Origin: Candidatus Gastranaerophilales bacterium
GTDB lineage: Bacteria > Cyanobacteriota > Vampirovibrionia > Gastranaerophilales > Gastranaerophilaceae
Direction of reading: 5' to 3'
Assembly (NCBI GenBank): GCA_947594025.1
Contig: CANQDZ010000001.1
Coordinates: 124,001-188,000, forward strand
DNA length: 64,000 bases
The notes below the pieces were generated by a model. That model was not told where the DNA came from. It did no database searches and worked only from the letters and a program-made list of their open reading frames with translations. Numbering within the stretch: the first letter of the stretch is position 1; every line of letters begins with the position of its first letter. The translations under genes were made by a program, and so were the position numbers. Below, piece after piece: positions 1-64,000 of the stretch.

Positions 1-61
1 AAAGCATTCCGAGCGCAACAAATGCCAAAAATATTCTTGAAATTGTGATTATGTTAGCCAT
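1..61 (-). CDS. CDP-alcohol phosphatidyltransferase N-terminus (partial)
   Basis: The first 20 codons of a leftward gene that runs off the window. The translation begins MANIITISRIFLAF, which resembles the first membrane helix of CDP-diacylglycerol-glycerol-3-phosphate phosphatidyltransferases (PgsA), which typically open with an N-(L/I)-(L/I)-T-x-S/L-R pattern. The ATG overlaps the last codons of lpxB by 8 bases, so the two are translationally coupled. The conserved CDP-alcohol motif (D..D..DG...R) lies outside the window, so the family call rests on the N-terminus alone. If right, it adds phospholipid synthesis to the lipid A operon. Confidence 0.5.
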   Translation of the reverse strand, partial: MANIITISRIFLAFVALGML

Positions 62-1175
62 TATTTAACTCCTTGTCTATGATTTTTGCCACTTCCTCTA
101 CACAGTGCTTATCCGTGAGCATTTCCTGAACTTCATTAAGTCCTTTAAGCTGTGCGTTTCTTTCGTCTTCATTATTTAAAAGTTTTAAAATTTTATCTGC
201 AATCTTATCTGATTTTGCCTTATACATTAAAAATTCTTCCACGTATTCTTTACCCGTGATTATATTCACAAGACAAGCTTTATTTATTGAGCGAACAAGC
301 AAATAAATCAAATAAAAGAAAAACGGCCCTTTGTATGCAATAATCATGGGCGTTTTATAAAATGCAGCCTCAAGTGCCACGGTGCCGGACGCTAAAATAA
401 GGGCATCCGATACGCTCAATAAGGCTCTATTTTCTCCTTTAATAACTTTATAATTTTTAAGCTTATCCCCAAATACCTTTTCCGATAAATTTGGTGCATT
501 TGAAAATACTATTTGTATATTCTCATCTTTTTGAGTCAAAATTTCCGCCGCCTTTATAAAAATATCGAGCAAAAATTTAATTTCAAAAACTCTTGACCCC
601 GGAAAAATTGAAACAAGCTTTTTATTTGTATCAAGCCCGTGTCTGTTAAAAAAATCTTCTCTGTCGGCTTGCGGAGGAAGTTCTTTTACGAGAGGATGAC
701 CCACAAATTCTGCACTAATTCCTTCTTTATCGTACATTTCTTTTTCAAACGGAAAAATGGTTAAAACCTTATCAATATGCTTCTTAATTGTTTTTAGGCG
801 CCATTTTCTCGAAGCCCAAACTTGAGGAGGAATAAAGTAAAAGGTTTTAATTCCTGCCTTTTTGAGATATTTTGATATTGCAAGATTGAATGCGCCGTAA
901 TCGATAAGCAGAACCAAATCAGGCTTGTATTCGTTTTTTAAATAATCAACAATTCTTTTCCCTAAGGAGAGGTGGTCTTTTATTATTTGAAAATTAATTC
1001 CTGCTTTTTCCATTTTGTCATGGTTTGCAAAAATCTTGACTCCCGCTTCTTCAAGAGATTTACCCCCGACTCCTTCAATTTGAATGTCGGGACGTATTTT
1101 TAAAAGTTCACGTACGACATTTGCTGCGTGTGATTCGCCCGAGTATTCACCTGTTATAATAAAAAGTTTTTTCAT
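54..1175 (-). CDS. lpxB: Lipid-A-disaccharide synthase
   Basis: Joins UDP-2,3-diacylglucosamine and lipid X into the tetra-acyl disaccharide of lipid A, at the inner face of the inner membrane. The 373-residue protein has family length. It shows the N-terminal ITGEYSGESHA segment (residues 7-17), the FIPPQVWASRKWR block (about 115-127) found in LpxB, FVGHPLV, the PGSR loop and the late ILASGTVALEAA sugar-nucleotide-binding stretch. Its ATG overlaps the end of lpxI by 4 bases and its end overlaps the next gene. The order lptC-lptA-lpxI-lpxB makes one envelope operon and supports an outer membrane with lipid A. Confidence 0.95.
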   Translation of the reverse strand: MKKLFIITGEYSGESHAANVVRELLKIRPDIQIEGVGGKSLEEAGVKIFANHDKMEKAGINFQIIKDHLSLGKRIVDYLKNEYKPDLVLLIDYGAFNLAISKYLKKAGIKTFYFIPPQVWASRKWRLKTIKKHIDKVLTIFPFEKEMYDKEGISAEFVGHPLVKELPPQADREDFFNRHGLDTNKKLVSIFPGSRVFEIKFLLDIFIKAAEILTQKDENIQIVFSNAPNLSEKVFGDKLKNYKVIKGENRALLSVSDALILASGTVALEAAFYKTPMIIAYKGPFFFYLIYLLVRSINKACLVNIITGKEYVEEFLMYKAKSDKIADKILKLLNNEDERNAQLKGLNEVQEMLTDKHCVEEVAKIIDKELNNG

Positions 1176-1990
1176 ACTGCAATAATTACCATATTATGTT
1201 TATTTGCATATTCAATCATTTTAGCCTGATCTACCATAATGGTTTCCCCTGTTTGCAAAGCAAGAACATTTGCGCCGTATCTTCTCATTGTTTTTAATGT
1301 TTTAAGCCCGACGGCGGGAATATCAAACCTTTTATCCTGCTGAGGTTTTGCAACTTTTACAACAACCGCGTTTTTTCTCCTTGCAAGTTTACCTCCTCTT
1401 TTAATGCATTGATCGGTACCTTCAATTGCTTCAATTGCCATAATCATCTTTTCTTTCATAACAACCGATTGTCCGATGTCGAGTTTTCCCATTTCACGAG
1501 CAATTTTGTATCCGTATTCAATATCCGCCATTTGTTCCGGAGTCGGCTTTCTTTTTGTTAAAACCCCTTCTTTTACCATTGAATCTTTTATAAATATGGT
1601 TTGGTCAAGAATGGTTATGCCGATTTTATTAAGTTCTTCAATAATTATAAGCATAACCATATCGTCATTTAACCTTGTTGCCTTTTTAATAAGTTCGAGC
1701 GCTGTGGGTTCAAATTTCGGACGTTTGAGTATCATGGTTTTTGATACTTTTCCGATAAAGGTTAATTGCTTAATACCTTCATCTATAAGAACTTTTTTAA
1801 TGCTGTCCAATTGTCCGCACCCAAAACTGTATACTTTTGAGCAGTATTTTTTAAGCTCTCTGCAATTATCGTTTGAAAGTGAAATTGCAACAACTTCGAG
1901 TCCGTTATTTTTTGCATTTTGCGCCATTTTGATTGGCAGAATTCCGTTTCCGGCTATAAGGCATTGTTTATGTTCAAGTGTAATTGTCAT
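1172..1990 (-). CDS. lpxI: UDP-2,3-diacylglucosamine pyrophosphatase LpxI
   Basis: Hydrolyses UDP-2,3-diacylglucosamine to lipid X and UMP, the step before LpxB. It is of the LpxI (DUF1009) type that replaces LpxH in alphaproteobacteria, cyanobacteria and others. The 272 residues match family length. There is an N-terminal domain starting with CLIAGNGILPIKMA and a C-terminal domain with CIKRGGKLARRKN and RFDIPAVGLKT, where Asp223 aligns with the catalytic aspartate known from Caulobacter LpxI. It overlaps lpxB by 4 bases, and its ATG meets the last base of the lptA-like gene. Substrate and product fit its neighbour exactly. Confidence 0.93.
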   Translation of the reverse strand: MTITLEHKQCLIAGNGILPIKMAQNAKNNGLEVVAISLSNDNCRELKKYCSKVYSFGCGQLDSIKKVLIDEGIKQLTFIGKVSKTMILKRPKFEPTALELIKKATRLNDDMVMLIIIEELNKIGITILDQTIFIKDSMVKEGVLTKRKPTPEQMADIEYGYKIAREMGKLDIGQSVVMKEKMIMAIEAIEGTDQCIKRGGKLARRKNAVVVKVAKPQQDKRFDIPAVGLKTLKTMRRYGANVLALQTGETIMVDQAKMIEYANKHNMVIIAV

Positions 1991-2955
1991 TATGGCATCA
2001 ACTCCATTTCTTTGCCGGAATCTCCCGTTAAGCTTGTTTTTACGTTACCGTCCGCATAAAATGCTTTTGGGTTTATTGTTATTTTGATTTTATCAGCCTC
2101 GACAGAGCTTCCCTTCTGCGAAATCTTTGACCTTCCGGTAAATATAACAACGCTTGGTTTGTTTGTTTTAGCATCGGCTAAAAGCTGAGCTTTAGGACCG
2201 GTTGCAACGTAGTCCTGATAAACAACTTTAACATTTCCGCCTGCAATTACGGTTTTCGTCTTTTGGTTTAATTGTTGATATTTACTTGTAATACGAATTT
2301 TTGTGCCGTCTTCGAAAGTCAAATCGGAATCTGCATTTCCCGTGATTTGAAACTCGCTTCTCGTAGTTTCATAAGTAAATTTATCGCCTTTTATGATATT
2401 TTCTTTATTTTTAATATTTACATGCCCGATAAGCTCCAAACGTTTAATATCACCGTTTTTATCAACAGTAGAAACAGCCTCATCGGAGTATGTTTCAAGG
2501 TCTTTATGTTTAATTACAACCCCTTTGTGTGCTTTCATAACTTTGGTTGTTGTGTCATATTCCTGACTGTCCGCCGTGATTGTTAAAACAGGTTCTCTGT
2601 TTTCAAGCATAATGGATTGGCTTTTACCTTCCGCTGAAATATTCTTCTTGATTAAAGAAACCTTCAAAATGTCTGCTTTAATTTCATGTTTTTTGTTTCC
2701 TTTTTCCTGATAAGCATAAGGGTTATCAAAAAATGTTGCAAGAGAAGGCTTTTTGGTAGAAGAATCAAGGTCCAGTTCTGCTCTTGGGCTTTGAACTTTA
2801 ACGTCACCTACCTGAACTTTAACATCCCCGTCAAAGAAACCTTTGTTTATTTCAGTTTTAATTACTTGTCTTTTCGCCTCTATTGTAACTGTTTCGCTAA
2901 GAACAATTCCAAATGATAAAAAAATTACAAATATTAGCGCAATTATCTTTTTCAT
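1990..2955 (-). CDS. LptA/OstA-like periplasmic LPS transport protein
   Basis: Likely part of the periplasmic bridge carrying LPS to the outer membrane. The signal peptide is clear: MKKII followed by a hydrophobic stretch to about residue 20. The rest is repetitive beta-strand sequence of the OstA type (patterns such as FFDGDVKVQVGDVKVQSPRA and ITGNADSDLTFEDGTKI). At 321 residues it is much longer than E. coli LptA (185), and it appears to hold two or more OstA-like repeats, so it could form a longer bridge segment. It follows lptC with a 3-base gap. The exact family is less certain than the role. Confidence 0.78.
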   Translation of the reverse strand: MKKIIALIFVIFLSFGIVLSETVTIEAKRQVIKTEINKGFFDGDVKVQVGDVKVQSPRAELDLDSSTKKPSLATFFDNPYAYQEKGNKKHEIKADILKVSLIKKNISAEGKSQSIMLENREPVLTITADSQEYDTTTKVMKAHKGVVIKHKDLETYSDEAVSTVDKNGDIKRLELIGHVNIKNKENIIKGDKFTYETTRSEFQITGNADSDLTFEDGTKIRITSKYQQLNQKTKTVIAGGNVKVVYQDYVATGPKAQLLADAKTNKPSVVIFTGRSKISQKGSSVEADKIKITINPKAFYADGNVKTSLTGDSGKEMELMP

Positions 2956-2958
2956 TAA

Positions 2959-3534
2959 TTATTCGCCTTCCACTTTGTCGTATACTTTACTTTCGCTTTT
3001 GCCTTCAATTCTGAAGTATGTTAATTCGGAATTAAAAACAGCTCTGTCACTTGTTGTTACAAGCTGATTATTTTTATTAATTTTAACGTTTCCGCTTGCA
3101 ATAATGCCTTCATTTTTCCCCATCCAGACCATTTCATCTGCGAGTATAGAGGAGCCGTCTTTTGAGACGGCAAGCACATTTCCGTTTAATCTGATTATTT
3201 TTTCGTCACTGTCGTATGTTCCGAGTTCTGCCTTAAGGCTTAATACAACCTCTTGGTTTTCGTTATAAAAATTGCCGAGAATATCTTGCAGTTGTGCTTT
3301 TTTTTCTCCGCTTGTGTAGCTTCCTTTTTTTGCATACAACTCCCAGTATTTTTTTGCGTTTTTAGTTTCTGTCAAAATTAAGTTTGAAACTGCAACTTTT
3401 TGCTCTCGGTGTGCCGCATCATTGGCGCCGCTATTTATATTCCTTGTTACAAACCAGCTCCAAACAAACCCAAAAACGATTACCGCAGTGATTAAAGAAA
3501 ATATGATTATATAAATTTTTTTATTATTCATCAC
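2959..3534 (-). CDS. lptC: LPS export periplasmic protein LptC
   Basis: Membrane-anchored periplasmic protein that links the LptBFG transporter to LptA. One N-terminal membrane helix (about residues 7-27, IYIIIFSLITAVIVFGFVW) is followed by an LptC/OstA-type beta domain with WELYAKKGSY and ADEMVWMGKNEGIIASGNVKI. The 191 residues match LptC. Two adjacent starts exist: GTG at 3534 and ATG at 3531. No Shine-Dalgarno site precedes them. An extended -10 (TGATACAAT) ends 6 bases before the GTG, suggesting a leaderless message. First gene of the envelope operon. Confidence 0.85.
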   Translation of the reverse strand: MMNNKKIYIIIFSLITAVIVFGFVWSWFVTRNINSGANDAAHREQKVAVSNLILTETKNAKKYWELYAKKGSYTSGEKKAQLQDILGNFYNENQEVVLSLKAELGTYDSDEKIIRLNGNVLAVSKDGSSILADEMVWMGKNEGIIASGNVKINKNNQLVTTSDRAVFNSELTYFRIEGKSESKVYDKVEGE

Positions 3535-3540
3535 TCATTT

Positions 3541-3549
3541 ATTGTATCA
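3541..3549 (-). promoter_or_regulatory. Extended -10 promoter of the lptC operon
   Basis: Read on the minus strand this is TGATACAAT: a TGn extension plus a -10 hexamer matching TATAAT at 5 of 6 positions. Six bases separate it from the GTG of lptC, so transcription would begin at or next to the start codon. I see no good -35 element, which is usual for extended -10 promoters. Confidence 0.5.
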
Positions 3550-3661
3550 CATAAAACAATTTTTGATATTTTTAGAGGATTTATATTTTTAAAAAATTTC
3601 ATAGAATAACCATGTAAAAAATCAATTTCCCCAAAAAATTAGCAGATACAAAAGGCAGAGT

Positions 3662-3922
3662 ATGACAAGAAATAATCTATTAGAATTTGATGCCGAGATT
3701 TTGGTATGCAAACGCAAACTTAAAGAACTTGAACCGTATATTAAAACAAACGAAGCTTTTGCCATGCGATACAACCAGTTACTTGTTCAAAAAGCAATTT
3801 TAATAGACAGACGAAAAAAAGCAAGAACACCAAAGAAATCTGCTTTTGAAAAGATAAAGCAATTTTTCACATTAGGTCGAAGAAACAAGCTCATCTGCAG
3901 CTATTTCCAAGAAAAAATTTAA
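3662..3922 (+). CDS. Small basic protein of unknown function
   Basis: I do not recognise this 86-residue protein. The first half is predicted helical and charged (KRKLKELEPYIKTNEAFAMRYNQLL), and the C-terminus is strongly basic (DRRKKARTPKKSAFEKIKQFF). No signal peptide or membrane helix is visible. A weak ribosome site (AAGG) lies about 8 bases before the ATG. The end overlaps the end of the convergent gene at 3919 by 4 bases. Composition and start look genuine, but there is no homology evidence. Confidence 0.5.
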   Translation: MTRNNLLEFDAEILVCKRKLKELEPYIKTNEAFAMRYNQLLVQKAILIDRRKKARTPKKSAFEKIKQFFTLGRRNKLICSYFQEKI

Positions 3923-5265
3923 GCATTCAAAAGTTCTGTTTCATGTTCAACAAGATGAGCAGGGTATCCGGCATGGTGAATTTTAGGAAGAAGATAAGAA
4001 GCTTTATATTCTATTAATTCGTTGTTGTTATCATCCGTATCATTACATATAAATACCGTTTCGCCGTTCTCATCTTTTTTATAATCGGTAATTGTGATTT
4101 CGTGTCCGCCCGTTACCTGATTATTTTGGTCCGCAAAAATGTAGCCGATAATTACGTCTTCGCCCTCATCAATTGCCGCTTTAATGTGTTGTTCTATTTT
4201 AGCGAAGTCACATCTGTATCCCGTTAAACGCTGGTTATCATCAATGTTTTGATAAACGATTGATAATTTTTCTTTGTCATCAACAATGGATTCTATAAAG
4301 GTTTTTTCGTCAGAGCTTAACCCTTGAGGGTTAGAATTAAATTTTCCGGCTCTTATATCGGTTAAAGAGTTATAGCTTTGCTGAGAGGCGTTTTGCATAA
4401 GAGTAGATTGGATTAAAACATCCAGAATTGTTCTTTCGCCTTCATCATAAAAACCGTTTTGGATATATGCCCTTGTGTAAGCATTTTCATCGGGTTTTAG
4501 TTCAAGAGTTGCTTTTTCAAAATCAGCATATTTTGGTTTTGTTTCAAATGCATCAAGAAGCCAGACCGCATCCAGATAGTTTTTAGATAAAGAATTCATT
4601 TTTATATTTTGCGTAACTGACATTTTTGGAGATGTTAACTCATTTGCCCACCTTGCGAATTCTGCAGGTCTTTTATTTGCTAAATGAAATTCCAAACTTG
4701 CAGCGGGGCAAGTTCCGCTTCCGTTTGTTTTAACATCCAATAAGGCAGGGTTTTGCTTAACTTCTTCTGAAACTTCAGGGCTCGTCATCATAAGATTTTT
4801 TACTTCATCAGGAATATCACCAAACGTTTGCGTAATTGATGAAGGTTTGTACATTGTGTCAATTGCCGTTTTTAGAATTTTAACAGAATCAAAGCCTTGT
4901 GCTCTTGGGGTAGAGATGATGTCATATAAATTTTTTAAAGTTGTTGTACCGTTATTTGAAGAATTGTTTAAAAGCTTTCCGTTTTTAAGTAAATCGTTAA
5001 GCTTTTGCTGAGTCGTTATATCACCGTTAGAAGACTCATTTAAAGCAGTCAAAATCGCATTATACATTTGCACTTCATCATTGCCTGCAAGAGTTGTTCT
5101 TAGGTTTATGTGATAATTGGCATCAGATGTGCCATGATAAACATTTGAATAATAATTAGGCGCAATAGGATTTGTAGTAACATTATTTTGAACAGGCAAA
5201 CTTTCGTTTTGTCTGATTGGAATTGTGCTATTAACATTTCCAAAACTGTTAATTGAACCTATCAT
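3919..5265 (-). CDS. Unknown protein with cysteine-peptidase-like triad
   Basis: A 448-residue protein I cannot name. The first 60 residues are Asn/Ser-rich and look disordered, with no signal peptide. Three separated motifs resemble a papain-like or C39-like cysteine peptidase: Cys186 at the start of a helix (NGSGTCPAASLEFHLA), His388 on a strand (VTGGHEITITDY) after VIIGYIFAD, and Asn408-Asp409 (TVFICNDTDD). The order Cys-His-Asn/Asp and the C-terminal spacing suit that fold; the roughly 200 residues between Cys and His are unusually long. The motif reading is seen directly; peptidase activity is inference. It stands alone, convergent with the gene at 3662. Confidence 0.6.
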   Translation of the reverse strand: MIGSINSFGNVNSTIPIRQNESLPVQNNVTTNPIAPNYYSNVYHGTSDANYHINLRTTLAGNDEVQMYNAILTALNESSNGDITTQQKLNDLLKNGKLLNNSSNNGTTTLKNLYDIISTPRAQGFDSVKILKTAIDTMYKPSSITQTFGDIPDEVKNLMMTSPEVSEEVKQNPALLDVKTNGSGTCPAASLEFHLANKRPAEFARWANELTSPKMSVTQNIKMNSLSKNYLDAVWLLDAFETKPKYADFEKATLELKPDENAYTRAYIQNGFYDEGERTILDVLIQSTLMQNASQQSYNSLTDIRAGKFNSNPQGLSSDEKTFIESIVDDKEKLSIVYQNIDDNQRLTGYRCDFAKIEQHIKAAIDEGEDVIIGYIFADQNNQVTGGHEITITDYKKDENGETVFICNDTDDNNNELIEYKASYLLPKIHHAGYPAHLVEHETELLNA

Positions 5266-5336
5266 CTTCCTACCTATCGTAATAAAAACATGTACTTAGA
5301 AAAAATTGCTTATTAATGATATCATAAAGTTACATT

Positions 5337-6281
5337 ATGAAACATAAAGTATTAGACACCGAATATCTGACCTTATGTCTTGACAGGCTCACCAGATTTA
5401 AATATACACAGGACAAATATGAAAGAGTTTTTTTAGATATTTGCCACAAATTTGAAAAAAACACTTTGGATATACCCTGTGTCAAAAAAATATTTAACGA
5501 TTCCGTAAAATCGTATACCGACACCCCCGTAAATGACTTCTGGAATAAACTTTTAGAAGATGATGAAAATAAAATGTTTGTACAAACAAAAGACTGTAAA
5601 AAGTTTTTTCCTCTCGATTTAAACATAGAAGGACTTCTTGAAATTATAGAAAATAATGAAAATCTGCCCTTAAATTTAAAAAGGCTGATGACACTTCGCC
5701 AAAATAAAGATGGGGACCAAAAGGCATTAAGGAAAAAATATTCTCTTTTGTATCCTCTTGAAAAAATTATATTAACGGAGGGTATCACTGAAGAAATACT
5801 TCTTGAAGAATTTGGAAGGATTTTGGGTTATGACTTTAAAAAAGAGGGCGTTTTGGTTCTTGGTGCAGGCGGAAAAAACCAAGTTGCAAAAAAATATTAT
5901 CAAATGAGAGAAGAAGTTAATCTTCCCATTTTTATATTGCTTGATTTGGATGCAGAAGAAACAAAATCTCTGATTGAGCCAAAATTGAAGAAAAAAGATA
6001 AAATTCATTTAATAAAAACGGGTGAATTTGAAGATATCATTCCTTATGATATCAAAATAAATGCCGTCAATAATATGTTTAAAAACGGTTATCAAATAAG
6101 CGAAAAGGACTTTGATAAAAACATCGGAACAGTAAAAAATTTAAAAGAGATATACAGGATAAACGGCTTCGGCGATTTTCAAAAAGCTGATTTTGCAAAG
6201 GCTGTTAAGGAAATTTTAAATAAAGATACAAAAATTACGGGCGAACTTGAAAGTGTTATAAAGGAAATAGCGCAGTTCTAA
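5337..6281 (+). CDS. Stand-alone TOPRIM-domain protein
   Basis: The 314-residue protein carries a TOPRIM-like domain in its second half: ILTEGITEEILL with Glu148, then VLVLGAGGKNQV, then FILLDLDAE with the Asp203-x-Asp205 pair, then IKTGEFEDII. This is the E...DxD layout of OLD-family nucleases, RNase M5 and primases. The first 140 residues are helical and unrecognised; there is no ABC ATPase domain as in OLD proteins and no zinc finger as in primases. It ends 21 bases before hydF (start chosen at 6303), probably cotranscribed. A metal-dependent nuclease role is plausible; the substrate is unknown. Confidence 0.6.
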   Translation: MKHKVLDTEYLTLCLDRLTRFKYTQDKYERVFLDICHKFEKNTLDIPCVKKIFNDSVKSYTDTPVNDFWNKLLEDDENKMFVQTKDCKKFFPLDLNIEGLLEIIENNENLPLNLKRLMTLRQNKDGDQKALRKKYSLLYPLEKIILTEGITEEILLEEFGRILGYDFKKEGVLVLGAGGKNQVAKKYYQMREEVNLPIFILLDLDAEETKSLIEPKLKKKDKIHLIKTGEFEDIIPYDIKINAVNNMFKNGYQISEKDFDKNIGTVKNLKEIYRINGFGDFQKADFAKAVKEILNKDTKITGELESVIKEIAQF

Positions 6282-6302
6282 ATAATGTGTGTGAGGCAAG
6301 AT

Positions 6303-7499
6303 ATGATAAATTCATTTAAGGCAAATAAAATACATATAGGAATATTTGGCAAAAGAAACAGCGGAAAATCCACCCTTATGAACGTAATGTTGGGGCAAGA
6401 TTTTTCCATAGTTTCAAATGTTTCAGGTACAACAACGGACGTTAATCAAAAAGCTATGGAGCTTTTGCCTATAGGGTCGGTTATTTTTATGGATACTGCA
6501 GGGTTTGACGATGTTGACGAGCTTGGACTTCAAAGGGTGGAAAAAACATTTAAAGCTCTAAATAGGGTTGATGTAGGAATTTTTGTCTGTGATTATGAAC
6601 CGATAACAGAGGTTGAAGAAGATTTTTTAAAAACTTTGTCCGACAGAAAAATCCCGATTCTTGCAATTGTAAATAAAGAAGATGAGGGGACATTGGATGA
6701 AAAAAGTCTTGAAGTAATAAAAAAGTATTCCAAGGAAGTGATAAACTTGTCTTTACTGTCAGATAAAGATGCACGAGATAAAATCAAACAAGGGCTTATA
6801 AAAATTCTGCCCGATGAGGTTATAGCTCCAAATGACGCGCTAAATTGGCTTGTTGAAGAAAATGACAATATCATCCTTGTAATTCCGATTGACAAAGAAG
6901 CTCCAAAAGACAGAATTATTCTTCCTCAAGTTCAGATTATAAGAAATATTTTAGATAAAAATTGCACTTGCATGGTATGCAAAGAAGATAAACTTGAACG
7001 AGTTTTAAATAATTTAAAAGAAAAACCAAAAATGGTAATAACAGACTCGCAAGCGTTTAAAAGCGTCTCCCGTATTGTCCCTGATGATATTTCGCTCACC
7101 TCTTTTTCAATTTTATTTGCAAGATTAAAGGGCGACTTTCAAACATTTTTAGAGGGCACGGATAAAATTGACAAACTGAATGAAAATGACAATATCTTAG
7201 TGTGTGAAAGCTGCACTCACCATCCCATAGGTGATGACATAGGAAGAGTCAAAATTCCAAATTTAGTTCAAAAATATACGGGCAAAACTCTTAACTTTGA
7301 ATTTTACTCGGGGTATGATTTTCCCGATAACATAAAAAATTATGCCCTTATAATACACTGCGGTGCCTGCATGACAAACAGACGGGAAATGCTTACAAGA
7401 ATAATGAAGGCAAAGGCAGCAAACATTCCTGTTACAAATTACGGAATGGTGATTTCTAAATGCCTTGGAATTTTAGACAGAGCCGTAAAAATGTTTTAA
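6303..7499 (+). CDS. hydF: [FeFe]-hydrogenase maturation GTPase HydF
   Basis: Scaffold on which the di-iron subcluster of [FeFe]-hydrogenase is built before transfer to HydA. It has an N-terminal GTPase with P-loop GKRNSGKST (residues 16-24), switch region SGTTTDVNQKAM and DTAGFDD. The C-terminal cluster motif CTHHP...HCGACM matches the CxH...HCxxC ligand pattern of HydF. The start is placed at ATG 6303 because GTGAGG lies 6 bases upstream and the family starts just before the IHIGIFG strand; an in-frame ATG at 6285 is less likely. HydE, HydG and a hydrogenase are not in the window. It points to H2 metabolism in an anaerobe. Confidence 0.93.
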   Translation: MINSFKANKIHIGIFGKRNSGKSTLMNVMLGQDFSIVSNVSGTTTDVNQKAMELLPIGSVIFMDTAGFDDVDELGLQRVEKTFKALNRVDVGIFVCDYEPITEVEEDFLKTLSDRKIPILAIVNKEDEGTLDEKSLEVIKKYSKEVINLSLLSDKDARDKIKQGLIKILPDEVIAPNDALNWLVEENDNIILVIPIDKEAPKDRIILPQVQIIRNILDKNCTCMVCKEDKLERVLNNLKEKPKMVITDSQAFKSVSRIVPDDISLTSFSILFARLKGDFQTFLEGTDKIDKLNENDNILVCESCTHHPIGDDIGRVKIPNLVQKYTGKTLNFEFYSGYDFPDNIKNYALIIHCGACMTNRREMLTRIMKAKAANIPVTNYGMVISKCLGILDRAVKMF

Positions 7500-7500
7500 T

Positions 7501-8502
7501 TTATTCGGCTTTTTGGTCAAATTGAATTGAATAATTAGAGCTATTTTCATACATTTTTGCTTTAATGTTATCAAATGTATGTGATATATATGAATTTGAA
7601 AGATAGATAAGTATTGCAATTACAATAGGTATTATATATTCAATCACCCTGCGTTTTGGCGCCTCGCCCATACACAAAAAATATTTGCCGTAATTAAAAC
7701 TTTGTGCATTAAGTGAAAATGTGTAAAAGGTTGTAATTGCATTTATTACAAATGCTAAAATAATGGCAAAAATTGAGATAATAGCCGTCAAAATCATAAA
7801 TAATATTTTTGCACCAAATATACCTATGGCAAATGAAAGAGCCTTTGCAATTAATGCGATAACTATAAGTGCTGAAATAAATGCCAGCACAAACAGTATG
7901 CTTGTTACAAAATAAAAAATCTGAGCTAACACATATGAGTATATAAACTCAGGCATAGCGTATAAAAATATTTTAAAGTTATTTTTATCAAAAACTGATT
8001 TAACTTTAAACGTATAAGCATAAGCCATAAAAAACGATACGAACAATGTAATAACAAAGAAAATTACAACGAATGTTAAAAGCTCAATGTACACGTTATT
8101 ATACGCTTGGTACAATAGAACAAGTGCAAAAAATATAATTAATGCAAGCATAAAAAATGGCACGCCGCATAATATTGCTTTTCCGCCTTTTATCATGTAT
8201 TCTTTAAATCTGCCTTTGACTAAAGGCATAAAGCCGTCTTCTTCCTCAATTAAATTATGAATAATTTCATAATTTAAGCCCGTAAAATAAAGAGCGCCGA
8301 CAACTATAAGAAAAGATAAAATAACGCTTAAAATGATGGGATATACGATATTAATCGAACTTTTATAAAGTCCGATATTAAATACAAGAAGCGCCGCAAT
8401 TACAAAATAACAAAGCATAATTGAGAGCGAATACCTCTTAATGCCGTTTAAATTCCCTTTTAAAAGCCTGAATAATCTAGTTATGTCCAAATTAAAATTC
8501 AT
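7501..8502 (-). CDS. Polytopic membrane protein of unknown function
   Basis: A 333-residue protein with about seven hydrophobic segments (for example SLSIMLCYFVIAALLVF, IILSVILSFLIVVGALYF, FVVIFFVITLFVSFFMAY) and a final helix near IIPIVIAILIYL. No catalytic motif or transporter signature is visible. GAGG lies 5 bases before the ATG. It is the first CDS after tRNA-Cys, 22 bases away, so it may be cotranscribed with it. Its topology resembles the membrane protein at 15274, but I could not show sequence similarity. Confidence 0.6.
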   Translation of the reverse strand: MNFNLDITRLFRLLKGNLNGIKRYSLSIMLCYFVIAALLVFNIGLYKSSINIVYPIILSVILSFLIVVGALYFTGLNYEIIHNLIEEEDGFMPLVKGRFKEYMIKGGKAILCGVPFFMLALIIFFALVLLYQAYNNVYIELLTFVVIFFVITLFVSFFMAYAYTFKVKSVFDKNNFKIFLYAMPEFIYSYVLAQIFYFVTSILFVLAFISALIVIALIAKALSFAIGIFGAKILFMILTAIISIFAIILAFVINAITTFYTFSLNAQSFNYGKYFLCMGEAPKRRVIEYIIPIVIAILIYLSNSYISHTFDNIKAKMYENSSNYSIQFDQKAE

Positions 8503-8524
8503 AAAGCCTCATATAATTTTAAAA

Positions 8525-8595
8525 AGGCGGCACCCAGATTCGAACTGGGGGTAAAAGCTTTGCAGGCTTCTGCCTTACCACTTGGCCATGCCGCC
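8525..8595 (-). tRNA. tRNA-Cys (GCA)
   Basis: On the minus strand the arm GGCGGCA pairs with TGCCGCC as a 7-bp acceptor stem. The anticodon loop is CTGCAAA, giving anticodon GCA. The T loop is TTCGAAT closed by CCCAG/CTGGG, and the discriminator base is U, as expected for tRNA-Cys. CCA is not encoded. It lies between recO and a membrane protein gene, all leftward. Confidence 0.95.
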
Positions 8596-8644
8596 CTAAA
8601 CTTTATTCATGATATTAAAGAAAAATAGTAAAGTCAATAATAAG

Positions 8645-9400
8645 TTAAATAAACTGTTCTTCAAGGACTTTGGCTGTTTTAATCGTAATATTTGTTCTTT
8701 TCCCTATATATTTTTTCAAGAGATTAAAACAAGTAATACCCACTTTTTCATTTATAAGAGAATCGTATTTTGTTTCTTCCTCAAGTTCTCTTTTGCCGAT
8801 TTCCGTTAAAAACTCTCTTATTTTCAAGGGAACATTTATCTTGTTAATATATTTATGTGAGCATTCCTTGCATAAAACTCCGCCCTCATCAATTGATAAA
8901 AGAACGTCGCCCTCAAGCTCATGCCCGCACACCATACATCTGTTAAGTTCCAGCCCGTAACCTAAAATTTGCATAAATTTTAATTGAAATTTTAAAACGT
9001 GAAGCAGAATTTTCTCTTTTGAATTTGCCTCTGATATATTTTCAAGCGTTTTGTAAAATATATCGTATATTCCTTCGCTGTTTAAATTTTCCCTGCAAAA
9101 TACACTTACAAGCTCGCCTAAATACATTCCGTATGTTAATTTGTCAAAATCATGTCTCAGTTTATTAAACGTATTTAATGCCTGCGCTTGGCACACCGTA
9201 TCAAGATTTTTCCCCTTTTTAACTAAAAGTTTGTTTGCAACAAGAAGCTGCATTCTTGCACCCAGCTTACTTTTTGGTTTTTTAACACCCTTAGCGACAC
9301 ATTTGATTAGCCCTTGCTTTGAAAACATCAAAACAATGTTATCATGCTCGCTTAATGGGTATGTTTTTATATTTATGGCGTCTGTTACAAAATTTTCCAT
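8645..9400 (-). CDS. recO: DNA repair protein RecO
   Basis: RecFOR pathway mediator that helps load RecA on SSB-coated single strands. The protein has 251 residues. The N-terminal OB-fold begins with TDAINIKTYPLSEHDNIVLMFSKQGL, typical of RecO, followed by VAKGVKKPKSKLG. A helical domain follows, with a zinc-binding module CMVCGHELEGDVLLSIDEG...CKEC (two CxxC pairs, about residues 158-182). It lies 6 bases downstream of the gene at 9407 and belongs to a leftward run from pilT. The zinc-finger form is common outside the enterobacteria. Confidence 0.9.
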   Translation of the reverse strand: MENFVTDAINIKTYPLSEHDNIVLMFSKQGLIKCVAKGVKKPKSKLGARMQLLVANKLLVKKGKNLDTVCQAQALNTFNKLRHDFDKLTYGMYLGELVSVFCRENLNSEGIYDIFYKTLENISEANSKEKILLHVLKFQLKFMQILGYGLELNRCMVCGHELEGDVLLSIDEGGVLCKECSHKYINKINVPLKIREFLTEIGKRELEEETKYDSLINEKVGITCFNLLKKYIGKRTNITIKTAKVLEEQFI

Positions 9401-9406
9401 TATGGT

Positions 9407-10879
9407 TTATATGTTTTCCTGATTATTTATTAAATCATTATACAGCCCCTCAAGTGAATCGTACGAAGATATGATTGTATCACCTTGGTTATATTGATTT
9501 ATTAAATTTAAGTATGTGTTATCTTTTGAAACGATGTAAACTTTTTTAGGATTTGAAGACTTAAATGCTACCTTCAAAAAGTCCATGACGGCTTCATTTT
9601 CGTCAGTTGCGGGAGGATTAATGATAATCCAGATTTTATGATTAACCATGGTTGAAAAAGCTCTGTGCCAAAAGATAGGATTACACTCAACACCGTTTGT
9701 ATCATAAATGCTCGGATAAGCGGTATCGTCACACTCAAGACAACCTAAAGATAAGACTTTAAGATAAGAACCTGTGTTTAAAAACATTGAACCGCATTTT
9801 TTGCATACAAACAAGTTTGTCGCACCAAACATAGGAATAATATCGAGGCTTGAGTCTTCACAATAAGTATTTAGCACCATTGGAATTCTGAATTTGACAT
9901 CATTGTTTGCAAGATAATTTGTTATATTTTGGTTTAAAGATGTTGTCACAAATGTTTTTTTGCATGGTTTTTTGCTTAACCCGAGTAGAAATTTGCAGAT
10001 ATCATCCTTTACATCAACCAAATCCATGATTGATGATATTTTATTCAGGATGTTAACAGGCTGTCTTGCATAAAGATTTGAATTTATGAAATTAAGTTTT
10101 TGGCGATATTCTTTTATTGCAAAGGTAAAATCTTTTGTTTGAGGTACATGATAAAATATCGCAATATCTTCTTGTGCATTTTGTTCTTCGGGAACTTTAG
10201 TTTCTTCAAAGACATCTTCTTTTACTTCATTGGTTTGAAGTTCCTGATATTGTGTGTCAAAGTGTTGTTGAGCGTTCTGCTCATCCTGATATTGCACTTC
10301 GTAATTTTCTTGAGAGTATTGTTCTTCCCGATTATCTTCTTCTCCGTATTCGCCCTTATCCTCGTTTGAGTAAGAAAAATCAAAACTTTGCTGTTTGTTT
10401 TCATCATTTTGGGAAGCTTCGCTTTGAATATTCTCCGCCATTTCTTCAGGATTATGATTTTCAAAGCTGTTTTCTTCCTCATTCACATCCTCAACGGCAT
10501 CCGTTTTGGTATTTTCTGCTTCGCTTTTAACGGAGTCGGATGTCGGGTCGCCAAAGTTGTAGTCATAATTTTTTTTCAGAGCTTCTTTTTGCTTTTCTCT
10601 TTCTTCATCCGATTTGTATTCACTGATATCCTTGCCTGCAGCAGACAATATACCGTCTATAGTAGGGCATAACACATCTTTTATTCCCTCGGGAATATCG
10701 TTTGTTTCAATATAGGTTTTAATTTGAGAAAGCTCGTTAAGCATATGAAATTCAAAACCTGTATGATATTTTTCATGCAATTTGTTGGCAGCTTCCTGCA
10801 AAAGGTACATGTCTTTGTTTCTGAGTGCCACCTCTATTCTTTTAATGGTCATTGGTTCTGTTTCAGGAAATGCAACCAT
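9407..10879 (-). CDS. Acidic protein with C-terminal zinc ribbon, possibly SIR2-like
   Basis: An unrecognised 490-residue protein. The first 70 residues are helical. About residues 90-240 are low-complexity and rich in Glu, Gln and Asn, probably disordered. The C-terminal part has FVTTSLNQNITNYL (from about 300), then CKKC...CLEC (Cys359, 362, 380, 383) with a 17-residue gap, then KIWIIINPPATDE. That order (TT-N strand, split CxxC pairs, IN strand) recalls the SIR2/sirtuin core, but the N-terminal GAG NAD-binding motif is missing, so any relation is distant and probably non-catalytic. It sits between pilT (15-base gap) and recO. Confidence 0.55.
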   Translation of the reverse strand: MVAFPETEPMTIKRIEVALRNKDMYLLQEAANKLHEKYHTGFEFHMLNELSQIKTYIETNDIPEGIKDVLCPTIDGILSAAGKDISEYKSDEEREKQKEALKKNYDYNFGDPTSDSVKSEAENTKTDAVEDVNEEENSFENHNPEEMAENIQSEASQNDENKQQSFDFSYSNEDKGEYGEEDNREEQYSQENYEVQYQDEQNAQQHFDTQYQELQTNEVKEDVFEETKVPEEQNAQEDIAIFYHVPQTKDFTFAIKEYRQKLNFINSNLYARQPVNILNKISSIMDLVDVKDDICKFLLGLSKKPCKKTFVTTSLNQNITNYLANNDVKFRIPMVLNTYCEDSSLDIIPMFGATNLFVCKKCGSMFLNTGSYLKVLSLGCLECDDTAYPSIYDTNGVECNPIFWHRAFSTMVNHKIWIIINPPATDENEAVMDFLKVAFKSSNPKKVYIVSKDNTYLNLINQYNQGDTIISSYDSLEGLYNDLINNQENI

Positions 10880-10894
10880 ATTTTCTCCTTTAAA

Positions 10895-12001
10895 TTATTC
10901 CAAATGAAGCCCGTTGTTTACATTTGAATGTTTAACGCCATGATAGTAACCTTTAACTAATTGTTGCAATTCAAGAGGGTTATCGCTTGCCGTAAATGCA
11001 TCCTTTTCGGTAACTATTTCATTATTTAATAAGTTGTATATGGAAGCATTTAAGGTTGTCATATTATCAAAATCGCCTTCTTGGATAAGCTGATAAATTT
11101 TATCCAGCTCGTTTTTCTTCATGTAATCACTAACTGTAGGCGTTACAGTCATAACTTCGAATGCGGGAACTCTGCCTCCGCCTATTCTTGGAATAAGCTT
11201 TTGAGCGATTGTTCCTTTTAAACAATTTGACAATCTGTCCCTTATAAATTCTCTCAGGTTTTCATCAAACATGTTAATAATTCTGTTTATGGTTTGAACT
11301 GCGGAATTTGTGTGGATTGTAGATAATACCAAGTGACCTGTTTCTGCTGCGGTAAGGGCAGCTTCGGCTGTTTCTTTGTCTCTTATTTCACCAACCAAAA
11401 TGATGTCTGGGTCTTGACGCAAAGAGTATTTTACACCGTCTGCAAATGTCGCAACATCAATTTCTAATTGTCTTTGAGTTATGATTGATTTTTTATCGTT
11501 GTATATAAATTCGACAGGGTCCTCGATTGTAACTATGTGTTTTTTATAGTTTACGTTCACATACTCAAGAAGACAGGCAATCGTTGTAGATTTACCGGAA
11601 CCTGTAGGGCCCGTAAGCAATACAATGCCGTTATTATTTTTTACAAAGTTTCTAAAGCTTGAAGGAATGGACATTTCTTCAAAAGTCGGAGCCTGAAACG
11701 GAACAATACGCATTGTAAGCTTAGGAACACCTAAGTCTCTGCAGTAGTTAACCCTGAAACGGGCAACATCTTTTATTTCATACGCAAAGTCAGCATTATA
11801 ACTATTTTTTACCTCCTCAAATTTTCCTATTGGAGCAATTGTTCTCAGAATGTCCATAAAATCACTTTCTGACAACAGCGGATAATTTACTCTTATAATG
11901 TCGTTTGATATACGTAAAGACGGAACTTTACCAATTCTTAAATGGATATCTGCCGCACCTTTTTGGCAAGCTTGTTTTAAAAAACTTTCAACGTTAAACA
12001 T
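10895..12001 (-). CDS. pilT: Type IV pilus retraction ATPase PilT
   Basis: Hexameric ATPase of the PilT/PilB family that depolymerises type IV pili. The 368-residue protein starts with AADIHLRIGKVPSLRI, has Walker A GPTGSGKSTT, the Asp box TIEDPVEF, Walker B DIILVGEIRDKETA and the His box GHLVLSTIHTNSAVQTINRII. Length, lack of an N-terminal MSHA_E domain and the EIRD motif favour PilT over PilB. AGGGG lies just before the ATG. No pilin or PilB gene is in view. Twitching or DNA uptake is plausible. Confidence 0.9.
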   Translation of the reverse strand: MFNVESFLKQACQKGAADIHLRIGKVPSLRISNDIIRVNYPLLSESDFMDILRTIAPIGKFEEVKNSYNADFAYEIKDVARFRVNYCRDLGVPKLTMRIVPFQAPTFEEMSIPSSFRNFVKNNNGIVLLTGPTGSGKSTTIACLLEYVNVNYKKHIVTIEDPVEFIYNDKKSIITQRQLEIDVATFADGVKYSLRQDPDIILVGEIRDKETAEAALTAAETGHLVLSTIHTNSAVQTINRIINMFDENLREFIRDRLSNCLKGTIAQKLIPRIGGGRVPAFEVMTVTPTVSDYMKKNELDKIYQLIQEGDFDNMTTLNASIYNLLNNEIVTEKDAFTASDNPLELQQLVKGYYHGVKHSNVNNGLHLE

Positions 12002-12035
12002 ATTTCCCCTAAATCTTAAATAACTATCTTCTTAA

Positions 12036-12064
12036 ATTTTACAATATTAGGCAAACAAAAACAA
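12036..12064 (-). promoter_or_regulatory. Predicted promoter for pilT operon
   Basis: On the minus strand TTGTTT (-35) and TAAAAT (-10) are separated by 17 bases, about 35 bases before the pilT ATG. Both hexamers match consensus at four or five positions. No operator is visible. Confidence 0.45.
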
Positions 12065-12140
12065 CCATTTAATAAACCGTTACAGTGTTAGAGCCGTGGA
12101 ATATTACAAAATGTTAAGAACATGTAAACATGCATGGCAA

Positions 12141-12169
12141 TTAACTGACTTCCTTTGTTTTTATAAAAT
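12141..12169 (+). promoter_or_regulatory. Predicted promoter for the gene at 12217
   Basis: TTAACT (-35) and TAAAAT (-10) with exactly 17 bases between them. The next gene starts 47 bases beyond the -10 with a good ribosome site (AAAGGAAGG). Confidence 0.5.
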
Positions 12170-12216
12170 TGTAGGTCAATTAATAGTGGAAGGTTGTAAC
12201 TTCAAAGGAAGGTATT

Positions 12217-12999
12217 ATGACAATATCAAGCTTAAGTGCAATAACATCTAATTATGGTCATCTGAATGGTGTTGAAGGAGCTTATTACGGTCTGTATGAC
12301 GGAGGATACTTCGGATACGGGCTCGGAGGTGTTTACAGCACAGCAAATGCTGAACAAGCAAAAGAAAGAATTGCAAACAATTATGATGTGTTTGCAACTC
12401 ATCAGGGTTTAAGAAGCAAGCAGGGCGTTGAATCAATAAACTACAACGAACAATGCCTGTTAATTGCAGACAGTTTGAAAAAGGGTGAAACAGATCAGGT
12501 TGCAAATGATTTTGAAGATATTGTTAAAGATATGAAAAATTCACCTCAATATGCAAACTATTCATACACTGAAATATGCTCATTAATAAGAAAGCAATAT
12601 AATACTGCAACAGGTACAGACCTTGTTTCAGATATCAATAAATACGCTTCAAGCTCTTGGTTGCAAGGTATAAAAAGATCAATTCCTATATTTGGCGTAA
12701 CGGCAAATAAAAACAGCAAAGCAGACTTAATTGCTCTTGTGACAAATAACGATAAACCAAGAAGCGAAAAAACGGCTAAAACTTTAGGTTATATGACGGG
12801 TGCGGCAGTTGGCGGTTCAGCTATTGCAGGATTAGGATACGCAGCCCACAAAGCAAAAGTTCCGACATTTGTTTCTAAACTGATTAAGGATTTACCTGTC
12901 GGCGGAAAAATCACGGCAGGGGTAATTGCAGGTATAACAGGAATTTCATTCCTTGCATCATTATTCAACAACAACCATGTGCATAAAAGCACAAAATAA
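12217..12999 (+). CDS. Unknown protein with Gly/Tyr-rich start and two membrane segments
   Basis: I do not recognise this 260-residue protein. Residues 13-40 are rich in Gly and Tyr (YYGLYDGGYFGYGLGGVY). A charged helical middle follows, and the C-terminal third has two Gly/Ala-rich hydrophobic stretches (MTGAAVGGSAIAGLGYAAH and ITAGVIAGITGISFLASLF) that may be membrane segments or a helical hairpin. No signal peptide. It is monocistronic: its own promoter (12141), a strong ribosome site AAAGGAAGG and a terminator (13031). That setting suggests a well-expressed lineage-specific protein. Confidence 0.65.
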   Translation: MTISSLSAITSNYGHLNGVEGAYYGLYDGGYFGYGLGGVYSTANAEQAKERIANNYDVFATHQGLRSKQGVESINYNEQCLLIADSLKKGETDQVANDFEDIVKDMKNSPQYANYSYTEICSLIRKQYNTATGTDLVSDINKYASSSWLQGIKRSIPIFGVTANKNSKADLIALVTNNDKPRSEKTAKTLGYMTGAAVGGSAIAGLGYAAHKAKVPTFVSKLIKDLPVGGKITAGVIAGITGISFLASLFNNNHVHKSTK

Positions 13000-13030
13000 A
13001 AAGTAATTGACTATATTAAATGACCATATA

Positions 13031-13057
13031 ATGCGGGCAATATGTCCGCATTTTTTT
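13031..13057 (+). terminator. Rho-independent terminator
   Basis: ATGCGGG and TCCGCAT pair (7 bp, one G-T) around a 7-base loop, then a run of seven T. It closes the gene ending at 12999. The reverse strand lacks a good T-run, so it serves the + strand. Confidence 0.85.
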
Positions 13058-13061
13058 ATTT

Positions 13062-15047
13062 TTAAACAATTTCTCTTAACTGCTTAATTTTATCTCTTAT
13101 TTCTGCAGCTTTTTCAAAATCAAGGATTTTAGCCGCCTTAAGCATATCTTTTTCAAGTTTATCAAGCAGTTTGGGTAAATCCTTTTTCTCGATATTTAAT
13201 TCTGCCATCTCCTCGGCAACAATATCTTCCAGATTTCTGTAGCTTGCTACAAGAGATAACAGATTATTTTCAACAGATTTTTTAATTGTCTGAGGGGTAA
13301 TATTATGTTCCTTGTTGTATTCTATTTGAAGGGCGCGTCTTCTTTTTGTTTCCTTAATTGCAATATCCATTGAACCCGTCATTTTGTCGGCATACATAAT
13401 AACTCTGCCTGACGCATTTCTTGCACTTCTGCCAATTGTTTGAATTAAAGACGTTTCACATCTTAAAAAACCTTCTTTATCGGCATCCATAATAACAACA
13501 AGGGAAACTTCCGGTATGTCAAGCCCTTCTCTTAAAAGGTTAACCCCGATTAAAACGTCAAAATTACCGAGCCTCAAATCTCTTAAAATTTCAACTCTTT
13601 CAAGAGATTGAATATCGGAGTGCAAATATCTTATCTTAATTCCTCTCTGCACAAGATAATCGGTTAAGTCTTCCGCCATGCGTTTTGTAAGGGTTGTAAC
13701 CAAGACTCTTTCTTTTTTCTCGGCAGTCTTTTTAATTTCAACTATTAAATCTTCTATTTGACCTTCCGTTTTTCGAACATCAATTTCTGGGTCTAAAAGT
13801 CCTGTAGGACGTATAATTTGTTCCACGACTTTTTCGCTTTTTTCAAGTTCAAATTCGGCAGGCGTTGCCGAGATATAGATTTTTTGCCCGACTCTGTTCC
13901 AAAATTCTTCAAATTTTAAAGGGCGGTTATCCTTTGCGCAAGGAAGTCTAAACCCGTAATCTACAAGTATCTCCTTCCTTGATTTATCGCCAAAGTACAT
14001 TCCGTTTAATTGAGGAATTGTAACATGGCTTTCATCAATAACGGTTAAAAAATCACCTTTAAAATAATCAAGCAAAGTTGAAGGCGGACTTCCCTTAGGA
14101 CGACCCTCAAGTATTCTTGAGTAGTTTTCAATACCCGAGCAATAGCCCATTTCCTTCATCATTTCCATATCGTATCGAACGCGCTGTTCAAGCCTTTGCG
14201 CTTCAACAAGTTTATTTTGGGAATTCAGCTCAATAAGTCTTTCTTTCAGCTCTTTATTTATTTCCTTAAAGACTTCATCTTCATTATCGGTATACGTCAG
14301 ATAATGAACGGCGGGATAAATGACCGTTTCTTTTGGAGTTTCAAGTATTTCGCCCGTTACGTAATCAATTTTTACAATTTTTTCTATCTCGTCACCAAAG
14401 AAATAAATTCTTGTGATTATTTTTTCGTAAGCGGGCATAACCTCGACAATATCGCCTCTCGCCCTAAATGTTGAACGTTTAAGTTCAATATCGTTTCTCT
14501 CGTATCTTACATTTATTAAATGTCTTAAAAATTCGTCGCGGGAAATAAAATCGCCGACGGTTAATCTGACAGAACCTCTAAAATAATTTTCGGGAAGTCC
14601 GAGACCGTAAATACAGCTTACGGAAGCGACCACTATAACATCTTCCCTTTCGTATAAACTTCTTGTGGTGTTATGCCTTAATCTGTCTATTTCCTCATTG
14701 ATTGAGGCGGTTTTTTCAATATAGGTATCTGTTCTCGGAATATAAGCTTCAGGCTGATAATAGTCATAATATGATATGAAGTATTCAACCGCATTATTTG
14801 GAAAAAGCTCCTTAAACTCGTTATAAAGCTGAGCTGCAAGGGTTTTGTTATGAGAAATTATAAGGGTTGGTTTTTGAACTTTTTCAATCACGTTTGCAAT
14901 TGTAAAAGTTTTGCCTGAGCCTGTAACCCCTAAAAGAGTCTGCGAATCATAACCTGCCTTGATACCTTCAACAAGTTCTTTAATGGCTTTTGGCTGGTCC
15001 CCCCTCGGTTCATAATTTGATACAATTTTGAACTTATTTTTAATCAT
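13062..15047 (-). CDS. uvrB: Excinuclease ABC subunit B
   Basis: Damage-verifying helicase of nucleotide excision repair; takes the lesion from UvrA and recruits UvrC. The 661 residues match family length. Walker A is GVTGSGKTF (about 40-48). The beta-hairpin segment [12 protein letters not shown], the DESH box ([11 protein letters not shown]), helicase motifs [17 protein letters not shown] and QTIGRSARN, and a C-terminal UVR motif ([24 protein letters not shown]) are all present. There is no ribosome site; an extended -10 sits 6 bases before the ATG, so the message is probably leaderless. I see no LexA-type box. Confidence 0.97.
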
Positions 15048-15053
15048 AATAAT

Positions 15054-15062
15054 ATTTTATCA
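15054..15062 (-). promoter_or_regulatory. Extended -10 promoter of uvrB
   Basis: Minus strand TGATAAAAT: TGn extension and a 5/6 -10 hexamer. Exactly six bases (ATTATT) separate it from the uvrB ATG. No convincing -35 element. Confidence 0.5.
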
Positions 15063-15273
15063 TATATTATTTGATTAAACCCTCTTTTCGATTTTTCTTT
15101 GGTTTAAGCTTGAACGGTTGATTTTATAAATTTTCAAGCAATTTCTCGGTTAAAAGTTAATACCCTTGCAGATTATGATTTTTTCAAATCTTAACATTTT
15201 TGCCCTTGTATTTTAATTTTTTTACTACTAATATCTAATTATAAAATCATACTTTCTGGAGTTTTCAAACAAA

Positions 15274-16134
15274 ATGATTGACATCATAAAAAAATCTTAT
15301 GAAACAACGGTAAACAACCCTACAATAATGATTTTTTGGGTTGCATATTTGTTTATTATTCCAATATGTTCTCAAATTTTGTTAAAAACTCAAGGCTCAT
15401 TCCTTTTTATAGCGGCTCTTTTAATGATTATTTTGTTAAACTCGGCATTTTTTGCAGGGTGGTTTGCGATTATAAAAAAAGCTGTTAAAAACGCTGACAA
15501 AGTATATCTGGATGCGGATGAAAAATATAAAGATATACTGTCATTAAATGCCGTATTTTTTGGGTCAATTCCTTCATATATTCTGCCTGTTTTAGGCGTG
15601 TTTGTTATATATGCCGCAGGATACACCTTGTGGCTTATGACGGCAACTTTATTTGCTCAAAAATTTATCGGAAATATTGATTTTTTAATTGAAAATATCA
15701 AAAACATATCAGGCTCAACGGCTCAAACTCTCCAATATCTTCAAAGTTTATCCGTTGACCAGCTTAAGGTAATATACGGCTGGCAAATATTTTTAGTTTT
15801 TGCAATTACAGTGTTCGGGCTTTTCACATTATTTCTTCCTGCTGCACTCTATTTTGAAAAAGACAATAAAAAAAATCCGTTAAAGGCATTTGTTGATTCC
15901 GCAAAAACAATTTTAAAAAGACCTTTGGGTGTATTGGGTTTCAGCCTTGTTATTCAATTCTTATTCTTTATTTTAATGACGGCGCAAATATTGTGCATGT
16001 TTAACATCTTCTTATATTTTGTATATCTTGTAATTTCAATATACATAACAGTCTTTATGGTTGTGTTATTATTTAACTACTATGACAAAAGATTTGCCGA
16101 TAATAGTTATAACGGGTCCGACAGCATCGGGTAA
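15274..16134 (+). CDS. Polytopic membrane protein of unknown function
   Basis: A 286-residue protein with about six membrane helices (TIMIFWVAYLFIIPICSQIL, FLFIAALLMIILLNSAFFAG, ILPVLGVFVIYAAGYTLWLM, IFLVFAITVFGLFTLFLPAAL and two more at the C-terminus). A soluble loop at about 120-165 lies between helices. No functional motif is visible. CTGGAG is the only ribosome-site candidate, about 12 bases before the ATG. Its last 53 bases overlap miaA, so the genes are probably cotranscribed. Confidence 0.6.
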   Translation: MIDIIKKSYETTVNNPTIMIFWVAYLFIIPICSQILLKTQGSFLFIAALLMIILLNSAFFAGWFAIIKKAVKNADKVYLDADEKYKDILSLNAVFFGSIPSYILPVLGVFVIYAAGYTLWLMTATLFAQKFIGNIDFLIENIKNISGSTAQTLQYLQSLSVDQLKVIYGWQIFLVFAITVFGLFTLFLPAALYFEKDNKKNPLKAFVDSAKTILKRPLGVLGFSLVIQFLFFILMTAQILCMFNIFLYFVYLVISIYITVFMVVLLFNYYDKRFADNSYNGSDSIG

Positions 16135-16954
16135 AACGGGTGCCGCAATAAATTTAGCCGAGAAGATAAACGCAGAAATAATTTCCGCAGATTCAAGAGC
16201 TGTATACAGGGGTTTCGATATAGTAAGTGCAAAGCCCACCCGAGAGGAAATGAGGGGCATTTGTCATCACCTTATTGATATTGTTGACCCCGATTTGAAT
16301 TTTAGCGCAGGCGACTTTGCAGAAAATGCCAAGATGGCAATTGAAGATATAAAAGCAAGAGGAAAAAGAGTTATAATCTCGGGCGGAACTTGGTTTTATA
16401 TAAAAGCTCTGCTTGATGATAAAATGCTCCCTCCGATATCTCCAAATCAAAAGTTAAGAGACGAGCTTGAAAAATATGACAGCGATAAGCTCTTTGAAAA
16501 ATTAAACGCTCTTGACCCCAAAAGAGCAAGCGAAATAAATAAAAATAATAAAGATAAAATAATTCGCTCAATAGAAATGTGTGAGGCGATAAAAGGTGCA
16601 ATTTCAAGTTATAAAAGAGAAGATAACACACTCTATGACTCTGTTTGGTATGCCCCTTTAATTGACAGAGAAACCTTGTATAAAAATATTGACAAGAGAG
16701 TTGATTTAATGGTCGAGAACGGATTATTTGAAGAATATCAAAAAATGATTGAAAAATGGGGCAAGGATAATAAAATTGTTCGAAATACCATAGGCTATCA
16801 GGAATTTGTGGAATATGAAGATAAAATGTGCGCAGTTGATAAAATCAAACAGCACACAAGAAATTTTGCAAAAAGACAAATGACTTATTTTAGAAGTAAC
16901 TCTAAAATTAAGACATTACCCCTTCCTGAACTTTTAGCTCTTGAAGATATTTAG
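16082..16954 (+). CDS. miaA: tRNA dimethylallyltransferase
   Basis: Transfers an isopentenyl group from DMAPP to A37 of tRNAs reading UNN codons. The protein is 290 residues from ATG 16082. The P-loop GPTASGKTGAA lies near the N-terminus, followed by ISADSRAVYRGFDI, the SAKPT segment, HHLIDIVDP and ISGGTWFYIKALL; the late GYQEF and TRNFAKRQMTYFR motifs bind tRNA. An upstream in-frame TTG at 16061 would only add seven residues. It starts inside the membrane-protein gene and its end overlaps convergent trxB by 47 bases. Confidence 0.95.
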   Translation: MTKDLPIIVITGPTASGKTGAAINLAEKINAEIISADSRAVYRGFDIVSAKPTREEMRGICHHLIDIVDPDLNFSAGDFAENAKMAIEDIKARGKRVIISGGTWFYIKALLDDKMLPPISPNQKLRDELEKYDSDKLFEKLNALDPKRASEINKNNKDKIIRSIEMCEAIKGAISSYKREDNTLYDSVWYAPLIDRETLYKNIDKRVDLMVENGLFEEYQKMIEKWGKDNKIVRNTIGYQEFVEYEDKMCAVDKIKQHTRNFAKRQMTYFRSNSKIKTLPLPELLALEDI

Positions 16955-17858
16955 AGGCATAAACACCGGCAACTGCGCCGTCTGAAACAGCTGTTATAAC
17001 TTGCCTTAAAGGTGTAACTCGGACGTCTCCTATTGCGAATACACCATAAACGCTTGTTCTCATATTTATGTCAGTTACAACAAACCCGTTTCTGTCTTGT
17101 TCAAGCTGTCCGTTAAATGTTTCAACGTTTGGCGTAAACCCGATATAGACAAAAACGCCGTCAGTTTGAAAGTTTTCAGTCCTTTTTGTTTTGACGTTTC
17201 TGAGTTTAACTGCTGTCACATGGTTGTTTTCCGCAATTATTTCATCTACGACGCTGTCATAGATAAAATGAAGATTATCTGTTTTGAAGGCTCTATCCTG
17301 TATGATTTTATCCGCCCTTAAAGTGTCGCGTCTGTGAACAACATACACTTCTTTTGCAAAACGGGTTAAATAAACGGCTTCCTCAACTGCGGCATTTCCC
17401 CCCCCTACGACAACCACTTTTTTATCTTTGTAAAAAGCACCGTCGCATACTGCACAATAGCTGACGCCCTTCCCTATATTTTCAACTTCGCCTTTAACTT
17501 CAAGTTTTTTAGGTTTGGCTCCGGTTGCAAGAATAACGGTTTTTGCCTCAAATATTTTACCGTCAAGTGTTTCAAGTTTTTTGACGTCACTTACCAAATC
17601 AACGGCTTTTATCTCGACGTTAGAAAATTTATCGACGTCGAATTTATCCATGTGTTCCTCAAGTTTTTCGCTTAATTCAAAACCTTCAATTGATGAAAAA
17701 CCGGGATAATTTTCAATCTCTAAATAATTAACGGGAGTGCCCCCAATCATGGATGTATCAATGACTGCAGTTTTTAATCCCGCCCTTGCGCAATAAATTC
17801 CCGCGCTTAATCCGGCAGGACCTCCCCCTAATATTAATGTATCATATATATTATTCAT
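16908..17858 (-). CDS. trxB: Thioredoxin-disulfide reductase
   Basis: FAD enzyme that passes electrons from NADPH to thioredoxin. It has an N-terminal FAD motif GGGPAGLSAGIYCARAG, the redox pair Cys-Ala-Val-Cys in SYCAVCDGAFY, the NADPH motif VVGGGNAAVEEA and the closing FAD segment GVFAIGDVR. Length is about 316 residues. Two starts are possible: GTG 17867 (only 3 bases after AGGAG) and ATG 17858 (12 bases after it); I prefer the ATG. It overlaps the end of the upstream secreted-protein gene, so the two are coupled. Confidence 0.92.
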   Translation of the reverse strand: MNNIYDTLILGGGPAGLSAGIYCARAGLKTAVIDTSMIGGTPVNYLEIENYPGFSSIEGFELSEKLEEHMDKFDVDKFSNVEIKAVDLVSDVKKLETLDGKIFEAKTVILATGAKPKKLEVKGEVENIGKGVSYCAVCDGAFYKDKKVVVVGGGNAAVEEAVYLTRFAKEVYVVHRRDTLRADKIIQDRAFKTDNLHFIYDSVVDEIIAENNHVTAVKLRNVKTKRTENFQTDGVFVYIGFTPNVETFNGQLEQDRNGFVVTDINMRTSVYGVFAIGDVRVTPLRQVITAVSDGAVAGVYASKYLQELKVQEGVMS

Positions 17859-18348
17859 TTCTCTCACTGTCTCCTGAAATTTTTTGCCCTACGACTTTAT
17901 ATTTTACAACGTATGTGTTTAAAAGATTACCGTCCTTACGTTTTTCTATAATGAATGTGTCAAATCCCTTAAAAATATCACCGCTGAGTGTTATTTCCGG
18001 TGTTTCTATATGGGTAACTTCGATATCTCCTTCTCTTTCATGTTTCACTCTTGTGAATTTTAACTTCATTCCTTGAATACTTTTTTGATTTACCGTAATT
18101 TGGGACACGGCACCTGTCATTTCATTTGTCAAAATTAAAGTATTTCCAACTCCTGATAATCCCCAAATATCAACGCTTAACGGATTAAACATTGAAGCGT
18201 TGTTAGATTCTATCATTTTAGATGTCACATGCCATGTTCCGTAAAAACCTTTCGGAATTTTTACTTCGCTCACGGCTCCTCTTATAACTTCTGCATTTGT
18301 ATGGCCTGCAAATAATAAGATTAAAAAAATGAAAAAAAGTTTCCGCAT
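17851..18348 (-). CDS. Secreted or periplasmic protein of unknown function
   Basis: A 165-residue protein with a typical signal peptide: MRKLFFIFLILLFAG then probable cleavage after HTNA. The mature part is beta-rich, with KGFYGTWHVTSKMIESN and two similar charged strands later. I do not recognise a family. It overlaps trxB by 8 bases. A role in envelope redox or assembly could be guessed from that, but nothing in the sequence supports a specific function; no cysteine remains after cleavage, so it is not itself a thiol oxidoreductase. Confidence 0.65.
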   Translation of the reverse strand: MRKLFFIFLILLFAGHTNAEVIRGAVSEVKIPKGFYGTWHVTSKMIESNNASMFNPLSVDIWGLSGVGNTLILTNEMTGAVSQITVNQKSIQGMKLKFTRVKHEREGDIEVTHIETPEITLSGDIFKGFDTFIIEKRKDGNLLNTYVVKYKVVGQKISGDSERNE

Positions 18349-18461
18349 AAGAGTAATTATAATGATATGTTTGAAAAAAACAAGCTAAATATTGGAAACA
18401 GAAAGTATATTCAATTCTCATAATTCATATAATTTCTTTTCTTTTTTTATTTTGTTTGGGG

Positions 18462-18467
18462 TAAAAT
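18462..18467 (+). promoter_or_regulatory. -10 element of the glyS operon
   Basis: TAAAAT ends exactly 6 bases (AATTCT) before the glyS ATG, leaving no room for a ribosome site. The -35 region is weak (T-rich). The position implies a leaderless message. Confidence 0.4.
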
Positions 18468-18473
18468 AATTCT

Positions 18474-20468
18474 ATGAGCAATTTTTTACTTGAAATATTA
18501 ACACAAGAGCTGCCGTACAAATTTATAGGCGAAGCAATCGACCAGCTTGATAAAGCTTTTAGAAGGGTGTTGGATGAAAATGCTATCAAATATGGTGAAA
18601 TATCGGTTTACGGCACACCGAGAAGACTTGCGGTCATAGTAAAAGATTTACCCCAAAAACAAGATGATATTGAAAAAGATGCAAAAGGGCCTATTTTAAA
18701 TATTGCAAAAAACGATAAAGGGGAGTTGACTCCTGCCGCAATCGGTTTTGCTAAAAAGAACAATGTTGAATTATCTGACTTGTACGAAAAAGATAACTAC
18801 ATTTGGGCAAAAATTAAAATTGCGGGTAAAAATACAAAAGATGTATTAAAAGACAATATCGAAAAAATTATTTTAGGTATGCAGGGTGCGCATTTTATGC
18901 GTTGGAAAGACCTTGATGTTAAATTTTCAAGACCGCTGGAAAATATTGTCGCCTTATTTGATGAAGAAATCCTTGATGTCAAAGTGATAGATAAAACCTC
19001 AACAAACACAACAAGAGGCTTACGTTTTTATCCTGATATTAAAATTAAAAACCCTCTTTCATACGTTGATGAACTTAGGAAAAATCACATTTTGGTTAAT
19101 CAAGAGGAGAGAAAAGCAAAAATTATAGAACTTGCAAACAAAAAAGCTGAAGAAATAAATGCCGTTGTTCATTTCCAAGATGATTTGCTTGATGAGGTTA
19201 CATACCTCACGGAAGCCCCAAAACCTGTTTTGTGCGGTTTTGATAAAAAATATCTTCAAATCCCCGACATTGTAAATGTAACCGTTATGGCGGTTCATCA
19301 AAGATATTTCCCTCTTTACGGAAAAAACGGCAAACTTTTAAACAGCTTTATTACAATGGCAAACTTTGTAAATGATGACACGGAAAGTGTTGAAAACATA
19401 AAAAGAGGAAACCAGAGGGTTGTATGCGCAAGGCTTGAAGACGGCATTTTCTTCTATAAAGAAGATACTAAAGAGCCTTTAATAAACAAAGTTAAAGACC
19501 TGAAAGGTATGACTTTCCAAAGAGGTCTTGGCACTTTGTATGACAAAACTCAAAGGATTTTAGCACTTTGCCCCGATGATGAGGATATTAAAAGGTGTGC
19601 AGCATTATGCAAGGCAGATTTGTCCACAAAGCTTGTTTTTGAATTTACCGAGCTTCAAGGCTTTATAGGTGAAGATTACGCACGCAAAAGCGGCGAAAAA
19701 GAAAACGTTGCAAAAGGCATATCAGAACACTATTTCCCGTTAAATGCAACATCTGAAATTGCACAGAGCAGGGAAGGTCAAATAGTTGGAATTATTGATA
19801 AAATTGATACAATTTGTGCGATATTCTTATCAACACAAGAAAACAAGAAAAAACGTCCTACAGGTTCCAATGACCCGTTAGGCGTAAGACGTGCGGCAAT
19901 AGGTATTTTAAGAACAATACTCGGCACGGATTTAAAAATTGATTTATCTGATTTAATAGAAAAATCAATGGCGCTTACGGCACATGAATTTGGTATTGAA
20001 ATCAAAAAGGAAACAAAACAAGAAATTGAAGACTTCATTATAAACAGACTTATCATTATGCAAAACGGAAAATATGAAGCCGGCGTGCTTGAAGCCGTTG
20101 CAAATTCTAACGCTTCCCCCTTAAGTGATTTAAAAGGTTACTTTGAGCGTGTGGAAAAAACTCTTAAATTAAGCCAAAATATTATAGAAAACGCAAAAAG
20201 AGTTGTTAGAATTCTTCCCAAAGATAAGGCTGATTTTAAAGAAGTAAATGAAAACTTGCTTCATACGGATGAAGAAAAAGAACTATATAATGCCGTAAAC
20301 AAAACAAATACAGTTGATGACTTTGAAGAACTTGCACTGAAAACTTCAAACTTCTTTGAAAAAGTTTTGGTTATGGATAAAGACGAAAACATCAAGGAAA
20401 ATCGTATTGCACTTTTGAACAAGGTTAATTCAAAATTCAAAATGCTTTGTGATTTTTCAAAATTATAA
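18474..20468 (+). CDS. glyS: Glycyl-tRNA synthetase beta subunit
   Basis: Beta subunit of the bacterial alpha2beta2 glycyl-tRNA synthetase, involved in tRNA binding. It starts LLEILTQELPYKFI, has YGTPRRLAVIV, KGPILNIAKN, an HD-type centre (GFIGEDYARKSGE...GISEHYFP) and RPTGSNDPLGVRRAAIGILR, all characteristic. 664 residues is slightly short of the usual 690. The alpha subunit glyQ is not adjacent, so it is encoded elsewhere. First gene of glyS-nusB-ftsY. Confidence 0.95.
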   Translation: MSNFLLEILTQELPYKFIGEAIDQLDKAFRRVLDENAIKYGEISVYGTPRRLAVIVKDLPQKQDDIEKDAKGPILNIAKNDKGELTPAAIGFAKKNNVELSDLYEKDNYIWAKIKIAGKNTKDVLKDNIEKIILGMQGAHFMRWKDLDVKFSRPLENIVALFDEEILDVKVIDKTSTNTTRGLRFYPDIKIKNPLSYVDELRKNHILVNQEERKAKIIELANKKAEEINAVVHFQDDLLDEVTYLTEAPKPVLCGFDKKYLQIPDIVNVTVMAVHQRYFPLYGKNGKLLNSFITMANFVNDDTESVENIKRGNQRVVCARLEDGIFFYKEDTKEPLINKVKDLKGMTFQRGLGTLYDKTQRILALCPDDEDIKRCAALCKADLSTKLVFEFTELQGFIGEDYARKSGEKENVAKGISEHYFPLNATSEIAQSREGQIVGIIDKIDTICAIFLSTQENKKKRPTGSNDPLGVRRAAIGILRTILGTDLKIDLSDLIEKSMALTAHEFGIEIKKETKQEIEDFIINRLIIMQNGKYEAGVLEAVANSNASPLSDLKGYFERVEKTLKLSQNIIENAKRVVRILPKDKADFKEVNENLLHTDEEKELYNAVNKTNTVDDFEELALKTSNFFEKVLVMDKDENIKENRIALLNKVNSKFKMLCDFSKL

Positions 20469-20479
20469 GGAATTAAAAA

Positions 20480-21133
20480 ATGCAGGCAAGAAGAGCGGCA
20501 AGAGAGCTAACTTTAATTTTATTTTCACAATCAGAAGGCAAAATTTTAAAATATCAAAAAGGTGATTATCAAGACATTATTTTAAAATCCGTAAGAACTC
20601 TTATAAGCAATGCCAAAGACGAACTTGAGCTTGTTGTCAGTGAAGTAAATAAAATAAAAAATGAGATAGAAGAATTTGAATCAAACCATGACGACAATCT
20701 TAAACGTCCGATTGATACACAAAATATCCCCGTTAAAATGCCCATGACATCTGACATGACAGGATATATCGACACTATTTTAAATGCGGGTGAAAAATCC
20801 TGTACCGCTCTTGAGATAGCGGAACTTTCAGCTCTTGCGCAAAAGGATGACGTTAAAGCCTACATTGAAAAAGTAGTAACCGCTTTTCAAAAAGAAATTG
20901 AGGCGGTTGATAACACAATTAAAGAGTTATCCGTCGGCTGGAATTTGGACAGATTATTTAAAATTGACAAAAACATATTAAGAATTGCAATTGTGGAATT
21001 ACTTTATGTTAAAGAAGTTCCCCACAAAGTAGTAATTGATGAAGCTGTTGAACTTGCAAAAAAATATTCTACGGATGATTCTCCCTCATTTATAAACGGA
21101 ATACTCGCAAAAGTGGTAAGCTTAAATGTTTAA
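20480..21133 (+). CDS. nusB: Transcription antitermination factor NusB, long form
   Basis: RNA-binding partner of NusE (S10) in rRNA antitermination. The start MQARRAARELTLILFSQSEGK and the end GWNLDRLFKIDKNILRIAIVELLYVKEVPHKVVIDEAVELAKKYS-type helices are standard (read in pieces: ILRIAIVELLY, VVIDEAVELAKKY). At 217 residues it is about 70 longer than E. coli NusB because of a charged insertion around residues 25-120. Cyanobacterial NusB proteins carry a comparable insertion, a useful lineage hint. AAGGAAT precedes the ATG, 11 bases after glyS. Its end overlaps ftsY by 8 bases. Confidence 0.9.
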   Translation: MQARRAARELTLILFSQSEGKILKYQKGDYQDIILKSVRTLISNAKDELELVVSEVNKIKNEIEEFESNHDDNLKRPIDTQNIPVKMPMTSDMTGYIDTILNAGEKSCTALEIAELSALAQKDDVKAYIEKVVTAFQKEIEAVDNTIKELSVGWNLDRLFKIDKNILRIAIVELLYVKEVPHKVVIDEAVELAKKYSTDDSPSFINGILAKVVSLNV

Positions 21134-22037
21134 TTTTTTCAAAAAAAACAGTGACGATTTAAAAACAGTTGTTACAAAAACATCTGAAACACTTGTGAAA
21201 AACATATTGAATTTTGTTTCAGGCAGTGATGAAATAGACGAGCTTGCACTTGAGGAGATTGAAACTAACTTAATCAAAGCAGATTTAGGCGTTGACTTTG
21301 TTGTTGAACTTACGGATAAAATAAGAGAGAGAAAAATTAAACCCTCGAACCTTAAAGATTTTTTGAAAGAAGAATTTAAAACTATCTTAAATGAGGCAGG
21401 AAATTCCGCCCTTAAATATGATGAAAACAGACTTAATATTTATTATGTGGTCGGGATAAACGGTGCAGGTAAAACAACCCTTATAGGCAAGCTTGCAAAT
21501 AAAATGCGTCTTGAAGGGAAAAAGGTTTTAATTGCAGCAGGGGATACTTTTAGAGCAGCTGCCGAAGAACAACTTGAAGTTTGGGCGCAAAGAGCAGGGG
21601 CAGACATTGTAAGACATGATAAAATTGATAGTGCCGCAGTTGTATATGAAGCAATTGAAAAAGCACAAAATGAAAATTATAACGTACTTCTTGTAGATAC
21701 TGCAGGCAGACTCCAGAATAAATTTAATTTAATTGAAGAACTTAAAAAGATAAGGGCGGTAACCGATAAAAAAGCGCCTGGTTGTTTGAGTGAAACAATC
21801 TTGGTGCTTGATGCCAATCTGGGTCAAAACGGGATTTCACAGGCAAAAGTATTTTTAGAAAGCGTAAACGTTACATCATGTGCCATGACAAAGCTTGACG
21901 GTACTGCAAAGGGCGGAGTTATTTTAGGTGTTGCAAAAGAATTTAAACTCCCGACAAAGCTAATCGGAGTGGGTGAAAAAATAGAAGACATACAAGATTT
22001 TGACTCAAACGCTTTTGTTGATGCTCTTTTTAGTTAG
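21126..22037 (+). CDS. ftsY: Signal recognition particle receptor FtsY
   Basis: SRP receptor GTPase that delivers ribosome-nascent chains to the translocon. NG domain only (303 residues), without the long acidic A domain of E. coli. Motifs: P-loop GINGAGKTTLIGKLA (about 115-129), GDTFRAAAEEQLEVWA, DTAGRLQNKFNLIEEL, TKLDGTAKGG and the closing GVGEKIEDIQDF. It overlaps nusB by 8 bases and converges on recN with an 8-base overlap and no terminator between them. Confidence 0.95.
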   Translation: MFNFFKKNSDDLKTVVTKTSETLVKNILNFVSGSDEIDELALEEIETNLIKADLGVDFVVELTDKIRERKIKPSNLKDFLKEEFKTILNEAGNSALKYDENRLNIYYVVGINGAGKTTLIGKLANKMRLEGKKVLIAAGDTFRAAAEEQLEVWAQRAGADIVRHDKIDSAAVVYEAIEKAQNENYNVLLVDTAGRLQNKFNLIEELKKIRAVTDKKAPGCLSETILVLDANLGQNGISQAKVFLESVNVTSCAMTKLDGTAKGGVILGVAKEFKLPTKLIGVGEKIEDIQDFDSNAFVDALFS

Positions 22038-23643
22038 ATGAATTTGATAAAATAAGCTCTTTTGCAAATGCAAGAGATTTTTCGTTCACTTCGCCGTATG
22101 CAATTTGGGCAAGTGCTTCTTGCTTTTTAATATCATCCAGTTTTTGCACCATAATATTTGTTTTTGTGTCTTGGCTTTTTGAAACCCAAAAATACGCATT
22201 TGCGCTTGATGCAATAATTGCCTGATGAGTTACAATAATCACCTGACAAGTTTTAGACAACCTTTTCAAAGAAAGCATAACAGCTTGTGAGGTTTTGCCT
22301 GAAATACCCGTGTCTATTTCATCAAAAATTATTGTTTTTATTTTATCAATGCTTGCAAATACTATCTTTATTGCAAGCATAACTCTTGAAATTTCACCGC
22401 CTGAAGCCACTTTTGACAAAGGTGCCAAATCTTGCGAAACGTTTGTCGTGATTAAAAATTCAACGTCATCAATTCCTCTTTTATTAAACGGGCAGTTGTT
22501 CACGCTAACTTCAAATTTTGCATTTTGAAGTTCAAGAGTTTTGAGCTCGTTTAATATTAACGAAGACAATTTTACTGCGTAACTTTGTCTTATTTCGCTT
22601 ATTTTCTTTGAGAGTTCGTCAATGATTTTGAACAATTCTTCTTTTCTGCTTTCAAGATATTCTATATTATTATCTTTTGTGTCAAGAGTTTTAAGTTCGT
22701 TTGTAAAACCTTCAAGCGCTTCATTCAGATTTTTGCCGTACTTTCTTTTTAATTTTTCAATAAGGCTTATTCTTTCATTTATTTCATCAAGCCTTTGAGG
22801 ATTATCCTCTAAATCTTCGCTGTAGTTTCTAAGCTCGTTGGAAATAGATTTTATCTCCTCCGAGTAGTTAATTAAGTTTTCTTCTATTTCTTTTAATTTT
22901 TCATCCGTGCCTGATACTTTAGAAAGCAGACTTTGAATTTTATAAAGTCCGTCGGTTATATTGATATCATCCCCTGAAAGCCCATAGTAAGCACTCCATG
23001 AAGCTTCCTTAAGCTCTTGAACGTTAGATAAAATATTTAATTCTCTGTTTAATTCTTCTTCTTCATTTTCTGCTATTTCAGCATCTTCTATCTCTTTTAT
23101 TTGGAATTTTAAAAGTTCAATCTGCCTTGAGTTTTGCTCGTTATGACTTGCTGCAAATTCAAGCTTTGAGGACACATCTTTATATTCTCCGTATTTTTCC
23201 TTGTATTCGTCAAGCAGGGTTTTAAATGTGCCGTTTTCTTTTGAAATGTAACTGTCTAAAAGCTCAATATGATATTTTGGCGCAAGATAGGTATATGTTT
23301 GATGTTGAGAGTGAATATCTATAAATTTTTCTCTGTAATTTTTAATTTCATCCAAATTTACAAATGCGCCGTTCACCCTTGGTTTTGTGCCTGTTTGGGT
23401 GATTTCTCTTGAAATTATAACTTCCTTCCCATCGTCTAAATATGAAATTTCAATTAAAGCATTTAGGGAATTATCCTTTATAACGTCTTTTCCCGCTTTT
23501 GCCCCAAAAACAATATCAATCGCCCTTAAAATAATTGTTTTACCCGCACCGGTTTCACCGGTAAACACATTTATTCCTTTTTCAAAATCAACAAAGAGTT
23601 CATCAATAAGGATAAAATTTTTAATATAGAGAGATTTTATCAT
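22030..23643 (-). CDS. recN: DNA repair protein RecN
   Basis: SMC-like ATPase acting in double-strand break repair. N-terminal Walker A GETGAGKTIILRAIDIVFG (about 29-47), central antiparallel coiled-coil region (residues about 150-370, rich in Glu, Lys, Leu), a VASGGEISRVMLAIK signature and Walker B IFDEIDTGISGKT. 537 residues is close to family length. The start overlaps the end of nadK by 4 bases, a common pairing in bacteria. Confidence 0.94.
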   Translation of the reverse strand: MIKSLYIKNFILIDELFVDFEKGINVFTGETGAGKTIILRAIDIVFGAKAGKDVIKDNSLNALIEISYLDDGKEVIISREITQTGTKPRVNGAFVNLDEIKNYREKFIDIHSQHQTYTYLAPKYHIELLDSYISKENGTFKTLLDEYKEKYGEYKDVSSKLEFAASHNEQNSRQIELLKFQIKEIEDAEIAENEEEELNRELNILSNVQELKEASWSAYYGLSGDDINITDGLYKIQSLLSKVSGTDEKLKEIEENLINYSEEIKSISNELRNYSEDLEDNPQRLDEINERISLIEKLKRKYGKNLNEALEGFTNELKTLDTKDNNIEYLESRKEELFKIIDELSKKISEIRQSYAVKLSSLILNELKTLELQNAKFEVSVNNCPFNKRGIDDVEFLITTNVSQDLAPLSKVASGGEISRVMLAIKIVFASIDKIKTIIFDEIDTGISGKTSQAVMLSLKRLSKTCQVIIVTHQAIIASSANAYFWVSKSQDTKTNIMVQKLDDIKKQEALAQIAYGEVNEKSLAFAKELILSNSSN

Positions 23644-24458
23644 TTTTCAGGTTTTTGCCCCCAGTGAAGTTTTTCTCTTAATATATCATAAAATTCTTTT
23701 TTTTCTTCATCAAGTGTAATCAACTTCGCTTTTTTTTCGTATTTTTCAATACTGATTTCACCCTCTACTTCATAAACATTTTGCCCGTCCGCAGTAACAT
23801 AAAACTTATCTAAATCAGACATTTCAATTCTAATTTTATCGGTTGTGTGTATAACAATCGGTCTTACACTTAAAGTGTGAGGACAAATCGGCACAATTGT
23901 AAAAGCATCAATTTTTGGTGATAATACAGGTCCGCCCGCAGACAGATTGTATGCCGTTGAGCCTGTGGGTGTTGATATTATAAGCCCGTCTGCAAGATAA
24001 TTTGAAACAAAGATATCATTTATGTAAAGTTTTAAAATTGATGTTCTTGAAAAAACTTCCCCTTTAATTACAACGTCATTGAGGGCAACAAAAGTTTTTT
24101 TACCGCAGTCAACTTTAAGCATAAGTCTTTCGTCAATTTTGTATTTTTCATTTTTTATTTTTTCAATTACTTTTTTGTAGTCTTTGGGCATCGCTTGTGC
24201 CAGATAGCCGAGTCTTCCAACATTAAAGCCAAATATTTTTATATCAAGAGGCGCACCTGCATCCGCGCATTTTAAAAGTGTGCCGTCTCCGCCTATTGAA
24301 ACAAGAAAATTAACATCTGTTAAATCTGTTGAATTAAGCTCATTTATTTTAAGCAAAAAGGGCTCGCAAAGATTGCTTTCTAATTTCTTTGCAAGATTAT
24401 ATGCCCCTTTTGCGTCAGGGTTATAAATAATACCTGTTTTTTTTAAATTATTTGCCAT
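23640..24458 (-). CDS. nadK: NAD kinase
   Basis: Phosphorylates NAD to NADP. The GGDGTLL motif is at residues 56-62, followed by FGFNVGRLGYLAQ, LNDVVIKGEVFSR and the STPTGSTAYNLSAGGPVL block that binds NAD. The 272 residues match family length. It follows yajQ with a 1-base gap and overlaps recN by 4 bases. Confidence 0.95.
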   Translation of the reverse strand: MANNLKKTGIIYNPDAKGAYNLAKKLESNLCEPFLLKINELNSTDLTDVNFLVSIGGDGTLLKCADAGAPLDIKIFGFNVGRLGYLAQAMPKDYKKVIEKIKNEKYKIDERLMLKVDCGKKTFVALNDVVIKGEVFSRTSILKLYINDIFVSNYLADGLIISTPTGSTAYNLSAGGPVLSPKIDAFTIVPICPHTLSVRPIVIHTTDKIRIEMSDLDKFYVTADGQNVYEVEGEISIEKYEKKAKLITLDEEKKEFYDILREKLHWGQKPEK

Positions 24459-24459
24459 T

Positions 24460-24960
24460 TTATCTATAATTTGTGAATTGGAGAGGAAGATTAATTTCGT
24501 CTTCTTTTCCTCTCAATACTTTAATTACTTCTTGAAGATCGTCTCTGCTTTTGCCTGAAACTCTAACTTGTTCGCCTTGAATTGAGGCTTGAACTTTAAG
24601 CTTGGTGTCTTTTATAATGCCCGTAATTTTTTTGGCATTTTCCTGACTCAAGCCCTTTTTAAGATTAAATATTTGACGAATTTTTCCTCCGAGAGCATTT
24701 TCAACACTTTGAGGGTCTAAAATTTTAATGCTCAAGTTTCTTTTAACCATTTTAGATTGAAGGATATCAACGATATTTCTTAATTTCATATCGTCAGACG
24801 TCGTGATTGTAATAGTTTTGTCGGCATCAAGATTAATTTCGGAATTGGAATCTTTCAGGTCAAATCTGCTTATAAGCTCACGCTTTACTTGGTCCACCGC
24901 GTTTACTAATTCTTGCTTATCAAATTCTGATACGATATCAAAACTGCAATCCTTTGCCAT
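24460..24960 (-). CDS. YajQ-family nucleotide-binding protein
   Basis: DUF520/YajQ protein; some members bind cyclic di-GMP or nucleotides, but the function here is unknown. The sequence begins CSFDIVSEFDKQELVNAVDQVKRE and contains KGLSQENAKKITGIIKDTKLKVQ followed by QVRVSGKSRDDLQEVI, the family core. 166 residues, full length. It lies after rpsU behind a terminator-like hairpin, so its expression is probably a read-through fraction. GGGGGT precedes the ATG by 4 bases. Confidence 0.9.
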   Translation of the reverse strand: MAKDCSFDIVSEFDKQELVNAVDQVKRELISRFDLKDSNSEINLDADKTITITTSDDMKLRNIVDILQSKMVKRNLSIKILDPQSVENALGGKIRQIFNLKKGLSQENAKKITGIIKDTKLKVQASIQGEQVRVSGKSRDDLQEVIKVLRGKEDEINLPLQFTNYR

Positions 24961-24970
24961 TATACCCCCT

Positions 24971-25013
24971 TTAAAATTTTAAAAGGAACTGAAGTTTGCA
25001 TCTTCAGTTCCTT
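24971..25013 (-). terminator. Strong hairpin between rpsU and yajQ
   Basis: AAGGAACTGAAG pairs perfectly with CTTCAGTTCCTT (12 bp, 7-base loop). On the minus strand it is followed by TTTTAAAATTTT. It lies after the rpsU stop and before yajQ, in a place where partial termination would give much more rpsU than yajQ-nadK-recN. Confidence 0.8.
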
Positions 25014-25021
25014 AGCATTTA

Positions 25022-25195
25022 TTAAACATGTCTTTTGCGTGCTGCTTCTGATTTACGTTTTCTTTTTACTGATGGTTTTTCGTAAGTTTCTCTTCTTTTT
25101 ATTTCAGATAGAATGCCTGCTTTTTGAATTTTTTTCTTAAATCTTTTAAGCGCGCTTTCAATATTTTCGTTTTCACGTACTCTAACTTCTGGCAA
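25022..25195 (-). CDS. rpsU: 30S ribosomal protein S21
   Basis: A 57-residue small-subunit protein. Translation from [21 protein letters not shown], then a basic helical region, RRETYEKPS and a [13 protein letters not shown] tail, all typical of S21. The start codon is TTG with a perfect AGGAGG 9 bases upstream; there is no ATG alternative. It has a strong own promoter (25229) and a hairpin terminator downstream. The TTG start with a perfect ribosome site may set a moderate translation rate. Confidence 0.95.
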
Positions 25196-25228
25196 TGTTT
25201 TTCACCTCCTTAAAGGTCTTTTTTATGC

Positions 25229-25257
25229 AATATAGCACGATAAAACCTTCTCGTCAA
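25229..25257 (-). promoter_or_regulatory. Promoter of rpsU
   Basis: Minus strand TTGACG, 17 bases, TATATT: one of the best promoters in the window. The 5' leader would be only about 25 bases and holds the AGGAGG site. Confidence 0.75.
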
Positions 25258-25430
25258 GCAATATGAGTATTTACCCGATATCCGTTTTATCTTTTACACT
25301 TATCAAAAACGCGTAAAAATTTAATTTTAATAGCCGCCTTTTAATTAAATGCCCCCTTGCATGCACCTTTATGGCGTTTTTGGGACTTTTCGGGTGTGTA
25401 AATAATTTTAGATTTTTTATACCGCCGCAT

Positions 25431-25460
25431 AAAAAAGACGGCCCTTTTGAGACCGTCTTT
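25431..25460 (-). terminator. Rho-independent terminator after ytxH
   Basis: On the minus strand AAAGACGG and CCGTCTTT form an 8-bp stem around an 11-base loop, and the 3' arm continues into a run of T. It closes the leftward YtxH/DUF948 operon. The roughly 165 bases between it and the rpsU promoter show no gene that I can support. Confidence 0.75.
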
Positions 25461-25477
25461 CATATCTTTTGTTTTAT

Positions 25478-25741
25478 TTATGCTTCTTCTTTTCTTTTGT
25501 CAATCATCTCTTGGATTTTACCAATGATTTCATTTCCTTTTTGCTGCATTTCTTCAAGCGCATCGTCTGCTCTGTCTTGAATATCTTTTACAACATCTTG
25601 TGCTTTTTTGTAAGCTAATTTTGCATTTTCGCTGATAGCTTCACGGGTTTCTTCGCCTGATTGAGGAGCAAGTAAGATGCCTGCAACCGCACCAACTACA
25701 CCACCAATAATGAACCCTGTTACGAATTTTCCAATTGACAT
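25478..25741 (-). CDS. YtxH-domain membrane protein
   Basis: An 87-residue protein. It has one N-terminal Gly-rich membrane helix (FVTGFIIGGVVGAVAGILLA), the APQSGEETR motif right after it, then a charged amphipathic helix with A-K-D repeats. This is the YtxH (general stress/gas-vesicle-like) architecture, function poorly known. A second YtxH gene at 26126 has the closely matching APKKGEETI motif, so the two are paralogues flanking a DUF948 gene in one operon. Confidence 0.85.
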   Translation of the reverse strand: MSIGKFVTGFIIGGVVGAVAGILLAPQSGEETREAISENAKLAYKKAQDVVKDIQDRADDALEEMQQKGNEIIGKIQEMIDKRKEEA

Positions 25742-25767
25742 AATGTTTCCTTTCTTGACTTACGTGC

Positions 25768-26112
25768 TTATTTTCTAAATAGCTTTAATCCAAATTGAAT
25801 ACCATTTGAAAGTCCGCTAAATAAACCTTGTATTTTACCGCCTACTGCAGACATACCGTTTGTAATATTATGAATGGTTTTTTGAATTCTCTCCACATGT
25901 TCTTTCGCAATACCTGACACTTTATTTAATGAAGCAACCGCTTCATTTAACTCTTTAAGCGTAGGTTCTATTTCATTTTGAAGCATTTCGCTTCCTTTTG
26001 TCATTGATTTTGTGAGATCACTCAAATCATATAGCAATTTGATTAAAAATATGGTAATTAAGATAATTGATACTACACTTACCCATATTAAAATAATTAA
26101 ATTGATATCCAT
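25768..26112 (-). CDS. DUF948-like membrane protein
   Basis: A 114-residue protein with an N-terminal membrane helix (LIILIWVSVVSIILITIFLI) and a long amphipathic helix (about 28-85) whose spacing suits DUF948 proteins, which often neighbour YtxH genes in Firmicutes and Cyanobacteria. The function is unknown; a membrane-associated coiled-coil scaffold is a guess. Between the two YtxH genes, gaps 26 and 13 bases. Confidence 0.75.
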   Translation of the reverse strand: MDINLIILIWVSVVSIILITIFLIKLLYDLSDLTKSMTKGSEMLQNEIEPTLKELNEAVASLNKVSGIAKEHVERIQKTIHNITNGMSAVGGKIQGLFSGLSNGIQFGLKLFRK

Positions 26113-26125
26113 TTATTCTCCTTTA

Positions 26126-26434
26126 TTACAAGCAGTATATGTCATGCTCTTTATTTTTTGCATCAGCAAGTTTTTTTGCTTCCTGATTTTCTTTAATTTT
26201 ATTGTATTGTGCTTCCAATTTGCATTTTGCCCGTTCTAAAAGTTCTCTTGCTTTACCCTTTGTTTTTTCAATTTCGGGACCAAACTTTTCTTTTACATTA
26301 CAAGCAAATACTTTAATGTCTTGGATTGTTTCTTCACCTTTTTTTGGCGCAAGAAGTAATCCTGCAACAATACCGCTAAATACACCTATTATGACACCTG
26401 CCATAAAATTTGTGCTTTTATCACCTTTTGACAT
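26126..26434 (-). CDS. YtxH-domain membrane protein
   Basis: A 102-residue protein with a membrane helix FMAGVIIGVFSGIVAGLLLA followed by APKKGEETI and a long Lys/Glu-rich helix. It is paralogous to the protein at 25478, with a longer tail. AAAGGAGAT lies before the ATG. First gene of the three-gene operon. Confidence 0.82.
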   Translation of the reverse strand: MSKGDKSTNFMAGVIIGVFSGIVAGLLLAPKKGEETIQDIKVFACNVKEKFGPEIEKTKGKARELLERAKCKLEAQYNKIKENQEAKKLADAKNKEHDIYCL

Positions 26435-26543
26435 GGGGAAATCTCCTTTAACAATTAACGAGAAAGATTATATCATTTTTTTAAAAATTCATCAATTGTT
26501 TAAAAGGGTAATATTCTTTTTTTACATCTTTTGCTGTAGAAAA

Positions 26544-27236
26544 TTATTTTGTATCTTCGATACTTTGCAGAATTGAAGCTAAATGTTCACTGTCTTCGTG
26601 AGAGTTTTTTAATCTTTTAAGAGCCGCTCTGTCAATTTCAAATATGGTAGTTGTTGGAACTTCATAGTATTCTGCAATTTCGGAACCTGTTTTTGGAATG
26701 CCTCCAAGACCATATTTTTCCATAACAATACATTCTTGTCGAGGAGATAAATCTTTAGAAATAATTTCCGAGATGACATCGGGTGCATCTTTAACAATAA
26801 TTACATCAAGTAAATCGTTTGAATCAACAGGATTTACATCCCTTAAAAATTCGTATTCTTCGCCTTGAGGCTGTTGAACGGCTCTCCTTATATTTCTTTC
26901 GGCGCAAGTTCTGTGTGCTTTTTTATCATTTAAATCAACTCTTTGTGAATATTCCAAAACTTTAAGCATTGCATCCTGGAACAGGTCATCAAATGATGCG
27001 TTAGGGTTTTCCGCAGCCGCTTTTTCAGCTAATTTAGAAGCAAGCAAAGCGTTAGACATAACAAATTCATCGCGGTTCATTTTATTTCTTTCGCTGTTGA
27101 AGTTCCTTTCGGCACTACTTACCGGACTTACGTATACGCCGTCAAGCTCTAAACCTTTAAGTGCTTTAACTTCTCCAAGATTATATTTCTTGCCCGGATT
27201 AGCTGTAAAACTTAAGCCGATTGGATTTAATTTCAT
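26544..27236 (-). CDS. Divergent sigma-70-family factor with N-terminal LSFTAN tag
   Basis: A 230-residue protein. The middle has a sigma region-2-like segment (FDDLFQDAMLKVLEYSQRVDL, about 77-97) and the end has a region-4-like helix-turn-helix: LSPRQECIVMEKYGLGGIPKTGSEIAEYYEVPTTTIFEIDR read in parts (LSPRQECIVMEKYGL; GSEIAEYYEVP; IFEIDRAALKRL). Region 3 is absent and the -10-recognition residues are not clearly conserved. The first 25 residues (LSFTANPGKKYNLGEV) are unlike sigma factors and resemble a tag in the starch-synthase-like protein at 60638. AGGGGG precedes the ATG. A specialised sigma factor or a sigma-derived regulator; no anti-sigma gene is adjacent. Confidence 0.65.
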   Translation of the reverse strand: MKLNPIGLSFTANPGKKYNLGEVKALKGLELDGVYVSPVSSAERNFNSERNKMNRDEFVMSNALLASKLAEKAAAENPNASFDDLFQDAMLKVLEYSQRVDLNDKKAHRTCAERNIRRAVQQPQGEEYEFLRDVNPVDSNDLLDVIIVKDAPDVISEIISKDLSPRQECIVMEKYGLGGIPKTGSEIAEYYEVPTTTIFEIDRAALKRLKNSHEDSEHLASILQSIEDTK

Positions 27237-27455
27237 TTTTTACCCCCTAACTTTTCACCTACAAAACATGAAAATAAAAAACTTTTCCAATTTTGTATAG
27301 TTTTGTAAAGCAACTAAAAAACAGTCTACGCTAAATATACTACATGACTTGTTGAAATAGCAAAAAAAATATTTTGCATGTTTTATACATACAAGCATTA
27401 TTGCAACATCTCAAAAAAAATGTTACGATAAGGAAGCGAGGTTAGAGAAACACAC

Positions 27456-27791
27456 ATGGTCGACAATCGTTCAGCAGGTTTTTATGGAATAGGCGGCGGA
27501 TTTAATTTTAAGTCCGGCGACATATCAGGTACCGCTGCAAAGACATCAGACGAAAAACAAGACCAGGGAACTGAATATATGCTCTTAAGGCGCAATAAAC
27601 AACAAGAGGAAGATGAGCGCGAACAGTTCGTGGACAGATCTGCCCAGCTTCGTGCTTCTTTAAATTCTTTAGCTGCTTTAAACGCCGCGAATATAAAATT
27701 AAAAAAAGATGACGAAAAACAGCCGAGAAAACAAAAAGCATTAACCAAAAAAGAACAGCAAATTGCGGAAAATGAAGCTGAAAGAAGATAG
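27456..27791 (+). CDS. Small hydrophilic protein of unknown function
   Basis: 111 residues, unrecognised. It begins with a Gly-rich stretch (GFYGIGGGFNFKSG) and continues as a charged helical region ending in a Lys/Gln/Glu-rich tail. No signal or membrane segment. AAGGAAGCGAGG lies about 15 bases before the ATG, and a 28-base gap leads to the PHP gene, so they may be cotranscribed. Confidence 0.55.
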   Translation: MVDNRSAGFYGIGGGFNFKSGDISGTAAKTSDEKQDQGTEYMLLRRNKQQEEDEREQFVDRSAQLRASLNSLAALNAANIKLKKDDEKQPRKQKALTKKEQQIAENEAERR

Positions 27792-27819
27792 CCTTTCTCT
27801 ATCCTTTTGAGGATTTTAA

Positions 27820-28452
27820 GTGACGATTAAAGATAGAATTTTAAATATTAAAAAAGAGGACTATTTTAAAAAATCAAATCTTCACATTCATACAAATTTT
27901 TCAGATGGGGAAGCCGATTTTGATGCTCAAATTGAAAAAGCGCACGAGCTTGGACTTTTAAACATTTCAATTACAGACCATAATACGGTTGAAGGCTACA
28001 GACATTCTAAATATAAGGATGATGAAATTTTAATTAAAGGAATTGAGTTTGATTGTATTCAAGACCTCTGTTATATCCACATATTAGGATACGGAATAGA
28101 TATAGAAAATGAACAATTGAATAAACTTTGCTCTAAAAGAAATGTAAAATGTGACACCGGCTTGAAAAGACTTCTGAATTTAAGAAATGCCAAAAAGGTA
28201 ATTGAAGCCATTCACAATGCAGGCGGAATTGCAGTTTTGGCACACCCGTGCTGTTACTGGGCATTAAGTCTTGAGATACTTACAAAAAGATTAATTTCAT
28301 ACGGGCTTGACGGCATGGAAGTTTATTACCCGTACGATGGATTTAGAGGTGTTATCAAATTTCATTCAAGAAAAATCCCCCGTAAGATTGCAGAAAAATA
28401 CAATCTTATTCAAACAGGCGGTCTTGATAACCACAAAGAGCTTTATTATTAA
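27820..28452 (+). CDS. PHP-family metal-dependent phosphoesterase
   Basis: A 210-residue protein of the YciV/TrpH-like PHP group. Motif I is LHIHTNFSDG (HxH, about residue 21), motif II SITDHNTVEGY, the third GIAVLAHPCCYW, the last GGLDNHK, where GSDxH would be usual; the metal-binding Asp and His remain. It is shorter than typical members (about 280) because it ends soon after the last motif. GTG start with GAGG 8 bases upstream. Substrates of the family range from 3',5'-nucleotides to RNA 5' ends. Confidence 0.8.
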   Translation: MTIKDRILNIKKEDYFKKSNLHIHTNFSDGEADFDAQIEKAHELGLLNISITDHNTVEGYRHSKYKDDEILIKGIEFDCIQDLCYIHILGYGIDIENEQLNKLCSKRNVKCDTGLKRLLNLRNAKKVIEAIHNAGGIAVLAHPCCYWALSLEILTKRLISYGLDGMEVYYPYDGFRGVIKFHSRKIPRKIAEKYNLIQTGGLDNHKELYY

Positions 28453-28454
28453 GC

Positions 28455-31013
28455 TTATTCGTTTAGTCCTTCTTCGGATATACTTTCAAAATCCAAAGTT
28501 GTTTGAGTGCTGTTATCAACATCCGGTGCTTTTATAATCTCAATTTTATCTTCCTCGTCAGGCTCAACAATTTTGTTAACGGATACAACACTATCACCTT
28601 CCATAAGGTTTTGAACCTTAACACCTGTTGCGGGACGTCCCTGACGAGAAATAGATGCGGCTGAAACTCTTGTCACAACGCCATTTGCTGAAACAACCAT
28701 AATATCTTCTTCTTCGTTTACGATAGTTAAAGCAACAAGCCTCGAAGCGGGAGACTTAAATTTAGTTGCAATTAAGCCCATTCCCCCTCTGTTTTGAGTT
28801 CTGAATTCGGATAATTTTGTGCGTTTTCCAAAGCCGTCGGATGTAAGAACGAGTAAATCTGCGTCAAAATCTTTAGGAACAACGTCACAGCCTATAATAA
28901 AATCGTTTGAGCGAAGCTTCATTGACGTAACTCCTCTTGCGCTTCTTCCTAACGGACGCAAATCTTCGATTGGAAATCTTATTGCCATACCACAGCTTGT
29001 GCCGATTATAATTTCGTCGTTGCCTTTAGCCAGTTTAACCCAGTTTAAGGTATCATCTTCCGTCAAGCCGATTGCAATAATACCGCTTTTTCTTATTGCT
29101 TTAAAGTTATCAAGCCCTATTCTTTTTATAGAACCTTTTTTAGTCAACATAATCAGGTTCAATTCAGGGTTAAATTCCTTAACGGGGACAACCGCAGTTA
29201 TTTGTTCATCCTGAGCAATAGGTAAAACGTTAATTATAGGCAAGCCCTTTGCTTGTCTTCCGCCCTCGGGGAAGTCATAAACGTTCAAACTGTAAACCGT
29301 ACCTTTTGATGAGAAGAATAAAACTTTATCATGCATCATAGCGGTAAAGAAGTGTTCAACATCATCATCCTCTTTTGTTTTCATGCCGCCTTTTCCGCGT
29401 GTTGCACGATTTTGTCTTTCAAAAGTATCAAGTGAAATCCTTTTTATGTATCCTTGACGCGTAATAAACACAGCCATTGCAGTATTTGGGGTTAAATCTT
29501 CTATGTTCATTTCGCCTTGTTCGGGCAAGATTTGTGTTTTTCTGTCGTCGCCGTATTTTTCTTTGTCTTCTCTAAGTTCTTCTTTAATGATATTTAGAAC
29601 TTTTTGTCTGTCTGACAGGATTTCTTCGTATTCTTTGATTTTCTTTAACAGTTCTTCGTATTCTGCTTTAATTTTATCTTGTTCAAGTCCCGTTAATCTT
29701 CTTAATTGCATTTCAAGAATAGCATTTGCCTGATCGACATCTAAGCCAAAACGGCTCATTAAGCCTTGACGGGCAGTATCTGTATCTTTTGATGTTTTTA
29801 TAAGCTCGATAACTTCATCCAGTGAATTAAGGGCAATCATCAAACCTTCTAAAATGTGAGCTCTGATTTTTGCTTTCTTTAAGAAGAACATTGTTCTTCT
29901 TGTAATAACATCAACTCTATGTTCAACAAATTCGTTCAGAATTTCGTACAAGCTCAAAAGTCTCGGTTGTTTGCCTACAAGGGCAACCATGTTGACTCCA
30001 AATGTTGTCATTAAGGGGGTTTGTTTGTACAAATTGTTTTTAACAACCTCGGGTTTTGCATCGCGTTTAAGCTCAATAACAATTCTCATACCTTCTCTGT
30101 CCGATTCGTCACGAAGGTCGGAAATACCGTTTATACGTCCTTCTTTTACAAGTTCTGCAATTTTTTCAATAAGAACTGATTTATTTATCTGATATGGAAT
30201 TTCCGTAACAACAAGGGCTGTTCTTGCCTGTCTTCCGCCGCCGCCCGCTAATTCTTCAAAGTGTGATACTGCGGACATTTTAATAGAGCCCCTGCCTGTT
30301 TCATAGGCTTGTTTTATGTCATTCATACCGATAATTGTTGCAGCCGTCGGAAAATCAGGTCCTTTGATGTATTCCATTAATCCCTCGTTTGTAATATCGG
30401 GATTATCAATAAGAGCTATGGTTCCGTCTACAATTTCGCATAAGTTATGAGGAGGAACGTTTGTCGCCATACCGACTGCAATGCCTGAAACTCCGTTTAA
30501 CAAAAGCATTGGAAGTCTGACGGGTAAAACCATGGGTTCTTGCAAACTGCCGTCAAAGTTTGGTCCAAACTCAACCGTTTCACAGTCAATATCTGCAAGC
30601 ATAGATTGCGTAATCTTATGCATTCTTGCTTCCGTATACCTCATGGCGGCTGCACCATCACCGTCTACGGAGCCAAAGTTACCGTGACCGTCAACCATAA
30701 GATAACGTGTTGAAAAGTCTTGTGCCATACGAACAAGAGCTTCATATACGGAAGAATCGCCGTGAGGGTGATATTTACCAAGCACTTCACCTACAATTCT
30801 TGCGCATTTTTTAAATGGTTTGTCGGGTGTCATACCCAATTCATTCATCGCAAACAAGATACGTCTGTGTACGGGTTTCAACCCGTCCCTTACATCAGGA
30901 AGCGCACGACCTACTATAACTGACATAGCATAGTCAATATAGCTTTTTTTCATTTCTTCCCTGATTTTTACAGGTATAATTTTTCCGTTATCAAATAGTG
31001 TGTTTTGACTCAC
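28455..31013 (-). CDS. gyrA: DNA gyrase subunit A
   Basis: Breakage-reunion subunit that introduces negative supercoils with GyrB. 852 residues. Catalytic Tyr126 is in [11 protein letters not shown]. The quinolone region reads [20 protein letters not shown], with Ser87 and Glu91 at the positions of E. coli Ser83 and Asp87, so no common resistance change is visible. The GyrA box [10 protein letters not shown] and six C-terminal beta-pinwheel repeats follow, which separates it from ParC. GTG start with GAGGAG 7 bases before it. gyrB is not adjacent. Confidence 0.97.
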
Positions 31014-31046
31014 TTCTAACTCCTCAAAGTCTTATATCATGCCTAC

Positions 31047-31075
31047 ATTATAAGCTAAACGGTAAAGTTTTGCAA
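31047..31075 (-). promoter_or_regulatory. Promoter of gyrA
   Basis: Minus strand TTGCAA, 17 bases, TATAAT. Transcription would start about 28 bases before the GTG. Confidence 0.65.
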
Positions 31076-31088
31076 ATTTTATAACAAA

Positions 31089-31117
31089 TTGACAGGGTTC
31101 TTAAATCTTAATATTAT
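31089..31117 (+). promoter_or_regulatory. Promoter of the glycosyltransferase at 31124
   Basis: TTGACA, 17 bases, TATTAT: near-consensus. The -10 ends 6 bases before the ATG at 31124, so the predicted first transcribed base is the A of the start codon or its neighbour. It is the clearest leaderless arrangement in the window because both hexamers are strong. Confidence 0.7.
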
Positions 31118-31123
31118 ATTTCT

Positions 31124-31990
31124 ATGGAAGATAAGAAAATAAGCATTATAATGCCTGTTCGCAATACTAAAAAAAGGCATTTAAAGCAGGCAATAGATAG
31201 TATTTTAAAACAAACTTACACCAATTTTGAACTCATTATAGTTGATGACAATTCTGATTTTAAAACAAAAAGGGTTTTAAATTCCTATAAGGATGAAAGA
31301 ATTACTATCCTCAATAATGAAGACCATTTAGGAATTTCAAAATCTTTAAACATAGGAATTAAAAATTCAAAAGGCGACTACATTGTAAGGGTGGACAGCG
31401 ATGAAATAAATCTTCCAAAAAGACTTGAAAAACAGTTAAAATTTATGGAAAAAAATGAAAACGCGGGAGTTTCGGGCTGCGGATATTTTTTAAAAAAAGA
31501 GGAAGTTTTTCCAAAGAAAGATGATGATAAAATAAAAGAGATTTTAAAAAAGGGGATAAATCCTTTTGATAATTCTGCGCTAATGATAAGAAAAAGTGTT
31601 CTTCAAGATATAAAATACAGTGAAGCATACGATTATATTGAAAATCTTTTCCTCTTGGTTAAATTGTTTGAAAAAACAGAGTTTAGAGGAATGAGAAAAG
31701 CCTTATTTAAAAAAAGAATAAAAAGAAAACACCCCAAAAAATATTTAACGGAAGAAGCGCTAAACACTCAAACGCTTATTTACCTTAATATGGAAAGGTT
31801 TTTCAATAAAGCTTGCGGCGAAGAATTTTCAATAATCAGAAAATTAAAAGACAAGAAAAGAATTTCGACAAAAGAATACGAAAAGCTTCTTGAAAAACAA
31901 GACGTAATAGAATATCACCCTCTTTTTAAAAATTATGCAAAATCAAGGTGCATAAATCCGCTTATAGTTTTTGGAATTATAAAATACTAA
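31124..31990 (+). CDS. Family 2 glycosyltransferase
   Basis: 288 residues. GT-A fold start ISIIMPVRNTKKRHLKQAIDSILKQTY, nucleotide-binding LIIVDDNSDF, then GDYIVRVDSDEINLPKRLEKQ, where DSDE is the metal-binding DxD. The C-terminal half is Lys-rich. This is the general GT2 pattern for surface polysaccharide synthesis; donor and acceptor cannot be told. It ends 4 bases inside the convergent GT2 at 31987. Confidence 0.82.
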   Translation: MEDKKISIIMPVRNTKKRHLKQAIDSILKQTYTNFELIIVDDNSDFKTKRVLNSYKDERITILNNEDHLGISKSLNIGIKNSKGDYIVRVDSDEINLPKRLEKQLKFMEKNENAGVSGCGYFLKKEEVFPKKDDDKIKEILKKGINPFDNSALMIRKSVLQDIKYSEAYDYIENLFLLVKLFEKTEFRGMRKALFKKRIKRKHPKKYLTEEALNTQTLIYLNMERFFNKACGEEFSIIRKLKDKKRISTKEYEKLLEKQDVIEYHPLFKNYAKSRCINPLIVFGIIKY

Positions 31991-32775
31991 TAAATTAAAT
32001 CGGGATGTTCTTCTTTAAATTCCGTTTCATACAATTTTGCAAGCTGTACAAATTTATATTGAGCATTTAAGAAGCACATTATAATTCCGGCTTTGCCGTC
32101 TAAAAAACCTAATTTTAAGAAGTAGCATTTAATAAATTCATATAACGGTCTTGTGATTAGTCTGAATGTTGAAAACTTCTTTTTCTTTGCTTTAAATCTG
32201 TCTTGTTCAAAATCGGTATATCTGTTTAGCTTTTCAATGTATGAGTGAATACATTCTATATGATAGTGCATAATCGCACAGTTTTTTGCGCTTCTTGGAA
32301 TATGCACCATATTCCCTTCCAGCACATGCGGATGTTCATGAATTGCATTTGAGTATTCCGCACATCCTTTTTTGAAAAATCTTGCAAGCTTGCTTTGACG
32401 CATACATCTTAATTTTTGACCTATGATAAATGTTTCTCTAGGAAGTTCAAGAACGGTATTATTTTTATCGTTTTTCGTGAAGTTTTTAAGGTATTCCCAC
32501 AACTCGGGAGTCACAAGTTCATCCGCGTCAAGCACCAAAATCCATTCACCCGCTGCTTGGCTTATTGCATAATTTCTTGCAGGCTCAACGTATCCGCATC
32601 TTTCATGGTAACAAATTTTACACCCGAACTTTTGTGCAATCTCAATTGTTCTATCTTCGCTGTGCATATCGCAAACAACAATTTCATATGCATTTTTTAC
32701 GCTTTCCAGACATTTTTCAAAAATTCTTTCAGCATTTAAAGTATTAATTACAACCGATATTTTGTTATCATCCAT
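31987..32775 (-). CDS. Family 2 glycosyltransferase, LPS-core (WaaE/KdtX) type
   Basis: About 262 residues from ATG 32775, chosen because GGAG lies 7 bases before it (an ATG at 32781 would be only one base away). Motifs: ISVVINTLNAERIFEKCL, VCDMHSEDRTIEIAQKFG, YVEPARNYAISQA, WILVLDADELVTPEL and a membrane-proximal basic C-terminus with LITRPLYEFIKCYF. This matches the WaaE-like beta-1,4-glucosyltransferases that modify LPS inner core. The acceptor is inferred only from the family and the LPS genes elsewhere in the window. Confidence 0.8.
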   Translation of the reverse strand: MDDNKISVVINTLNAERIFEKCLESVKNAYEIVVCDMHSEDRTIEIAQKFGCKICYHERCGYVEPARNYAISQAAGEWILVLDADELVTPELWEYLKNFTKNDKNNTVLELPRETFIIGQKLRCMRQSKLARFFKKGCAEYSNAIHEHPHVLEGNMVHIPRSAKNCAIMHYHIECIHSYIEKLNRYTDFEQDRFKAKKKKFSTFRLITRPLYEFIKCYFLKLGFLDGKAGIIMCFLNAQYKFVQLAKLYETEFKEEHPDLIY

Positions 32776-32888
32776 GACCATTCTCCAAAAATACAGAATA
32801 CATTTAACTTATATCATAAATAAAAAAGGGGGGCAAATGTAACAATCAAAAGGATTTTTGGGCAGGTTTTTGTATTATATTATTTTTC

Positions 32889-32901
32889 TACTATAATAGT
32901 A
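32889..32901. promoter_or_regulatory. Palindrome over the -10 of the BlaI-type regulator gene
   Basis: TACTATAATAGTA is a perfect 13-base palindrome (6-1-6) containing TATAAT at 32892-32897. It lies 25 bases before the start of the BlaI/MecI-type gene. Repressors of that family bind short TAC/GTA dyads overlapping their own promoter, so this may be an autoregulatory operator. Confidence 0.5.
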
Positions 32902-32925
32902 ACAGTATATTATAAGGAGCATTAA

Positions 32926-33285
32926 ATGAACTTTAGACACGGAAGCTTAGAAAGCATTATCTTAAATTCAATATGGACATTGGAAAAAGATGGTGTATAT
33001 AAACACAGCGTTAAAGAAGTTTGGGAAAATATAAATAATAATTCTGAAACAGAAAGAGCATACACAACAATTAAAACGGTTATGGACAGACTTTTTGAAA
33101 AAGAAGTTCTTTTAAGAGTAAAACAAGGTAAAAAATTCTATTACAGAAGTGCTTATTCAAACGAAGATATTTTAAAAACATCATTGGAAAAAATTGCGAG
33201 ACAATATTGCAACAATGATATGCGTGAATTAAGCCGTTTTGCACAAAGGTTATGCGAAGACAAACTTGTGTCTGAAAGGCAATAG
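32926..33285 (+). CDS. BlaI/MecI-family transcriptional regulator
   Basis: 119 residues with a winged-helix domain: LESIILNSIWTLEK, HSVKEVWENINN, AYTTIKTVMDRLFEKEVLLRVKQGKKFYY (in pieces: AYTTIKTVMDRL, GKKFYYRSAYS), then a C-terminal dimerisation helix with ARQYCNNDM. The AYTT...TVM..L helix is the BlaI recognition helix. No BlaR sensor is adjacent. AAGGAG is 6 bases before the ATG. It heads a cluster of cell-wall genes (rsmH, ftsI, murE) where many bacteria have mraZ, suggesting it may regulate that cluster. Confidence 0.85.
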   Translation: MNFRHGSLESIILNSIWTLEKDGVYKHSVKEVWENINNNSETERAYTTIKTVMDRLFEKEVLLRVKQGKKFYYRSAYSNEDILKTSLEKIARQYCNNDMRELSRFAQRLCEDKLVSERQ

Positions 33286-33288
33286 ATT

Positions 33289-33654
33289 TTGGACGACAAA
33301 ACAATAATTAAGGACAGAATTTTTGTATCAGATTTAATCAAAAGGGTTTTATTATCTGAAATAACAATTTCCGAGGCCTTGAAAAGCTTTCCGAAAAACG
33401 AAGATGAAAGTATAAATTCTGCATTCTATGCTCTTGTTCACGTCGAGGCGGATGAGGATTTAAGGCTTGATTTAAACTATAAAGAAGAACAGGATAATTA
33501 TTTAATTTATATTTCGCAAATATTAGACAGAGGCGAACCGCTGCCTCAAAATATAATTACCCGTTATATGAAATATTATAAAGACTCCCCGATATACCCC
33601 GAAATGACAAAAGAGAACATAATAAAAAGACTAAAAAAGAATATAAATATGTAA
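33289..33654 (+). CDS. Conserved-looking protein of unknown function before rsmH
   Basis: 121 residues from a TTG start 3 bases after the regulator gene. Helical, acidic in the middle (HVEADEDLRLDLNYKEEQDNY), with YISQILDRGEPLPQNII and a Lys-rich end. No known domain, signal or membrane segment. GAAAGG lies 9 bases before the TTG. Tight spacing to the regulator and rsmH shows it belongs to the operon. Confidence 0.6.
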   Translation: MDDKTIIKDRIFVSDLIKRVLLSEITISEALKSFPKNEDESINSAFYALVHVEADEDLRLDLNYKEEQDNYLIYISQILDRGEPLPQNIITRYMKYYKDSPIYPEMTKENIIKRLKKNINM

Positions 33655-33658
33655 AAAT

Positions 33659-34609
33659 ATGGTAAAATCAGGTATGCAAGAAAATAAAGACGATTTTAAG
33701 CATTATACCGTTATGCTTCACGAAGCAACAGAAGGACTAAATGCCAAAGGAAGCAATAAAATATTTATTGATGCAACCTTAGGAGGCGGAGGCCACAGCA
33801 AAATGATAGCTCAAAGTCTTGGAGAAGGCGGGCGTTTAATCTCTTTTGATGTTGACGATGATGCCATTAAAAAGGCGAGCGAAGTTTTAAAAGATTTTAA
33901 AAATGTCACAATCATAAAAGACAGTTATACAACAATCCCTGAGCACCTTAAAGAAATGGGGATTGAAAAAATTACGGGCGGAATTATTTTTGATTTAGGT
34001 GCCTCATATCATCAATTAACAAAAGCTGAGCGCGGTTTCAGCTTTATGAAAGATGCACCTTTGGATATGCGTTTTAATAAACAGGGAAGCTTAACCGCCT
34101 ATGACGTTGTAAACACCTATAAAGAGGGCGATTTAATCAGAATTTTTTCTGAATACGGAGAAGAAAGATTTTCAAAAAGGATAGCAAAAGCTATTATCAA
34201 TTCAAGACCCATTAACACAACTTTACAATTGGCAGATTTAATCAAAAAATGCACCCCTAAAACAAACTCTAAAATTCATTGCGCAACAAGGGTTTTCCAA
34301 GCAATAAGAATTGAAGTAAATAATGAATTATTAAATTTTGAAAATACTTTAAATAGAGTTGTCAAATTATTGGATTCAGGTGCTATAATAAGTATAGTTA
34401 CATTCCATTCTTTAGAAGACAGAATTGCAAAAAACATCTTAAAAGACTATACAAAGAGTGAAAAGTGTAATAAGTTCAAGCCACAACAAAACAGTGAAAA
34501 GGGAATTTTAAGGTTACTTAACAAAAAACCTATTTGTGCAAGTGACGAAGAAATTAAAGAAAACCCGCCTTCAAGAAGTGCAAAGTTGAGATTGGCGCAG
34601 AAAATTTAG
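33659..34609 (+). CDS. rsmH: 16S rRNA m4C1402 methyltransferase RsmH
   Basis: SAM-dependent N4-methylation of C1402 in 16S rRNA; formerly MraW, a hallmark of the dcw cluster. HYTVMLHEATEGL, the SAM loop IDATLGGGGHSKMIAQSL, FDLGASYHQLTKAERGFSFMKDAPLDMRF (as DLGASYHQLT and DAPLDMRF) and SFHSLEDRI are present. The 316 residues begin at ATG 33659 or ATG 33674; neither has a clear ribosome site. Confidence 0.95.
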   Translation: MVKSGMQENKDDFKHYTVMLHEATEGLNAKGSNKIFIDATLGGGGHSKMIAQSLGEGGRLISFDVDDDAIKKASEVLKDFKNVTIIKDSYTTIPEHLKEMGIEKITGGIIFDLGASYHQLTKAERGFSFMKDAPLDMRFNKQGSLTAYDVVNTYKEGDLIRIFSEYGEERFSKRIAKAIINSRPINTTLQLADLIKKCTPKTNSKIHCATRVFQAIRIEVNNELLNFENTLNRVVKLLDSGAIISIVTFHSLEDRIAKNILKDYTKSEKCNKFKPQQNSEKGILRLLNKKPICASDEEIKENPPSRSAKLRLAQKI

Positions 34610-34625
34610 GAAAGTCAAATCGGTG

Positions 34626-35120
34626 ATGAATTCAACAAAAAGCAAGAAGAAAATAACTCAAAGAGATTCAAATGCCGTATCTCATATTAAGTCTGCGCTG
34701 TCAAAAAAAGCACCTCAAAAAATAAAACAAACTCAGCATAAATCACAAATTATAAGCGGATACTTTATAGAAGACCAATCGTATAAGCAAATGGTTATTG
34801 AAAGAATCAATACCGTTCTTTATTTTATTTTAGGTTCCTTGATTTGCGTCTGTTTATTGAGTTACTACTTTGTAACAATTGATGAAATCAAATTGAATAA
34901 AATTCAAAAAGAAACTCTTTCAATAAACTATGCTAATGAAGATTTACAAAATCAATTAGATTATCTGCAGTCTTATCACAACGTTGATAGAACGGTTTCG
35001 CAAACAAATTTATTACGCACTGCAGAGCAAGTTATCGAATTGCCGGAAAAACCTGTTCCTGTTGTGAATACAGACAAAAGGAATGTGCCTAACGTTAGTC
35101 CTTGGGCTTTGGGATATTAA
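34626..35120 (+). CDS. FtsL-like division protein
   Basis: 164 residues, one membrane helix at about 63-86 (TVLYFILGSLICVCLLSYYF) after a basic cytoplasmic part, then a periplasmic heptad-like segment (KIQKETLSINYANEDLQNQL) and a proline-rich tail. That is the FtsL/DivIC topology, and the place between rsmH and ftsI is where ftsL lies in most bacteria. Sequence identity is too low to prove it. ATG 34626 or GTG 34623 may be used; GGAAAG lies upstream. Confidence 0.7.
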   Translation: MNSTKSKKKITQRDSNAVSHIKSALSKKAPQKIKQTQHKSQIISGYFIEDQSYKQMVIERINTVLYFILGSLICVCLLSYYFVTIDEIKLNKIQKETLSINYANEDLQNQLDYLQSYHNVDRTVSQTNLLRTAEQVIELPEKPVPVVNTDKRNVPNVSPWALGY

Positions 35121-35133
35121 CCGGCGGTGAATT

Positions 35134-36828
35134 TTGGGCAGGAAGAATAATCACAGAACATTTGATAATAGAGTAAAACTTGTACAAGGTCTTATCACCT
35201 TGTTTGTGCTTGTTTTTTCAGTATATTTATTTGCAATTCAAATTTTTGACGTAAGACATTACAGGGGAAAAACTCACAGAACTAAAAAGCTGTTTATTTT
35301 AAGAGGAGAAATTGTTGACAGAAACGGAATAAAACTTGCAACGGATGTGACGACATTTAACCTTTATGCAAGATTATCCGACGGTGACACTCCAAAAGAA
35401 GAACTTGCAACATTTTTAGCACCCCTGCTCAACACAACCAAAAAACAGCTTATGATAAAGCTCTCTCAAGATAAAAAGAATATTTTGCTTAAAAAAGGTA
35501 TAGAAAGAAAAGTTGCGGACAAAATAAGAGAAGCCCATTACAGAGAACTTTCTCTTGATGAAACAACAAAAAGAGTATATCCTCAAGGCATTTTGGCATC
35601 TCACGTTTTGGGTTATTATAACCCTAATGCCGATATTGCAAGCGGAGTTGAAAAAACCGCAAAAGAATGGCTTGAAGATGGCGGAGAACAAGAAACCTAT
35701 GAAAAAACTGGTAACGGAAATATTGTGTTTGACCTTTCCACAAAACCTGAAAAATTAACAAAACCCCAAAGAGGTAAAACTCTTACATTAACTATCGATT
35801 CTGCAATTCAGCACGTTTGTGAAAAGGTTTTATACAAGCAAATAGCAGATAAAAATGCAAAAAGAGGGGCTGCAATTGTAATGGACCCTTCAAACGGCGA
35901 AATATTGGCATTTGCGGTTTATCCTTACTACAATCCTAATCAATACTACAAATATTCGGATAAAGAATTTAAAAACTGGCCCTTAACGGATGTTTATCCT
36001 CCGGGGTCAACTTTTAAAATTATAACGGTATCATCAGGCATCATAAGCGGACAATATAACAAAAATTCCCGTGTGTTGGATACGGGCAAGGTTAAAATCG
36101 GCACATGGACCATTAAAAACCATGATTATAAAAAATTCCCGTACCCCGGCATGATTGATTTAGTTTATCTGTTAAAACATTCAAGTAACGTTGGGTCTAT
36201 AAACATCGCTCTAAGTATTCCGAAGGAACGATATTATAATATTCTAAGGTCATTTAACTTTGGCGGAAGGACAGGCATTGATCTTCCGGGTGAAGCCAAA
36301 GGACTTCTTAAATCATGGGAAAGGTGGGATAAAAGCGACCACGCAAGTATGGGACACGGATACGGCTCATCTGTCACCGCAATTCAAATGCTTGCCGCAA
36401 TCGGTGCAATTGCAAATAAAGGAGTATGGGTAACCCCTCACGTTATTAAATACACGCCGGAACAAGAAGCTGAAAAAGTTGCAAGAAGAAGGGTAATGGA
36501 CGAGGGACAAGCAAGAGACGTAACCGAACTTCTTGCAAAGGCCGTTGAAGAAAGTCCGAATGAAAATCTAAAAGATTTCACGCTTGCCGCAAAAACAGGT
36601 ACATCAAAAAAACCTAACGAGAACGGGGTCGGCTACTCTAATAAATTATACACATCAACTATCGGTTTCTTGCCCGCATCAGACCCAAAAGTTGTAATTT
36701 ATGTTGTTGTAGACAGCGCACAAGGCGGCGGTATATGGGGTGCAACGGTTGCATTACCCGTATTTAAAGAAATTGCACTTGAAACCGCAAAAATATTAAA
36801 CTTAAAACCGGACAAAATTGGAGGATAA
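35134..36828 (+). CDS. ftsI: Class B penicillin-binding protein FtsI
   Basis: Septal transpeptidase. One N-terminal membrane helix (LVQGLITLFVLVFSVYLFAI), then RGEIVDRNGIKLA of the pedestal domain. Active-site motifs are PPGSTFKI (SxxK), KHSSNVGS (SxN) and AAKTGTS (KTG). 564 residues, no PASTA domains. TTG start with GGCGGTGA a few bases upstream. It follows the ftsL-like gene by 13 bases, and murE starts one base after its stop, which supports the septal (FtsI) rather than the elongation (PBP2) assignment. Confidence 0.93.
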   Translation: MGRKNNHRTFDNRVKLVQGLITLFVLVFSVYLFAIQIFDVRHYRGKTHRTKKLFILRGEIVDRNGIKLATDVTTFNLYARLSDGDTPKEELATFLAPLLNTTKKQLMIKLSQDKKNILLKKGIERKVADKIREAHYRELSLDETTKRVYPQGILASHVLGYYNPNADIASGVEKTAKEWLEDGGEQETYEKTGNGNIVFDLSTKPEKLTKPQRGKTLTLTIDSAIQHVCEKVLYKQIADKNAKRGAAIVMDPSNGEILAFAVYPYYNPNQYYKYSDKEFKNWPLTDVYPPGSTFKIITVSSGIISGQYNKNSRVLDTGKVKIGTWTIKNHDYKKFPYPGMIDLVYLLKHSSNVGSINIALSIPKERYYNILRSFNFGGRTGIDLPGEAKGLLKSWERWDKSDHASMGHGYGSSVTAIQMLAAIGAIANKGVWVTPHVIKYTPEQEAEKVARRRVMDEGQARDVTELLAKAVEESPNENLKDFTLAAKTGTSKKPNENGVGYSNKLYTSTIGFLPASDPKVVIYVVVDSAQGGGIWGATVALPVFKEIALETAKILNLKPDKIGG

Positions 36829-36829
36829 A

Positions 36830-38287
36830 ATGGAATTAAGCACAATTATTGAACATGTTAAACCTGAAGAAGTATTGAATTTTAAGAACATTGATATTAA
36901 AGGAATTTCCTATAATTCAAATACAATAAACAGTCATGAGATTTTTGTATGTTTAAAGGGTGAACACGTTGACGGACACGACTTCGCACAAAAAGCATTT
37001 GAAAAAGGCGCCACTGCACTTATGTGTGAAAGACCCTTAAATATTGAAATTCCGCAGCTTATAGTGAAATCAACGCAAAAGAAAATTGCTGATTTAGCAG
37101 CCTGTTTTCACCATTATCCTTCAAAAAATTTAAATCTGATTGGGGTTACGGGAACTAACGGCAAAACAACGGTTACTCACCTTATTCAAAAAATAATGGA
37201 GGAAGGCGGCAAAAAATGCGCTTTAATTGGAACTTTAGGGTATAAACTTTCACATAAGAGCGAATATTTTGAAGCAAAACATACCACTCCGCAGGCACCC
37301 GAGTTACAAGCTACACTTGAAAAAATCTTAAATCACGATATTACAAACGTGGTAACTGAAGTCAGTTCGCACGCTCTTGAACAATTTCGTGTAAGAAAAT
37401 GCGATTTTAAAGGTGCGGTATTTACAAATCTGACTCAAGATCACCTTGACTATCACATCACAATGGAAAATTATTTTCTTGCAAAACAGAAATTATTCCA
37501 AAGTCTTGATTCAGGCGCATTTGCAGTTATAAATATTGATGATAAATATGCAAAGAGGCTTATTGAAAACATAAAAGAAGGAGTTAAAGTTTACACATAC
37601 GGCGTTAAAAATATAGCGGATGTTAAAGCGGATGACATTGAATTCACATCTTCAGGTGCAAAATTTAACTGCACAGCGCTTGGCGAAACACTCCCTATTG
37701 AACTTCATTTAAACGGAATGTTCAGTATCTATAATGCACTTGCAGCAATTACAACTTGCCTTGCTTGCTCTATGGATTTGAAAACCTGCAAAGAAGCTCT
37801 TGAAAACACCCAAGGGGTCGCAGGACGTTTTGAAATAGTACATACAAACCCAATGGTTATTGTAGATTATGCTCATACTCCCGACGGTCTGGAAAACATC
37901 TTAAGGGCCGCAAGAGAATTAACTCATAAGGATGCTGAACTTATATGTTTATTTGGCTGCGGCGGTGACAGAGATGCCACAAAACGTCCTAAAATGGGCA
38001 AAATCGCACAAGACTTATCGGATAAAATCGTAATTACATCCGATAACCCAAGAAGCGAAGATGTTCAACAAATTATAACGGATATTCTTGCAGGACTTAA
38101 AGGAATTGACCCTAAAACCGTTTTTGTTGAACCCGACAGAAGAAGTGCAATTGAACTGTTAAAGAAAATTTCGAACGAAAACGATGTCATAATAGTTGCA
38201 GGCAAAGGACATGAAAACTATCAAATCCTAAATGATAGAACAATACACTTTGACGACAGAGAAGAAGTTAAAAGAGTTTTTGGTTAA
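36830..38287 (+). CDS. murE: UDP-MurNAc-tripeptide ligase MurE
   Basis: Adds the third amino acid to the peptidoglycan stem. About 485 residues from ATG 36830, which GGAGG precedes by 5 bases; an in-frame TTG at 36818 is less likely. ATP loop GVTGTNGKTTVTHLI, TTPQAPELQATLEKI, EVSSHALEQFRV, GRFEIVHTN and SDNPRSED. The DNPR motif is that of meso-diaminopimelate-adding enzymes, so the cell wall should be DAP type. A terminator follows 226 bases later. Confidence 0.95.
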   Translation: MELSTIIEHVKPEEVLNFKNIDIKGISYNSNTINSHEIFVCLKGEHVDGHDFAQKAFEKGATALMCERPLNIEIPQLIVKSTQKKIADLAACFHHYPSKNLNLIGVTGTNGKTTVTHLIQKIMEEGGKKCALIGTLGYKLSHKSEYFEAKHTTPQAPELQATLEKILNHDITNVVTEVSSHALEQFRVRKCDFKGAVFTNLTQDHLDYHITMENYFLAKQKLFQSLDSGAFAVINIDDKYAKRLIENIKEGVKVYTYGVKNIADVKADDIEFTSSGAKFNCTALGETLPIELHLNGMFSIYNALAAITTCLACSMDLKTCKEALENTQGVAGRFEIVHTNPMVIVDYAHTPDGLENILRAARELTHKDAELICLFGCGGDRDATKRPKMGKIAQDLSDKIVITSDNPRSEDVQQIITDILAGLKGIDPKTVFVEPDRRSAIELLKKISNENDVIIVAGKGHENYQILNDRTIHFDDREEVKRVFG

Positions 38288-38334
38288 AAAAAATTTTTTA
38301 CAAGTTTTGTATTCATCAAAGAAGGGAATACAAA

Positions 38335-38475
38335 ATGCAAAAACTGGGAAAATTTATGGCAGTTAATATATATCAGAATTTGCCAAAAACCACAAAAAAC
38401 TTTTCAACTAAACAATGCCCAAAAGTATCTGCCATGGCAGACAGCTTTGTCAGCACAAATAAAAAATCGTTTTAA
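38335..38475 (+). CDS. Possible 46-residue protein
   Basis: Starts MQKLGKFMAVNIYQNLPK, is Lys/Ser/Thr-rich and ends STNKKSF. GAAGGG lies 8 bases before the ATG. It fills the space between murE and the shared terminator. Codon use is ordinary for the window. It could be the last gene of the murE operon or chance; no family recognised. Confidence 0.35.
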   Translation: MQKLGKFMAVNIYQNLPKTTKNFSTKQCPKVSAMADSFVSTNKKSF

Positions 38476-38512
38476 AATTTTTAGCTTCAAAAATAAAAAA
38501 GGTTAAATAACA

Positions 38513-38545
38513 AAAAATCCCTGAGGAAAACCCTCAGGGATTTTT
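38513..38545. terminator. Bidirectional terminator between murE and HU
   Basis: TCCCTGAGG pairs with CCTCAGGGA (9 bp) around a 5-base loop, flanked by A5 and T5, so it can work on both strands: for the rightward cell-wall operon and for leftward hup. Confidence 0.9.
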
Positions 38546-38562
38546 ATATCAAGTTTAAATTC

Positions 38563-38838
38563 TTACTTGTTAACTAAGTCTTTGAATTTTTTACCTGCTG
38601 AAAATGCCGGAACTGTTTTTGCAGCAATTTTGATTTCTTTGCCTGTTTGAGGGTTGCGGCCTTTTCTTGCAGCTCTTTTTCTTGCTTCAAATGTACCGAA
38701 ACCAACCAAAGTAACTTTTTGACCTTTTTTAACAGCACCTTGAACAGCACAGATAACAGCTTCTAAAACAGTTGTAGCATCTTTTTTAGTAACTTTAGCT
38801 ACTTTTGCTACTTCTTGTACCAATTCTTCTTTGTTCAT
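38563..38838 (-). CDS. hup: HU-family DNA-binding protein
   Basis: Nucleoid protein that bends DNA. 91 residues: MNKEELVQEVAKVAKVTKKDA, VTLVGFGTFEARKRAARKGRNPQTG (seen as VGFGTFEARKR and GRNPQTGKEI), and VPAFSAGKKFKDLVN. A single gene with its own promoter (38872), ribosome site GGGAG and terminator. Sequence suits HU better than IHF. Confidence 0.96.
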   Translation of the reverse strand: MNKEELVQEVAKVAKVTKKDATTVLEAVICAVQGAVKKGQKVTLVGFGTFEARKRAARKGRNPQTGKEIKIAAKTVPAFSAGKKFKDLVNK

Positions 38839-38871
38839 GTTGAACTCCCTTCTATATATACTACAAAACTC

Positions 38872-38899
38872 ATTATAGAGCTTTTATGAAAGAATGCAA
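38872..38899 (-). promoter_or_regulatory. Promoter of hup
   Basis: Minus strand TTGCAT, 16 bases, TATAAT. About 33 bases lie between the -10 and the ATG, holding an AAGGGAG ribosome site. Confidence 0.65.
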
Positions 38900-39033
38900 G
38901 TTCTTTACAAAATTTAAATGTTTTAGAGGGTTTTTGCTCAAAAAATTGACTTTTTGTAAATTTTTCTTAAAAAAGACATGTAAACAATACAGAAAAAATA
39001 TTACTCAACCGTAAACAATAAGGAAGGTATTCT

Positions 39034-39201
39034 ATGGACTTTAGTGTAAGAATGAGAAATTCAAATATGGTAATGGGAAACATAAAAGAAATGAACCCCT
39101 TTATTTCACCGAGGGCGAAAGATAATAAAGACGATTTAATTGATTTTTTGTTTGAACCAAGAAACCAAAGAGATAATTTTGACAGCTTTAAAAAGATATA
39201 A
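39034..39201 (+). CDS. Small protein, 55 residues
   Basis: Starts MDFSVRMRNSNMVMGN and contains NPFISPRAKDNKDDLIDFLF. Ribosome site AAGGAAGG 5 bases before the ATG and a rho-independent terminator 30 bases after the stop make this a complete small transcription unit. No family recognised; no signal or membrane segment. The unit structure is the main evidence that it is real. Confidence 0.6.
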   Translation: MDFSVRMRNSNMVMGNIKEMNPFISPRAKDNKDDLIDFLFEPRNQRDNFDSFKKI

Positions 39202-39230
39202 GAAGGTAGACAACTCTGCACATTAGCTAT

Positions 39231-39255
39231 AAGATGAGCCAAAAGCTCATCTTTT
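39231..39255 (+). terminator. Rho-independent terminator
   Basis: AAGATGAGC and GCTCATCTT (9 bp) with a 5-base loop, then TTAATTT. Follows the 55-residue ORF. Confidence 0.75.
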
Positions 39256-39261
39256 AATTTA

Positions 39262-40380
39262 TCAATATCCGTTTTTTACGTAATCCGGAAGTTTATACGC
39301 CTCGCATGGCCCGATTATAACTTCCCAATCCGGAATTTCAAGCTCCAATTCTTCCTTTATATCAGCCAAAAGTCCTGGTAAAATAATCTTTTTAACCTTT
39401 ACTTTCTTTAATTTTTCGCTTGATTTAACCATATCTCCCGCAATTTTTGCCGTTATTTTTTCGGCAGACCATGCAGTTAAAACACTCATTCCCTCTGACG
39501 GGGTTATTACAAGATAAGAACCGTTTTTAATTGTTGCAAGTTCGTTTGCAACTGCAAAATAAGTCAGTGCAAAGTTTGTCGTTAAAAATACATGGGCATT
39601 TTCATCGGGATTATTAAATTCATATACCTTAGACTCAACTTGAAGCGGTTTTTCAGGATCAGTGTAGATATTTTGCCTTAACACAAAAGAAGTTGTAATA
39701 ACGGCTTCATTAAAGCTATCTAAGATTATAAGGCTCACGCACCTTGAAATTACGGCACTTATCTTTGCACATAAAAGAGCAGGGTTATCTTCTTTTAAAT
39801 GGACATAAATCGGATCGGAGTATTTTTCATCTCTTTCGACAATTGATTTTTGTCTTATGAAATCAATTTCTTTTGTCATTTCGAGAATATTTTTTTCTTT
39901 TACCTCGTTTAAAGCTTCAAGATATTCATGATAAATAACGGCATATCCTTTTTGTTCAAGGTCGGATTTTAATTTTTCGTCGGTTGATGTCAAGTAAATA
40001 CCGTCTATTTTATAGACCTTGCCAACGCTTTCAATTTCGTAATTTAAAATTCTGTTTAACTTATCTTTGTCTTTTGGGTCAAGTGAAATAAATATAGGAC
40101 ATGGGTTTATAAATGTTTTTTCATGTCTTGAAAAAACGGTTTCACCGCCAATTTTAACCCCGTTAAATATAACTGTTTTTTGTTGTATTTTATTCGCCTG
40201 AGTAATTTTTTCTCTAAGTTCGTCATCTGTGTACGGGCAAGAGTTGATATCAATATTGCCCTTAGATAATTTTAGAGCAAATGCCATGCAGGTCGGGCAT
40301 CCGCATTTCTTACAGTTTGAATTTTCAAGCCTTTTTGCCGCGGGAAGATGTTTAAAAATTTGCATGGTTTCAAGCGCCAT
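39262..40380 (-). CDS. Corrinoid/iron-sulfur protein large-subunit-like (AcsC/CdhE)
   Basis: 372 residues from ATG 40380. The N-terminus has the [4Fe-4S] motif NCKKCGCPTCMAFALKL...CPY (Cys23, 26, 31, 48; also Cys28) typical of the CFeSP large subunit of CODH/acetyl-CoA synthase. The C-terminus has TTNFALTYFAVANELA, EGMSVLTAWSAEKI and PDWEVIIGPCEAYKLP, the corrinoid-binding end. It is shorter than AcsC (about 445), mainly in the central barrel. ATG overlaps the stop of the AcsD-like gene (TAATG). No CODH, acetyl-CoA synthase or methyltransferase gene is near, so it probably carries methyl groups for another reaction. Confidence 0.8.
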   Translation of the reverse strand: MALETMQIFKHLPAAKRLENSNCKKCGCPTCMAFALKLSKGNIDINSCPYTDDELREKITQANKIQQKTVIFNGVKIGGETVFSRHEKTFINPCPIFISLDPKDKDKLNRILNYEIESVGKVYKIDGIYLTSTDEKLKSDLEQKGYAVIYHEYLEALNEVKEKNILEMTKEIDFIRQKSIVERDEKYSDPIYVHLKEDNPALLCAKISAVISRCVSLIILDSFNEAVITTSFVLRQNIYTDPEKPLQVESKVYEFNNPDENAHVFLTTNFALTYFAVANELATIKNGSYLVITPSEGMSVLTAWSAEKITAKIAGDMVKSSEKLKKVKVKKIILPGLLADIKEELELEIPDWEVIIGPCEAYKLPDYVKNGY

Positions 40381-41171
40381 TACACATTCCCCCAAGTTTT
40401 TTTAACAGCTTTAACCGTTTCAGGGTTCCACACAACTGCAATATCAGCGCCTGCCGTAAGGAGTGATGTCGTTGTTGCAATTTCCCAAGATAAGCTTCTT
40501 GTTTCAATGTCGCCCCAAGATGGTTTAAAATCCTCACTCTTTGTCTCTTTTGCCTTATAGCTTTCTTCGCCCGTAAAAACTATTATTGGCATATCGAGCA
40601 TTTTATCGCCTTTTTTGGCAGCTTCTTTTATTCTCTCTATTATGCTAAAACCATAATCAAGTCCGTAGCCCACACACCCCATATCGGGGTCAATCAAAAT
40701 ATCCTTTGGGTTTACACCCTCATCAACGGATAAAATATTTAATTCCTTTGTTAAATTGATATCTATCGGAGTTCTTAAAACTATTTTATGCCCCAATACC
40801 GCGCGAACAACATTGACATAATTTGTGTCCTGAGCGTGCGCCACAATGCAGTCCTTTGGCAGATATTTTGAAATATAAGGGATTAAAACTTCGTTAAAAG
40901 CTTTATTTGAAGAACCCCTTACAATAAACGGCATTGAAATTATTTTACTTATATCCTTTAGCACTTGGGCGCAGGTATCTTTTTCAGACAAATCATCGAT
41001 ATTTAAATATAGCGATATGTAATTTGCACCTGCTTCTTTTGCTCTTTTTTGAGCTTCACAAAAAAAATCTGCGGGATTTGAAATGCAGTTACCCCAATAT
41101 TTTTTTAAGATATCGGGGTAATTGTCTTTAATTTTTAACGGAATTTCGACAGCAAACTGAGGATTAGCCAA
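40380..41171 (-). CDS. Corrinoid/iron-sulfur protein small-subunit-like (AcsD/CdhD)
   Basis: 263 residues, TIM-barrel partner of the preceding protein. Segments such as [55 protein letters not shown] and [25 protein letters not shown] agree with CODH/ACS delta subunits, though it is shorter (usual length about 310). TTG start inside the end of ftsH (8-base overlap) with GGGGAG upstream, so it is translationally coupled to ftsH. It makes a complete pair with the AcsC-like gene. Confidence 0.8.
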
Positions 41172-43077
41172 TATTCTCCCCTCTTTGTGCTTTTATTTTT
41201 TCCATTATTTCAGTTACTTCACTATCGTCAAGAGTTTCCTTTTCAAGAAGTTCTCTTGCAAGAGTGTCAAGCATATCACGATTTTCAGTCAGTAATTTTT
41301 TTGCTCTTTCGTATTGTTCGTCAACTATTCTTTTAATTTCAGCATCAATATCCGCTGCAATTTTTTCGGAATAATCTTTTTGATGTCCAAAATCACGTCC
41401 CATAAATACATGCTCTTGTGATTTACCGTAAGCAAGATTACCCATTTTTTCAGACATACCCCACTCGCGAACCATTTTCTGCGCAATTGATGTCACTTGT
41501 TGAAGGTCATTTGAAGCTCCCGTTGAAATTTTGTCCTTTCCGTAAACAACTTCTTCTGCGGCACGTCCGCCAAGTATCATTGCAATCCTTGCAAGAAGCT
41601 TCTCTTTATTTATATGTACTTTTTCATCCTTTGGGCTTGTCCAGGTAATGCCGAGTGCCATACCTCTCGGAATAATTGAAACTTTATGAAGTTCATTAAT
41701 TTCAGGCAGCAATTTATCAATCAAGGTGTGTCCTATTTCATGATAAGATGTAATTTCTTTATCTTCATCGGTCATTACCTTGCTTCTTTTTTCAATACCT
41801 GCAATTACTCTGTCTATCGAGTTGTCAATATCTTCCATTGAGATTTTATCTTTATTTTTTCTTGCAGCTAAAAGCGCAGCCTCATTTAAAAGACTCTTTA
41901 AATCGGCACCCGTAAATCCGGGGGTTCTTTTTGCAAGAACCTTAAGGTCAACACTGTCCTCAAAGCTTTTATTTTTGGCATGAACCTTTAGAATATCTTC
42001 TCTACCCTTTATATCAGGCATTGAAACGTAAATTTGACGGTCAAAACGACCCGGTCTTAAAAGTGCATTATCAAGAATATCGGGTCTGTTTGTCGCTGCG
42101 AGAATAATTATATTTGTATTTTCATCAAAACCGTCCATTTCAACAAGTAATTGATTTAGGGTTTGCTCACGCTCATCATGTCCGCCGCCAAGACCCGCAC
42201 CTCTTTGACGTCCTACGGCATCAATTTCGTCAATAAATATTATGCAGGGCTGGTGTTTTTTTGCTTGTTCAAACAAATCACGAACACGTGAAGCACCAAC
42301 ACCCACAAACATTTCTACGAAATCTGAACCCGATATTGAGAAAAAAGCAACTCCCGCTTCTCCTGCAACGGCTTTCGCCATGAGTGTTTTACCCGTACCG
42401 GGCGAGCCGACTAAAAGCACGCCTTTTGGTATTTTTGCGCCAAGCTTAACGTATTTTTCACTATTTTTTAAGAAATCAACAATTTCTTCAAGTTCTTGTC
42501 TTTCTTCATCAATACCTGCAACATCTTTAAATGTCACTTTAACTTTATTATCCATAAGCATTTTTGCTCTGGATTTACCAAAATTCATGGCGGAAGAACC
42601 GCCTTGTTGAATTCCTCTTAAAATCATAATGATAAGACCAAATATAAATAAACCTGTCACAAGCGACATAATCCAGTTTGAATCTTGAGGCTTATCAATT
42701 ATAATTTCAACACCGTTTGTTTCAAGAAAAGAATACATTTTGGGGTCATTCTCCGGAATTTGAACCTTAAATCTTTCTTTTGCTTCCTGAACATTAGTCA
42801 GGTTGTCAAATGCGGGTTTTAAACTTGAATTGTTTTGATTTTCAGGCGCATTTTCTTCTTTTGTCTCGGTTAAGGATTTATCGCTTTTTGGAATGGCGTA
42901 AAGAATATTATCTCTTATTTGAACCGATTCAATTTCACCTAATTTTACCTTATTTATAAATTGAGAATATGGAATTTCGTAAGTTGATGTGGTGGGACCG
43001 CTAAGAATACCGACTAATAATAGAGCAAGCAAAATACCAACAATTATCCATATACCCACACTCTGGTTTTTATTCAT
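41164..43077 (-). CDS. ftsH: ATP-dependent zinc metalloprotease FtsH
   Basis: Hexameric membrane AAA+ protease for quality control. 637 residues from ATG 43077 (GGAG 7 bases upstream). Two N-terminal membrane helices flank a periplasmic domain (about 10-150), then Walker [20 protein letters not shown], pore motif [13 protein letters not shown], Walker [40 protein letters not shown], and the zinc site HEIGH. Divergent from folK; the corrinoid-protein pair follows in the same operon. Confidence 0.97.
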
Positions 43078-43101
43078 AGTTATCTCCAAAAATTAAATAT
43101 A

Positions 43102-43130
43102 TTGCTATTATAACAAAAGAATAATAAAAT
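43102..43130 (+). promoter_or_regulatory. Promoter of folK
   Basis: TTGCTA, 17 bases, TAAAAT; the -10 ends 6 bases before the ATG of folK. Predicted transcription start coincides with the start codon (leaderless). Confidence 0.6.
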
Positions 43131-43136
43131 GTTAAT

Positions 43137-43655
43137 ATGTCAATAAGCTACCTATTGTTGGGTTCTAATAAGAATGATAAGATTTCAAACATACAGCAAG
43201 CGGCAACTATGCTCGGCAGTCATTGTGCCGTTAAAATTCTTGAAACGTCAATGTTTTATGAAACAGAGCCCTACAAAAAAATGGATACAAATTGGTTTGT
43301 AAACGCAGCAGTTAAAATAGAAACTACACTTAAACCAATTGAGCTTTTAAGGGTATGCCAAGACATTGAAACAAAACTCGGACGTGACAGAGAACATGAA
43401 AAACGCTGGATGGAAAGAGATATAGATATTGATATTATCTTTTATGATGATTTAATCTTTAAAAATGATTTTCTTGAAATTCCGCATTATTTGGTGCATA
43501 AAAGGGCATTTGCACTTGTCCCCTTAATGGAAATTGACCCTGAAATTGTCCACCCCGTACTAAACAAAACAATTGCCGAACTTCATCAGGAACTTGAAGC
43601 ACCTGAGGATGTCTTTTTATACGGAACGGTCATCGGAGATGAGTCTCGTGACTAA
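43137..43655 (+). CDS. folK: 6-hydroxymethyl-7,8-dihydropterin pyrophosphokinase
   Basis: Folate synthesis: pyrophosphorylates the pterin before condensation with pABA. 172 residues with YLLLGSNKNDKISNIQQA, SMFYETEPYKK, WFVNAAVKIET, GRDREHEKRWMERDIDIDIIFYDD (GRDRE and RDIDIDIIFY are the ATP/pterin-binding motif) and IPHYLVHKRAFALVPL. Overlaps the next gene by 8 bases. folP and folB are not present here. Confidence 0.95.
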   Translation: MSISYLLLGSNKNDKISNIQQAATMLGSHCAVKILETSMFYETEPYKKMDTNWFVNAAVKIETTLKPIELLRVCQDIETKLGRDREHEKRWMERDIDIDIIFYDDLIFKNDFLEIPHYLVHKRAFALVPLMEIDPEIVHPVLNKTIAELHQELEAPEDVFLYGTVIGDESRD

Positions 43656-44712
43656 ACGTATTGCAATTATAGGAGGAGGTCCTTCAGGCGTTTATTGTGC
43701 CTTGCAGATTAAAAAAAATAACAAGGATATTGATGTTACAATCTTTGAAAAAAATAAAGCTTTAAAAACTCTCCTTGCAACCGGAGGAGGAAGATGCAAT
43801 TTATCATACGCGGAATATGATGTTAAAGAATTAGCAAAAAATTATCCCCGAGGAGAAAAATTCCTCTACTCAATTTTTTATAATCATTCCGTTTCAGATA
43901 CTCTTGAATACCTAAAAAGCATAGGCATTGAAACGTACATTCAACAAGATAAAAGAATTTTCCCAAAATCAAACAGCGCACGGGATATGAGAGAAAAACT
44001 TTTAGGAGAGCTTGAAAGAAACAACGTTAAAATTATAAAGGAAGAAATACTTTCACTGAAAAATCTTTCGAATTTTGATAAAATAGTAGCCGCTATCGGG
44101 GGTCATTCAGGTTATGAGCTTGCAAAACAAATGGGACATACTATAACAACACCTGCCCCTTCCTTACATGGCTACATAACAAAAGAAAAATATCCTTCAG
44201 GCATTACCTTGAATATAAACGGTGATAACCTTTTATTCACGCATGAAGGAATTTCAGGTCCTTATGTGTACAAACATTCTTCTTTAAATGCTTATTCAAA
44301 ATATCCAAGATTTTTAGAAATTTCTCTTTTAGATACCGAAAAATTGAAAGAAAAATTAAAAACTCACTCTCAAAAAAGTTTTGGCAACACGGTTTCAGAT
44401 TTTATACCCCGAAACCTTGCAAAAGTATTGGTTAAAAATTTTGATAAGCAGGGAGCCCACGTTACAAAAGAAGAAATTGAAAACCTTAAAACATTATCTT
44501 TCAATATAATTTCTGCGGACAACAAAGGAGAAATTGTAACTGCCGGCGGGGTTAATTTAAAAGAAATTGACAAAAACTGCAAATCAAAACTGAACAAAAA
44601 CGTTTATTTTATAGGCGAGGTTTTAGATATAGACGGCTTTACTGGCGGTTTTAATCTTCAAAATTGCTGGTCTTGCGGATATGCGGCAGCAAAAGATATA
44701 TGCGGAAATTAA
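43648..44712 (+). CDS. HI0933/YhiN-family FAD oxidoreductase
   Basis: Flavoprotein of the family also called aminoacetone-oxidase-like or BaiN-like; substrate unknown. FAD motif IAIIGGGPSGVYCALQI at the N-terminus, ATGGGRCNLS, YIQQDKRIFPKSNSARDM, FTHEGISGPYVYK and the closing GEVLDIDGFTGGFNLQNCWSCGYAA (as GEVLDIDGFTGG and NLQNCWSCG). About 354 residues from GTG 43648, which GGAG precedes by 9 bases; an ATG at 43639 is a possible alternative. Converges on pflA with a 4-base overlap. Confidence 0.85.
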   Translation: MTKRIAIIGGGPSGVYCALQIKKNNKDIDVTIFEKNKALKTLLATGGGRCNLSYAEYDVKELAKNYPRGEKFLYSIFYNHSVSDTLEYLKSIGIETYIQQDKRIFPKSNSARDMREKLLGELERNNVKIIKEEILSLKNLSNFDKIVAAIGGHSGYELAKQMGHTITTPAPSLHGYITKEKYPSGITLNINGDNLLFTHEGISGPYVYKHSSLNAYSKYPRFLEISLLDTEKLKEKLKTHSQKSFGNTVSDFIPRNLAKVLVKNFDKQGAHVTKEEIENLKTLSFNIISADNKGEIVTAGGVNLKEIDKNCKSKLNKNVYFIGEVLDIDGFTGGFNLQNCWSCGYAAAKDICGN

Positions 44713-45440
44713 GCTTTCATATTGGATAAAATGATGTTTCTTGCTTCGATTGTTTCTTCTTTGCTCGGAGTTTTGGTATCTTTTATTTTATATTCGATTT
44801 GAAGTTCTTTATATTTTGGAATTGCCATATCATGATAAGGAATAACATCAAGTGCTTTTATATTTTTAAGTGTTGAAAGAAACTTGCCCAAACGCATAAG
44901 GTCATTTTTATCGTCGGTTAAATTTGGAACAACAACATACCTTATCCAAACGGGAATGCTGTTTTCAGATAAATATCGTGCAAAATCCAGTATATTTTGA
45001 TTTGAATGACCCGTAAGTTTTTTGTGTTTATCCGGGTCAATCTCTTTTATATCAAGCAAAACAAGAGAGGTATATTTTATAAGTTCATCAAATTTTCGGG
45101 TATTATTTTTATCAAAATAAATTCCCGATGTATCTAAGGCTGTGTGAATTCCCTTTGAACGTGCTTTTTTGAAAAGTTCAATAACAAAATCAGCTTGATG
45201 TAAGGGTTCGCCTCCCGTCACGGTTATTCCTCCCTTTGTAAATTCTTTTACTCCGTCATATTTTAAAAGAATTTCGTCAGGTGTCATTTTTTTATTTTCA
45301 TGCATATTCCAAGTATCTGGATTATGGCAATATAAACATCTCATGGGACAGCCTTGAGTAAAAACAACAAACCTGACCCCCGGTCCGTCCACCGTACCCA
45401 TGGTTTCTATTGAGTGAATATTTCCGTACACTTGCGGCAT
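44709..45440 (-). CDS. pflA: Pyruvate formate-lyase activating enzyme
   Basis: Radical SAM enzyme that abstracts hydrogen from the PFL glycine to make the glycyl radical. 243 residues. Cluster motif CPMRCLYCHNPDTW (CxxxCxxC), preceded by DGPGVRFVVFTQG; then GGITVTGGEPLHQ and VLLDIKEIDPDKHKKLTG. Full length. Lies 3 bases after the glycyl-radical gene in the order pflB, glycyl-radical gene, pflA, so the activase is made together with both halves of its substrate. Confidence 0.95.
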   Translation of the reverse strand: MPQVYGNIHSIETMGTVDGPGVRFVVFTQGCPMRCLYCHNPDTWNMHENKKMTPDEILLKYDGVKEFTKGGITVTGGEPLHQADFVIELFKKARSKGIHTALDTSGIYFDKNNTRKFDELIKYTSLVLLDIKEIDPDKHKKLTGHSNQNILDFARYLSENSIPVWIRYVVVPNLTDDKNDLMRLGKFLSTLKNIKALDVIPYHDMAIPKYKELQIEYKIKDTKTPSKEETIEARNIILSNMKA

Positions 45441-45443
45441 AAA

Positions 45444-45686
45444 TTAACCGTTTAATGAAGAATGGAATGTTCTTGAAATAACGTCATCCTGCTGTTCTTT
45501 TGTCAATTTGATGAAATTTACCGCATATCCTGAAACCCTGACCGTCAGTTGAGGATATTTTTCAGGATGAGCCTGCGCATCAAGCAAAGTTGCCTTGTTA
45601 AACACATTCACATTCAAGTGATGACCGCCTTTTTCGACGTATCCGTCTATTAAGCTTATTAAATTTTCTTCTTGTTGAACAGTCAT
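45444..45686 (-). CDS. Separate glycyl-radical domain of pyruvate formate-lyase
   Basis: 80 residues equal to the C-terminal end of [40 protein letters not shown], then VSGYAVNF with radical Gly53, and a [15 protein letters not shown] end. It also resembles E. coli GrcA (YfiD), but here it replaces the end that the neighbouring PFL lacks. ATG directly follows the stop of the catalytic gene (TAAATG, same frame), with AGGAGG 8 bases upstream inside that gene's last codons. The radical would sit on this small protein and act in the catalytic partner. Confidence 0.9.
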
Positions 45687-47780
45687 TTATATTTCCTCCT
45701 CTTGGCAAACACCTTGGCTGCAGCCAAAATCAAGCTGAATATCTAAATCACCAAAAAATACTTCATCTTTGCCTAAAGCATTGGGCACGATTGAAAATGT
45801 ATTTGAAATTCCGTCTTGTGCGTCTTTAAACGGTATTTTAGAAACGGAAGAAAGAGATGCGACGGCACCGTTTGAATCACGGCCATGCATAGGGTTTGCA
45901 CCTGGAGCCAAAGGCACGCCCATTTTTCTGCCGTCAGGTGTGTTGCCTGTTTTTTTGCCGTACACAACGTTTGATGTGATTGTTAAAATTGACATTGTAG
46001 GAATTGAATTCCGATATGTGTAATGTTTTCTTATCATGTTCATGAATTTCGAAACAATCTCTACCGCAATTGAATCAACTCTGTCATCATTGTTGCCGTA
46101 TTTTGGGTATTCGCCCTCAATTTCGTAATCTACGACAATTCCTGATTCATCTCTTATGGTTTTTACTTTTGCATATTTTATTGCGGATAAAGAATCCGCA
46201 ACAACTGAAAGACCTGCAATACCTGTTGCAAAATAGCGTTTTACATCTCTGTCTAAAAGCGCCATTTGTGATCTTTCATAGCAATATTTATCGTGCATGT
46301 AATGAATTACGTTTAAAGTATTTACATACAAGCCGGCAAGCCATTCCATCATATTTTCGTATTTTTCCATAACTTCATCATAATCAAGATATGTTGAAGT
46401 TATGGCTCTAAATTCAGGAGCAACCTGCTCTTTCAATCTTTCGTCAATACCGCCGTTTATTGCATACAATAAACATTTAGCTAAGTTTGCACGGGCGCCG
46501 AAGAATTGCATTTCTTTGCCCATAACCATTGAAGAAACACAACATGCAATGGCGTAATCATCACCATGGATTGGTCTCATTAAATCGTCGTTTTCATATT
46601 GAACCGATGATGTTTCAATGGAAATATGCGCCGCATATCTTTTAAAAGCGTATGGAAGCCTTGTTGACCATAAAATAGTCAAGTTTGGTTCAGGTGCGGT
46701 ACCTAAATTTTCAAGAGTATGAAGGTATCTGAATGAATTTTTTGTGACCAAATGACGTCCGTCAACCCCGATACCCGCAATTGATTCGGTTACCCAAGTA
46801 GGGTCGCCTGAAAACAAGGAATTGTATTCAGGTGTTCTTGCAAATCTGACAAGCCTTAGCTTCATGACAAAATGGTCAATCATCTCTTGAGCTTGTTCTT
46901 CCGTTATAATACCTTCTTTTAAGTCCCTTTCAATATATATATCGAGGAAAGTTGAGGTTCTGCCGATTGACATGGCAGCACCGTTTTGCTCTTTAACCGC
47001 TGAAAGATATCCAAAATACAGCCATTGAATGGCTTCTCTTGCGTTTCGTGCAGGCTTTCTGATATCAAAACCGTACATATCGCCCAGCTCTGCCATTTCG
47101 CCCAGGGCTCTTATCTGCTCCATTAATTCTTCTTTTAGTTGGATTTTTTCAGGGCTCATTGTGCCGTCTATTGAAGCATGCTGTTGAACTTTATCTTCAA
47201 TAAGCCTGTCTATACCGTAAAGAGCAACTCTCCGATAATCACCAATTATACGGCCTCTGCCGTATGCATCGGGCAAGCCGGTCAAAATTGCCGCATGGCG
47301 TGCTTTTTTCATTTCGGGCGTGTAGCAGTCAAAAACGCCTTGGTTGTGTGTTTTTCTGTATTTTGTAAAAATTTCTGCAACTTTTTTATCAATTTCGTAG
47401 CCGTAAGACTTGCATGCGGTTTCCGCCATTCTAATTCCGCCAAATGGCTGCATAGAACGTTTTAGAGGTTTATCCGTTTGAAGACCTACAATTACTTCAA
47501 GTTCTTTATCAATATATCCCGGGGCATGAGATGTGATTGTTGAAACAACTTCTGTATCCATATCAAGAACCCCGCCGTTTTCACGTTCTTTTTTAAATAA
47601 ATCACAGCATTCTTCCCACAATTTCTTGGTTGCGGGGGTTGGTCCTTTTAAGAAATTTGCATCACCGTCATAGGGGGTATAATTTTGCTGTATAAAATCA
47701 CGTACGTCAATAACATGCTCCCATTTTCCGGAAACAAATTTTGATGTAGCATATTTTTCTTGTTCTACCGCGATTTCCAC
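45687..47780 (-). CDS. pflB: Pyruvate formate-lyase catalytic chain lacking the glycyl-radical end
   Basis: Non-oxidative cleavage of pyruvate with CoA to acetyl-CoA and formate. 697 residues; starts near [18 protein letters not shown], catalytic Cys413-Cys414 in [12 protein letters not shown], then [12 protein letters not shown] and [20 protein letters not shown]. After [11 protein letters not shown], where full PFLs continue into the radical domain, it has a different tail, [20 protein letters not shown] then EEEI, and stops. The distinct tail argues against a simple nonsense mutation. GTG start; AGGAGG is 14 bases upstream, unusually far. Confidence 0.92.
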
Positions 47781-47815
47781 GTTTTTAAACCCATCCTCCT
47801 TCCAAAGTAGAAAAT

Positions 47816-47844
47816 ATTATATCACGATGTTTCATGATGTTTAA
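47816..47844 (-). promoter_or_regulatory. Promoter and candidate operator of the pfl operon
   Basis: Minus strand: extended -10 TGATATAAT with TATAAT at 47816-47821 and a weak -35 TTAAAC 17 bases upstream (47839-47844). The 17-base spacer is occupied by the dyad ATCATGA-AACA-TCGTGAT (47821-47838), 7-4-7 with one mismatch. A repressor bound there would block RNA polymerase. The regulator is unknown. From here to the trp promoter (47845-48009) I see only AT-rich sequence with no supportable gene. Confidence 0.5.
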
Positions 47845-48009
47845 GTAAAATGTTACATTTTATGCAATTTAATAATTTTAAATTTTAAAATCGGGCTAAT
47901 TATAATCCCAGTCTTGAAAATAAGAAAATTAAAATAATTAAAAAACAAAAAATATTCTTAATATATTTTAAACTTTTTAAAATTTCTTATAATTAGCGTG
48001 CAAATTTAT

Positions 48010-48038
48010 TTGACAAAAATAAAAAATTACACTAAACT
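48010..48038 (+). promoter_or_regulatory. Promoter of the trp leader-trpB2 unit
   Basis: TTGACA, 17 bases, TAAACT. The predicted start of transcription is at about 48045, next to the leader-peptide ATG. A second TATAAT at 47988-47993 lacks a good -35. Confidence 0.65.
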
Positions 48039-48046
48039 TTACTCAT

Positions 48047-48097
48047 ATGAAAAGTGTAAATACTGCAAACGTTAATATTTGGTGGTCTTGGCAATAG
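48047..48097 (+). CDS. Trp-rich leader peptide of the trpB2 attenuator
   Basis: A 16-residue ORF, MKSVNTANVNIWWSWQ, with three Trp codons among its last five (TGG TGG TCT TGG CAA TAG). No ribosome site is visible, but the -10 lies 8 bases before the ATG, so translation could begin near the 5' end. The Trp codons and stop overlap the first arm of helix 1:2 of the attenuator, exactly where ribosome stalling controls a trp leader. By role it corresponds to trpL. Confidence 0.85.
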   Translation: MKSVNTANVNIWWSWQ

Positions 48098-48169
48098 TTT
48101 GCCGAGCTTATTTGCGTATTTATACATAATTTTAAGTTTGGCGAATGATTTTTAATTATTCGCATTTTT
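48087..48169 (+). promoter_or_regulatory. Transcription attenuator controlling trpB2
   Basis: Three mutually exclusive helices. 1:2, CTTGGCAA (48087-48094) with TTGCCGAG (48099-48106). 2:3 antiterminator, TTTGCCGAGCTTA (48098-48110) with TAAGTTTGGCGAA (48133-48145), 13 pairs including three G-T. 3:4 terminator, GCGAATGATT (48141-48150) with AATTATTCGC (48154-48163), 10 pairs, then a T-run. When Trp-tRNA is scarce a ribosome stalled at the Trp codons would cover arm 1 and free arm 2 to pair with 3, allowing read-through into trpB2; when Trp is plentiful the terminator forms. Confidence 0.88.
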
Positions 48170-48197
48170 GTGTTTATATAAAAGAATGGAGGATAAT

Positions 48198-49565
48198 ATG
48201 AACGACAAAATACCTTACAAAATTTATTTATCAGAAGATGAGATGCCAAAAAATTGGTACAATGTGCGTGCGGATATGAAAGAAAAACCCGCACCGTTAT
48301 TAAACCCCGCGACAAAAGAACCAATGACGCGGGAGGAATTATCTCAAGTTTTTTGTGAAGAATTGGTTAATCAGGAACTTGATAATGACACAAGATATAT
48401 AGAAATTCCAAAAGAAATTCGTGATTTCTATAATATGTACAGACCCTCACCCTTGGTTAGAGCCTATTTTCTTGAAAAAGAACTTCAAACACCTGCTAAA
48501 ATCTACTATAAGTTTGAGGGAAACAATACATCCGGTTCTCATAAACTAAATTCCGCAATTGCTCAAGCTTACTATGCTAAAAAACAAGGGCTTAAAGGCG
48601 TCACAACGGAAACAGGTGCAGGTCAATGGGGAACGGCACTTTCAATGGCAACGGGATATTTCGGACTTGATTGCAAAGTCTTTATGGTTAAGTGTTCATA
48701 CGAGCAGAAACCTTTCAGGCGTGAAGTCATGAGAACTTATGGTGCAGAGGTTATCCCTTCACCTTCAATGGAAACGAATATTGGAAGACAAATAAACAAA
48801 GAGCTTCCAAATTCAACAGGTTCTCTCGGCTGTGCAATTTCAGAAGCCGTTGAAGCTGCAGTTACAAATGAAGGCTACAGATACGTTTTAGGTTCTGTTT
48901 TAAATCAGGTGCTTTTACATCAATCAATAATAGGACAGGAAACAAAAATTGCACTTGATAAATACGGAATAAAACCCGATATGATAATAGGCTGTGCGGG
49001 CGGAGGTTCAAACCTTGGCGGGCTCATTGCACCATTTATGGGCGAAAAATTAAGAGGCGAAAACGATTATGAAATCATAGCCGTCGAACCTGCTTCCTGT
49101 CCAAGTCTTACGCGCGGAAAATATGTGTATGATTTTTGCGACACGGGATGCATCTGCCCGCTTGCAAAAATGTATACTTTAGGTTCAAAATTTATGCCTT
49201 CCGCAAACCACGCAGGCGGTTTAAGATACCACGGAATGAGCACAATTTTATCAGAGCTTTATGATAAAGGCTTAATAAAGGCGGTAAGTGTTGAACAAAC
49301 AAAAGTATTTGAAGCCGCAAAATTATTTGCGAGAGTTGAAGGCATACTTCCCGCACCTGAAAGCAGTCATGCCATAAGGACCACAATTGATGAGGCTTTA
49401 AAATGCAAAGAAAATAACGAAGAAAAAACAATTGTGTTTGGACTTACGGGCACGGGATATTTTGACTTGGTTGCATATCAAAAATTTAACGACGGCGAAA
49501 TGTCAGATTATATCCCGACAGATGAAGACATCCAAAAAACTCTTGCAATGTGCCCAAAAGTATAA
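48198..49565 (+). CDS. trpB2: Tryptophan synthase beta chain, TrpB2 type
   Basis: PLP enzyme joining indole and serine to tryptophan. 455 residues from ATG 48198 (GGAGG 5 bases before). It shows the extra N-terminal region of TrpB2, then PSPLVRAYFLEKEL, PLP-lysine context GNNTSGSHKLNSA, ETGAGQWGTALSMA, and the phosphate loop CAGGGSNLGG. No trpA is present, as usual for TrpB2 genes; it may salvage free indole, plentiful in the gut. Single gene between the attenuator and a strong terminator. Confidence 0.95.
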   Translation: MNDKIPYKIYLSEDEMPKNWYNVRADMKEKPAPLLNPATKEPMTREELSQVFCEELVNQELDNDTRYIEIPKEIRDFYNMYRPSPLVRAYFLEKELQTPAKIYYKFEGNNTSGSHKLNSAIAQAYYAKKQGLKGVTTETGAGQWGTALSMATGYFGLDCKVFMVKCSYEQKPFRREVMRTYGAEVIPSPSMETNIGRQINKELPNSTGSLGCAISEAVEAAVTNEGYRYVLGSVLNQVLLHQSIIGQETKIALDKYGIKPDMIIGCAGGGSNLGGLIAPFMGEKLRGENDYEIIAVEPASCPSLTRGKYVYDFCDTGCICPLAKMYTLGSKFMPSANHAGGLRYHGMSTILSELYDKGLIKAVSVEQTKVFEAAKLFARVEGILPAPESSHAIRTTIDEALKCKENNEEKTIVFGLTGTGYFDLVAYQKFNDGEMSDYIPTDEDIQKTLAMCPKV

Positions 49566-49572
49566 AATAAAT

Positions 49573-49606
49573 AAAGCGCCGTATCAAAGGGATACGGCGC
49601 TTTTTT
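49573..49606 (+). terminator. Rho-independent terminator after trpB2
   Basis: AAAGCGCCGTATC pairs with GATACGGCGCTTT (up to 13 bp) around a 5-base loop, then a T6 run. On the minus strand the A-rich left side gives a T-run as well, so it may also end the leftward glycan operon. Confidence 0.92.
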
Positions 49607-49609
49607 ATC

Positions 49610-51148
49610 TTAATTTTTTGTTTCGTGATATTCTTTTTCCGTGTTCACATTCCAAATAATTTTTTTATCGCACTTTCCTAAAGAAGCATCAACCGCCCTG
49701 AATGCGGTTAGGATTGAATGGTCCATATTGTTATATCTGTGCTGACCGTTTCTTCCTATACAATAAAGATTTTCAATTGTGTTCAAATATTCAATAACTT
49801 TTGGAAATTCGCTGTAGCAGCCCGTATATTTAGGGTACGCTTTTTTGACCCTGACAACCGTCCCTTTAATTATATCTTCTTTGTTAATTATTCCGATTTT
49901 AGAAAGCTCGTCTGATGCAAACTCAATAAATTTATTATCGTCACAGGTCCACATTTCATCACCTTCGTCGCAAAAATATTCCAGACCCAGCATAACGTAA
50001 TTTTCAAAGTCTTTAACAAGATAAGGAGACCAGTTATTAAAAATCTGAAGTCTTCCTATTTTTACATTTTTTTCTTGGATGTAAATCCAGCAGTCGGGGA
50101 TAATATCAGATACTGTTTTAAATTCTGTTTGATTTTTAACCGCAAGCTTCTTAACGAGAAGACCTGTTGTCATAAAATCTCTGTATGCTAAATTTTCCCC
50201 AACCTGTCTTATATTTTTATCAATTTCTTTGTTAAATGCCTTAAATAAATCTTTGACGGGCATGGAAGAAAAGACTTCATCACATTCAAATATTTCTTCT
50301 TGATTTTCGTTATTCATTGTGTGGATGTGGGTTATTTTATCACCGTTAAAATCAAGTTTTGAAACTTTACGGTTAAATAAAATTGTCCCGCCCATTTCCG
50401 TTATTTTTTCTTTAGCAAGCTCATATAGCTGTCCGACGCCGTATTTTGGGTAATAAAACTCTTTGATTAAAGATGTTTCAACATCTTTGCCCTCTTTTTT
50501 AAAGATACTGTCCTTGATTGCACTCAAAAGTGAAAGCCCCTTTACTCTTTGTGCTCCCCACTCCGGTGAAAGTTTTGAAGGATGAGTGCCCCACAATTTT
50601 TCCGTATATCCTTCAAAAAACATCTCGTACAAAGGTTTCCCAAATCTGTTTATATAAAAGTCTTCAAGAGTATTTTCTTTTCTTTTTATAATGCATGAAA
50701 TCAAATATCCAAACCCAATGGTTATAATATTTTTTAAGCCCAGATTTTTAAAACTTTCAAAATTTAGTTTTAAAGGGTAATCAAAGAATTTCTTCAAAAA
50801 AAACATTCTTGAAAGTCTTCTTCTGATTAAAAGCACGTTATCTTGAGTTTCGGGGTTAACTCCTGTTTCTTTATATTTTGCAAGATTATTTAAGATAATA
50901 TCATCTCTTGAAGGCATTTCCTGTATATCGGCAAACGATAGCCAAAACTCCATAACCTCATCGCTTTTTGTAAAAAATCTGTGTCCCCCTAAATCCATAA
51001 GATTTTCGTCAAACCTGTGAGTTCTTGAAATTCCGCCTATATCGCTTGTTTCCTCAAGTATAACGGGTTTTACGTCTGTTTCTTTTAAAAGCTTATATGC
51101 TGCGGCAAGTCCTGCAGGGCCCGCGCCTATAATGTATGTTTTTTTCAT
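49610..51148 (-). CDS. FAD-dependent UDP-galactopyranose-mutase-like oxidoreductase
   Basis: 512 residues from ATG 51148 (AAGGAT upstream). FAD motif [17 protein letters not shown], then [11 protein letters not shown] and [15 protein letters not shown], and a C-terminal [18 protein letters not shown] segment. This family of NAD(P)-binding flavoproteins (amine-oxidase/UGM-like) is often found with polyprenyl-phosphate glycosyltransferases in glycan clusters, as here, where it is the last gene of three. The exact substrate is unknown; a sugar-nucleotide or lipid-linked sugar is likely. Confidence 0.75.
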
Positions 51149-51164
51149 TTTTATCCTTTGTTTT

Positions 51165-51848
51165 TTACACAAATTTTTGTGAAATTAAATAAAATAAATG
51201 TCTTAATCCGTCACGAACGGGATTTAAGTGCGGCTTTCTTCCTTCGGCATCTTTATATAAACTGATTGGAACTTCAATTATTTTGAATTTGTGTTTTGCA
51301 AATTCAACCAAAAGTTCAGATGCAAACTCCATGCCTGTCGTTTTAAATTTTATCTCGTTAAGGGATGTTCTTTTCATAAGGCGCATACCGCATTGTGAAT
51401 CTGAAATTCGGGTTCCGTATAATATGTTTAATATAAAAGTCAAAACAGGAGTTCCCAAATATCTGTGCAAAGGAGGCATTGCGCCTTTCTCAATATTTCC
51501 TCTGAGTCTTGAGCCTATGACCATGTCAGTATCTTCTTTAAGTGCATTATAAAGGAGAGGAATTTCTAAAAAGTCATAAGAATCATCGGCATCCCCCATT
51601 AAAACATATTCGCCTGCTGCATTTTTAAAACCAAATTTAAGTGCATTGCCATACCCCTTTTCTTTACAGTGTACAACCCTTGCTCCTGCATTTTCCGCAA
51701 TTTCAACCGATTTATCGGAAGAACCGTTGTCGCTTACAACAACCTCTCCCTCTATATTAAGTTCGTCAAATGCTTTTATACACTTATCAATACATGTTTT
51801 AATTGTTCCTTCTTCATTCAGACAAGGGATTACAACACTTAATTTCAT
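51165..51848 (-). CDS. Family 2 glycosyltransferase, polyprenyl-phosphate type
   Basis: 227 residues. [71 protein letters not shown] (as [10 protein letters not shown] and [10 protein letters not shown], the DxD), and [15 protein letters not shown]. This is the dolichyl-phosphate-mannose-synthase-like pattern, without C-terminal membrane helices. It would charge a lipid carrier with a sugar for use by a membrane GT-C enzyme such as its upstream neighbour. AGGAG precedes the ATG. Confidence 0.85.
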
Positions 51849-51849
51849 T

Positions 51850-53538
51850 TTAATCTCCTATGACTACTTTGCATATTTTATACTTAACTTTGATTGCAGG
51901 ATTGTTATTATGCCCGATAACCCTGCAGTCTTCAATTTTTTTGAACTTATTATCCGTGTACGCATTTAATGCGTTATGATAATTGTCCATATCTCTTAAC
52001 GCTATATTGCTTCTGTACATAACGTATGTGCTGTCTTTATGTTTTAAAAGTTCTTCTTTTAAAGTTTTTTCCATATAATCTGATTTGTAGTAAACATCAG
52101 GGACAAAATATGAACCCGGAGTGAGTTCCTCATTTTTTGGAAACGAAAGATAAATATATTTAACATTTTCATTTTGTGTTATCGCCATAGCCGCAACCGC
52201 GCGTGATGCTAAAATAACGAGGGAATTATCGGGAATTTTCATATCCTCGGCATAGAATAGTTTTCCTTCGGGTAAATTTCTTATTGCCTTATCGTTAATT
52301 CTTACATCCAGCATTAAAGTAAGGGAAAATATAAGCGCCAAAACTACCGTCATAAGCATCTTGGACTTAAACAAAGAATAACCTAAAATAAGAAGCAAAA
52401 TCCCCGTTAATGCATTTAGAGGAATAAAATATCTGTACTGCCCAAATATCAACATGCCTGCGGAGTATGAAAGAATAACAAACACAAAAATAAATTTTTC
52501 ATATTTTTTATCCATGAAATTGCCTGAATTCCAAATATTTTTGTACCAAACAAATATCATGGCAAAATACATAGAGATGTATGAGAAAATATATCTTGCA
52601 TCAAAAAAATTTCTTTCGTATCCGCGCATTCTTCTTTCAAAAGCGCCGTAAAAAGGGTAATATACAAATTCAAAGATACTGCGGGGTCTTAAGTGTGCGT
52701 AATCACTGTCTAACACCATGCTAAAATCCGCATATGGCGATTTAAAAATATTGTTAAAATACGGGAAAAACGGATTTTTAAAATGTGAATATACAATCCA
52801 TAGCCAAAAACCGTCCGTAATCAAAAAACCAAGCACAATCGAAAGACAAAAATACACAATTGCCTTAAAGGGCTTTTTAATATCGGGACTTACAATAAGC
52901 AAAGTCAAGAAAAATGAAAAACAATAAAAACAAGATGTTATCTTAAGCCCTGTAATAATGCCCATGATAAGTCCGGCAAGAGATATCATAAAAGTTCTTT
53001 TTTTAGAGTCTTCAAGGTAAAGATATTTAAAAAGGATAAATATGCTTGCTAAAACCGCGATACCTATTTGCACATCATTTGATAATAAGTTGACTTCATT
53101 TAATAAAATCGGCGCCGTCATCGCAAGGATAATACAGGCTGTCATGCATATATATTTTTCAATGCCCTTAACTCTAAAAAATACGTCAGTTATTTTATAG
53201 AAGATAAATATAAAAATGCCGTAATAACAATTGTTCAGACCAAGAGCCAGTTTTGGAAAATCATTCAGATATTTAATTAAAAGATAAGCGGGAATATCAA
53301 TTAAGGGATTAAAGTAAGTTTGAATATCCGCAGGCAAAACATCAATTCCAATCCTGTTATGAAAAAACGCCCATGGATTATAGATATGATAATTATAAGA
53401 ATCAAGGCACATATCAAATCCGTTATTCATGCCGAGTACAAAACTTATACCCGTTAAAATAACAAATACAAAAATATCTCTCACGTATGTTTTTGAATAT
53501 AAATTGTTCAAAAAACCTTCAATATTCATCCTTCTCAT
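51850..53538 (-). CDS. GT-C-like polytopic membrane glycosyltransferase
   Basis: 562 residues with about 11-12 membrane helices and a soluble C-terminal domain (about 430-560). The first external loop has MCLDSYNYHIYNPWAFFHNR, with acidic and His residues as in GT-C enzymes that use polyprenyl-phosphate sugars. I cannot assign a numbered GT family. It starts at ATG 53538 or ATG 53529; AAGAAGG suits the second. Its stop is one base from the GT2 gene, so donor synthesis and transfer are likely linked. Confidence 0.65.
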   Translation of the reverse strand: MRRMNIEGFLNNLYSKTYVRDIFVFVILTGISFVLGMNNGFDMCLDSYNYHIYNPWAFFHNRIGIDVLPADIQTYFNPLIDIPAYLLIKYLNDFPKLALGLNNCYYGIFIFIFYKITDVFFRVKGIEKYICMTACIILAMTAPILLNEVNLLSNDVQIGIAVLASIFILFKYLYLEDSKKRTFMISLAGLIMGIITGLKITSCFYCFSFFLTLLIVSPDIKKPFKAIVYFCLSIVLGFLITDGFWLWIVYSHFKNPFFPYFNNIFKSPYADFSMVLDSDYAHLRPRSIFEFVYYPFYGAFERRMRGYERNFFDARYIFSYISMYFAMIFVWYKNIWNSGNFMDKKYEKFIFVFVILSYSAGMLIFGQYRYFIPLNALTGILLLILGYSLFKSKMLMTVVLALIFSLTLMLDVRINDKAIRNLPEGKLFYAEDMKIPDNSLVILASRAVAAMAITQNENVKYIYLSFPKNEELTPGSYFVPDVYYKSDYMEKTLKEELLKHKDSTYVMYRSNIALRDMDNYHNALNAYTDNKFKKIEDCRVIGHNNNPAIKVKYKICKVVIGD

Positions 53539-53661
53539 GCCTTCTTAAATGTTAACATGATAAGCGCGTTTTTGTAAATTGAAAATATTTCAATAAAGAT
53601 TTCAGCTCTTGCTAAGAAACAAATATCTTTTATTTCTTAACAAATAATTTAAATATGCTCT

Positions 53662-54678
53662 TTATTTTTCATGACGACCACAGCCTGAATTGCAATTCTT
53701 GCAAGTATTTTGGCATCCGCTTGCATAATTTGCCAAATCTTCGTTTGTTATTTCTTTGCAATCTTCAAACAAGACGCTTGATAAATATCTTTCACCCGTA
53801 TCAGGCAATATGGCAACTATTGTTTTACCTTTATTTTCAGGTCTTTTTGCAACTTCGAGAGCCGCGCTCAGGCTTGCACCTGACGAAATACCGACTAATA
53901 ATCCCTCGCAAAGTGCGGCAAATCTTGCAGTTTGAATTGCTTCCTCGTTTTCAACGGTGATAATTTCATCAACAACATCGCGGTTAAAAGTATCAGGAAC
54001 AAATCCTGCACCTATACCTTGGATTTGATGAGGACCTGCTATGCCCTTTGATAAAACAGGAGATGATTTAGGCTCAACCGCAATAGCTTTAACGCTTGAT
54101 TTTAGTTCTTTTAATTTTTTGCCTATACCTGAAATTGTGCCTCCCGTGCCCACACCCGCAACTACTATATCGATTTTGCCTTCGGTGTCTTTCCAGATTT
54201 CATTTGCGGTTGTATCATAATGTACTTGAGGATTTGCCATGTTTTTAAACTGCTGCAAGATAATTGAATTTTCAATTTCTTTATTTAACTCATTTGCCTT
54301 TTCAATGGCGCCTTTCATCCCCTTGGAACCTTCGGTTAAAACAAGTCGTGCGCCATAGCCTCTTAAAAGCATTCTTCTTTCTTTGCTCATAGTTTCAGGC
54401 ATTGTAAGAATAAGCTTATAGCCTTTAACTGCCGCAATAAATGCAAGTCCGATACCCGTATTTCCGCTTGTGGGTTCAATAAGTGTTGTTACATTAGGCT
54501 TTATTAATCCTTTTTTTTCAGCATCTTCAATCATACCAAGCGCAATTCTGTCTTTAATTGAGCCTGCAGGGTTAAAGTATTCCACCTTAACATATAAATC
54601 CGCACCGCCCTCATTTAGTTTGTTTATTTTAACTAAAGGGGTGTTTCCTATTGTATCTGTAATATTTTCGTATTTCAT
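53662..54678 (-). CDS. cysK: Cysteine synthase A with Cys-rich C-terminal tail
   Basis: PLP enzyme converting O-acetylserine and sulfide to cysteine. [15 protein letters not shown] lysine in [40 protein letters not shown] and the [14 protein letters not shown] segment are standard. 338 residues, about 25-30 more than usual. The extra end reads [21 protein letters not shown] in pieces: Cys322, 326, 329 and 333 (Cx3Cx2Cx3C), which could bind a metal or an Fe-S cluster. Overlaps metY by 4 bases. Confidence 0.93.
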
Positions 54679-55967
54679 TTTACCCGCCTTACAGACTTAA
54701 AGCCTTCTTCTAAGTCGTTAATAATATCGTCAATGTGTTCCGTGCCTATTGAAAGTCTGATTGTTGCAGGTTTTATCCCGCAAGTCAATAGTTCTTCTTC
54801 AGATAATTGAGAATGAGTTGTTGAAGCGGGATGAATAACAAGCGATTTTACATCTGCAACGTTTGCAAGAAGTGAAAACAGCTTAAGACTTTCCGTAAAT
54901 TTTTGTGCATCCGATTGGTTTCCTTTTATTTCAAAAGTAAAGATTGAGCCTGCCCCATTTTCAAAATACTTGTTATAAAGCTCCTTTTGCTCACCATTTT
55001 CAAGCGAGGGATGATTTACTTTTTCAACAAGGGGGTGATTTTTCAAATAATCAACAACTTTAAGAGCATTTTCAACGTGTCTTTCCACCCTTAATGATAA
55101 AGTTTCAAGCCCTTGAAGCAGCAAGAAAGAATTAAACGGTGAAATTGCGGCACCTATATCCCTCATCAGCGTTGTTCTTATTTTGCCTACATAGGCTGCT
55201 TTTCCTAAAACTTCAGCAAAAATAATCCCATGATAAGAAGGATTGGGCGCAGATATGCCCTTAAATTTATCATTTTGAGTCCAGTCAAAATTGCCGCTGT
55301 CAACAATAACACCGCCCATGACTGTTCCGTGACCCCCTATAAATTTAGTTGCGGAATGCACAACAACGTCTGCTCCATGTTCAATCGGTCTGAACAGATA
55401 AGGCGTTGCAAAAGTATTATCCACAATGAGGGGAATTCCATGCCTGTGCGCTATTTTTGAGAGTTCATCAATATTTGAAATATCGGAGTTTGGATTACCC
55501 AAAGTTTCCGTATAAATAAGTTTTGTATTTTCACAAACGGCATCTTCCACTTCTTTAAAATTATGAGGATTAACAAAAGTTGTCTTAATTCCTTGTTCCT
55601 CTAAGGTATTTGCAAAAAGATTATATGTACCGCCGTAAAGCATAGAGGAAGATACAATGTGACTTCCGGCAGGTGCTATATTTTGTACGGCATAGGTGAT
55701 TGCAGCTGAACCCGATGCGGTTGCAAGTGCGCCGATACCGCCTTCAAGAGCCGCTATTCTCCGTTCAAAAACATCACTTGTCGGGTTCGCAAGCCTTGTA
55801 TAAATATTTCCGTCCTCAGTAAGCGCAAATCTGCCCGCAGCCTGAGCAGAATTTTTAAAAACGTAAGATGTTGTGGCATATATAGGAACCGCTCTTGCAT
55901 CGGTTGCAGAATCAGGCATTTCCTGCCCTGCGTGCACTTGTAAGGTTTCAAATTTATAATCCGACAT
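54675..55967 (-). CDS. metY: O-acetylhomoserine sulfhydrylase
   Basis: PLP enzyme making homocysteine from O-acetylhomoserine and sulfide. 430 residues, full length. [24 protein letters not shown] (as LQVHAGQE and [14 protein letters not shown]), [31 protein letters not shown] lysine in [14 protein letters not shown], and the family end with [22 protein letters not shown] precedes the ATG. With cysK it forms a two-gene sulfide-assimilation operon. Confidence 0.95.
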
Positions 55968-56054
55968 TTTTAATCCCCTTGATTTAAGTATGCTGTAATA
56001 AAAATCTGGCTAAATTCCACATAATACTACTACTATTTTTACATTCTGTCAAAA

Positions 56055-57170
56055 TTAGTAAGTCAATTTTCCCAGAACAACCGAGGAATTTGCACCCGTA
56101 CAGGAAGATACATTGTTTGGAATGCCGTAATAAGTGCAATATCCTAAAAGGGCAAATGCCATAACCTCTTTAAAATTATTTGAAATACCAAAATCTTCAT
56201 GTGTTTTAAGCTCAATGTTATCCGGAAGATAAGTCCTTAACATTTTCATCATAGTTTTATTGTAAGCACCACCCCCGCCTATAATTACCTTATCAACATC
56301 CGCCTTTTTATAAACAAATCTTTCGTAAGAATCAGTTATGGTTTTAGCGGTCAGGGCTGTCAGCGTTGAAATTATATCTTCTTTATTTTTTGGAGCCGAC
56401 TTTAACTTTTCTTCGATATATTCTTTTGAAAAATGTTCTCTCCCCGTTGTTTTTGGAGGTTCAAGCGTATAGTATTCATCTTCTGAAAGATAATTAAGCC
56501 AGCCTTCATCAACACAACCGCTTTGTGCAATTAATCCGTTTTTATCGTATTTTTGATTAAAAAATTTTAAAGTACAATAATCAAGCATTATATTTCCGCA
56601 CCCTGTATCAAATCCAAAAGGCTTAACGTTATCGGACACGACAGTTACATTTGAAATTCCGCCTATATTTTGTACAAGTGCATTTTTAAACCATTTAGTA
56701 TCTGCAAAACAAACAAGAGGAGCACCTTGACCGCCTGCTGCAATATCTTTTTCTCTAAAATTTGAGATGACAAGACACCCTGTATCTTGTGCGATAACGG
56801 AACTTTCACCTATTTGAAGCGTGCTTTTTGAAGATAGACCTCCTATTTTTGTGTCAAAAGGGTAATGATAAACCGTTTGCCCGTGGCTTGAAATAAAGTC
56901 GGGTTTTCCAAGTTCTTTAATTAAAATATCGGATGCCTGAGCGAAGCATTTTCCAATCAAAAAATTAAGCTTGCACAATTCATCAATTGATATCTCAAAG
57001 CGAAAAGCCTTAAATATCATTTCCCTTATTTCGGGAGGATAAGGGTAATTTATGCCTTTTATCAATTTTACGGAAAAATCAGGACTTACTTCGCAAAATC
57101 CTGCATCAATAAAATCGCAGGAGGTTCCAGACATAAGACCTATTACTCTTTTAATTTCAGGCTTTTTCAT
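56055..57170 (-). CDS. anmK: Anhydro-N-acetylmuramic acid kinase
   Basis: Phosphorylates and opens 1,6-anhydro-MurNAc to MurNAc-6-phosphate in peptidoglycan recycling. Motifs VIGLMSGTSCDFIDAGFCEV, ISSHGQTVYHYP, FREKDIAAGGQGAPLV, NIGGISNVTVV, FDTGCGNIMLDY and VIIGGGGAYNKTMM. The start is set at ATG 57170: an upstream ATG (57179) overlaps the TATAAT box. 371 residues. Divergent from murQ, whose product uses MurNAc-6-P, so the two encode consecutive steps. Confidence 0.95.
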   Translation of the reverse strand: MKKPEIKRVIGLMSGTSCDFIDAGFCEVSPDFSVKLIKGINYPYPPEIREMIFKAFRFEISIDELCKLNFLIGKCFAQASDILIKELGKPDFISSHGQTVYHYPFDTKIGGLSSKSTLQIGESSVIAQDTGCLVISNFREKDIAAGGQGAPLVCFADTKWFKNALVQNIGGISNVTVVSDNVKPFGFDTGCGNIMLDYCTLKFFNQKYDKNGLIAQSGCVDEGWLNYLSEDEYYTLEPPKTTGREHFSKEYIEEKLKSAPKNKEDIISTLTALTAKTITDSYERFVYKKADVDKVIIGGGGAYNKTMMKMLRTYLPDNIELKTHEDFGISNNFKEVMAFALLGYCTYYGIPNNVSSCTGANSSVVLGKLTY

Positions 57171-57177
57171 AAAAAGC

Positions 57178-57183
57178 ATTATA
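57178..57183 (-). promoter_or_regulatory. -10 element of anmK
   Basis: Minus strand TATAAT, 7 bases before the ATG at 57170. No ribosome site; leaderless start likely. The -35 is poor. Confidence 0.45.
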
Positions 57184-57219
57184 CCACATTAAGGTATTTT
57201 ATTTTTTTAAAAAGTCATC

Positions 57220-57225
57220 TATAAT
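57220..57225 (+). promoter_or_regulatory. -10 element of murQ
   Basis: TATAAT, 6 bases before the ATG at 57232. It faces away from the anmK -10 element, 36 bases apart, so the two promoters share a small divergent control region. Confidence 0.45.
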
Positions 57226-57231
57226 ATGAAA

Positions 57232-58110
57232 ATGACAAAAATAATAACAGAGGACAGGAATACAAACACAAAAGATATCGATTTGATTTCGACAATTGAT
57301 ATTGTTAAAAAAATCAACAAAGAAGATGAACTTGTTTCAAAAGCCGTTAAAAAAGAATTAAAAAGCATTGCAAACGGGATAGATATAATATCGGAACAAT
57401 TTTTAAAAGGCGGAAGACTGTTTTATTTTGGCGCAGGAACATCAGGAAGACTAGGCGTTTTAGATGCTTCCGAGTGTCCGCCAACCTTTGGAGTTGAAAA
57501 TGATATGGTGCAAGGAATTATTGCAGGCGGAGATTGCGCACTCAGATTTGCAATTGAAGGTGCGGAAGATAATTTTGAACTCGGACAAAAAGACGGCGAA
57601 GTTTTAAAAAAAGAAGATGTATGTGTCTTAATTTCTGCAAGCGGAAACCCTAAATATTTATTGGGGGTCATGAAATCCGCACATGAAAAAGGATGCAAAA
57701 TAATAGCAATTACCTGCAACCCCGAGGGCAAAATTTTAAACGGTTCCGATGTCAAAATATGTCCTTTGGTAGGCGCAGAAGTTATAACGGGTTCAAGCAG
57801 AATGAAGGCGGGAACTGCTCAAAAAATGGTTTTAAATATGCTCTCTACAGGCTCCATGATAAAAATCGGAAAAACCTATGAAAACTTTATGATTGACGTT
57901 AAAGCTACCAATGAAAAATTGAAAAATCGTGCAATACAAATTGTGGTTGACCTCACAAATGTGAGCAAAAAACGTGCGGAAGAAGTTTTAACGAATTGTG
58001 ATTATAAAGTTAAAACGGCAGTTTTAATGATAACAAAGGAAATTGAAAAGGATAAAGCGAATTTAATTTTAAGCAAAAATTACGGTGTTTTAAGAAAGGC
58101 ACTTAAATAA
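57232..58110 (+). CDS. murQ: N-acetylmuramic acid 6-phosphate etherase
   Basis: Cleaves the lactyl ether of MurNAc-6-P to GlcNAc-6-P and lactate. SIS domain: GGRLFYFGAGTSGRLGVLDASECPPTFG (as FYFGAGTSGRLGVLDASE, with the catalytic Glu, and CPPTFG), IIAGGDCALRFAIEGAED, LISASGNPKYLLGVM and ITGSSRMKAGTAQKMVLNM. 292 residues from ATG 57232, favoured because the TATAAT box ends 6 bases before it; ATG 57226 is adjacent to the box. Three bases before the MFS gene. Confidence 0.95.
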   Translation: MTKIITEDRNTNTKDIDLISTIDIVKKINKEDELVSKAVKKELKSIANGIDIISEQFLKGGRLFYFGAGTSGRLGVLDASECPPTFGVENDMVQGIIAGGDCALRFAIEGAEDNFELGQKDGEVLKKEDVCVLISASGNPKYLLGVMKSAHEKGCKIIAITCNPEGKILNGSDVKICPLVGAEVITGSSRMKAGTAQKMVLNMLSTGSMIKIGKTYENFMIDVKATNEKLKNRAIQIVVDLTNVSKKRAEEVLTNCDYKVKTAVLMITKEIEKDKANLILSKNYGVLRKALK

Positions 58111-58113
58111 ACA

Positions 58114-59283
58114 ATGTTTAATTATACGGATAAAGCAAAAAGAGCGTTGATTGGTCTGAGTTTAGGGCATTTTACCCTTGATATGTATGCCGCAATTTTA
58201 ATTCCCCTATATCCTTTTATTGCTCAAAAACTTAGTATAAATATTGCGGCAATAAGCCTTGTGATAGCAATAGGACATTCTGTTTCTTCCGTTTTACAGC
58301 CTGTTTTCGGATACTTTTCGGATAAATTAAATCACAGAATTTTTATGTTTTTTGGAATGATATTCGCGTCTGTTTTTGTCCCTTTAGGTCTTAAAGCTCC
58401 CAATGCATTTGTTTTAACTATATGTTTAATGCTTGGCATGATTGGAAATGCACTTTATCACCCCCAAGTAACAGCTATGATAAAAGATTTTTTCCGGGAA
58501 AATTTTAAACTTTCTCAGGCGCTTGGGATTTTTCTCGGTTGCGGCACAATAGGATATGCAATAGGTCCTTATCTTTCAACGTACATTTTTCAAACATACG
58601 GTGAAGATAAATATGTTTATACTGCACTTTTGGGACTTATCTTAAGTTTTTTTGTCCTCGTATTTGTTCCAAAACTCGAAAAGAAAAAATTTAAAATTGA
58701 AAGTAATTTCTTTGAAGCAATATATGAAATCATAACAAATAAGGCTTGTTTATTTCTTATATTTATAACCGTTATAAAGGCGGCGCTTACCATGTCTTAC
58801 GGAACATATATTCCGTTTCTTTTGAAAGAGCATGGGTATAAAGTTACAAATATAGGACTTTTAGTCACCTTGTTTTATATAGCGGGTGCAATATCAATGA
58901 TGCTGAGTTCAAAGCTTGAGAAAAAAACAGGTCTAAAGGGGGTTATTGTGTGGTCTTATCTTCCTCTTTTACCTTTAACCGCGTTATTTATTTATCTGCT
59001 TAAAATACATAGTCCGTTTGCACCTATAGTTATCGTTATTACGGGATTTTTTATTCTGCTTACTGCAGGAGTTGTGCTTGCACATGCACAAAGTATGATG
59101 ACAAAACATGTAGGTATGATAAGCGGAATTATTCAGGGTTTTACGCTTGCGCTGGGCTCTCTTATGCTTATCCCGTCAGGCATGATTGGTGAGAAATTCG
59201 GCGTTCCGTACATTTTGATTTTAATCAGCTCGATTGCTTTCTTAACTTCAATTTATACGCTTAAAACAAAACTTATCGATTAG
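58114..59283 (+). CDS. MFS transporter of the fosmidomycin-resistance type, beside murQ
   Basis: 389 residues, 12 membrane helices. The N-terminus (LSLGHFTLDMYAAILIPLYP) and VFGYFSDKLNHR loop, then NALYHPQVTAMI, match the Fsr-like major facilitator group. Members export fosmidomycin or other small molecules, but many are uncharacterised. It begins 3 bases after murQ, so here it may move muropeptide sugars or a breakdown product; that is inferred from context only. Confidence 0.8.
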   Translation: MFNYTDKAKRALIGLSLGHFTLDMYAAILIPLYPFIAQKLSINIAAISLVIAIGHSVSSVLQPVFGYFSDKLNHRIFMFFGMIFASVFVPLGLKAPNAFVLTICLMLGMIGNALYHPQVTAMIKDFFRENFKLSQALGIFLGCGTIGYAIGPYLSTYIFQTYGEDKYVYTALLGLILSFFVLVFVPKLEKKKFKIESNFFEAIYEIITNKACLFLIFITVIKAALTMSYGTYIPFLLKEHGYKVTNIGLLVTLFYIAGAISMMLSSKLEKKTGLKGVIVWSYLPLLPLTALFIYLLKIHSPFAPIVIVITGFFILLTAGVVLAHAQSMMTKHVGMISGIIQGFTLALGSLMLIPSGMIGEKFGVPYILILISSIAFLTSIYTLKTKLID

Positions 59284-59327
59284 TCCTTGTTTTTATTTTT
59301 TGTTGAAATTAAAATAGTCTCAGATAT

Positions 59328-59398
59328 TCCCGAATCGTCTAGCGGCAGGACAGAAGATTCTGGCTCTTCTAACGGTGGTTCGAATCCATCTTCGGGAG
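59328..59398 (+). tRNA. tRNA-Gln (CTG)
   Basis: TCCCGAA pairs with TTCGGGA (acceptor). The anticodon stem GAAGA/TCTTC encloses TTCTGGC, giving anticodon CTG. T loop TTCGAAT between GGTGG and CCATC. Discriminator G; CCA not encoded. Follows the MFS gene. Confidence 0.93.
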
Positions 59399-59471
59399 AA
59401 AATCTTTATTTTTTGTGCGAAACGGCAAGAACTTAAACCAAAAACGCAGTAAATTTAATATAAAAACCTCT

Positions 59472-59621
59472 ATGGAAAAAAATGAAAAAACACCTAAAAA
59501 ACTCGTAAAACCTAAAAAGAGCAAGGTAAAAATAAAAAATTATAATCTTGATAAATACGAATATATGGATATTCTGCTTTCAAATTCCGCACATCCCGAG
59601 GATGCTCTTAAAAGGCGTTAA
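59472..59621 (+). CDS. Possible small Lys-rich protein
   Basis: 49 residues from ATG 59472, or 68 from an upstream TTG at 59415. Lys-rich first half (KTPKKLVKPKKSKVKIK), then NLDKYEYMDILLSNSAHPED. No clear ribosome site. The end overlaps maf by 14 bases. Unrecognised and uncertain. Confidence 0.35.
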   Translation: MEKNEKTPKKLVKPKKSKVKIKNYNLDKYEYMDILLSNSAHPEDALKRR

Positions 59622-60201
59622 CCCCTTTTAGCATTTCAAGAACTTTTTCGGCAGGTAATCCCACAACATTGTCGTAAGGACCTTCAATTTTTTCAATAAA
59701 ACTTGTTGAGGGCGGATTTTCTATATCTTTTTCAAGCACAAAATCCTGAATTCCGTACGAACCCGCTTTGTCAAAAGGCTGAAATTTTTCAATGTAATTT
59801 TTTATTTCATCCTCGCTTAATTTTCTAAATTTTACCTTTGTTTCAACAAGCTCCGTCTTTGAATATTCATGGTCTGTAACCGTCACTGCGGTTATTACGC
59901 TATGCCATTTGTCTGAAAGTTTTTTTAAACAAAAAAGAGCCTCGTTATAATTACGAGGCTTATTTAAACACACACTATCGAGAACTACGATTGTATCGGC
60001 ACTTAAAACGACGGCATCGAAATCAATTGATTGAGCAACATCTTGTGCCTTACAATACGAAACCTTTTTTATAAAAGTCGGATTAAATATATCATTCTTT
60101 TCTTCCTTATAATTTGATTTGACGATTTCAAATTTTATTCCATTATTTTCTAAAATTTCTTTTCTTCTCGGCGATTTTGATGCTAAAATTATTTTTCTCA
60201 T
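59608..60201 (-). CDS. maf: Maf-family nucleotide pyrophosphatase
   Basis: House-cleaning hydrolase of modified or non-canonical nucleoside triphosphates (dTTP/UTP type). 197 residues: ILASKSPRRKEILENNGI, the metal-binding LSADTIVVLD, LNKPRNYNEALFCLKKLSDKWHSVITAV, FDKAGSYGIQDF and PYDNVVGLP. A TGCTAAAAT extended -10 lies 6 bases before the ATG, so it is probably leaderless. Confidence 0.93.
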   Translation of the reverse strand: MRKIILASKSPRRKEILENNGIKFEIVKSNYKEEKNDIFNPTFIKKVSYCKAQDVAQSIDFDAVVLSADTIVVLDSVCLNKPRNYNEALFCLKKLSDKWHSVITAVTVTDHEYSKTELVETKVKFRKLSEDEIKNYIEKFQPFDKAGSYGIQDFVLEKDIENPPSTSFIEKIEGPYDNVVGLPAEKVLEMLKGVNAF

Positions 60202-60207
60202 AAGATA

Positions 60208-60216
60208 ATTTTAGCA
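60208..60216 (-). promoter_or_regulatory. Extended -10 promoter of maf
   Basis: Minus strand TGCTAAAAT; 6 bases (TATCTT) to the ATG. No -35 match. Confidence 0.45.
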
Positions 60217-60222
60217 CACATT

Positions 60223-60480
60223 TTATGCAACGGCAGGTGCATTTTTCAGACGCTTTGTCTTGCAATACTGAATACTCGGAGTAATTGCATTCAGGCAGGT
60301 TGAATGGAGTTTTTGCTGAATGTCGAGCATAGATTTTTGCATTGACGCATAATCATTCATTGCATCATACATTTTATTAGGATCAACCATTGAATTGCCG
60401 ACAATTGGATTATCAACTCTTAAAGAATTGTATTTCTTAACTAAAGCAATATCAAGGGTATCTTTTGCTCCTATTCCCAT
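60223..60480 (-). CDS. Small helical protein of unknown function
   Basis: 85 residues from ATG 60480, with GGGAG 7 bases upstream. Starts MGIGAKDTLDIALVKKYNSL and contains YDAMNDYASMQKSMLDIQQKL; two helices likely. No family recognised. A longer reading from TTG 60555 would run through the promoter and is unlikely. It has its own promoter region with a perfect palindrome. Confidence 0.6.
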   Translation of the reverse strand: MGIGAKDTLDIALVKKYNSLRVDNPIVGNSMVDPNKMYDAMNDYASMQKSMLDIQQKLHSTCLNAITPSIQYCKTKRLKNAPAVA

Positions 60481-60516
60481 AATCTTTCTCCCTGTAAAAT
60501 TTATATCCTGCTTCCT

Positions 60517-60555
60517 ATACTTTATTAAAGTATTTTTTGTGTAAATAATTGACAA
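60517..60555 (-). promoter_or_regulatory. Promoter with 17-bp palindrome
   Basis: Minus strand TTGTCA (60550-60555), 17 bases, TACTTT (60527-60532). The -10 lies inside the perfect palindrome ATACTTTA-A-TAAAGTAT (60517-60533), a candidate operator for a dimeric regulator controlling the gene at 60223. Confidence 0.45.
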
Positions 60556-60560
60556 AATGA

Positions 60561-60596
60561 AACGCAGTCCGTTAACATTTCGTTACAAACTGCGTT
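60561..60596 (-). terminator. Inverted repeat, candidate terminator
   Basis: AACGCAGT and ACTGCGTT form an 8-bp stem with a 20-base loop, followed on the minus strand by TCATTTTG. It lies after the stop of the long gene at 60638. The T-run is poor, so efficiency is doubtful. Confidence 0.4.
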
Positions 60597-60637
60597 AAAT
60601 TGTTGTTATAACAGTGTTTTATAGTTTTAACTTATCT

Positions 60638-63595
60638 TTATTTTGTTGTATTGTTTGGTGTTTGAGGTGCCGCTTGTGGTGCAGATGCAGCTTGAGGTGC
60701 AGGTGCAGGTGCAGCTTGTGGTGCAGGTGCCTTTTGAGGTGCCGCTTGAGGCGCAGGTGCAGGTGTCGGCACAGCTTGTGGTGCGGGTGCAGCTTGAGGT
60801 GCGGGTGCAGCTTGAGGTGCGGGTGCAGCTTGAGGTGCAGAAGGAGTAAAGCTATCCGCTTCTTTTTTGATTTTTCTTCTGTGGATTGCATAAACACCGC
60901 CAACAACGGCTGCTGCGATACCAACCGCGCCTGCGACTTTTCCTTTAAACGGAATATTATCTAAGAATTTTGCAGCTTTTTTGCCTGCATTATCCGCAAG
61001 GTCTTCGGCCGCATCCGTTGCAGTATCAAGTCCTTGTTCGATAGCTGCTTTAATGCCTTTTGTTTGTTCGGTTGCGCCTTCTATTATTGCTTCTGCAGCT
61101 TTTTGTGCTTGTTTTTCTTCATCGATTATACTTTGAATAAGTTCTCTGTTTATAACACCTTCCTTGGGCGCCACTGAAGTAGCTTCATCGGTAAAGCCTT
61201 GGAAGAAATGTTTTTTATAGCTGTCAAATGCAGAGTTAACGCCGTCGTTAATTGCATTATTGTTATCCCAATCAGCTTTTAGAGCTGCAGCGTTGAATTG
61301 CATTTGTTTTAATTCATCATCCGTAAGTTTTGTTGCTTTGGCGAATTGTTCCGCAATGTCATCTGACATTACTTCATCTCTGTATTTTCTGGTTGCTTTT
61401 TCTACAATCTCGCTTGATTGTGCTTTAGCTCTAACTGCATCGGTAGTAGTATCTGTACCAAGTTCTTTTTGAGCTTGCTCAAGTGCTTCATGATAAGCAT
61501 TCATATATTCTTTGCCTGCGGCAGTTTGGTCAAGTTCGCTCGTTGACATTTCTAAAGGATTAATGTCGTAAAAACCGCGTTGTGTTCTTAAACCTGTAGC
61601 AACATCAATGTTATTTCCGTCAAATTCCGTGATTGTACTTTTCATACCGCCCGTGTTTGTACCAAGAACGGCACCCCCTCTTGCGTATTCTTCTTGAGGA
61701 GTAAGTCCGCAAGGTTCAAAACGGCTTGAGAATACACCAAAGTCAGAAGCAGAACCCATTGCTGAAGCAGGTCCCCAACCGTCAATGTATGCAAAACGTC
61801 CTTTTAATTCAGGCATTTGAGCTAAATCATCAACAATTTTTTGAATTGCCTTACCTTCAGCATTAGGTTGAAGTCCGCCGCAGATAACAAAGATTGATTT
61901 TTTATCATCCGCACCTGATTTTACATATTTTTTAACGCCCATTAGAAGTTCATCGATACCTTTTTGGAAATCACCTCTGCCCCAGCTTGCAAACAATCTT
62001 GCATTATCATCTTGAACCGCTTTTAATGTGCTTTCATCAAGCGTGCTTGTAATTTTTGCACCCTTGCCAAATACACCGGTTACAAGATCAATTGGTTTCA
62101 TACCTTCGGGTAAAGTGTCTGCTTGAACAGTTTGGTGTTTAACCAATCTTTCCAAGAAATTAAGTTTATTTGCCTTTTTAACATTGCTTATTTCATCGGC
62201 ACTTAATTTTTTAGGGTCAAATGTAAGCATAGGCTTAACTTCGGTGCCATCTGCATATTTGATTGGTCTTTCTAAACCTTCAAAGAAATTTTTGTGGTAA
62301 AGCTTTGAAGCTGTGGGCGAAATTTGGCTCATTTCATCGGGAGCGGCAAGTCCGTTTGTAACGCCTTGAAGTGTTCCGTTTTGGCTTAAAGCTTTCATAT
62401 GTTCTGTAAGACCTAATGCAAATTCAGGATTTTCGGCACATTCTTTTGCATAACCCGGTGATACCGTTGCAACTTTGATATATCCTTGTTCGCCGAGAGA
62501 GATAGGAAGCATGCTCGGGTTAATTGTGTCTAATTCATCCACAAGACCGGGCATTAAATCTCTCCAGAATTGTTTTTGTTCTGCCGCAGCATTTGCACCT
62601 TCTCTTGTAAATAAGTTCATATAACGTTTGCTGTTTACAACAGTTTCAAATTCTTCCGGAGTAGCAAGTGACTTAAATATATCAAGCGGTCTTGCTTCAA
62701 CACCTTGATAACCGCCGCGACCTGCATTGTGGAAAATGTATCCGACATTCATTTCTTTATATAAAGGATTTCCCTTGCTTGCTTCTTCTCTTATAAAGTT
62801 TAACGCACCGCTTGAGTGCCAATCGTGAATTACAACATTTCGAGGATCAAAGTTTTCAAAACCCGGCGCATTTTTTAAATGAGGCATGCCTTCAATACTT
62901 GCTTTTGCGAATTCCGTATAATTTTCGTATAAGCCTCCGCCTAAATAGCCAAAACCTGTATCGGCATAGGGCACTTGCATTGCTGCTGTTTTAGGTGATT
63001 GAACCATAAGCAGTTTAGCAACCCCTTCTCTCGGTTTATATTCGTCAGGAATTAAGTGTGTTGCGTCAAATATTTTGCAAGCAACATCTTCTGCCGCTTT
63101 ACTATCCATGTTATTTCCTTTAATAGTGTATCTTGCAACTTCGTTTAATTCTTGCAATTGATTGCTTGGATTTCTAAATTGCGGCTTGCCGTTTTTCATA
63201 ACGGTATCCACGGATATCGGATTCCCATCAGGACCGTTTGTTATTTCGCCGTTATAGTATGGCATAACAAATACGTGTTCAACATTACTTTTATATTCGG
63301 GGAATTTCTTAACCCAATCCGCTATAACTGTTGCAACACCACCCTTTTTAAGAACAACACCTTCGGGCATGATGTGTAAAACCTGATTTGGGTTTCCGCC
63401 TTTAAATGACAATGTAAGAGATGGCTTATTGGCGCTATTTACTTGCGATTTACCAATATTTGCGACGCCTGCGCTTGCCTCTTTGGAAATCTCTTTTAAG
63501 TCTTCGCGAACACATTGTGCTTTACTGTTTGACGCGGCAAAACTGGCATTAACATTGTTTTTCGCATCTGTTAATTGTACACGGTTAACTTTCAT
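60638..63595 (-). CDS. Starch/glycogen-synthase-like protein with membrane helix and Ala-Pro-Gln tail
   Basis: 985 residues. Residues 62-66 are LSFKG, preceded by a polar leader with no signal peptide. The GT-B (GT5-like) body starts VLHIMPEGVVLKKGGVATVI (KKGG in place of KxGGL), has VIHDWHSSGALNF, then the donor-site SSRFEPCGLTPQEEYARGGAVLG, the hallmark of glycogen synthases with its E-x7-E glutamates. Helical linkers follow, then one membrane helix (about 887-904, VAGAVGIAAAVVGGVYAI), a basic stop RRKIKK, and a 69-residue APQ-rich tail. Such anchoring is not usual for GlgA. GAGG precedes the ATG. Enzyme activity is not proven. Confidence 0.75.
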   Translation of the reverse strand: MKVNRVQLTDAKNNVNASFAASNSKAQCVREDLKEISKEASAGVANIGKSQVNSANKPSLTLSFKGGNPNQVLHIMPEGVVLKKGGVATVIADWVKKFPEYKSNVEHVFVMPYYNGEITNGPDGNPISVDTVMKNGKPQFRNPSNQLQELNEVARYTIKGNNMDSKAAEDVACKIFDATHLIPDEYKPREGVAKLLMVQSPKTAAMQVPYADTGFGYLGGGLYENYTEFAKASIEGMPHLKNAPGFENFDPRNVVIHDWHSSGALNFIREEASKGNPLYKEMNVGYIFHNAGRGGYQGVEARPLDIFKSLATPEEFETVVNSKRYMNLFTREGANAAAEQKQFWRDLMPGLVDELDTINPSMLPISLGEQGYIKVATVSPGYAKECAENPEFALGLTEHMKALSQNGTLQGVTNGLAAPDEMSQISPTASKLYHKNFFEGLERPIKYADGTEVKPMLTFDPKKLSADEISNVKKANKLNFLERLVKHQTVQADTLPEGMKPIDLVTGVFGKGAKITSTLDESTLKAVQDDNARLFASWGRGDFQKGIDELLMGVKKYVKSGADDKKSIFVICGGLQPNAEGKAIQKIVDDLAQMPELKGRFAYIDGWGPASAMGSASDFGVFSSRFEPCGLTPQEEYARGGAVLGTNTGGMKSTITEFDGNNIDVATGLRTQRGFYDINPLEMSTSELDQTAAGKEYMNAYHEALEQAQKELGTDTTTDAVRAKAQSSEIVEKATRKYRDEVMSDDIAEQFAKATKLTDDELKQMQFNAAALKADWDNNNAINDGVNSAFDSYKKHFFQGFTDEATSVAPKEGVINRELIQSIIDEEKQAQKAAEAIIEGATEQTKGIKAAIEQGLDTATDAAEDLADNAGKKAAKFLDNIPFKGKVAGAVGIAAAVVGGVYAIHRRKIKKEADSFTPSAPQAAPAPQAAPAPQAAPAPQAVPTPAPAPQAAPQKAPAPQAAPAPAPQAASAPQAAPQTPNNTTK
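60641..60847 (-). repeat. In-frame tandem repeats encoding the APQAAP tail
   Basis: An 18-base unit (coding APQAAP) is repeated, most cleanly three times near 60780-60840, with degenerate copies to the stop codon. It codes residues 917-985, an extended proline-rich tail. Such repeats can change copy number by slippage. Confidence 0.75.
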
Positions 63596-63761
63596 AAAAA
63601 CCTCATCCTATTTTAAATAACAACACTGCTTATATCCTAAATAAACACAAAAATAAAAAAAATTGCCCTATTTTTACAAAAAAGATACAATTCTAAACAT
63701 GTTGCAAATAATAATCGGCTGATTTTTTAATATCGGAATAATTTCATTTAAAAAATTGACG

Positions 63762-63770
63762 TGATACAAT
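63762..63770 (+). promoter_or_regulatory. Extended -10 promoter of the ABC ATPase gene
   Basis: TGATACAAT, identical to the lptC element; the hexamer ends 6 bases before the ATG at 63777. A weak TTTCAT is 17 bases upstream. Confidence 0.45.
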
Positions 63771-63776
63771 CTTTTT

Positions 63777-64000
63777 ATGGAAAATTTAATCGAAGTCAGA
63801 AATTTAACAAAAATTTATACGGCAGAAAATATATTTTCAAAAGAAGAAAATTTTTCAACTCTTGCTTTAAATAATGTTTCTTTAAGCATTAAAAAGGGCG
63901 AGATTTTAGGTCTTGTAGGAGAATCCGGTTCGGGTAAATCAACACTTGGAAATTGCGTTTTAAGACTTTTGCAGCCGACAAGGGGAGAGATTTTATACAA
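63777..64000 (+). CDS. ABC transporter ATP-binding protein, oligopeptide type (partial)
   Basis: The first 74 residues of a gene running off the window. [16 protein letters not shown], then a 10-residue insertion before [46 protein letters not shown] (Walker [10 protein letters not shown]). The [14 protein letters not shown] form with RLLQPT is typical of the OppF/DppF ATPases of peptide or nickel importers. The Q-loop, signature and Walker B are beyond the end. Divergent from the gene at 60638. Confidence 0.85.

Follow-up and report, generated by a model that had tools for sequence, protein, structure and literature searches.

The sequence analysed here, referred to throughout as the window, is a 64,000-nucleotide stretch of the genome of a Candidatus Gastranaerophilales bacterium. 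Our interest lies in a single trpB2 gene and the short leader region in front of it, whose features, all on the forward strand, are as follows.

48010..48038, +: sigma-70-type promoter, TTGACA-17-TAAACT (read directly from the sequence)
48047..48097, +: trp leader peptide ORF, MKSVNTANVNIWWSWQ and stop, apparently leaderless (direct reading, genome small-ORF scan)
48054..48125, +: long-range stem, 48054-63 and 48065-68 with 48112-125, enclosing helix 1:2 (centroid fold)
48080..48091, +: control codons Trp12, Trp13, Ser14 and Trp15 (direct reading, footprint folding)
48087..48106, +: helix 1:2, the protector hairpin, 8 bp, 48087-94/48099-106 (folding)
48097..48146, +: helix 2:3, the antiterminator, 13 bp, 48098-110/48133-145, plus a terminal G-U, 48097/48146 (folding)
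48141..48175, +: helix 3:4, the intrinsic terminator, 48141-50/48154-63, with U-run (folding)
48188..48192, +: Shine-Dalgarno sequence GGAGG of trpB2 (direct reading)
48198..49565, +: trpB2 (TIGR01415 / PRK12391), orphan, Clostridia-type (profile scores, homology)
49575..49607, +: GC-rich terminator after trpB2, GCGCCGTATC..GATACGGCGC and T6 (direct reading)

Divergent from trpB2, genes for pyruvate formate-lyase and its activase occupy 44709-47780 on the reverse strand of the window; pflB is present in three of the 15 genomes searched, the present genome included.

A promoter, a 16-codon ORF ending in Trp-Trp-Ser-Trp and three competing helices had been described here in a sequence-only reading of the window, and all of these were recovered exactly where it had placed them. 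The promoter, a strong one, has its -35 box, TTGACA, at 48010-48015 and, after a 17-nt spacer, its -10 box, TAAACT, at 48033-48038. The leader ORF, verified base for base, runs from an ATG at 48047 to a TAG at 48097, its Trp codons starting at 48080, 48083 and 48089; it has no Shine-Dalgarno sequence and lies in AT-rich DNA (26% GC). Since the -10 box ends 8 nt before the ATG, the 5' UTR of the leader should be about 2 nt at most, and this spacing lends support to the earlier suggestion that the ATG is read leaderlessly. Judging by the consensus promoter alone, translation apparently begins at a 5'-terminal AUG, as in trpL of Sinorhizobium meliloti, whose leader mRNA has the start codon of its ORF at the very 5' end (PMC7298713).

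The three helices overlap in the order 1:2, 2:3 and 3:4, the last of them having 10 bp and a UUU loop followed by ATTTTTGTGTTT. The leader region folds very stably (MFE z = -3.47, with none of 200 dinucleotide shuffles equally stable), antiterminator and terminator are mutually exclusive, and in the ribosome-free leader the centroid fold sets the long-range stem around helix 1:2. An ordered three-helix set sought by the same criteria was found in none of 3000 full dinucleotide shuffles, nor in 3000 further shuffles in which the U-tail was kept (0/6000 in all). The Trp cluster is similarly rare. In a small-ORF scan that took in, in stretches, 1.505 of the 1.512 Mb of the genome, only four of 39,655 small ORFs had at least three Trp within five codons, and the trpB2 leader ORF is the only one of these four with a terminator behind it. 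A search of the genome for a second amino-acid attenuator found none; it returned seven loose matches including the trpB2 leader, and the others that were checked do not precede amino-acid genes. The attenuation mechanism is therefore without a second example in this cell, which counts against it. Outside the window, a small ORF rich in Phe lies, together with a strong terminator, ahead of a pyrimidine operon (pyrD/pyrE-like; G000:C1:34138-34420) and is probably part of a pyrimidine leader rather than an amino-acid attenuator, and rimP-nusA is preceded by a structured leader with a terminator (G000:C44:4487-4640).

The identity of the gene itself is clear from profile scores, with 595.8 bits against TIGR01415 (cut-off 518.85) and 688.3 bits against PRK12391 (cut-off 366), whereas the TrpB1 model gives this protein 156 bits, under its cut-off of 392. 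Because trpB2 ends in a strong terminator of its own, its transcript is monocistronic, in line with the single target gene proposed earlier. The genome has no trpA, trpE was not detected in it, and searches of it with proteins of family members as queries gave no matches for trpE, trpD, trpC, trpF or trpA. For want of trpA and of detectable trpE, D, C and F, TrpB2 is predicted to work only on indole from outside, so the salvage of indole to Trp that had been suggested fits the gene content as a predicted activity. There are precedents for such a role, since the TrpB2 of Thermococcus kodakarensis participates in indole salvage (Hiyama 2014, as cited in PMC11085991) and Bifidobacterium of the gut use TrpB to turn indole from outside the cell into Trp (PMC11085991). 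Several genomes of the family carry a trpB1 without an adjacent trpA (G002, and others such as those at L004, L010 and L022), which suggests that, in a family so depleted of trp genes, a TrpB devoted to salvage is a common feature.

Ribosome position and the fold of the leader

Ribosome-mediated attenuation by Trp is a textbook mechanism, and the leading edge of a ribosome usually lies some 15 nt beyond the first base in the P site. Placed on this leader with Trp12 or Trp13 in the A site, a ribosome has its edge at 48092 or 48095 and leaves segment 2 (48098-48110) free; at the stop codon its edge is at 48107 and segment 2 is covered. We folded the RNA lying outside the assumed ribosome footprint, an approach that is thermodynamic and not kinetic. 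For a stall at Trp12 or Trp13 this footprint-restricted folding gave P(2:3)=1.0 and P(3:4)=0.14-0.28; with the ribosome moved on to the stop codon, helix 2:3 was lost (P(2:3)=0) and the terminator formed (P(3:4)=0.95). The leader without a ribosome gave P(3:4)=1.0 with helix 1:2 enclosed by the long stem. With a stall at Trp15 the terminator could still form, so the tandem Trp12-Trp13 would be the effective sensor and Trp15 would add little.

In the mechanism that we propose, RNA polymerase would initiate some 2 nt upstream of the leader ATG, giving a transcript with a 5'-terminal AUG on which a ribosome would load. When Trp-tRNA is low, this ribosome would stall at Trp12 or Trp13 with its edge near 48092-48095, leaving segment 2 free to form helix 2:3, which would block the terminator and allow trpB2 to be made. 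When Trp is sufficient, the ribosome would reach the UAG and, with its edge near 48107, cover segment 2, such that helix 3:4 could form and transcription would end at the U-run. If the leader is not translated, helix 1:2 and the long-range stem would leave 3:4 intact, and the default state should therefore be off. Once made, TrpB2 would produce Trp from scavenged indole and serine (or phosphoserine) in a cell that has no trp pathway.

If the small ORF were fortuitous, the terminator might instead answer to some other sensor, for instance to TRAP, to an RNA that senses indole or to an element for translation reinitiation, and the missing Shine-Dalgarno sequence would be in keeping with this. 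We regard such a sensor as highly improbable, given that the Trp codons and helices stand exactly where the stall geometry requires them and that the joint chance of a Trp cluster and these helices is very low. No Rfam family matches the leader, its RNA does not have the many spaced GAG/UAG triplets required by TRAP, and the gap of 100 nt between leader and trpB2 is too long for reinitiation. Ribosome-mediated Trp attenuation before trpB2, the central claim of the sequence-only reading, is upheld by anatomy, footprint geometry and gene content, and we consider it very probable that a classical attenuator of this kind adjusts the expression of one laterally acquired gene, trpB2, to the amount of charged tRNA-Trp available.

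Acquisition of trpB2 and tryptophan sensors in other lineages

TrpB2 was found in only one of 383 genomes of the family (288 in an earlier sample), namely the present one, and its nearest proteins come from Clostridia, at 79-83% identity. These two observations together indicate that trpB2 was laterally acquired. Melainabacteria, to which this lineage plausibly belongs, have already been described as gaining metabolic genes horizontally from Firmicutes (PMC3787301). We claim no specific donor, because the placement of TrpB2 in the tree was unstable between two runs. Contamination was considered and rejected, as the neighbouring pflB is 83-85% identical to that of genomes of the same family and the contig spans 193 kb in a genome that is 99% complete and 0.65% contaminated. 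A phylum-wide sample of 292 genomes contained four others with TrpB2, and none of the four genes has a Trp leader in front of it. Nor was one seen before trpB1 or trpE of the same family in the loci searched, and a homologous attenuator was found in no close relative, there being no other sampled family genome with trpB2.

In Clostridia the same gene is controlled differently. RF00230, the T-box, matches eight of the nine nearest Clostridia trpB2 loci, and the Trp specifier, GAA-UGG-purine, stands at the expected place in 21 of 30 Clostridia loci with a T-box motif, so trpB2 is independently under Trp-specific control there. When we surveyed for ATG-started leader ORFs with clustered Trp codons, using the reverse strand as control, Clostridia gave one in 76 loci and the control likewise one in 76. 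Upstream of the window trpB2, neither a T-box nor any other Rfam RNA was found at E<=1 in 47700-48400. The two kinds of element serve the same gene and would answer the same signal, the availability of uncharged tRNA-Trp, but the T-box senses the tRNA directly without a leader peptide, whereas the window element has one.

One way to account for this difference is that a T-box-regulated trpB2 arrived from Clostridia and that the attenuator was then evolved or captured independently, to which we would give an even chance. The sequences closest by identity are those of Clostridia with T-boxes, the window has no T-box, and there are documented cases, at other genes, of a T-box and a leader peptide replacing one another in front of one and the same gene (PMC2965389). 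Set against this are the unstable placement of TrpB2 in the tree and the lack of a source element, either in the genome or before the trp genes of the family.

Trp leaders were also found outside Clostridia. The same survey detected one before 22 of 47 orphan trpB2 genes in Bacteroidales (0/47 in the reverse-strand control) and before 8 of 41 in Fibrobacter (control 3/41). Trp-rich leader ORFs in Bacteroidales vary in sequence (loci L154-L190). In seven of the eight leaders from Fibrobacter, helix 2:3 overlaps helix 3:4, the leader MKFVASINFWWWQAQ ends in a Trp run, and in four lined-up loci a -10 box, TATATT, lies 6-7 nt before the leader ATG. Pairs tallied from hand-picked arms in five distinct Fibrobacter attenuator sequences showed segment 3 to be invariant, with segments 1 and 2 varying mostly by pair-keeping changes, including G-C to A-U in helix 1:2. 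The trpB2 genes of both groups look orphan too, with no trpA-like gene directly downstream in the inspected loci. Leaders from both groups resemble that of the window in target gene, Trp run and terminator, and those of Fibrobacter further in being leaderless, with an ATG that follows the promoter almost directly, as it does in the window; their leader and helix sequences, however, are unlike those of the window outside the Trp codons. With Trp leaders in Bacteroidales and Fibrobacter and the T-box in Clostridia, the type of sensor before trpB2 differs by lineage.

The Fibrobacter loci raise a second account of origin, in which attenuator and trpB2 came together in one transfer from a Fibrobacter-like donor with a Trp leader and the attenuator did not arise in this lineage. 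The shared layout of the Fibrobacter orphan trpB2, where TATATT stands 6-7 nt ahead of a leaderless ATG and the leader ends in a Trp run, speaks for this, and a tree that unites the window TrpB2 with that of Fibrobacter group 1 in one clade is not rejected (p-AU 0.236). We hold it only tentatively, however, and lean towards doubting it: a larger tree places the window TrpB2 with Clostridia sequences and away from Fibrobacter group 1, the attenuator DNA of the two cannot be aligned by eye outside the Trp codons, and the leader region of the window is AT-rich.

Relation to known attenuators

Like the window element, trpL of E. coli, in the Enterobacteria, combines a leader peptide carrying tandem Trp codons with segments 1-4, a pause hairpin, an antiterminator and an intrinsic terminator. 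The window differs from it in controlling one orphan trpB2 instead of trpEDCBA, in being apparently leaderless and in being very AT-rich. The alphaproteobacterial trpL of S. meliloti also has a different target, trpE(G). A candidate classical attenuator was predicted in 2005, among those of Corynebacterium trp operons, for trpB2A of C. diphtheriae (PMC1262725). As in the window, the gene behind it is named trpB2, but there it is co-operonic with trpA, whereas the window trpB2 stands alone. For cyanobacteria, a paper of 2016 states that there is 'no reliable data' on attenuation (PMC4833913).

As far as the open-access literature shows, a Trp attenuator in this phylum is new, as is an orphan salvage trpB2 as attenuator target. 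The earlier reading, which knew of no prior example, therefore stands as regards the phylum; the arrangement is not unique, given the Trp leaders in front of orphan trpB2 genes of Bacteroidales and Fibrobacter. That recurrence is itself new by the same measure, although an earlier description in Bacteroidota is possible. We are inclined, with moderate confidence, towards a wider view in which an orphan, indole-salvaging trpB2 is widely exchanged among animal-gut bacteria under whichever Trp-tRNA sensor suits the host lineage, a T-box in Clostridia and a leader-peptide attenuator in Bacteroidales, Fibrobacter and the present genome. The cyanobacterial phylum would then have its first ribosome-mediated attenuator in the window.

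Ribosome-mediated amino-acid attenuation would thereby be extended to a new lineage, and to a salvage gene instead of a biosynthetic operon. As a single transferable gene found behind a T-box in one phylum and behind leader-peptide attenuators in others, trpB2 also amounts to a small natural experiment in how sensors are exchanged. A further prediction is that some Trp-auxotrophic gut bacteria make the salvage enzyme when Trp-tRNA runs short and live on the indole of their neighbours. As a separate observation, the trpB1 of one Fibrobacter genome (G452), with a trpA-like ORF behind it, has a Trp-run leader ORF, MKSAIRFNRWWWGSRT, at about 1205-1252 of locus L150 on the trpB strand.

Follow-up and report, generated by a model that had tools for sequence, protein, structure and literature searches.

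The window, a stretch of 64,000 nucleotides from a Candidatus Gastranaerophilales bacterium, contains on its minus strand an ATG-initiated open reading frame (60638-63595) encoding a GlgA-like protein of 985 residues, the features of which are collected in Table 1. An original prediction described this protein as possessing an N-terminal LSFKG tag, one late membrane helix, and an APQ-repeat tail, and each element is found, at residues 62-66, about 887-905, and 906-985, respectively. Likewise, the reported change of the first-domain motif KxGGL to KKGGV is found at residues 83-87, with the lysine retained. The segment at about residues 887-905 is the sole hydrophobic helix in the protein (mean Kyte-Doolittle value of 1.83 over 19 residues), and the tail is composed of 72% P/Q/A, the DNA encoding it containing imperfect tandem repeats of 12 to 60 bp. 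Specifically, the extra length of the protein is made up of the 61-residue leader, insertions in both GT-B halves, the linker, the helix, and the tail. Directly downstream lies a small frame of 110 residues (60223-60555, minus strand) that yields the peptide QDINFTGRK only with a TTG start inside a terminator-like stretch; because INFTG requires this start, the frame was left out of the set of tagged proteins discussed below.

Table 1. Features of the gene for the 985-residue GlgA-like protein and its flanks, in window coordinates
Feature	Position	Strand	Basis
CDS, GlgA-like protein (985 aa)	60638..63595	-	Open reading frame and Pfam
Shine-Dalgarno-like AGGATGAGG, 5 nt before the ATG; good ribosome-binding site	63601..63609	-	Read from sequence
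Leader, residues 1-61, N-terminal, low complexity	63413..63595	-	Q/P/N/S-rich leader composition in 16 tagged proteins; weak conservation between relatives
LSFKG tag, residues 62-66	63398..63412	-	Phe64/Gly66 conservation; genome-wide N-terminal enrichment
GT5 N-terminal (acceptor-side) domain, residues 72-398; contains KKGGV, HDWH, FHN	62402..63382	-	Pfam Glyco_transf_5 and residue mapping
GT-B C-terminal nucleotide-sugar domain, residues 528-659	61619..62014	-	Pfam Glycos_transf_1
RGDFQK, R540 to K545, corresponding to E. coli R300/K305	61961..61978	-	E. coli GlgA alignment; both invariant in 15 relatives
SRFEPCGLTPQEE, residues 624-636; E627 corresponds to E377, E635 is the second Glu of EX7E	61688..61726	-	Residue mapping and family alignment
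Helical linker, residues 801-886	60938..61195	-	Helical in low-confidence model; no domain match
C-terminal hydrophobic helix, residues 887-905, flanked on both sides by basic residues	60881..60937	-	Hydropathy; same position in 29/31 relatives
APQ-rich tail, residues 906-985	60641..60880	-	Composition; among 31 relatives common only to L005
Terminator-like 8-bp inverted repeat (AACGCAGT...ACTGCGTT) 3' of the CDS stop	60561..60596	-	Read from sequence, unscored

A lineage-specific GT5 paralogue and its active site

The description of the window protein as a starch-synthase-like GT-B protein holds at the level of sequence. Pfam Glyco_transf_5 (PF08323) matches residues 72-398 (3.7e-10, 40.3 bits against a cut-off of 22.7) and Glycos_transf_1 (PF00534) matches residues 528-659 (5.3e-7, 29.8 bits against a cut-off of 26.4), and because both halves are covered by matches over cut-off, the GT-B relationship is far beyond chance. 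When hhalign was used to compare a profile of 15 family members with canonical GlgA from this order, the alignment extended over 421 columns (99.9% probability, E 2.7e-31), so that at the sequence level a fold unlike GT-B is not indicated; searched against the PDB, the same family profile matched granule-bound starch synthase and glycogen synthases, the best match being 6gng (5.6e-26). A full-length structure prediction based on an alignment of only two sequences reached a pLDDT of 34.5, too low to confirm the fold. As judged from these profile matches, the window protein is a member of the GT5 glycogen/starch synthase superfamily. Its best NCBIfam family is TIGR02095 (glgA), with a score of 70.6 bits that is far under the cut-off of 328, and it follows that donor and product may differ from those of canonical GlgA.

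The genome from which the window derives (1.51 Mb, 52 contigs) also carries a canonical GlgA, split across two contig ends and starting approximately 5 kb from the window gene, as well as a canonical GlgC scoring over cut-off and a glucan phosphorylase-like gene. The presence of separate canonical GlgA and GlgC, both of which are untagged, indicates that the window gene is an extra copy and not the normal glycogen synthase. Within the named genome collection, the sole full-length relative belongs to a Gastranaerophilales bacterium from goat colon and is 47% identical. At an E-value of at most 0.001, relatives were matched in 127 of the 146 genomes of the order, a figure that mixes long and canonical forms and is an upper bound, since canonical GlgA accounts for some of the weak matches. 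In a 69-row tree, canonical GlgA and the long GlgA-like proteins are split by one branch with a support of 100. Thus, the window protein shares with bacterial GlgA (GT5; TIGR02095, PF08323) both GT-B halves, the donor-site residues that were checked, and the 421-column profile alignment, but differs from it in length (985 versus about 480 residues), in its insertions, leader, tag, helix, and tail, and in its separate branch of the tree; by these sequence comparisons it is a GT5 paralogue belonging to a lineage-specific family apart from canonical GlgA.

A survey of 31 relatives separates the features that are general to this family from those that are not. The C-terminal helix, Ala/Gly-rich and with basic residues on either side, is found in 29 of the 31 and is absent from the two proteins of genus g31 in family f7. 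The tag and the helix of the original prediction therefore extend across the family; the tail does not, ranging from 13 to 80 residues in length and being APQ-rich only in the window protein and L005 (2/31), and the APQ tail was accordingly rejected as a family feature. In a second group of relatives the helix lies N-terminal to the catalytic domain instead, with a P/A/Q-rich stretch adjoining it in several members. The C-terminal helix would place the window protein at a membrane; a fixed membrane topology was dropped from consideration given the basic residues on both sides of the helix and the N-terminal helix of the second group.

Residues of the active site were mapped by alignment with E. 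coli GlgA, the numbering of which is used here. The window protein retains K15, H161, N246, R300, K305, and E377, along with DWH at 137-139, C379, and the GG of the 400-401 region. In published structures, H161, N246, R300, K305, and E377, and also Lys15, contact ADP-glucose (PMC7137382, PMC6210743). The donor-site lysine and arginine and the two glutamates to which the original prediction had drawn attention are all present (K15, R300, K305, E377 as E627 of the window protein, and E635, the second Glu of the EX7E motif), and no loss of donor-binding residues is seen in this alignment. Across the 15-sequence family alignment R540, K545, and E635 of the window protein are invariant, and E627 varies. 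Specifically, one subclade of relatives has SRFAPCEL in place of SRFEPCGL, amounting to E377A and a Gly-to-Glu change three residues on, and another subclade has lost the first lysine, K15. Since these sister subclades lack E377 or K15, glucan synthesis cannot account for the family in its entirety.

Two genomes of genus g31 in family f7 (G007 and G013; 99% complete) are informative in this regard, as their sole GT5 protein is the GlgA-like form with all checked residues intact; neither a canonical GlgA nor a GlgC over cut-off was found in either genome, leaving tagged versions only. That the GlgA-like protein is the only GT5 protein in these genomes is the best genomic argument for proteins of the window type being active. 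The window protein is predicted probably to be an active glucan synthase, a reading favored by the retention of all checked residues and by the extent of the GlgA alignment, and some of its cousins look like cases of fold reuse. The choice originally posed between a membrane-tethered glucan synthase and a protein that reuses the fold thus dissolves into two answers that apply to different members, the first suiting the window protein by its residues and the second suiting the subclades with E377A or without K15, with membrane location and activity remaining predictions.

The N-terminal tag and the proteins that carry it

The pattern h-[STN]-F-[TKSRGAN]-G occurs within the first 60 residues of 19 proteins of the window genome, compared with 2.7 expected from internal stretches, and the density of the motif drops about fivefold or more past residue 80. 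When the five pattern elements were permuted in all 120 ways, the real order gave the highest number (24), the runner-up reaching 14 and the median being 7. In the sample from a second genome, belonging to another family, six proteins are tagged versus 1.2 expected. Among the GlgA-like proteins, Phe64 is one of 32 invariant columns in the alignment of 15 sequences (members 23-47% identical to the window protein) and Gly66 is present in 13 of the 15 diverse relatives, with the surrounding leader hardly conserved. A simple pattern finds the motif in 27 of 31 GlgA-like proteins, one of the 27 being the first beta strand and not the tag, versus one of 24 canonical GlgA proteins. The leaders of 16 tagged proteins of the window genome are rich in Q/P/N/S and poor in L/D/E, and the motif borders such disordered leaders and also occurs in internal loops of proteins with multiple transmembrane segments. 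The sequence h-[STN]-F-x-G is a genuine signature of protein N-termini, and its position before unrelated folds argues against a structural role as part of the GT-B domain. Among the papers on the order that were searched, none describes such a tag by title or abstract, an absence that is no proof of novelty.

The list of tagged proteins, obtained by pattern search followed by hand curation, includes four that are carbohydrate enzymes by family or motif: the GlgA-like protein, a GlgC-like protein, a phosphohexomutase, and a GH13-like protein, a grouping of sugar enzymes that was noticed post hoc and without a formal test. The GlgC-like protein (L036:5110-6909) is an NTP_transferase of 599 residues whose best NCBIfam model is glgC, at 47 bits and below cut-off; its orthologues are found in a few families of the order. 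The phosphohexomutase is nearest to GlmM-type models, and both it and the tagged nucleotidyltransferase are patchy across the order. The GH13-like protein (L076:6002-9808, minus strand) has 1268 residues and no Pfam family, and its assignment is a motif reading, by eye, of the regions RFDAAKD, ISEITNLW, and NNHDK; a PDB search returned only a marginal neopullulanase match (E 2.8). Of 79 genomes of the order, 70 contain relatives of this protein, and all 14 genes for which the N-terminus is complete carry the tag, in the looser form h-x-F-x-G; two of the 14 are near-identical copies. In one genome of the order, two GlgA-like genes, a tagged nucleotidyltransferase, and a tagged protein with four transmembrane segments stand in a row (G006, contig C9).

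Further tagged proteins include an AAA/M41 protease, a DEAD-box helicase, multi-transmembrane proteins, and proteins without a known family. The helicase (DEAD-box/DSHCT) and the protease (FtsH-like, without a predicted membrane segment) are encoded by neighboring genes (L080:11490-17025, minus strand). Two look-alike multi-transmembrane proteins (L055:1064-2029 and L068:14577-16055) carry SFxG at the N-terminus and repeat it in internal loops. One tagged protein (L083:16361-18373) displays by eye a calpain-like pattern (GDCFLVS ... KHAY ... NPW), and this reading, like a kinase-like reading also made by eye, found no support in a PDB search. Another, from G013 (L234:2208-3023), has a weak match to the PARP catalytic domain (PF00644, 2.6e-4) that falls below cut-off.

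Genes that bear upon the destination of these proteins were also inventoried, in part for the flagellar genes. FHIPEP, the FlhA-type export gate, is matched in 79 of 79 genomes of the order and is full length in nearly all. The window genome encodes FlhA, FliF, FliE, and FliH together on contig C15 and FlgB/FlgC/FlgF-G-like rod proteins on contig C24. Full-length FHIPEP occurs as two kinds in most genomes of families f2-f7 (E about 1e-264 and 1e-213) and as only one kind in most of f1 (about 1e-217), the copy of the window genome lying at G000:C15:14027-16000. Many Gastranaerophilales possess partial flagellar gene sets, and MEL.A1 lacks the filament and the P/L rings (PMC3787301, PMC4040986). 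Neither BMC shell (PF00936) nor encapsulin (PF04454) genes were matched in the window genome, and a classical protein-shell compartment with the tagged proteins as its cargo is therefore excluded.

A proposed second glucan pathway and competing explanations

It is proposed that this lineage possesses a leader-tagged, membrane-associated second glucan pathway. The window protein would be a competent GT5 alpha-glucan synthase paralogue that is held at a membrane, placed by its leader and tag, and working with co-tagged sugar enzymes, a reading to which a probability of about one half is assigned. Under this proposal, the C-terminal helix would hold the GlgA-like protein at the membrane and the leader and h-[STN]-F-x-G tag would target it to a specific site within the cell or on its surface, where it would extend an alpha-1,4-glucan from a nucleotide sugar, most likely ADP-glucose. 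The tagged phosphohexomutase may supply glucose-1-phosphate, from which the tagged GlgC-like nucleotidyltransferase may produce the sugar donor, and the giant GH13-like protein may act on the glucan by trimming or branching it; ordinary glycogen in the cytoplasm would be left to the canonical, untagged GlgA and GlgC. We infer activity, donor, membrane insertion, joint function of the tagged enzymes, and the meaning of the tag from the genes described above.

The alternatives differ primarily in what they make of the tag. It is possible, if tentative, that SFxG is a short linear motif that docks its carriers in the cytoplasm onto a scaffold, a granule surface, or a membrane protein, producing an inner-membrane metabolon without export. 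Such docking agrees with the occurrence of the motif both at disordered-leader edges and in multi-transmembrane loops, with the predominance of large cytoplasmic-type enzymes among the tagged proteins, and with the exclusion of a classical shell by the lack of BMC and encapsulin genes, but no scaffold or binding partner was identified. Export is considered less likely but is a serious candidate: here the leader and SFxG would form a secretion signal for a flagellar-type (type III) apparatus, the enzymes would act outside or in another cell, and the helix would enter a target or envelope membrane. The order-wide presence of FHIPEP, the FlhA/FliF/FliE/FliH and rod proteins of the window genome, and the partial flagellar sets of many Gastranaerophilales (PMC3787301, PMC4040986) favor this possibility, as do the Q/P/N/S-rich, L/D/E-poor leaders, the effector-like types among the tagged proteins (PARP-like below cut-off, calpain-like and kinase-like by eye, and multi-transmembrane), and the precedent of Chlamydia trachomatis, in which GlgA and a phosphoglucomutase carry type III signals (PMC4829429, PMC9251005). 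Opposed to it are the presence of the motif in internal loops of multi-transmembrane proteins, the lack of PDB support for the calpain-like and kinase-like readings, and the finding that families f10-f12, outside the order, possess FHIPEP yet have no GlgA-like match. No such consensus is known for type III signals, which also counts against export. Because nothing here shows export and because the motif is found in loops, docking is weighted somewhat above it. An extended version, in which the tag is a dedicated targeting signal that sends the whole second glucan set, along with effector-like proteins, through a reduced export apparatus of flagellar origin and glucan synthesis thereby takes place outside the cytoplasm, is slightly less likely still.

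Two other explanations dispense with either synthesis or targeting. The GlgA-like protein might reuse the fold as a regulatory or structural pseudo-enzyme, as do plant noncanonical starch synthases, and the subclade with E377A and the Gly-to-Glu change and that without K15 suit this idea; for the window protein it is improbable, as this protein and its closest relatives keep every checked residue, and the sole GT5 protein of the two near-complete f7 genomes is of the GlgA-like form. Least probable is that the protein is an ordinary divergent paralogue, its leader and tag having no targeting role and the tag merely marking the start of the domain. The tag does stand directly before the first GT-B strand, and the residues that follow are moderately conserved, but the same motif lies ahead of unrelated folds, is well separated from the catalytic domain in those GT5 relatives whose helix is N-terminal, and is a feature that canonical GlgA lacks (1/24 by regular expression versus 27/31).

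Known systems and implications

The proposed second glucan pathway has a close counterpart in C. trachomatis, in which glycogen enzymes are exported by type III secretion, one phosphoglucomutase having gained such a signal (PMC4829429, PMC9251005). In both cases a glycogen enzyme set, including in Chlamydia GlgA and the phosphoglucomutase CT295, has acquired an N-terminal targeting signal (PMC4829429, PMC9251005), with the targeting function of the tag being the proposed element here. The systems differ in that the Gastranaerophilales proteins, known from genes alone, display a recognizable sequence tag, are enlarged paralogues beside canonical copies, and possess a C-terminal helix; moreover, GlgC alone lacks a signal in C. 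trachomatis, whereas here a GlgC-like enzyme is tagged. Granule-bound and other starch synthases, which provide the best PDB profile match, offer a further comparison, as starch synthesis in plants is put at membranes by partner proteins (PMC10801857). Plants employ separate tethering proteins, whereas in the window protein the helix is part of the same polypeptide. Flagellar basal bodies that lack a filament may be kept for export, as in Buchnera. Similarly, many members of this order conserve partial flagellar sets that do not amount to a complete flagellum, but here a link between such structures and the tagged proteins is conjectural.

The tag on several sugar-handling enzymes suggests a second glycogen-making set that is sent to one particular place. 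Should the tag prove to be a targeting signal, it would define an undescribed class of protein routing in a cyanobacteria-related gut lineage that is common but poorly cultured, and would predict where to look for its destination. If true, Chlamydia would be joined by a second case in which glycogen enzymes have been redirected as a group, and the partial flagellar gene complements of these bacteria would have a possible use.
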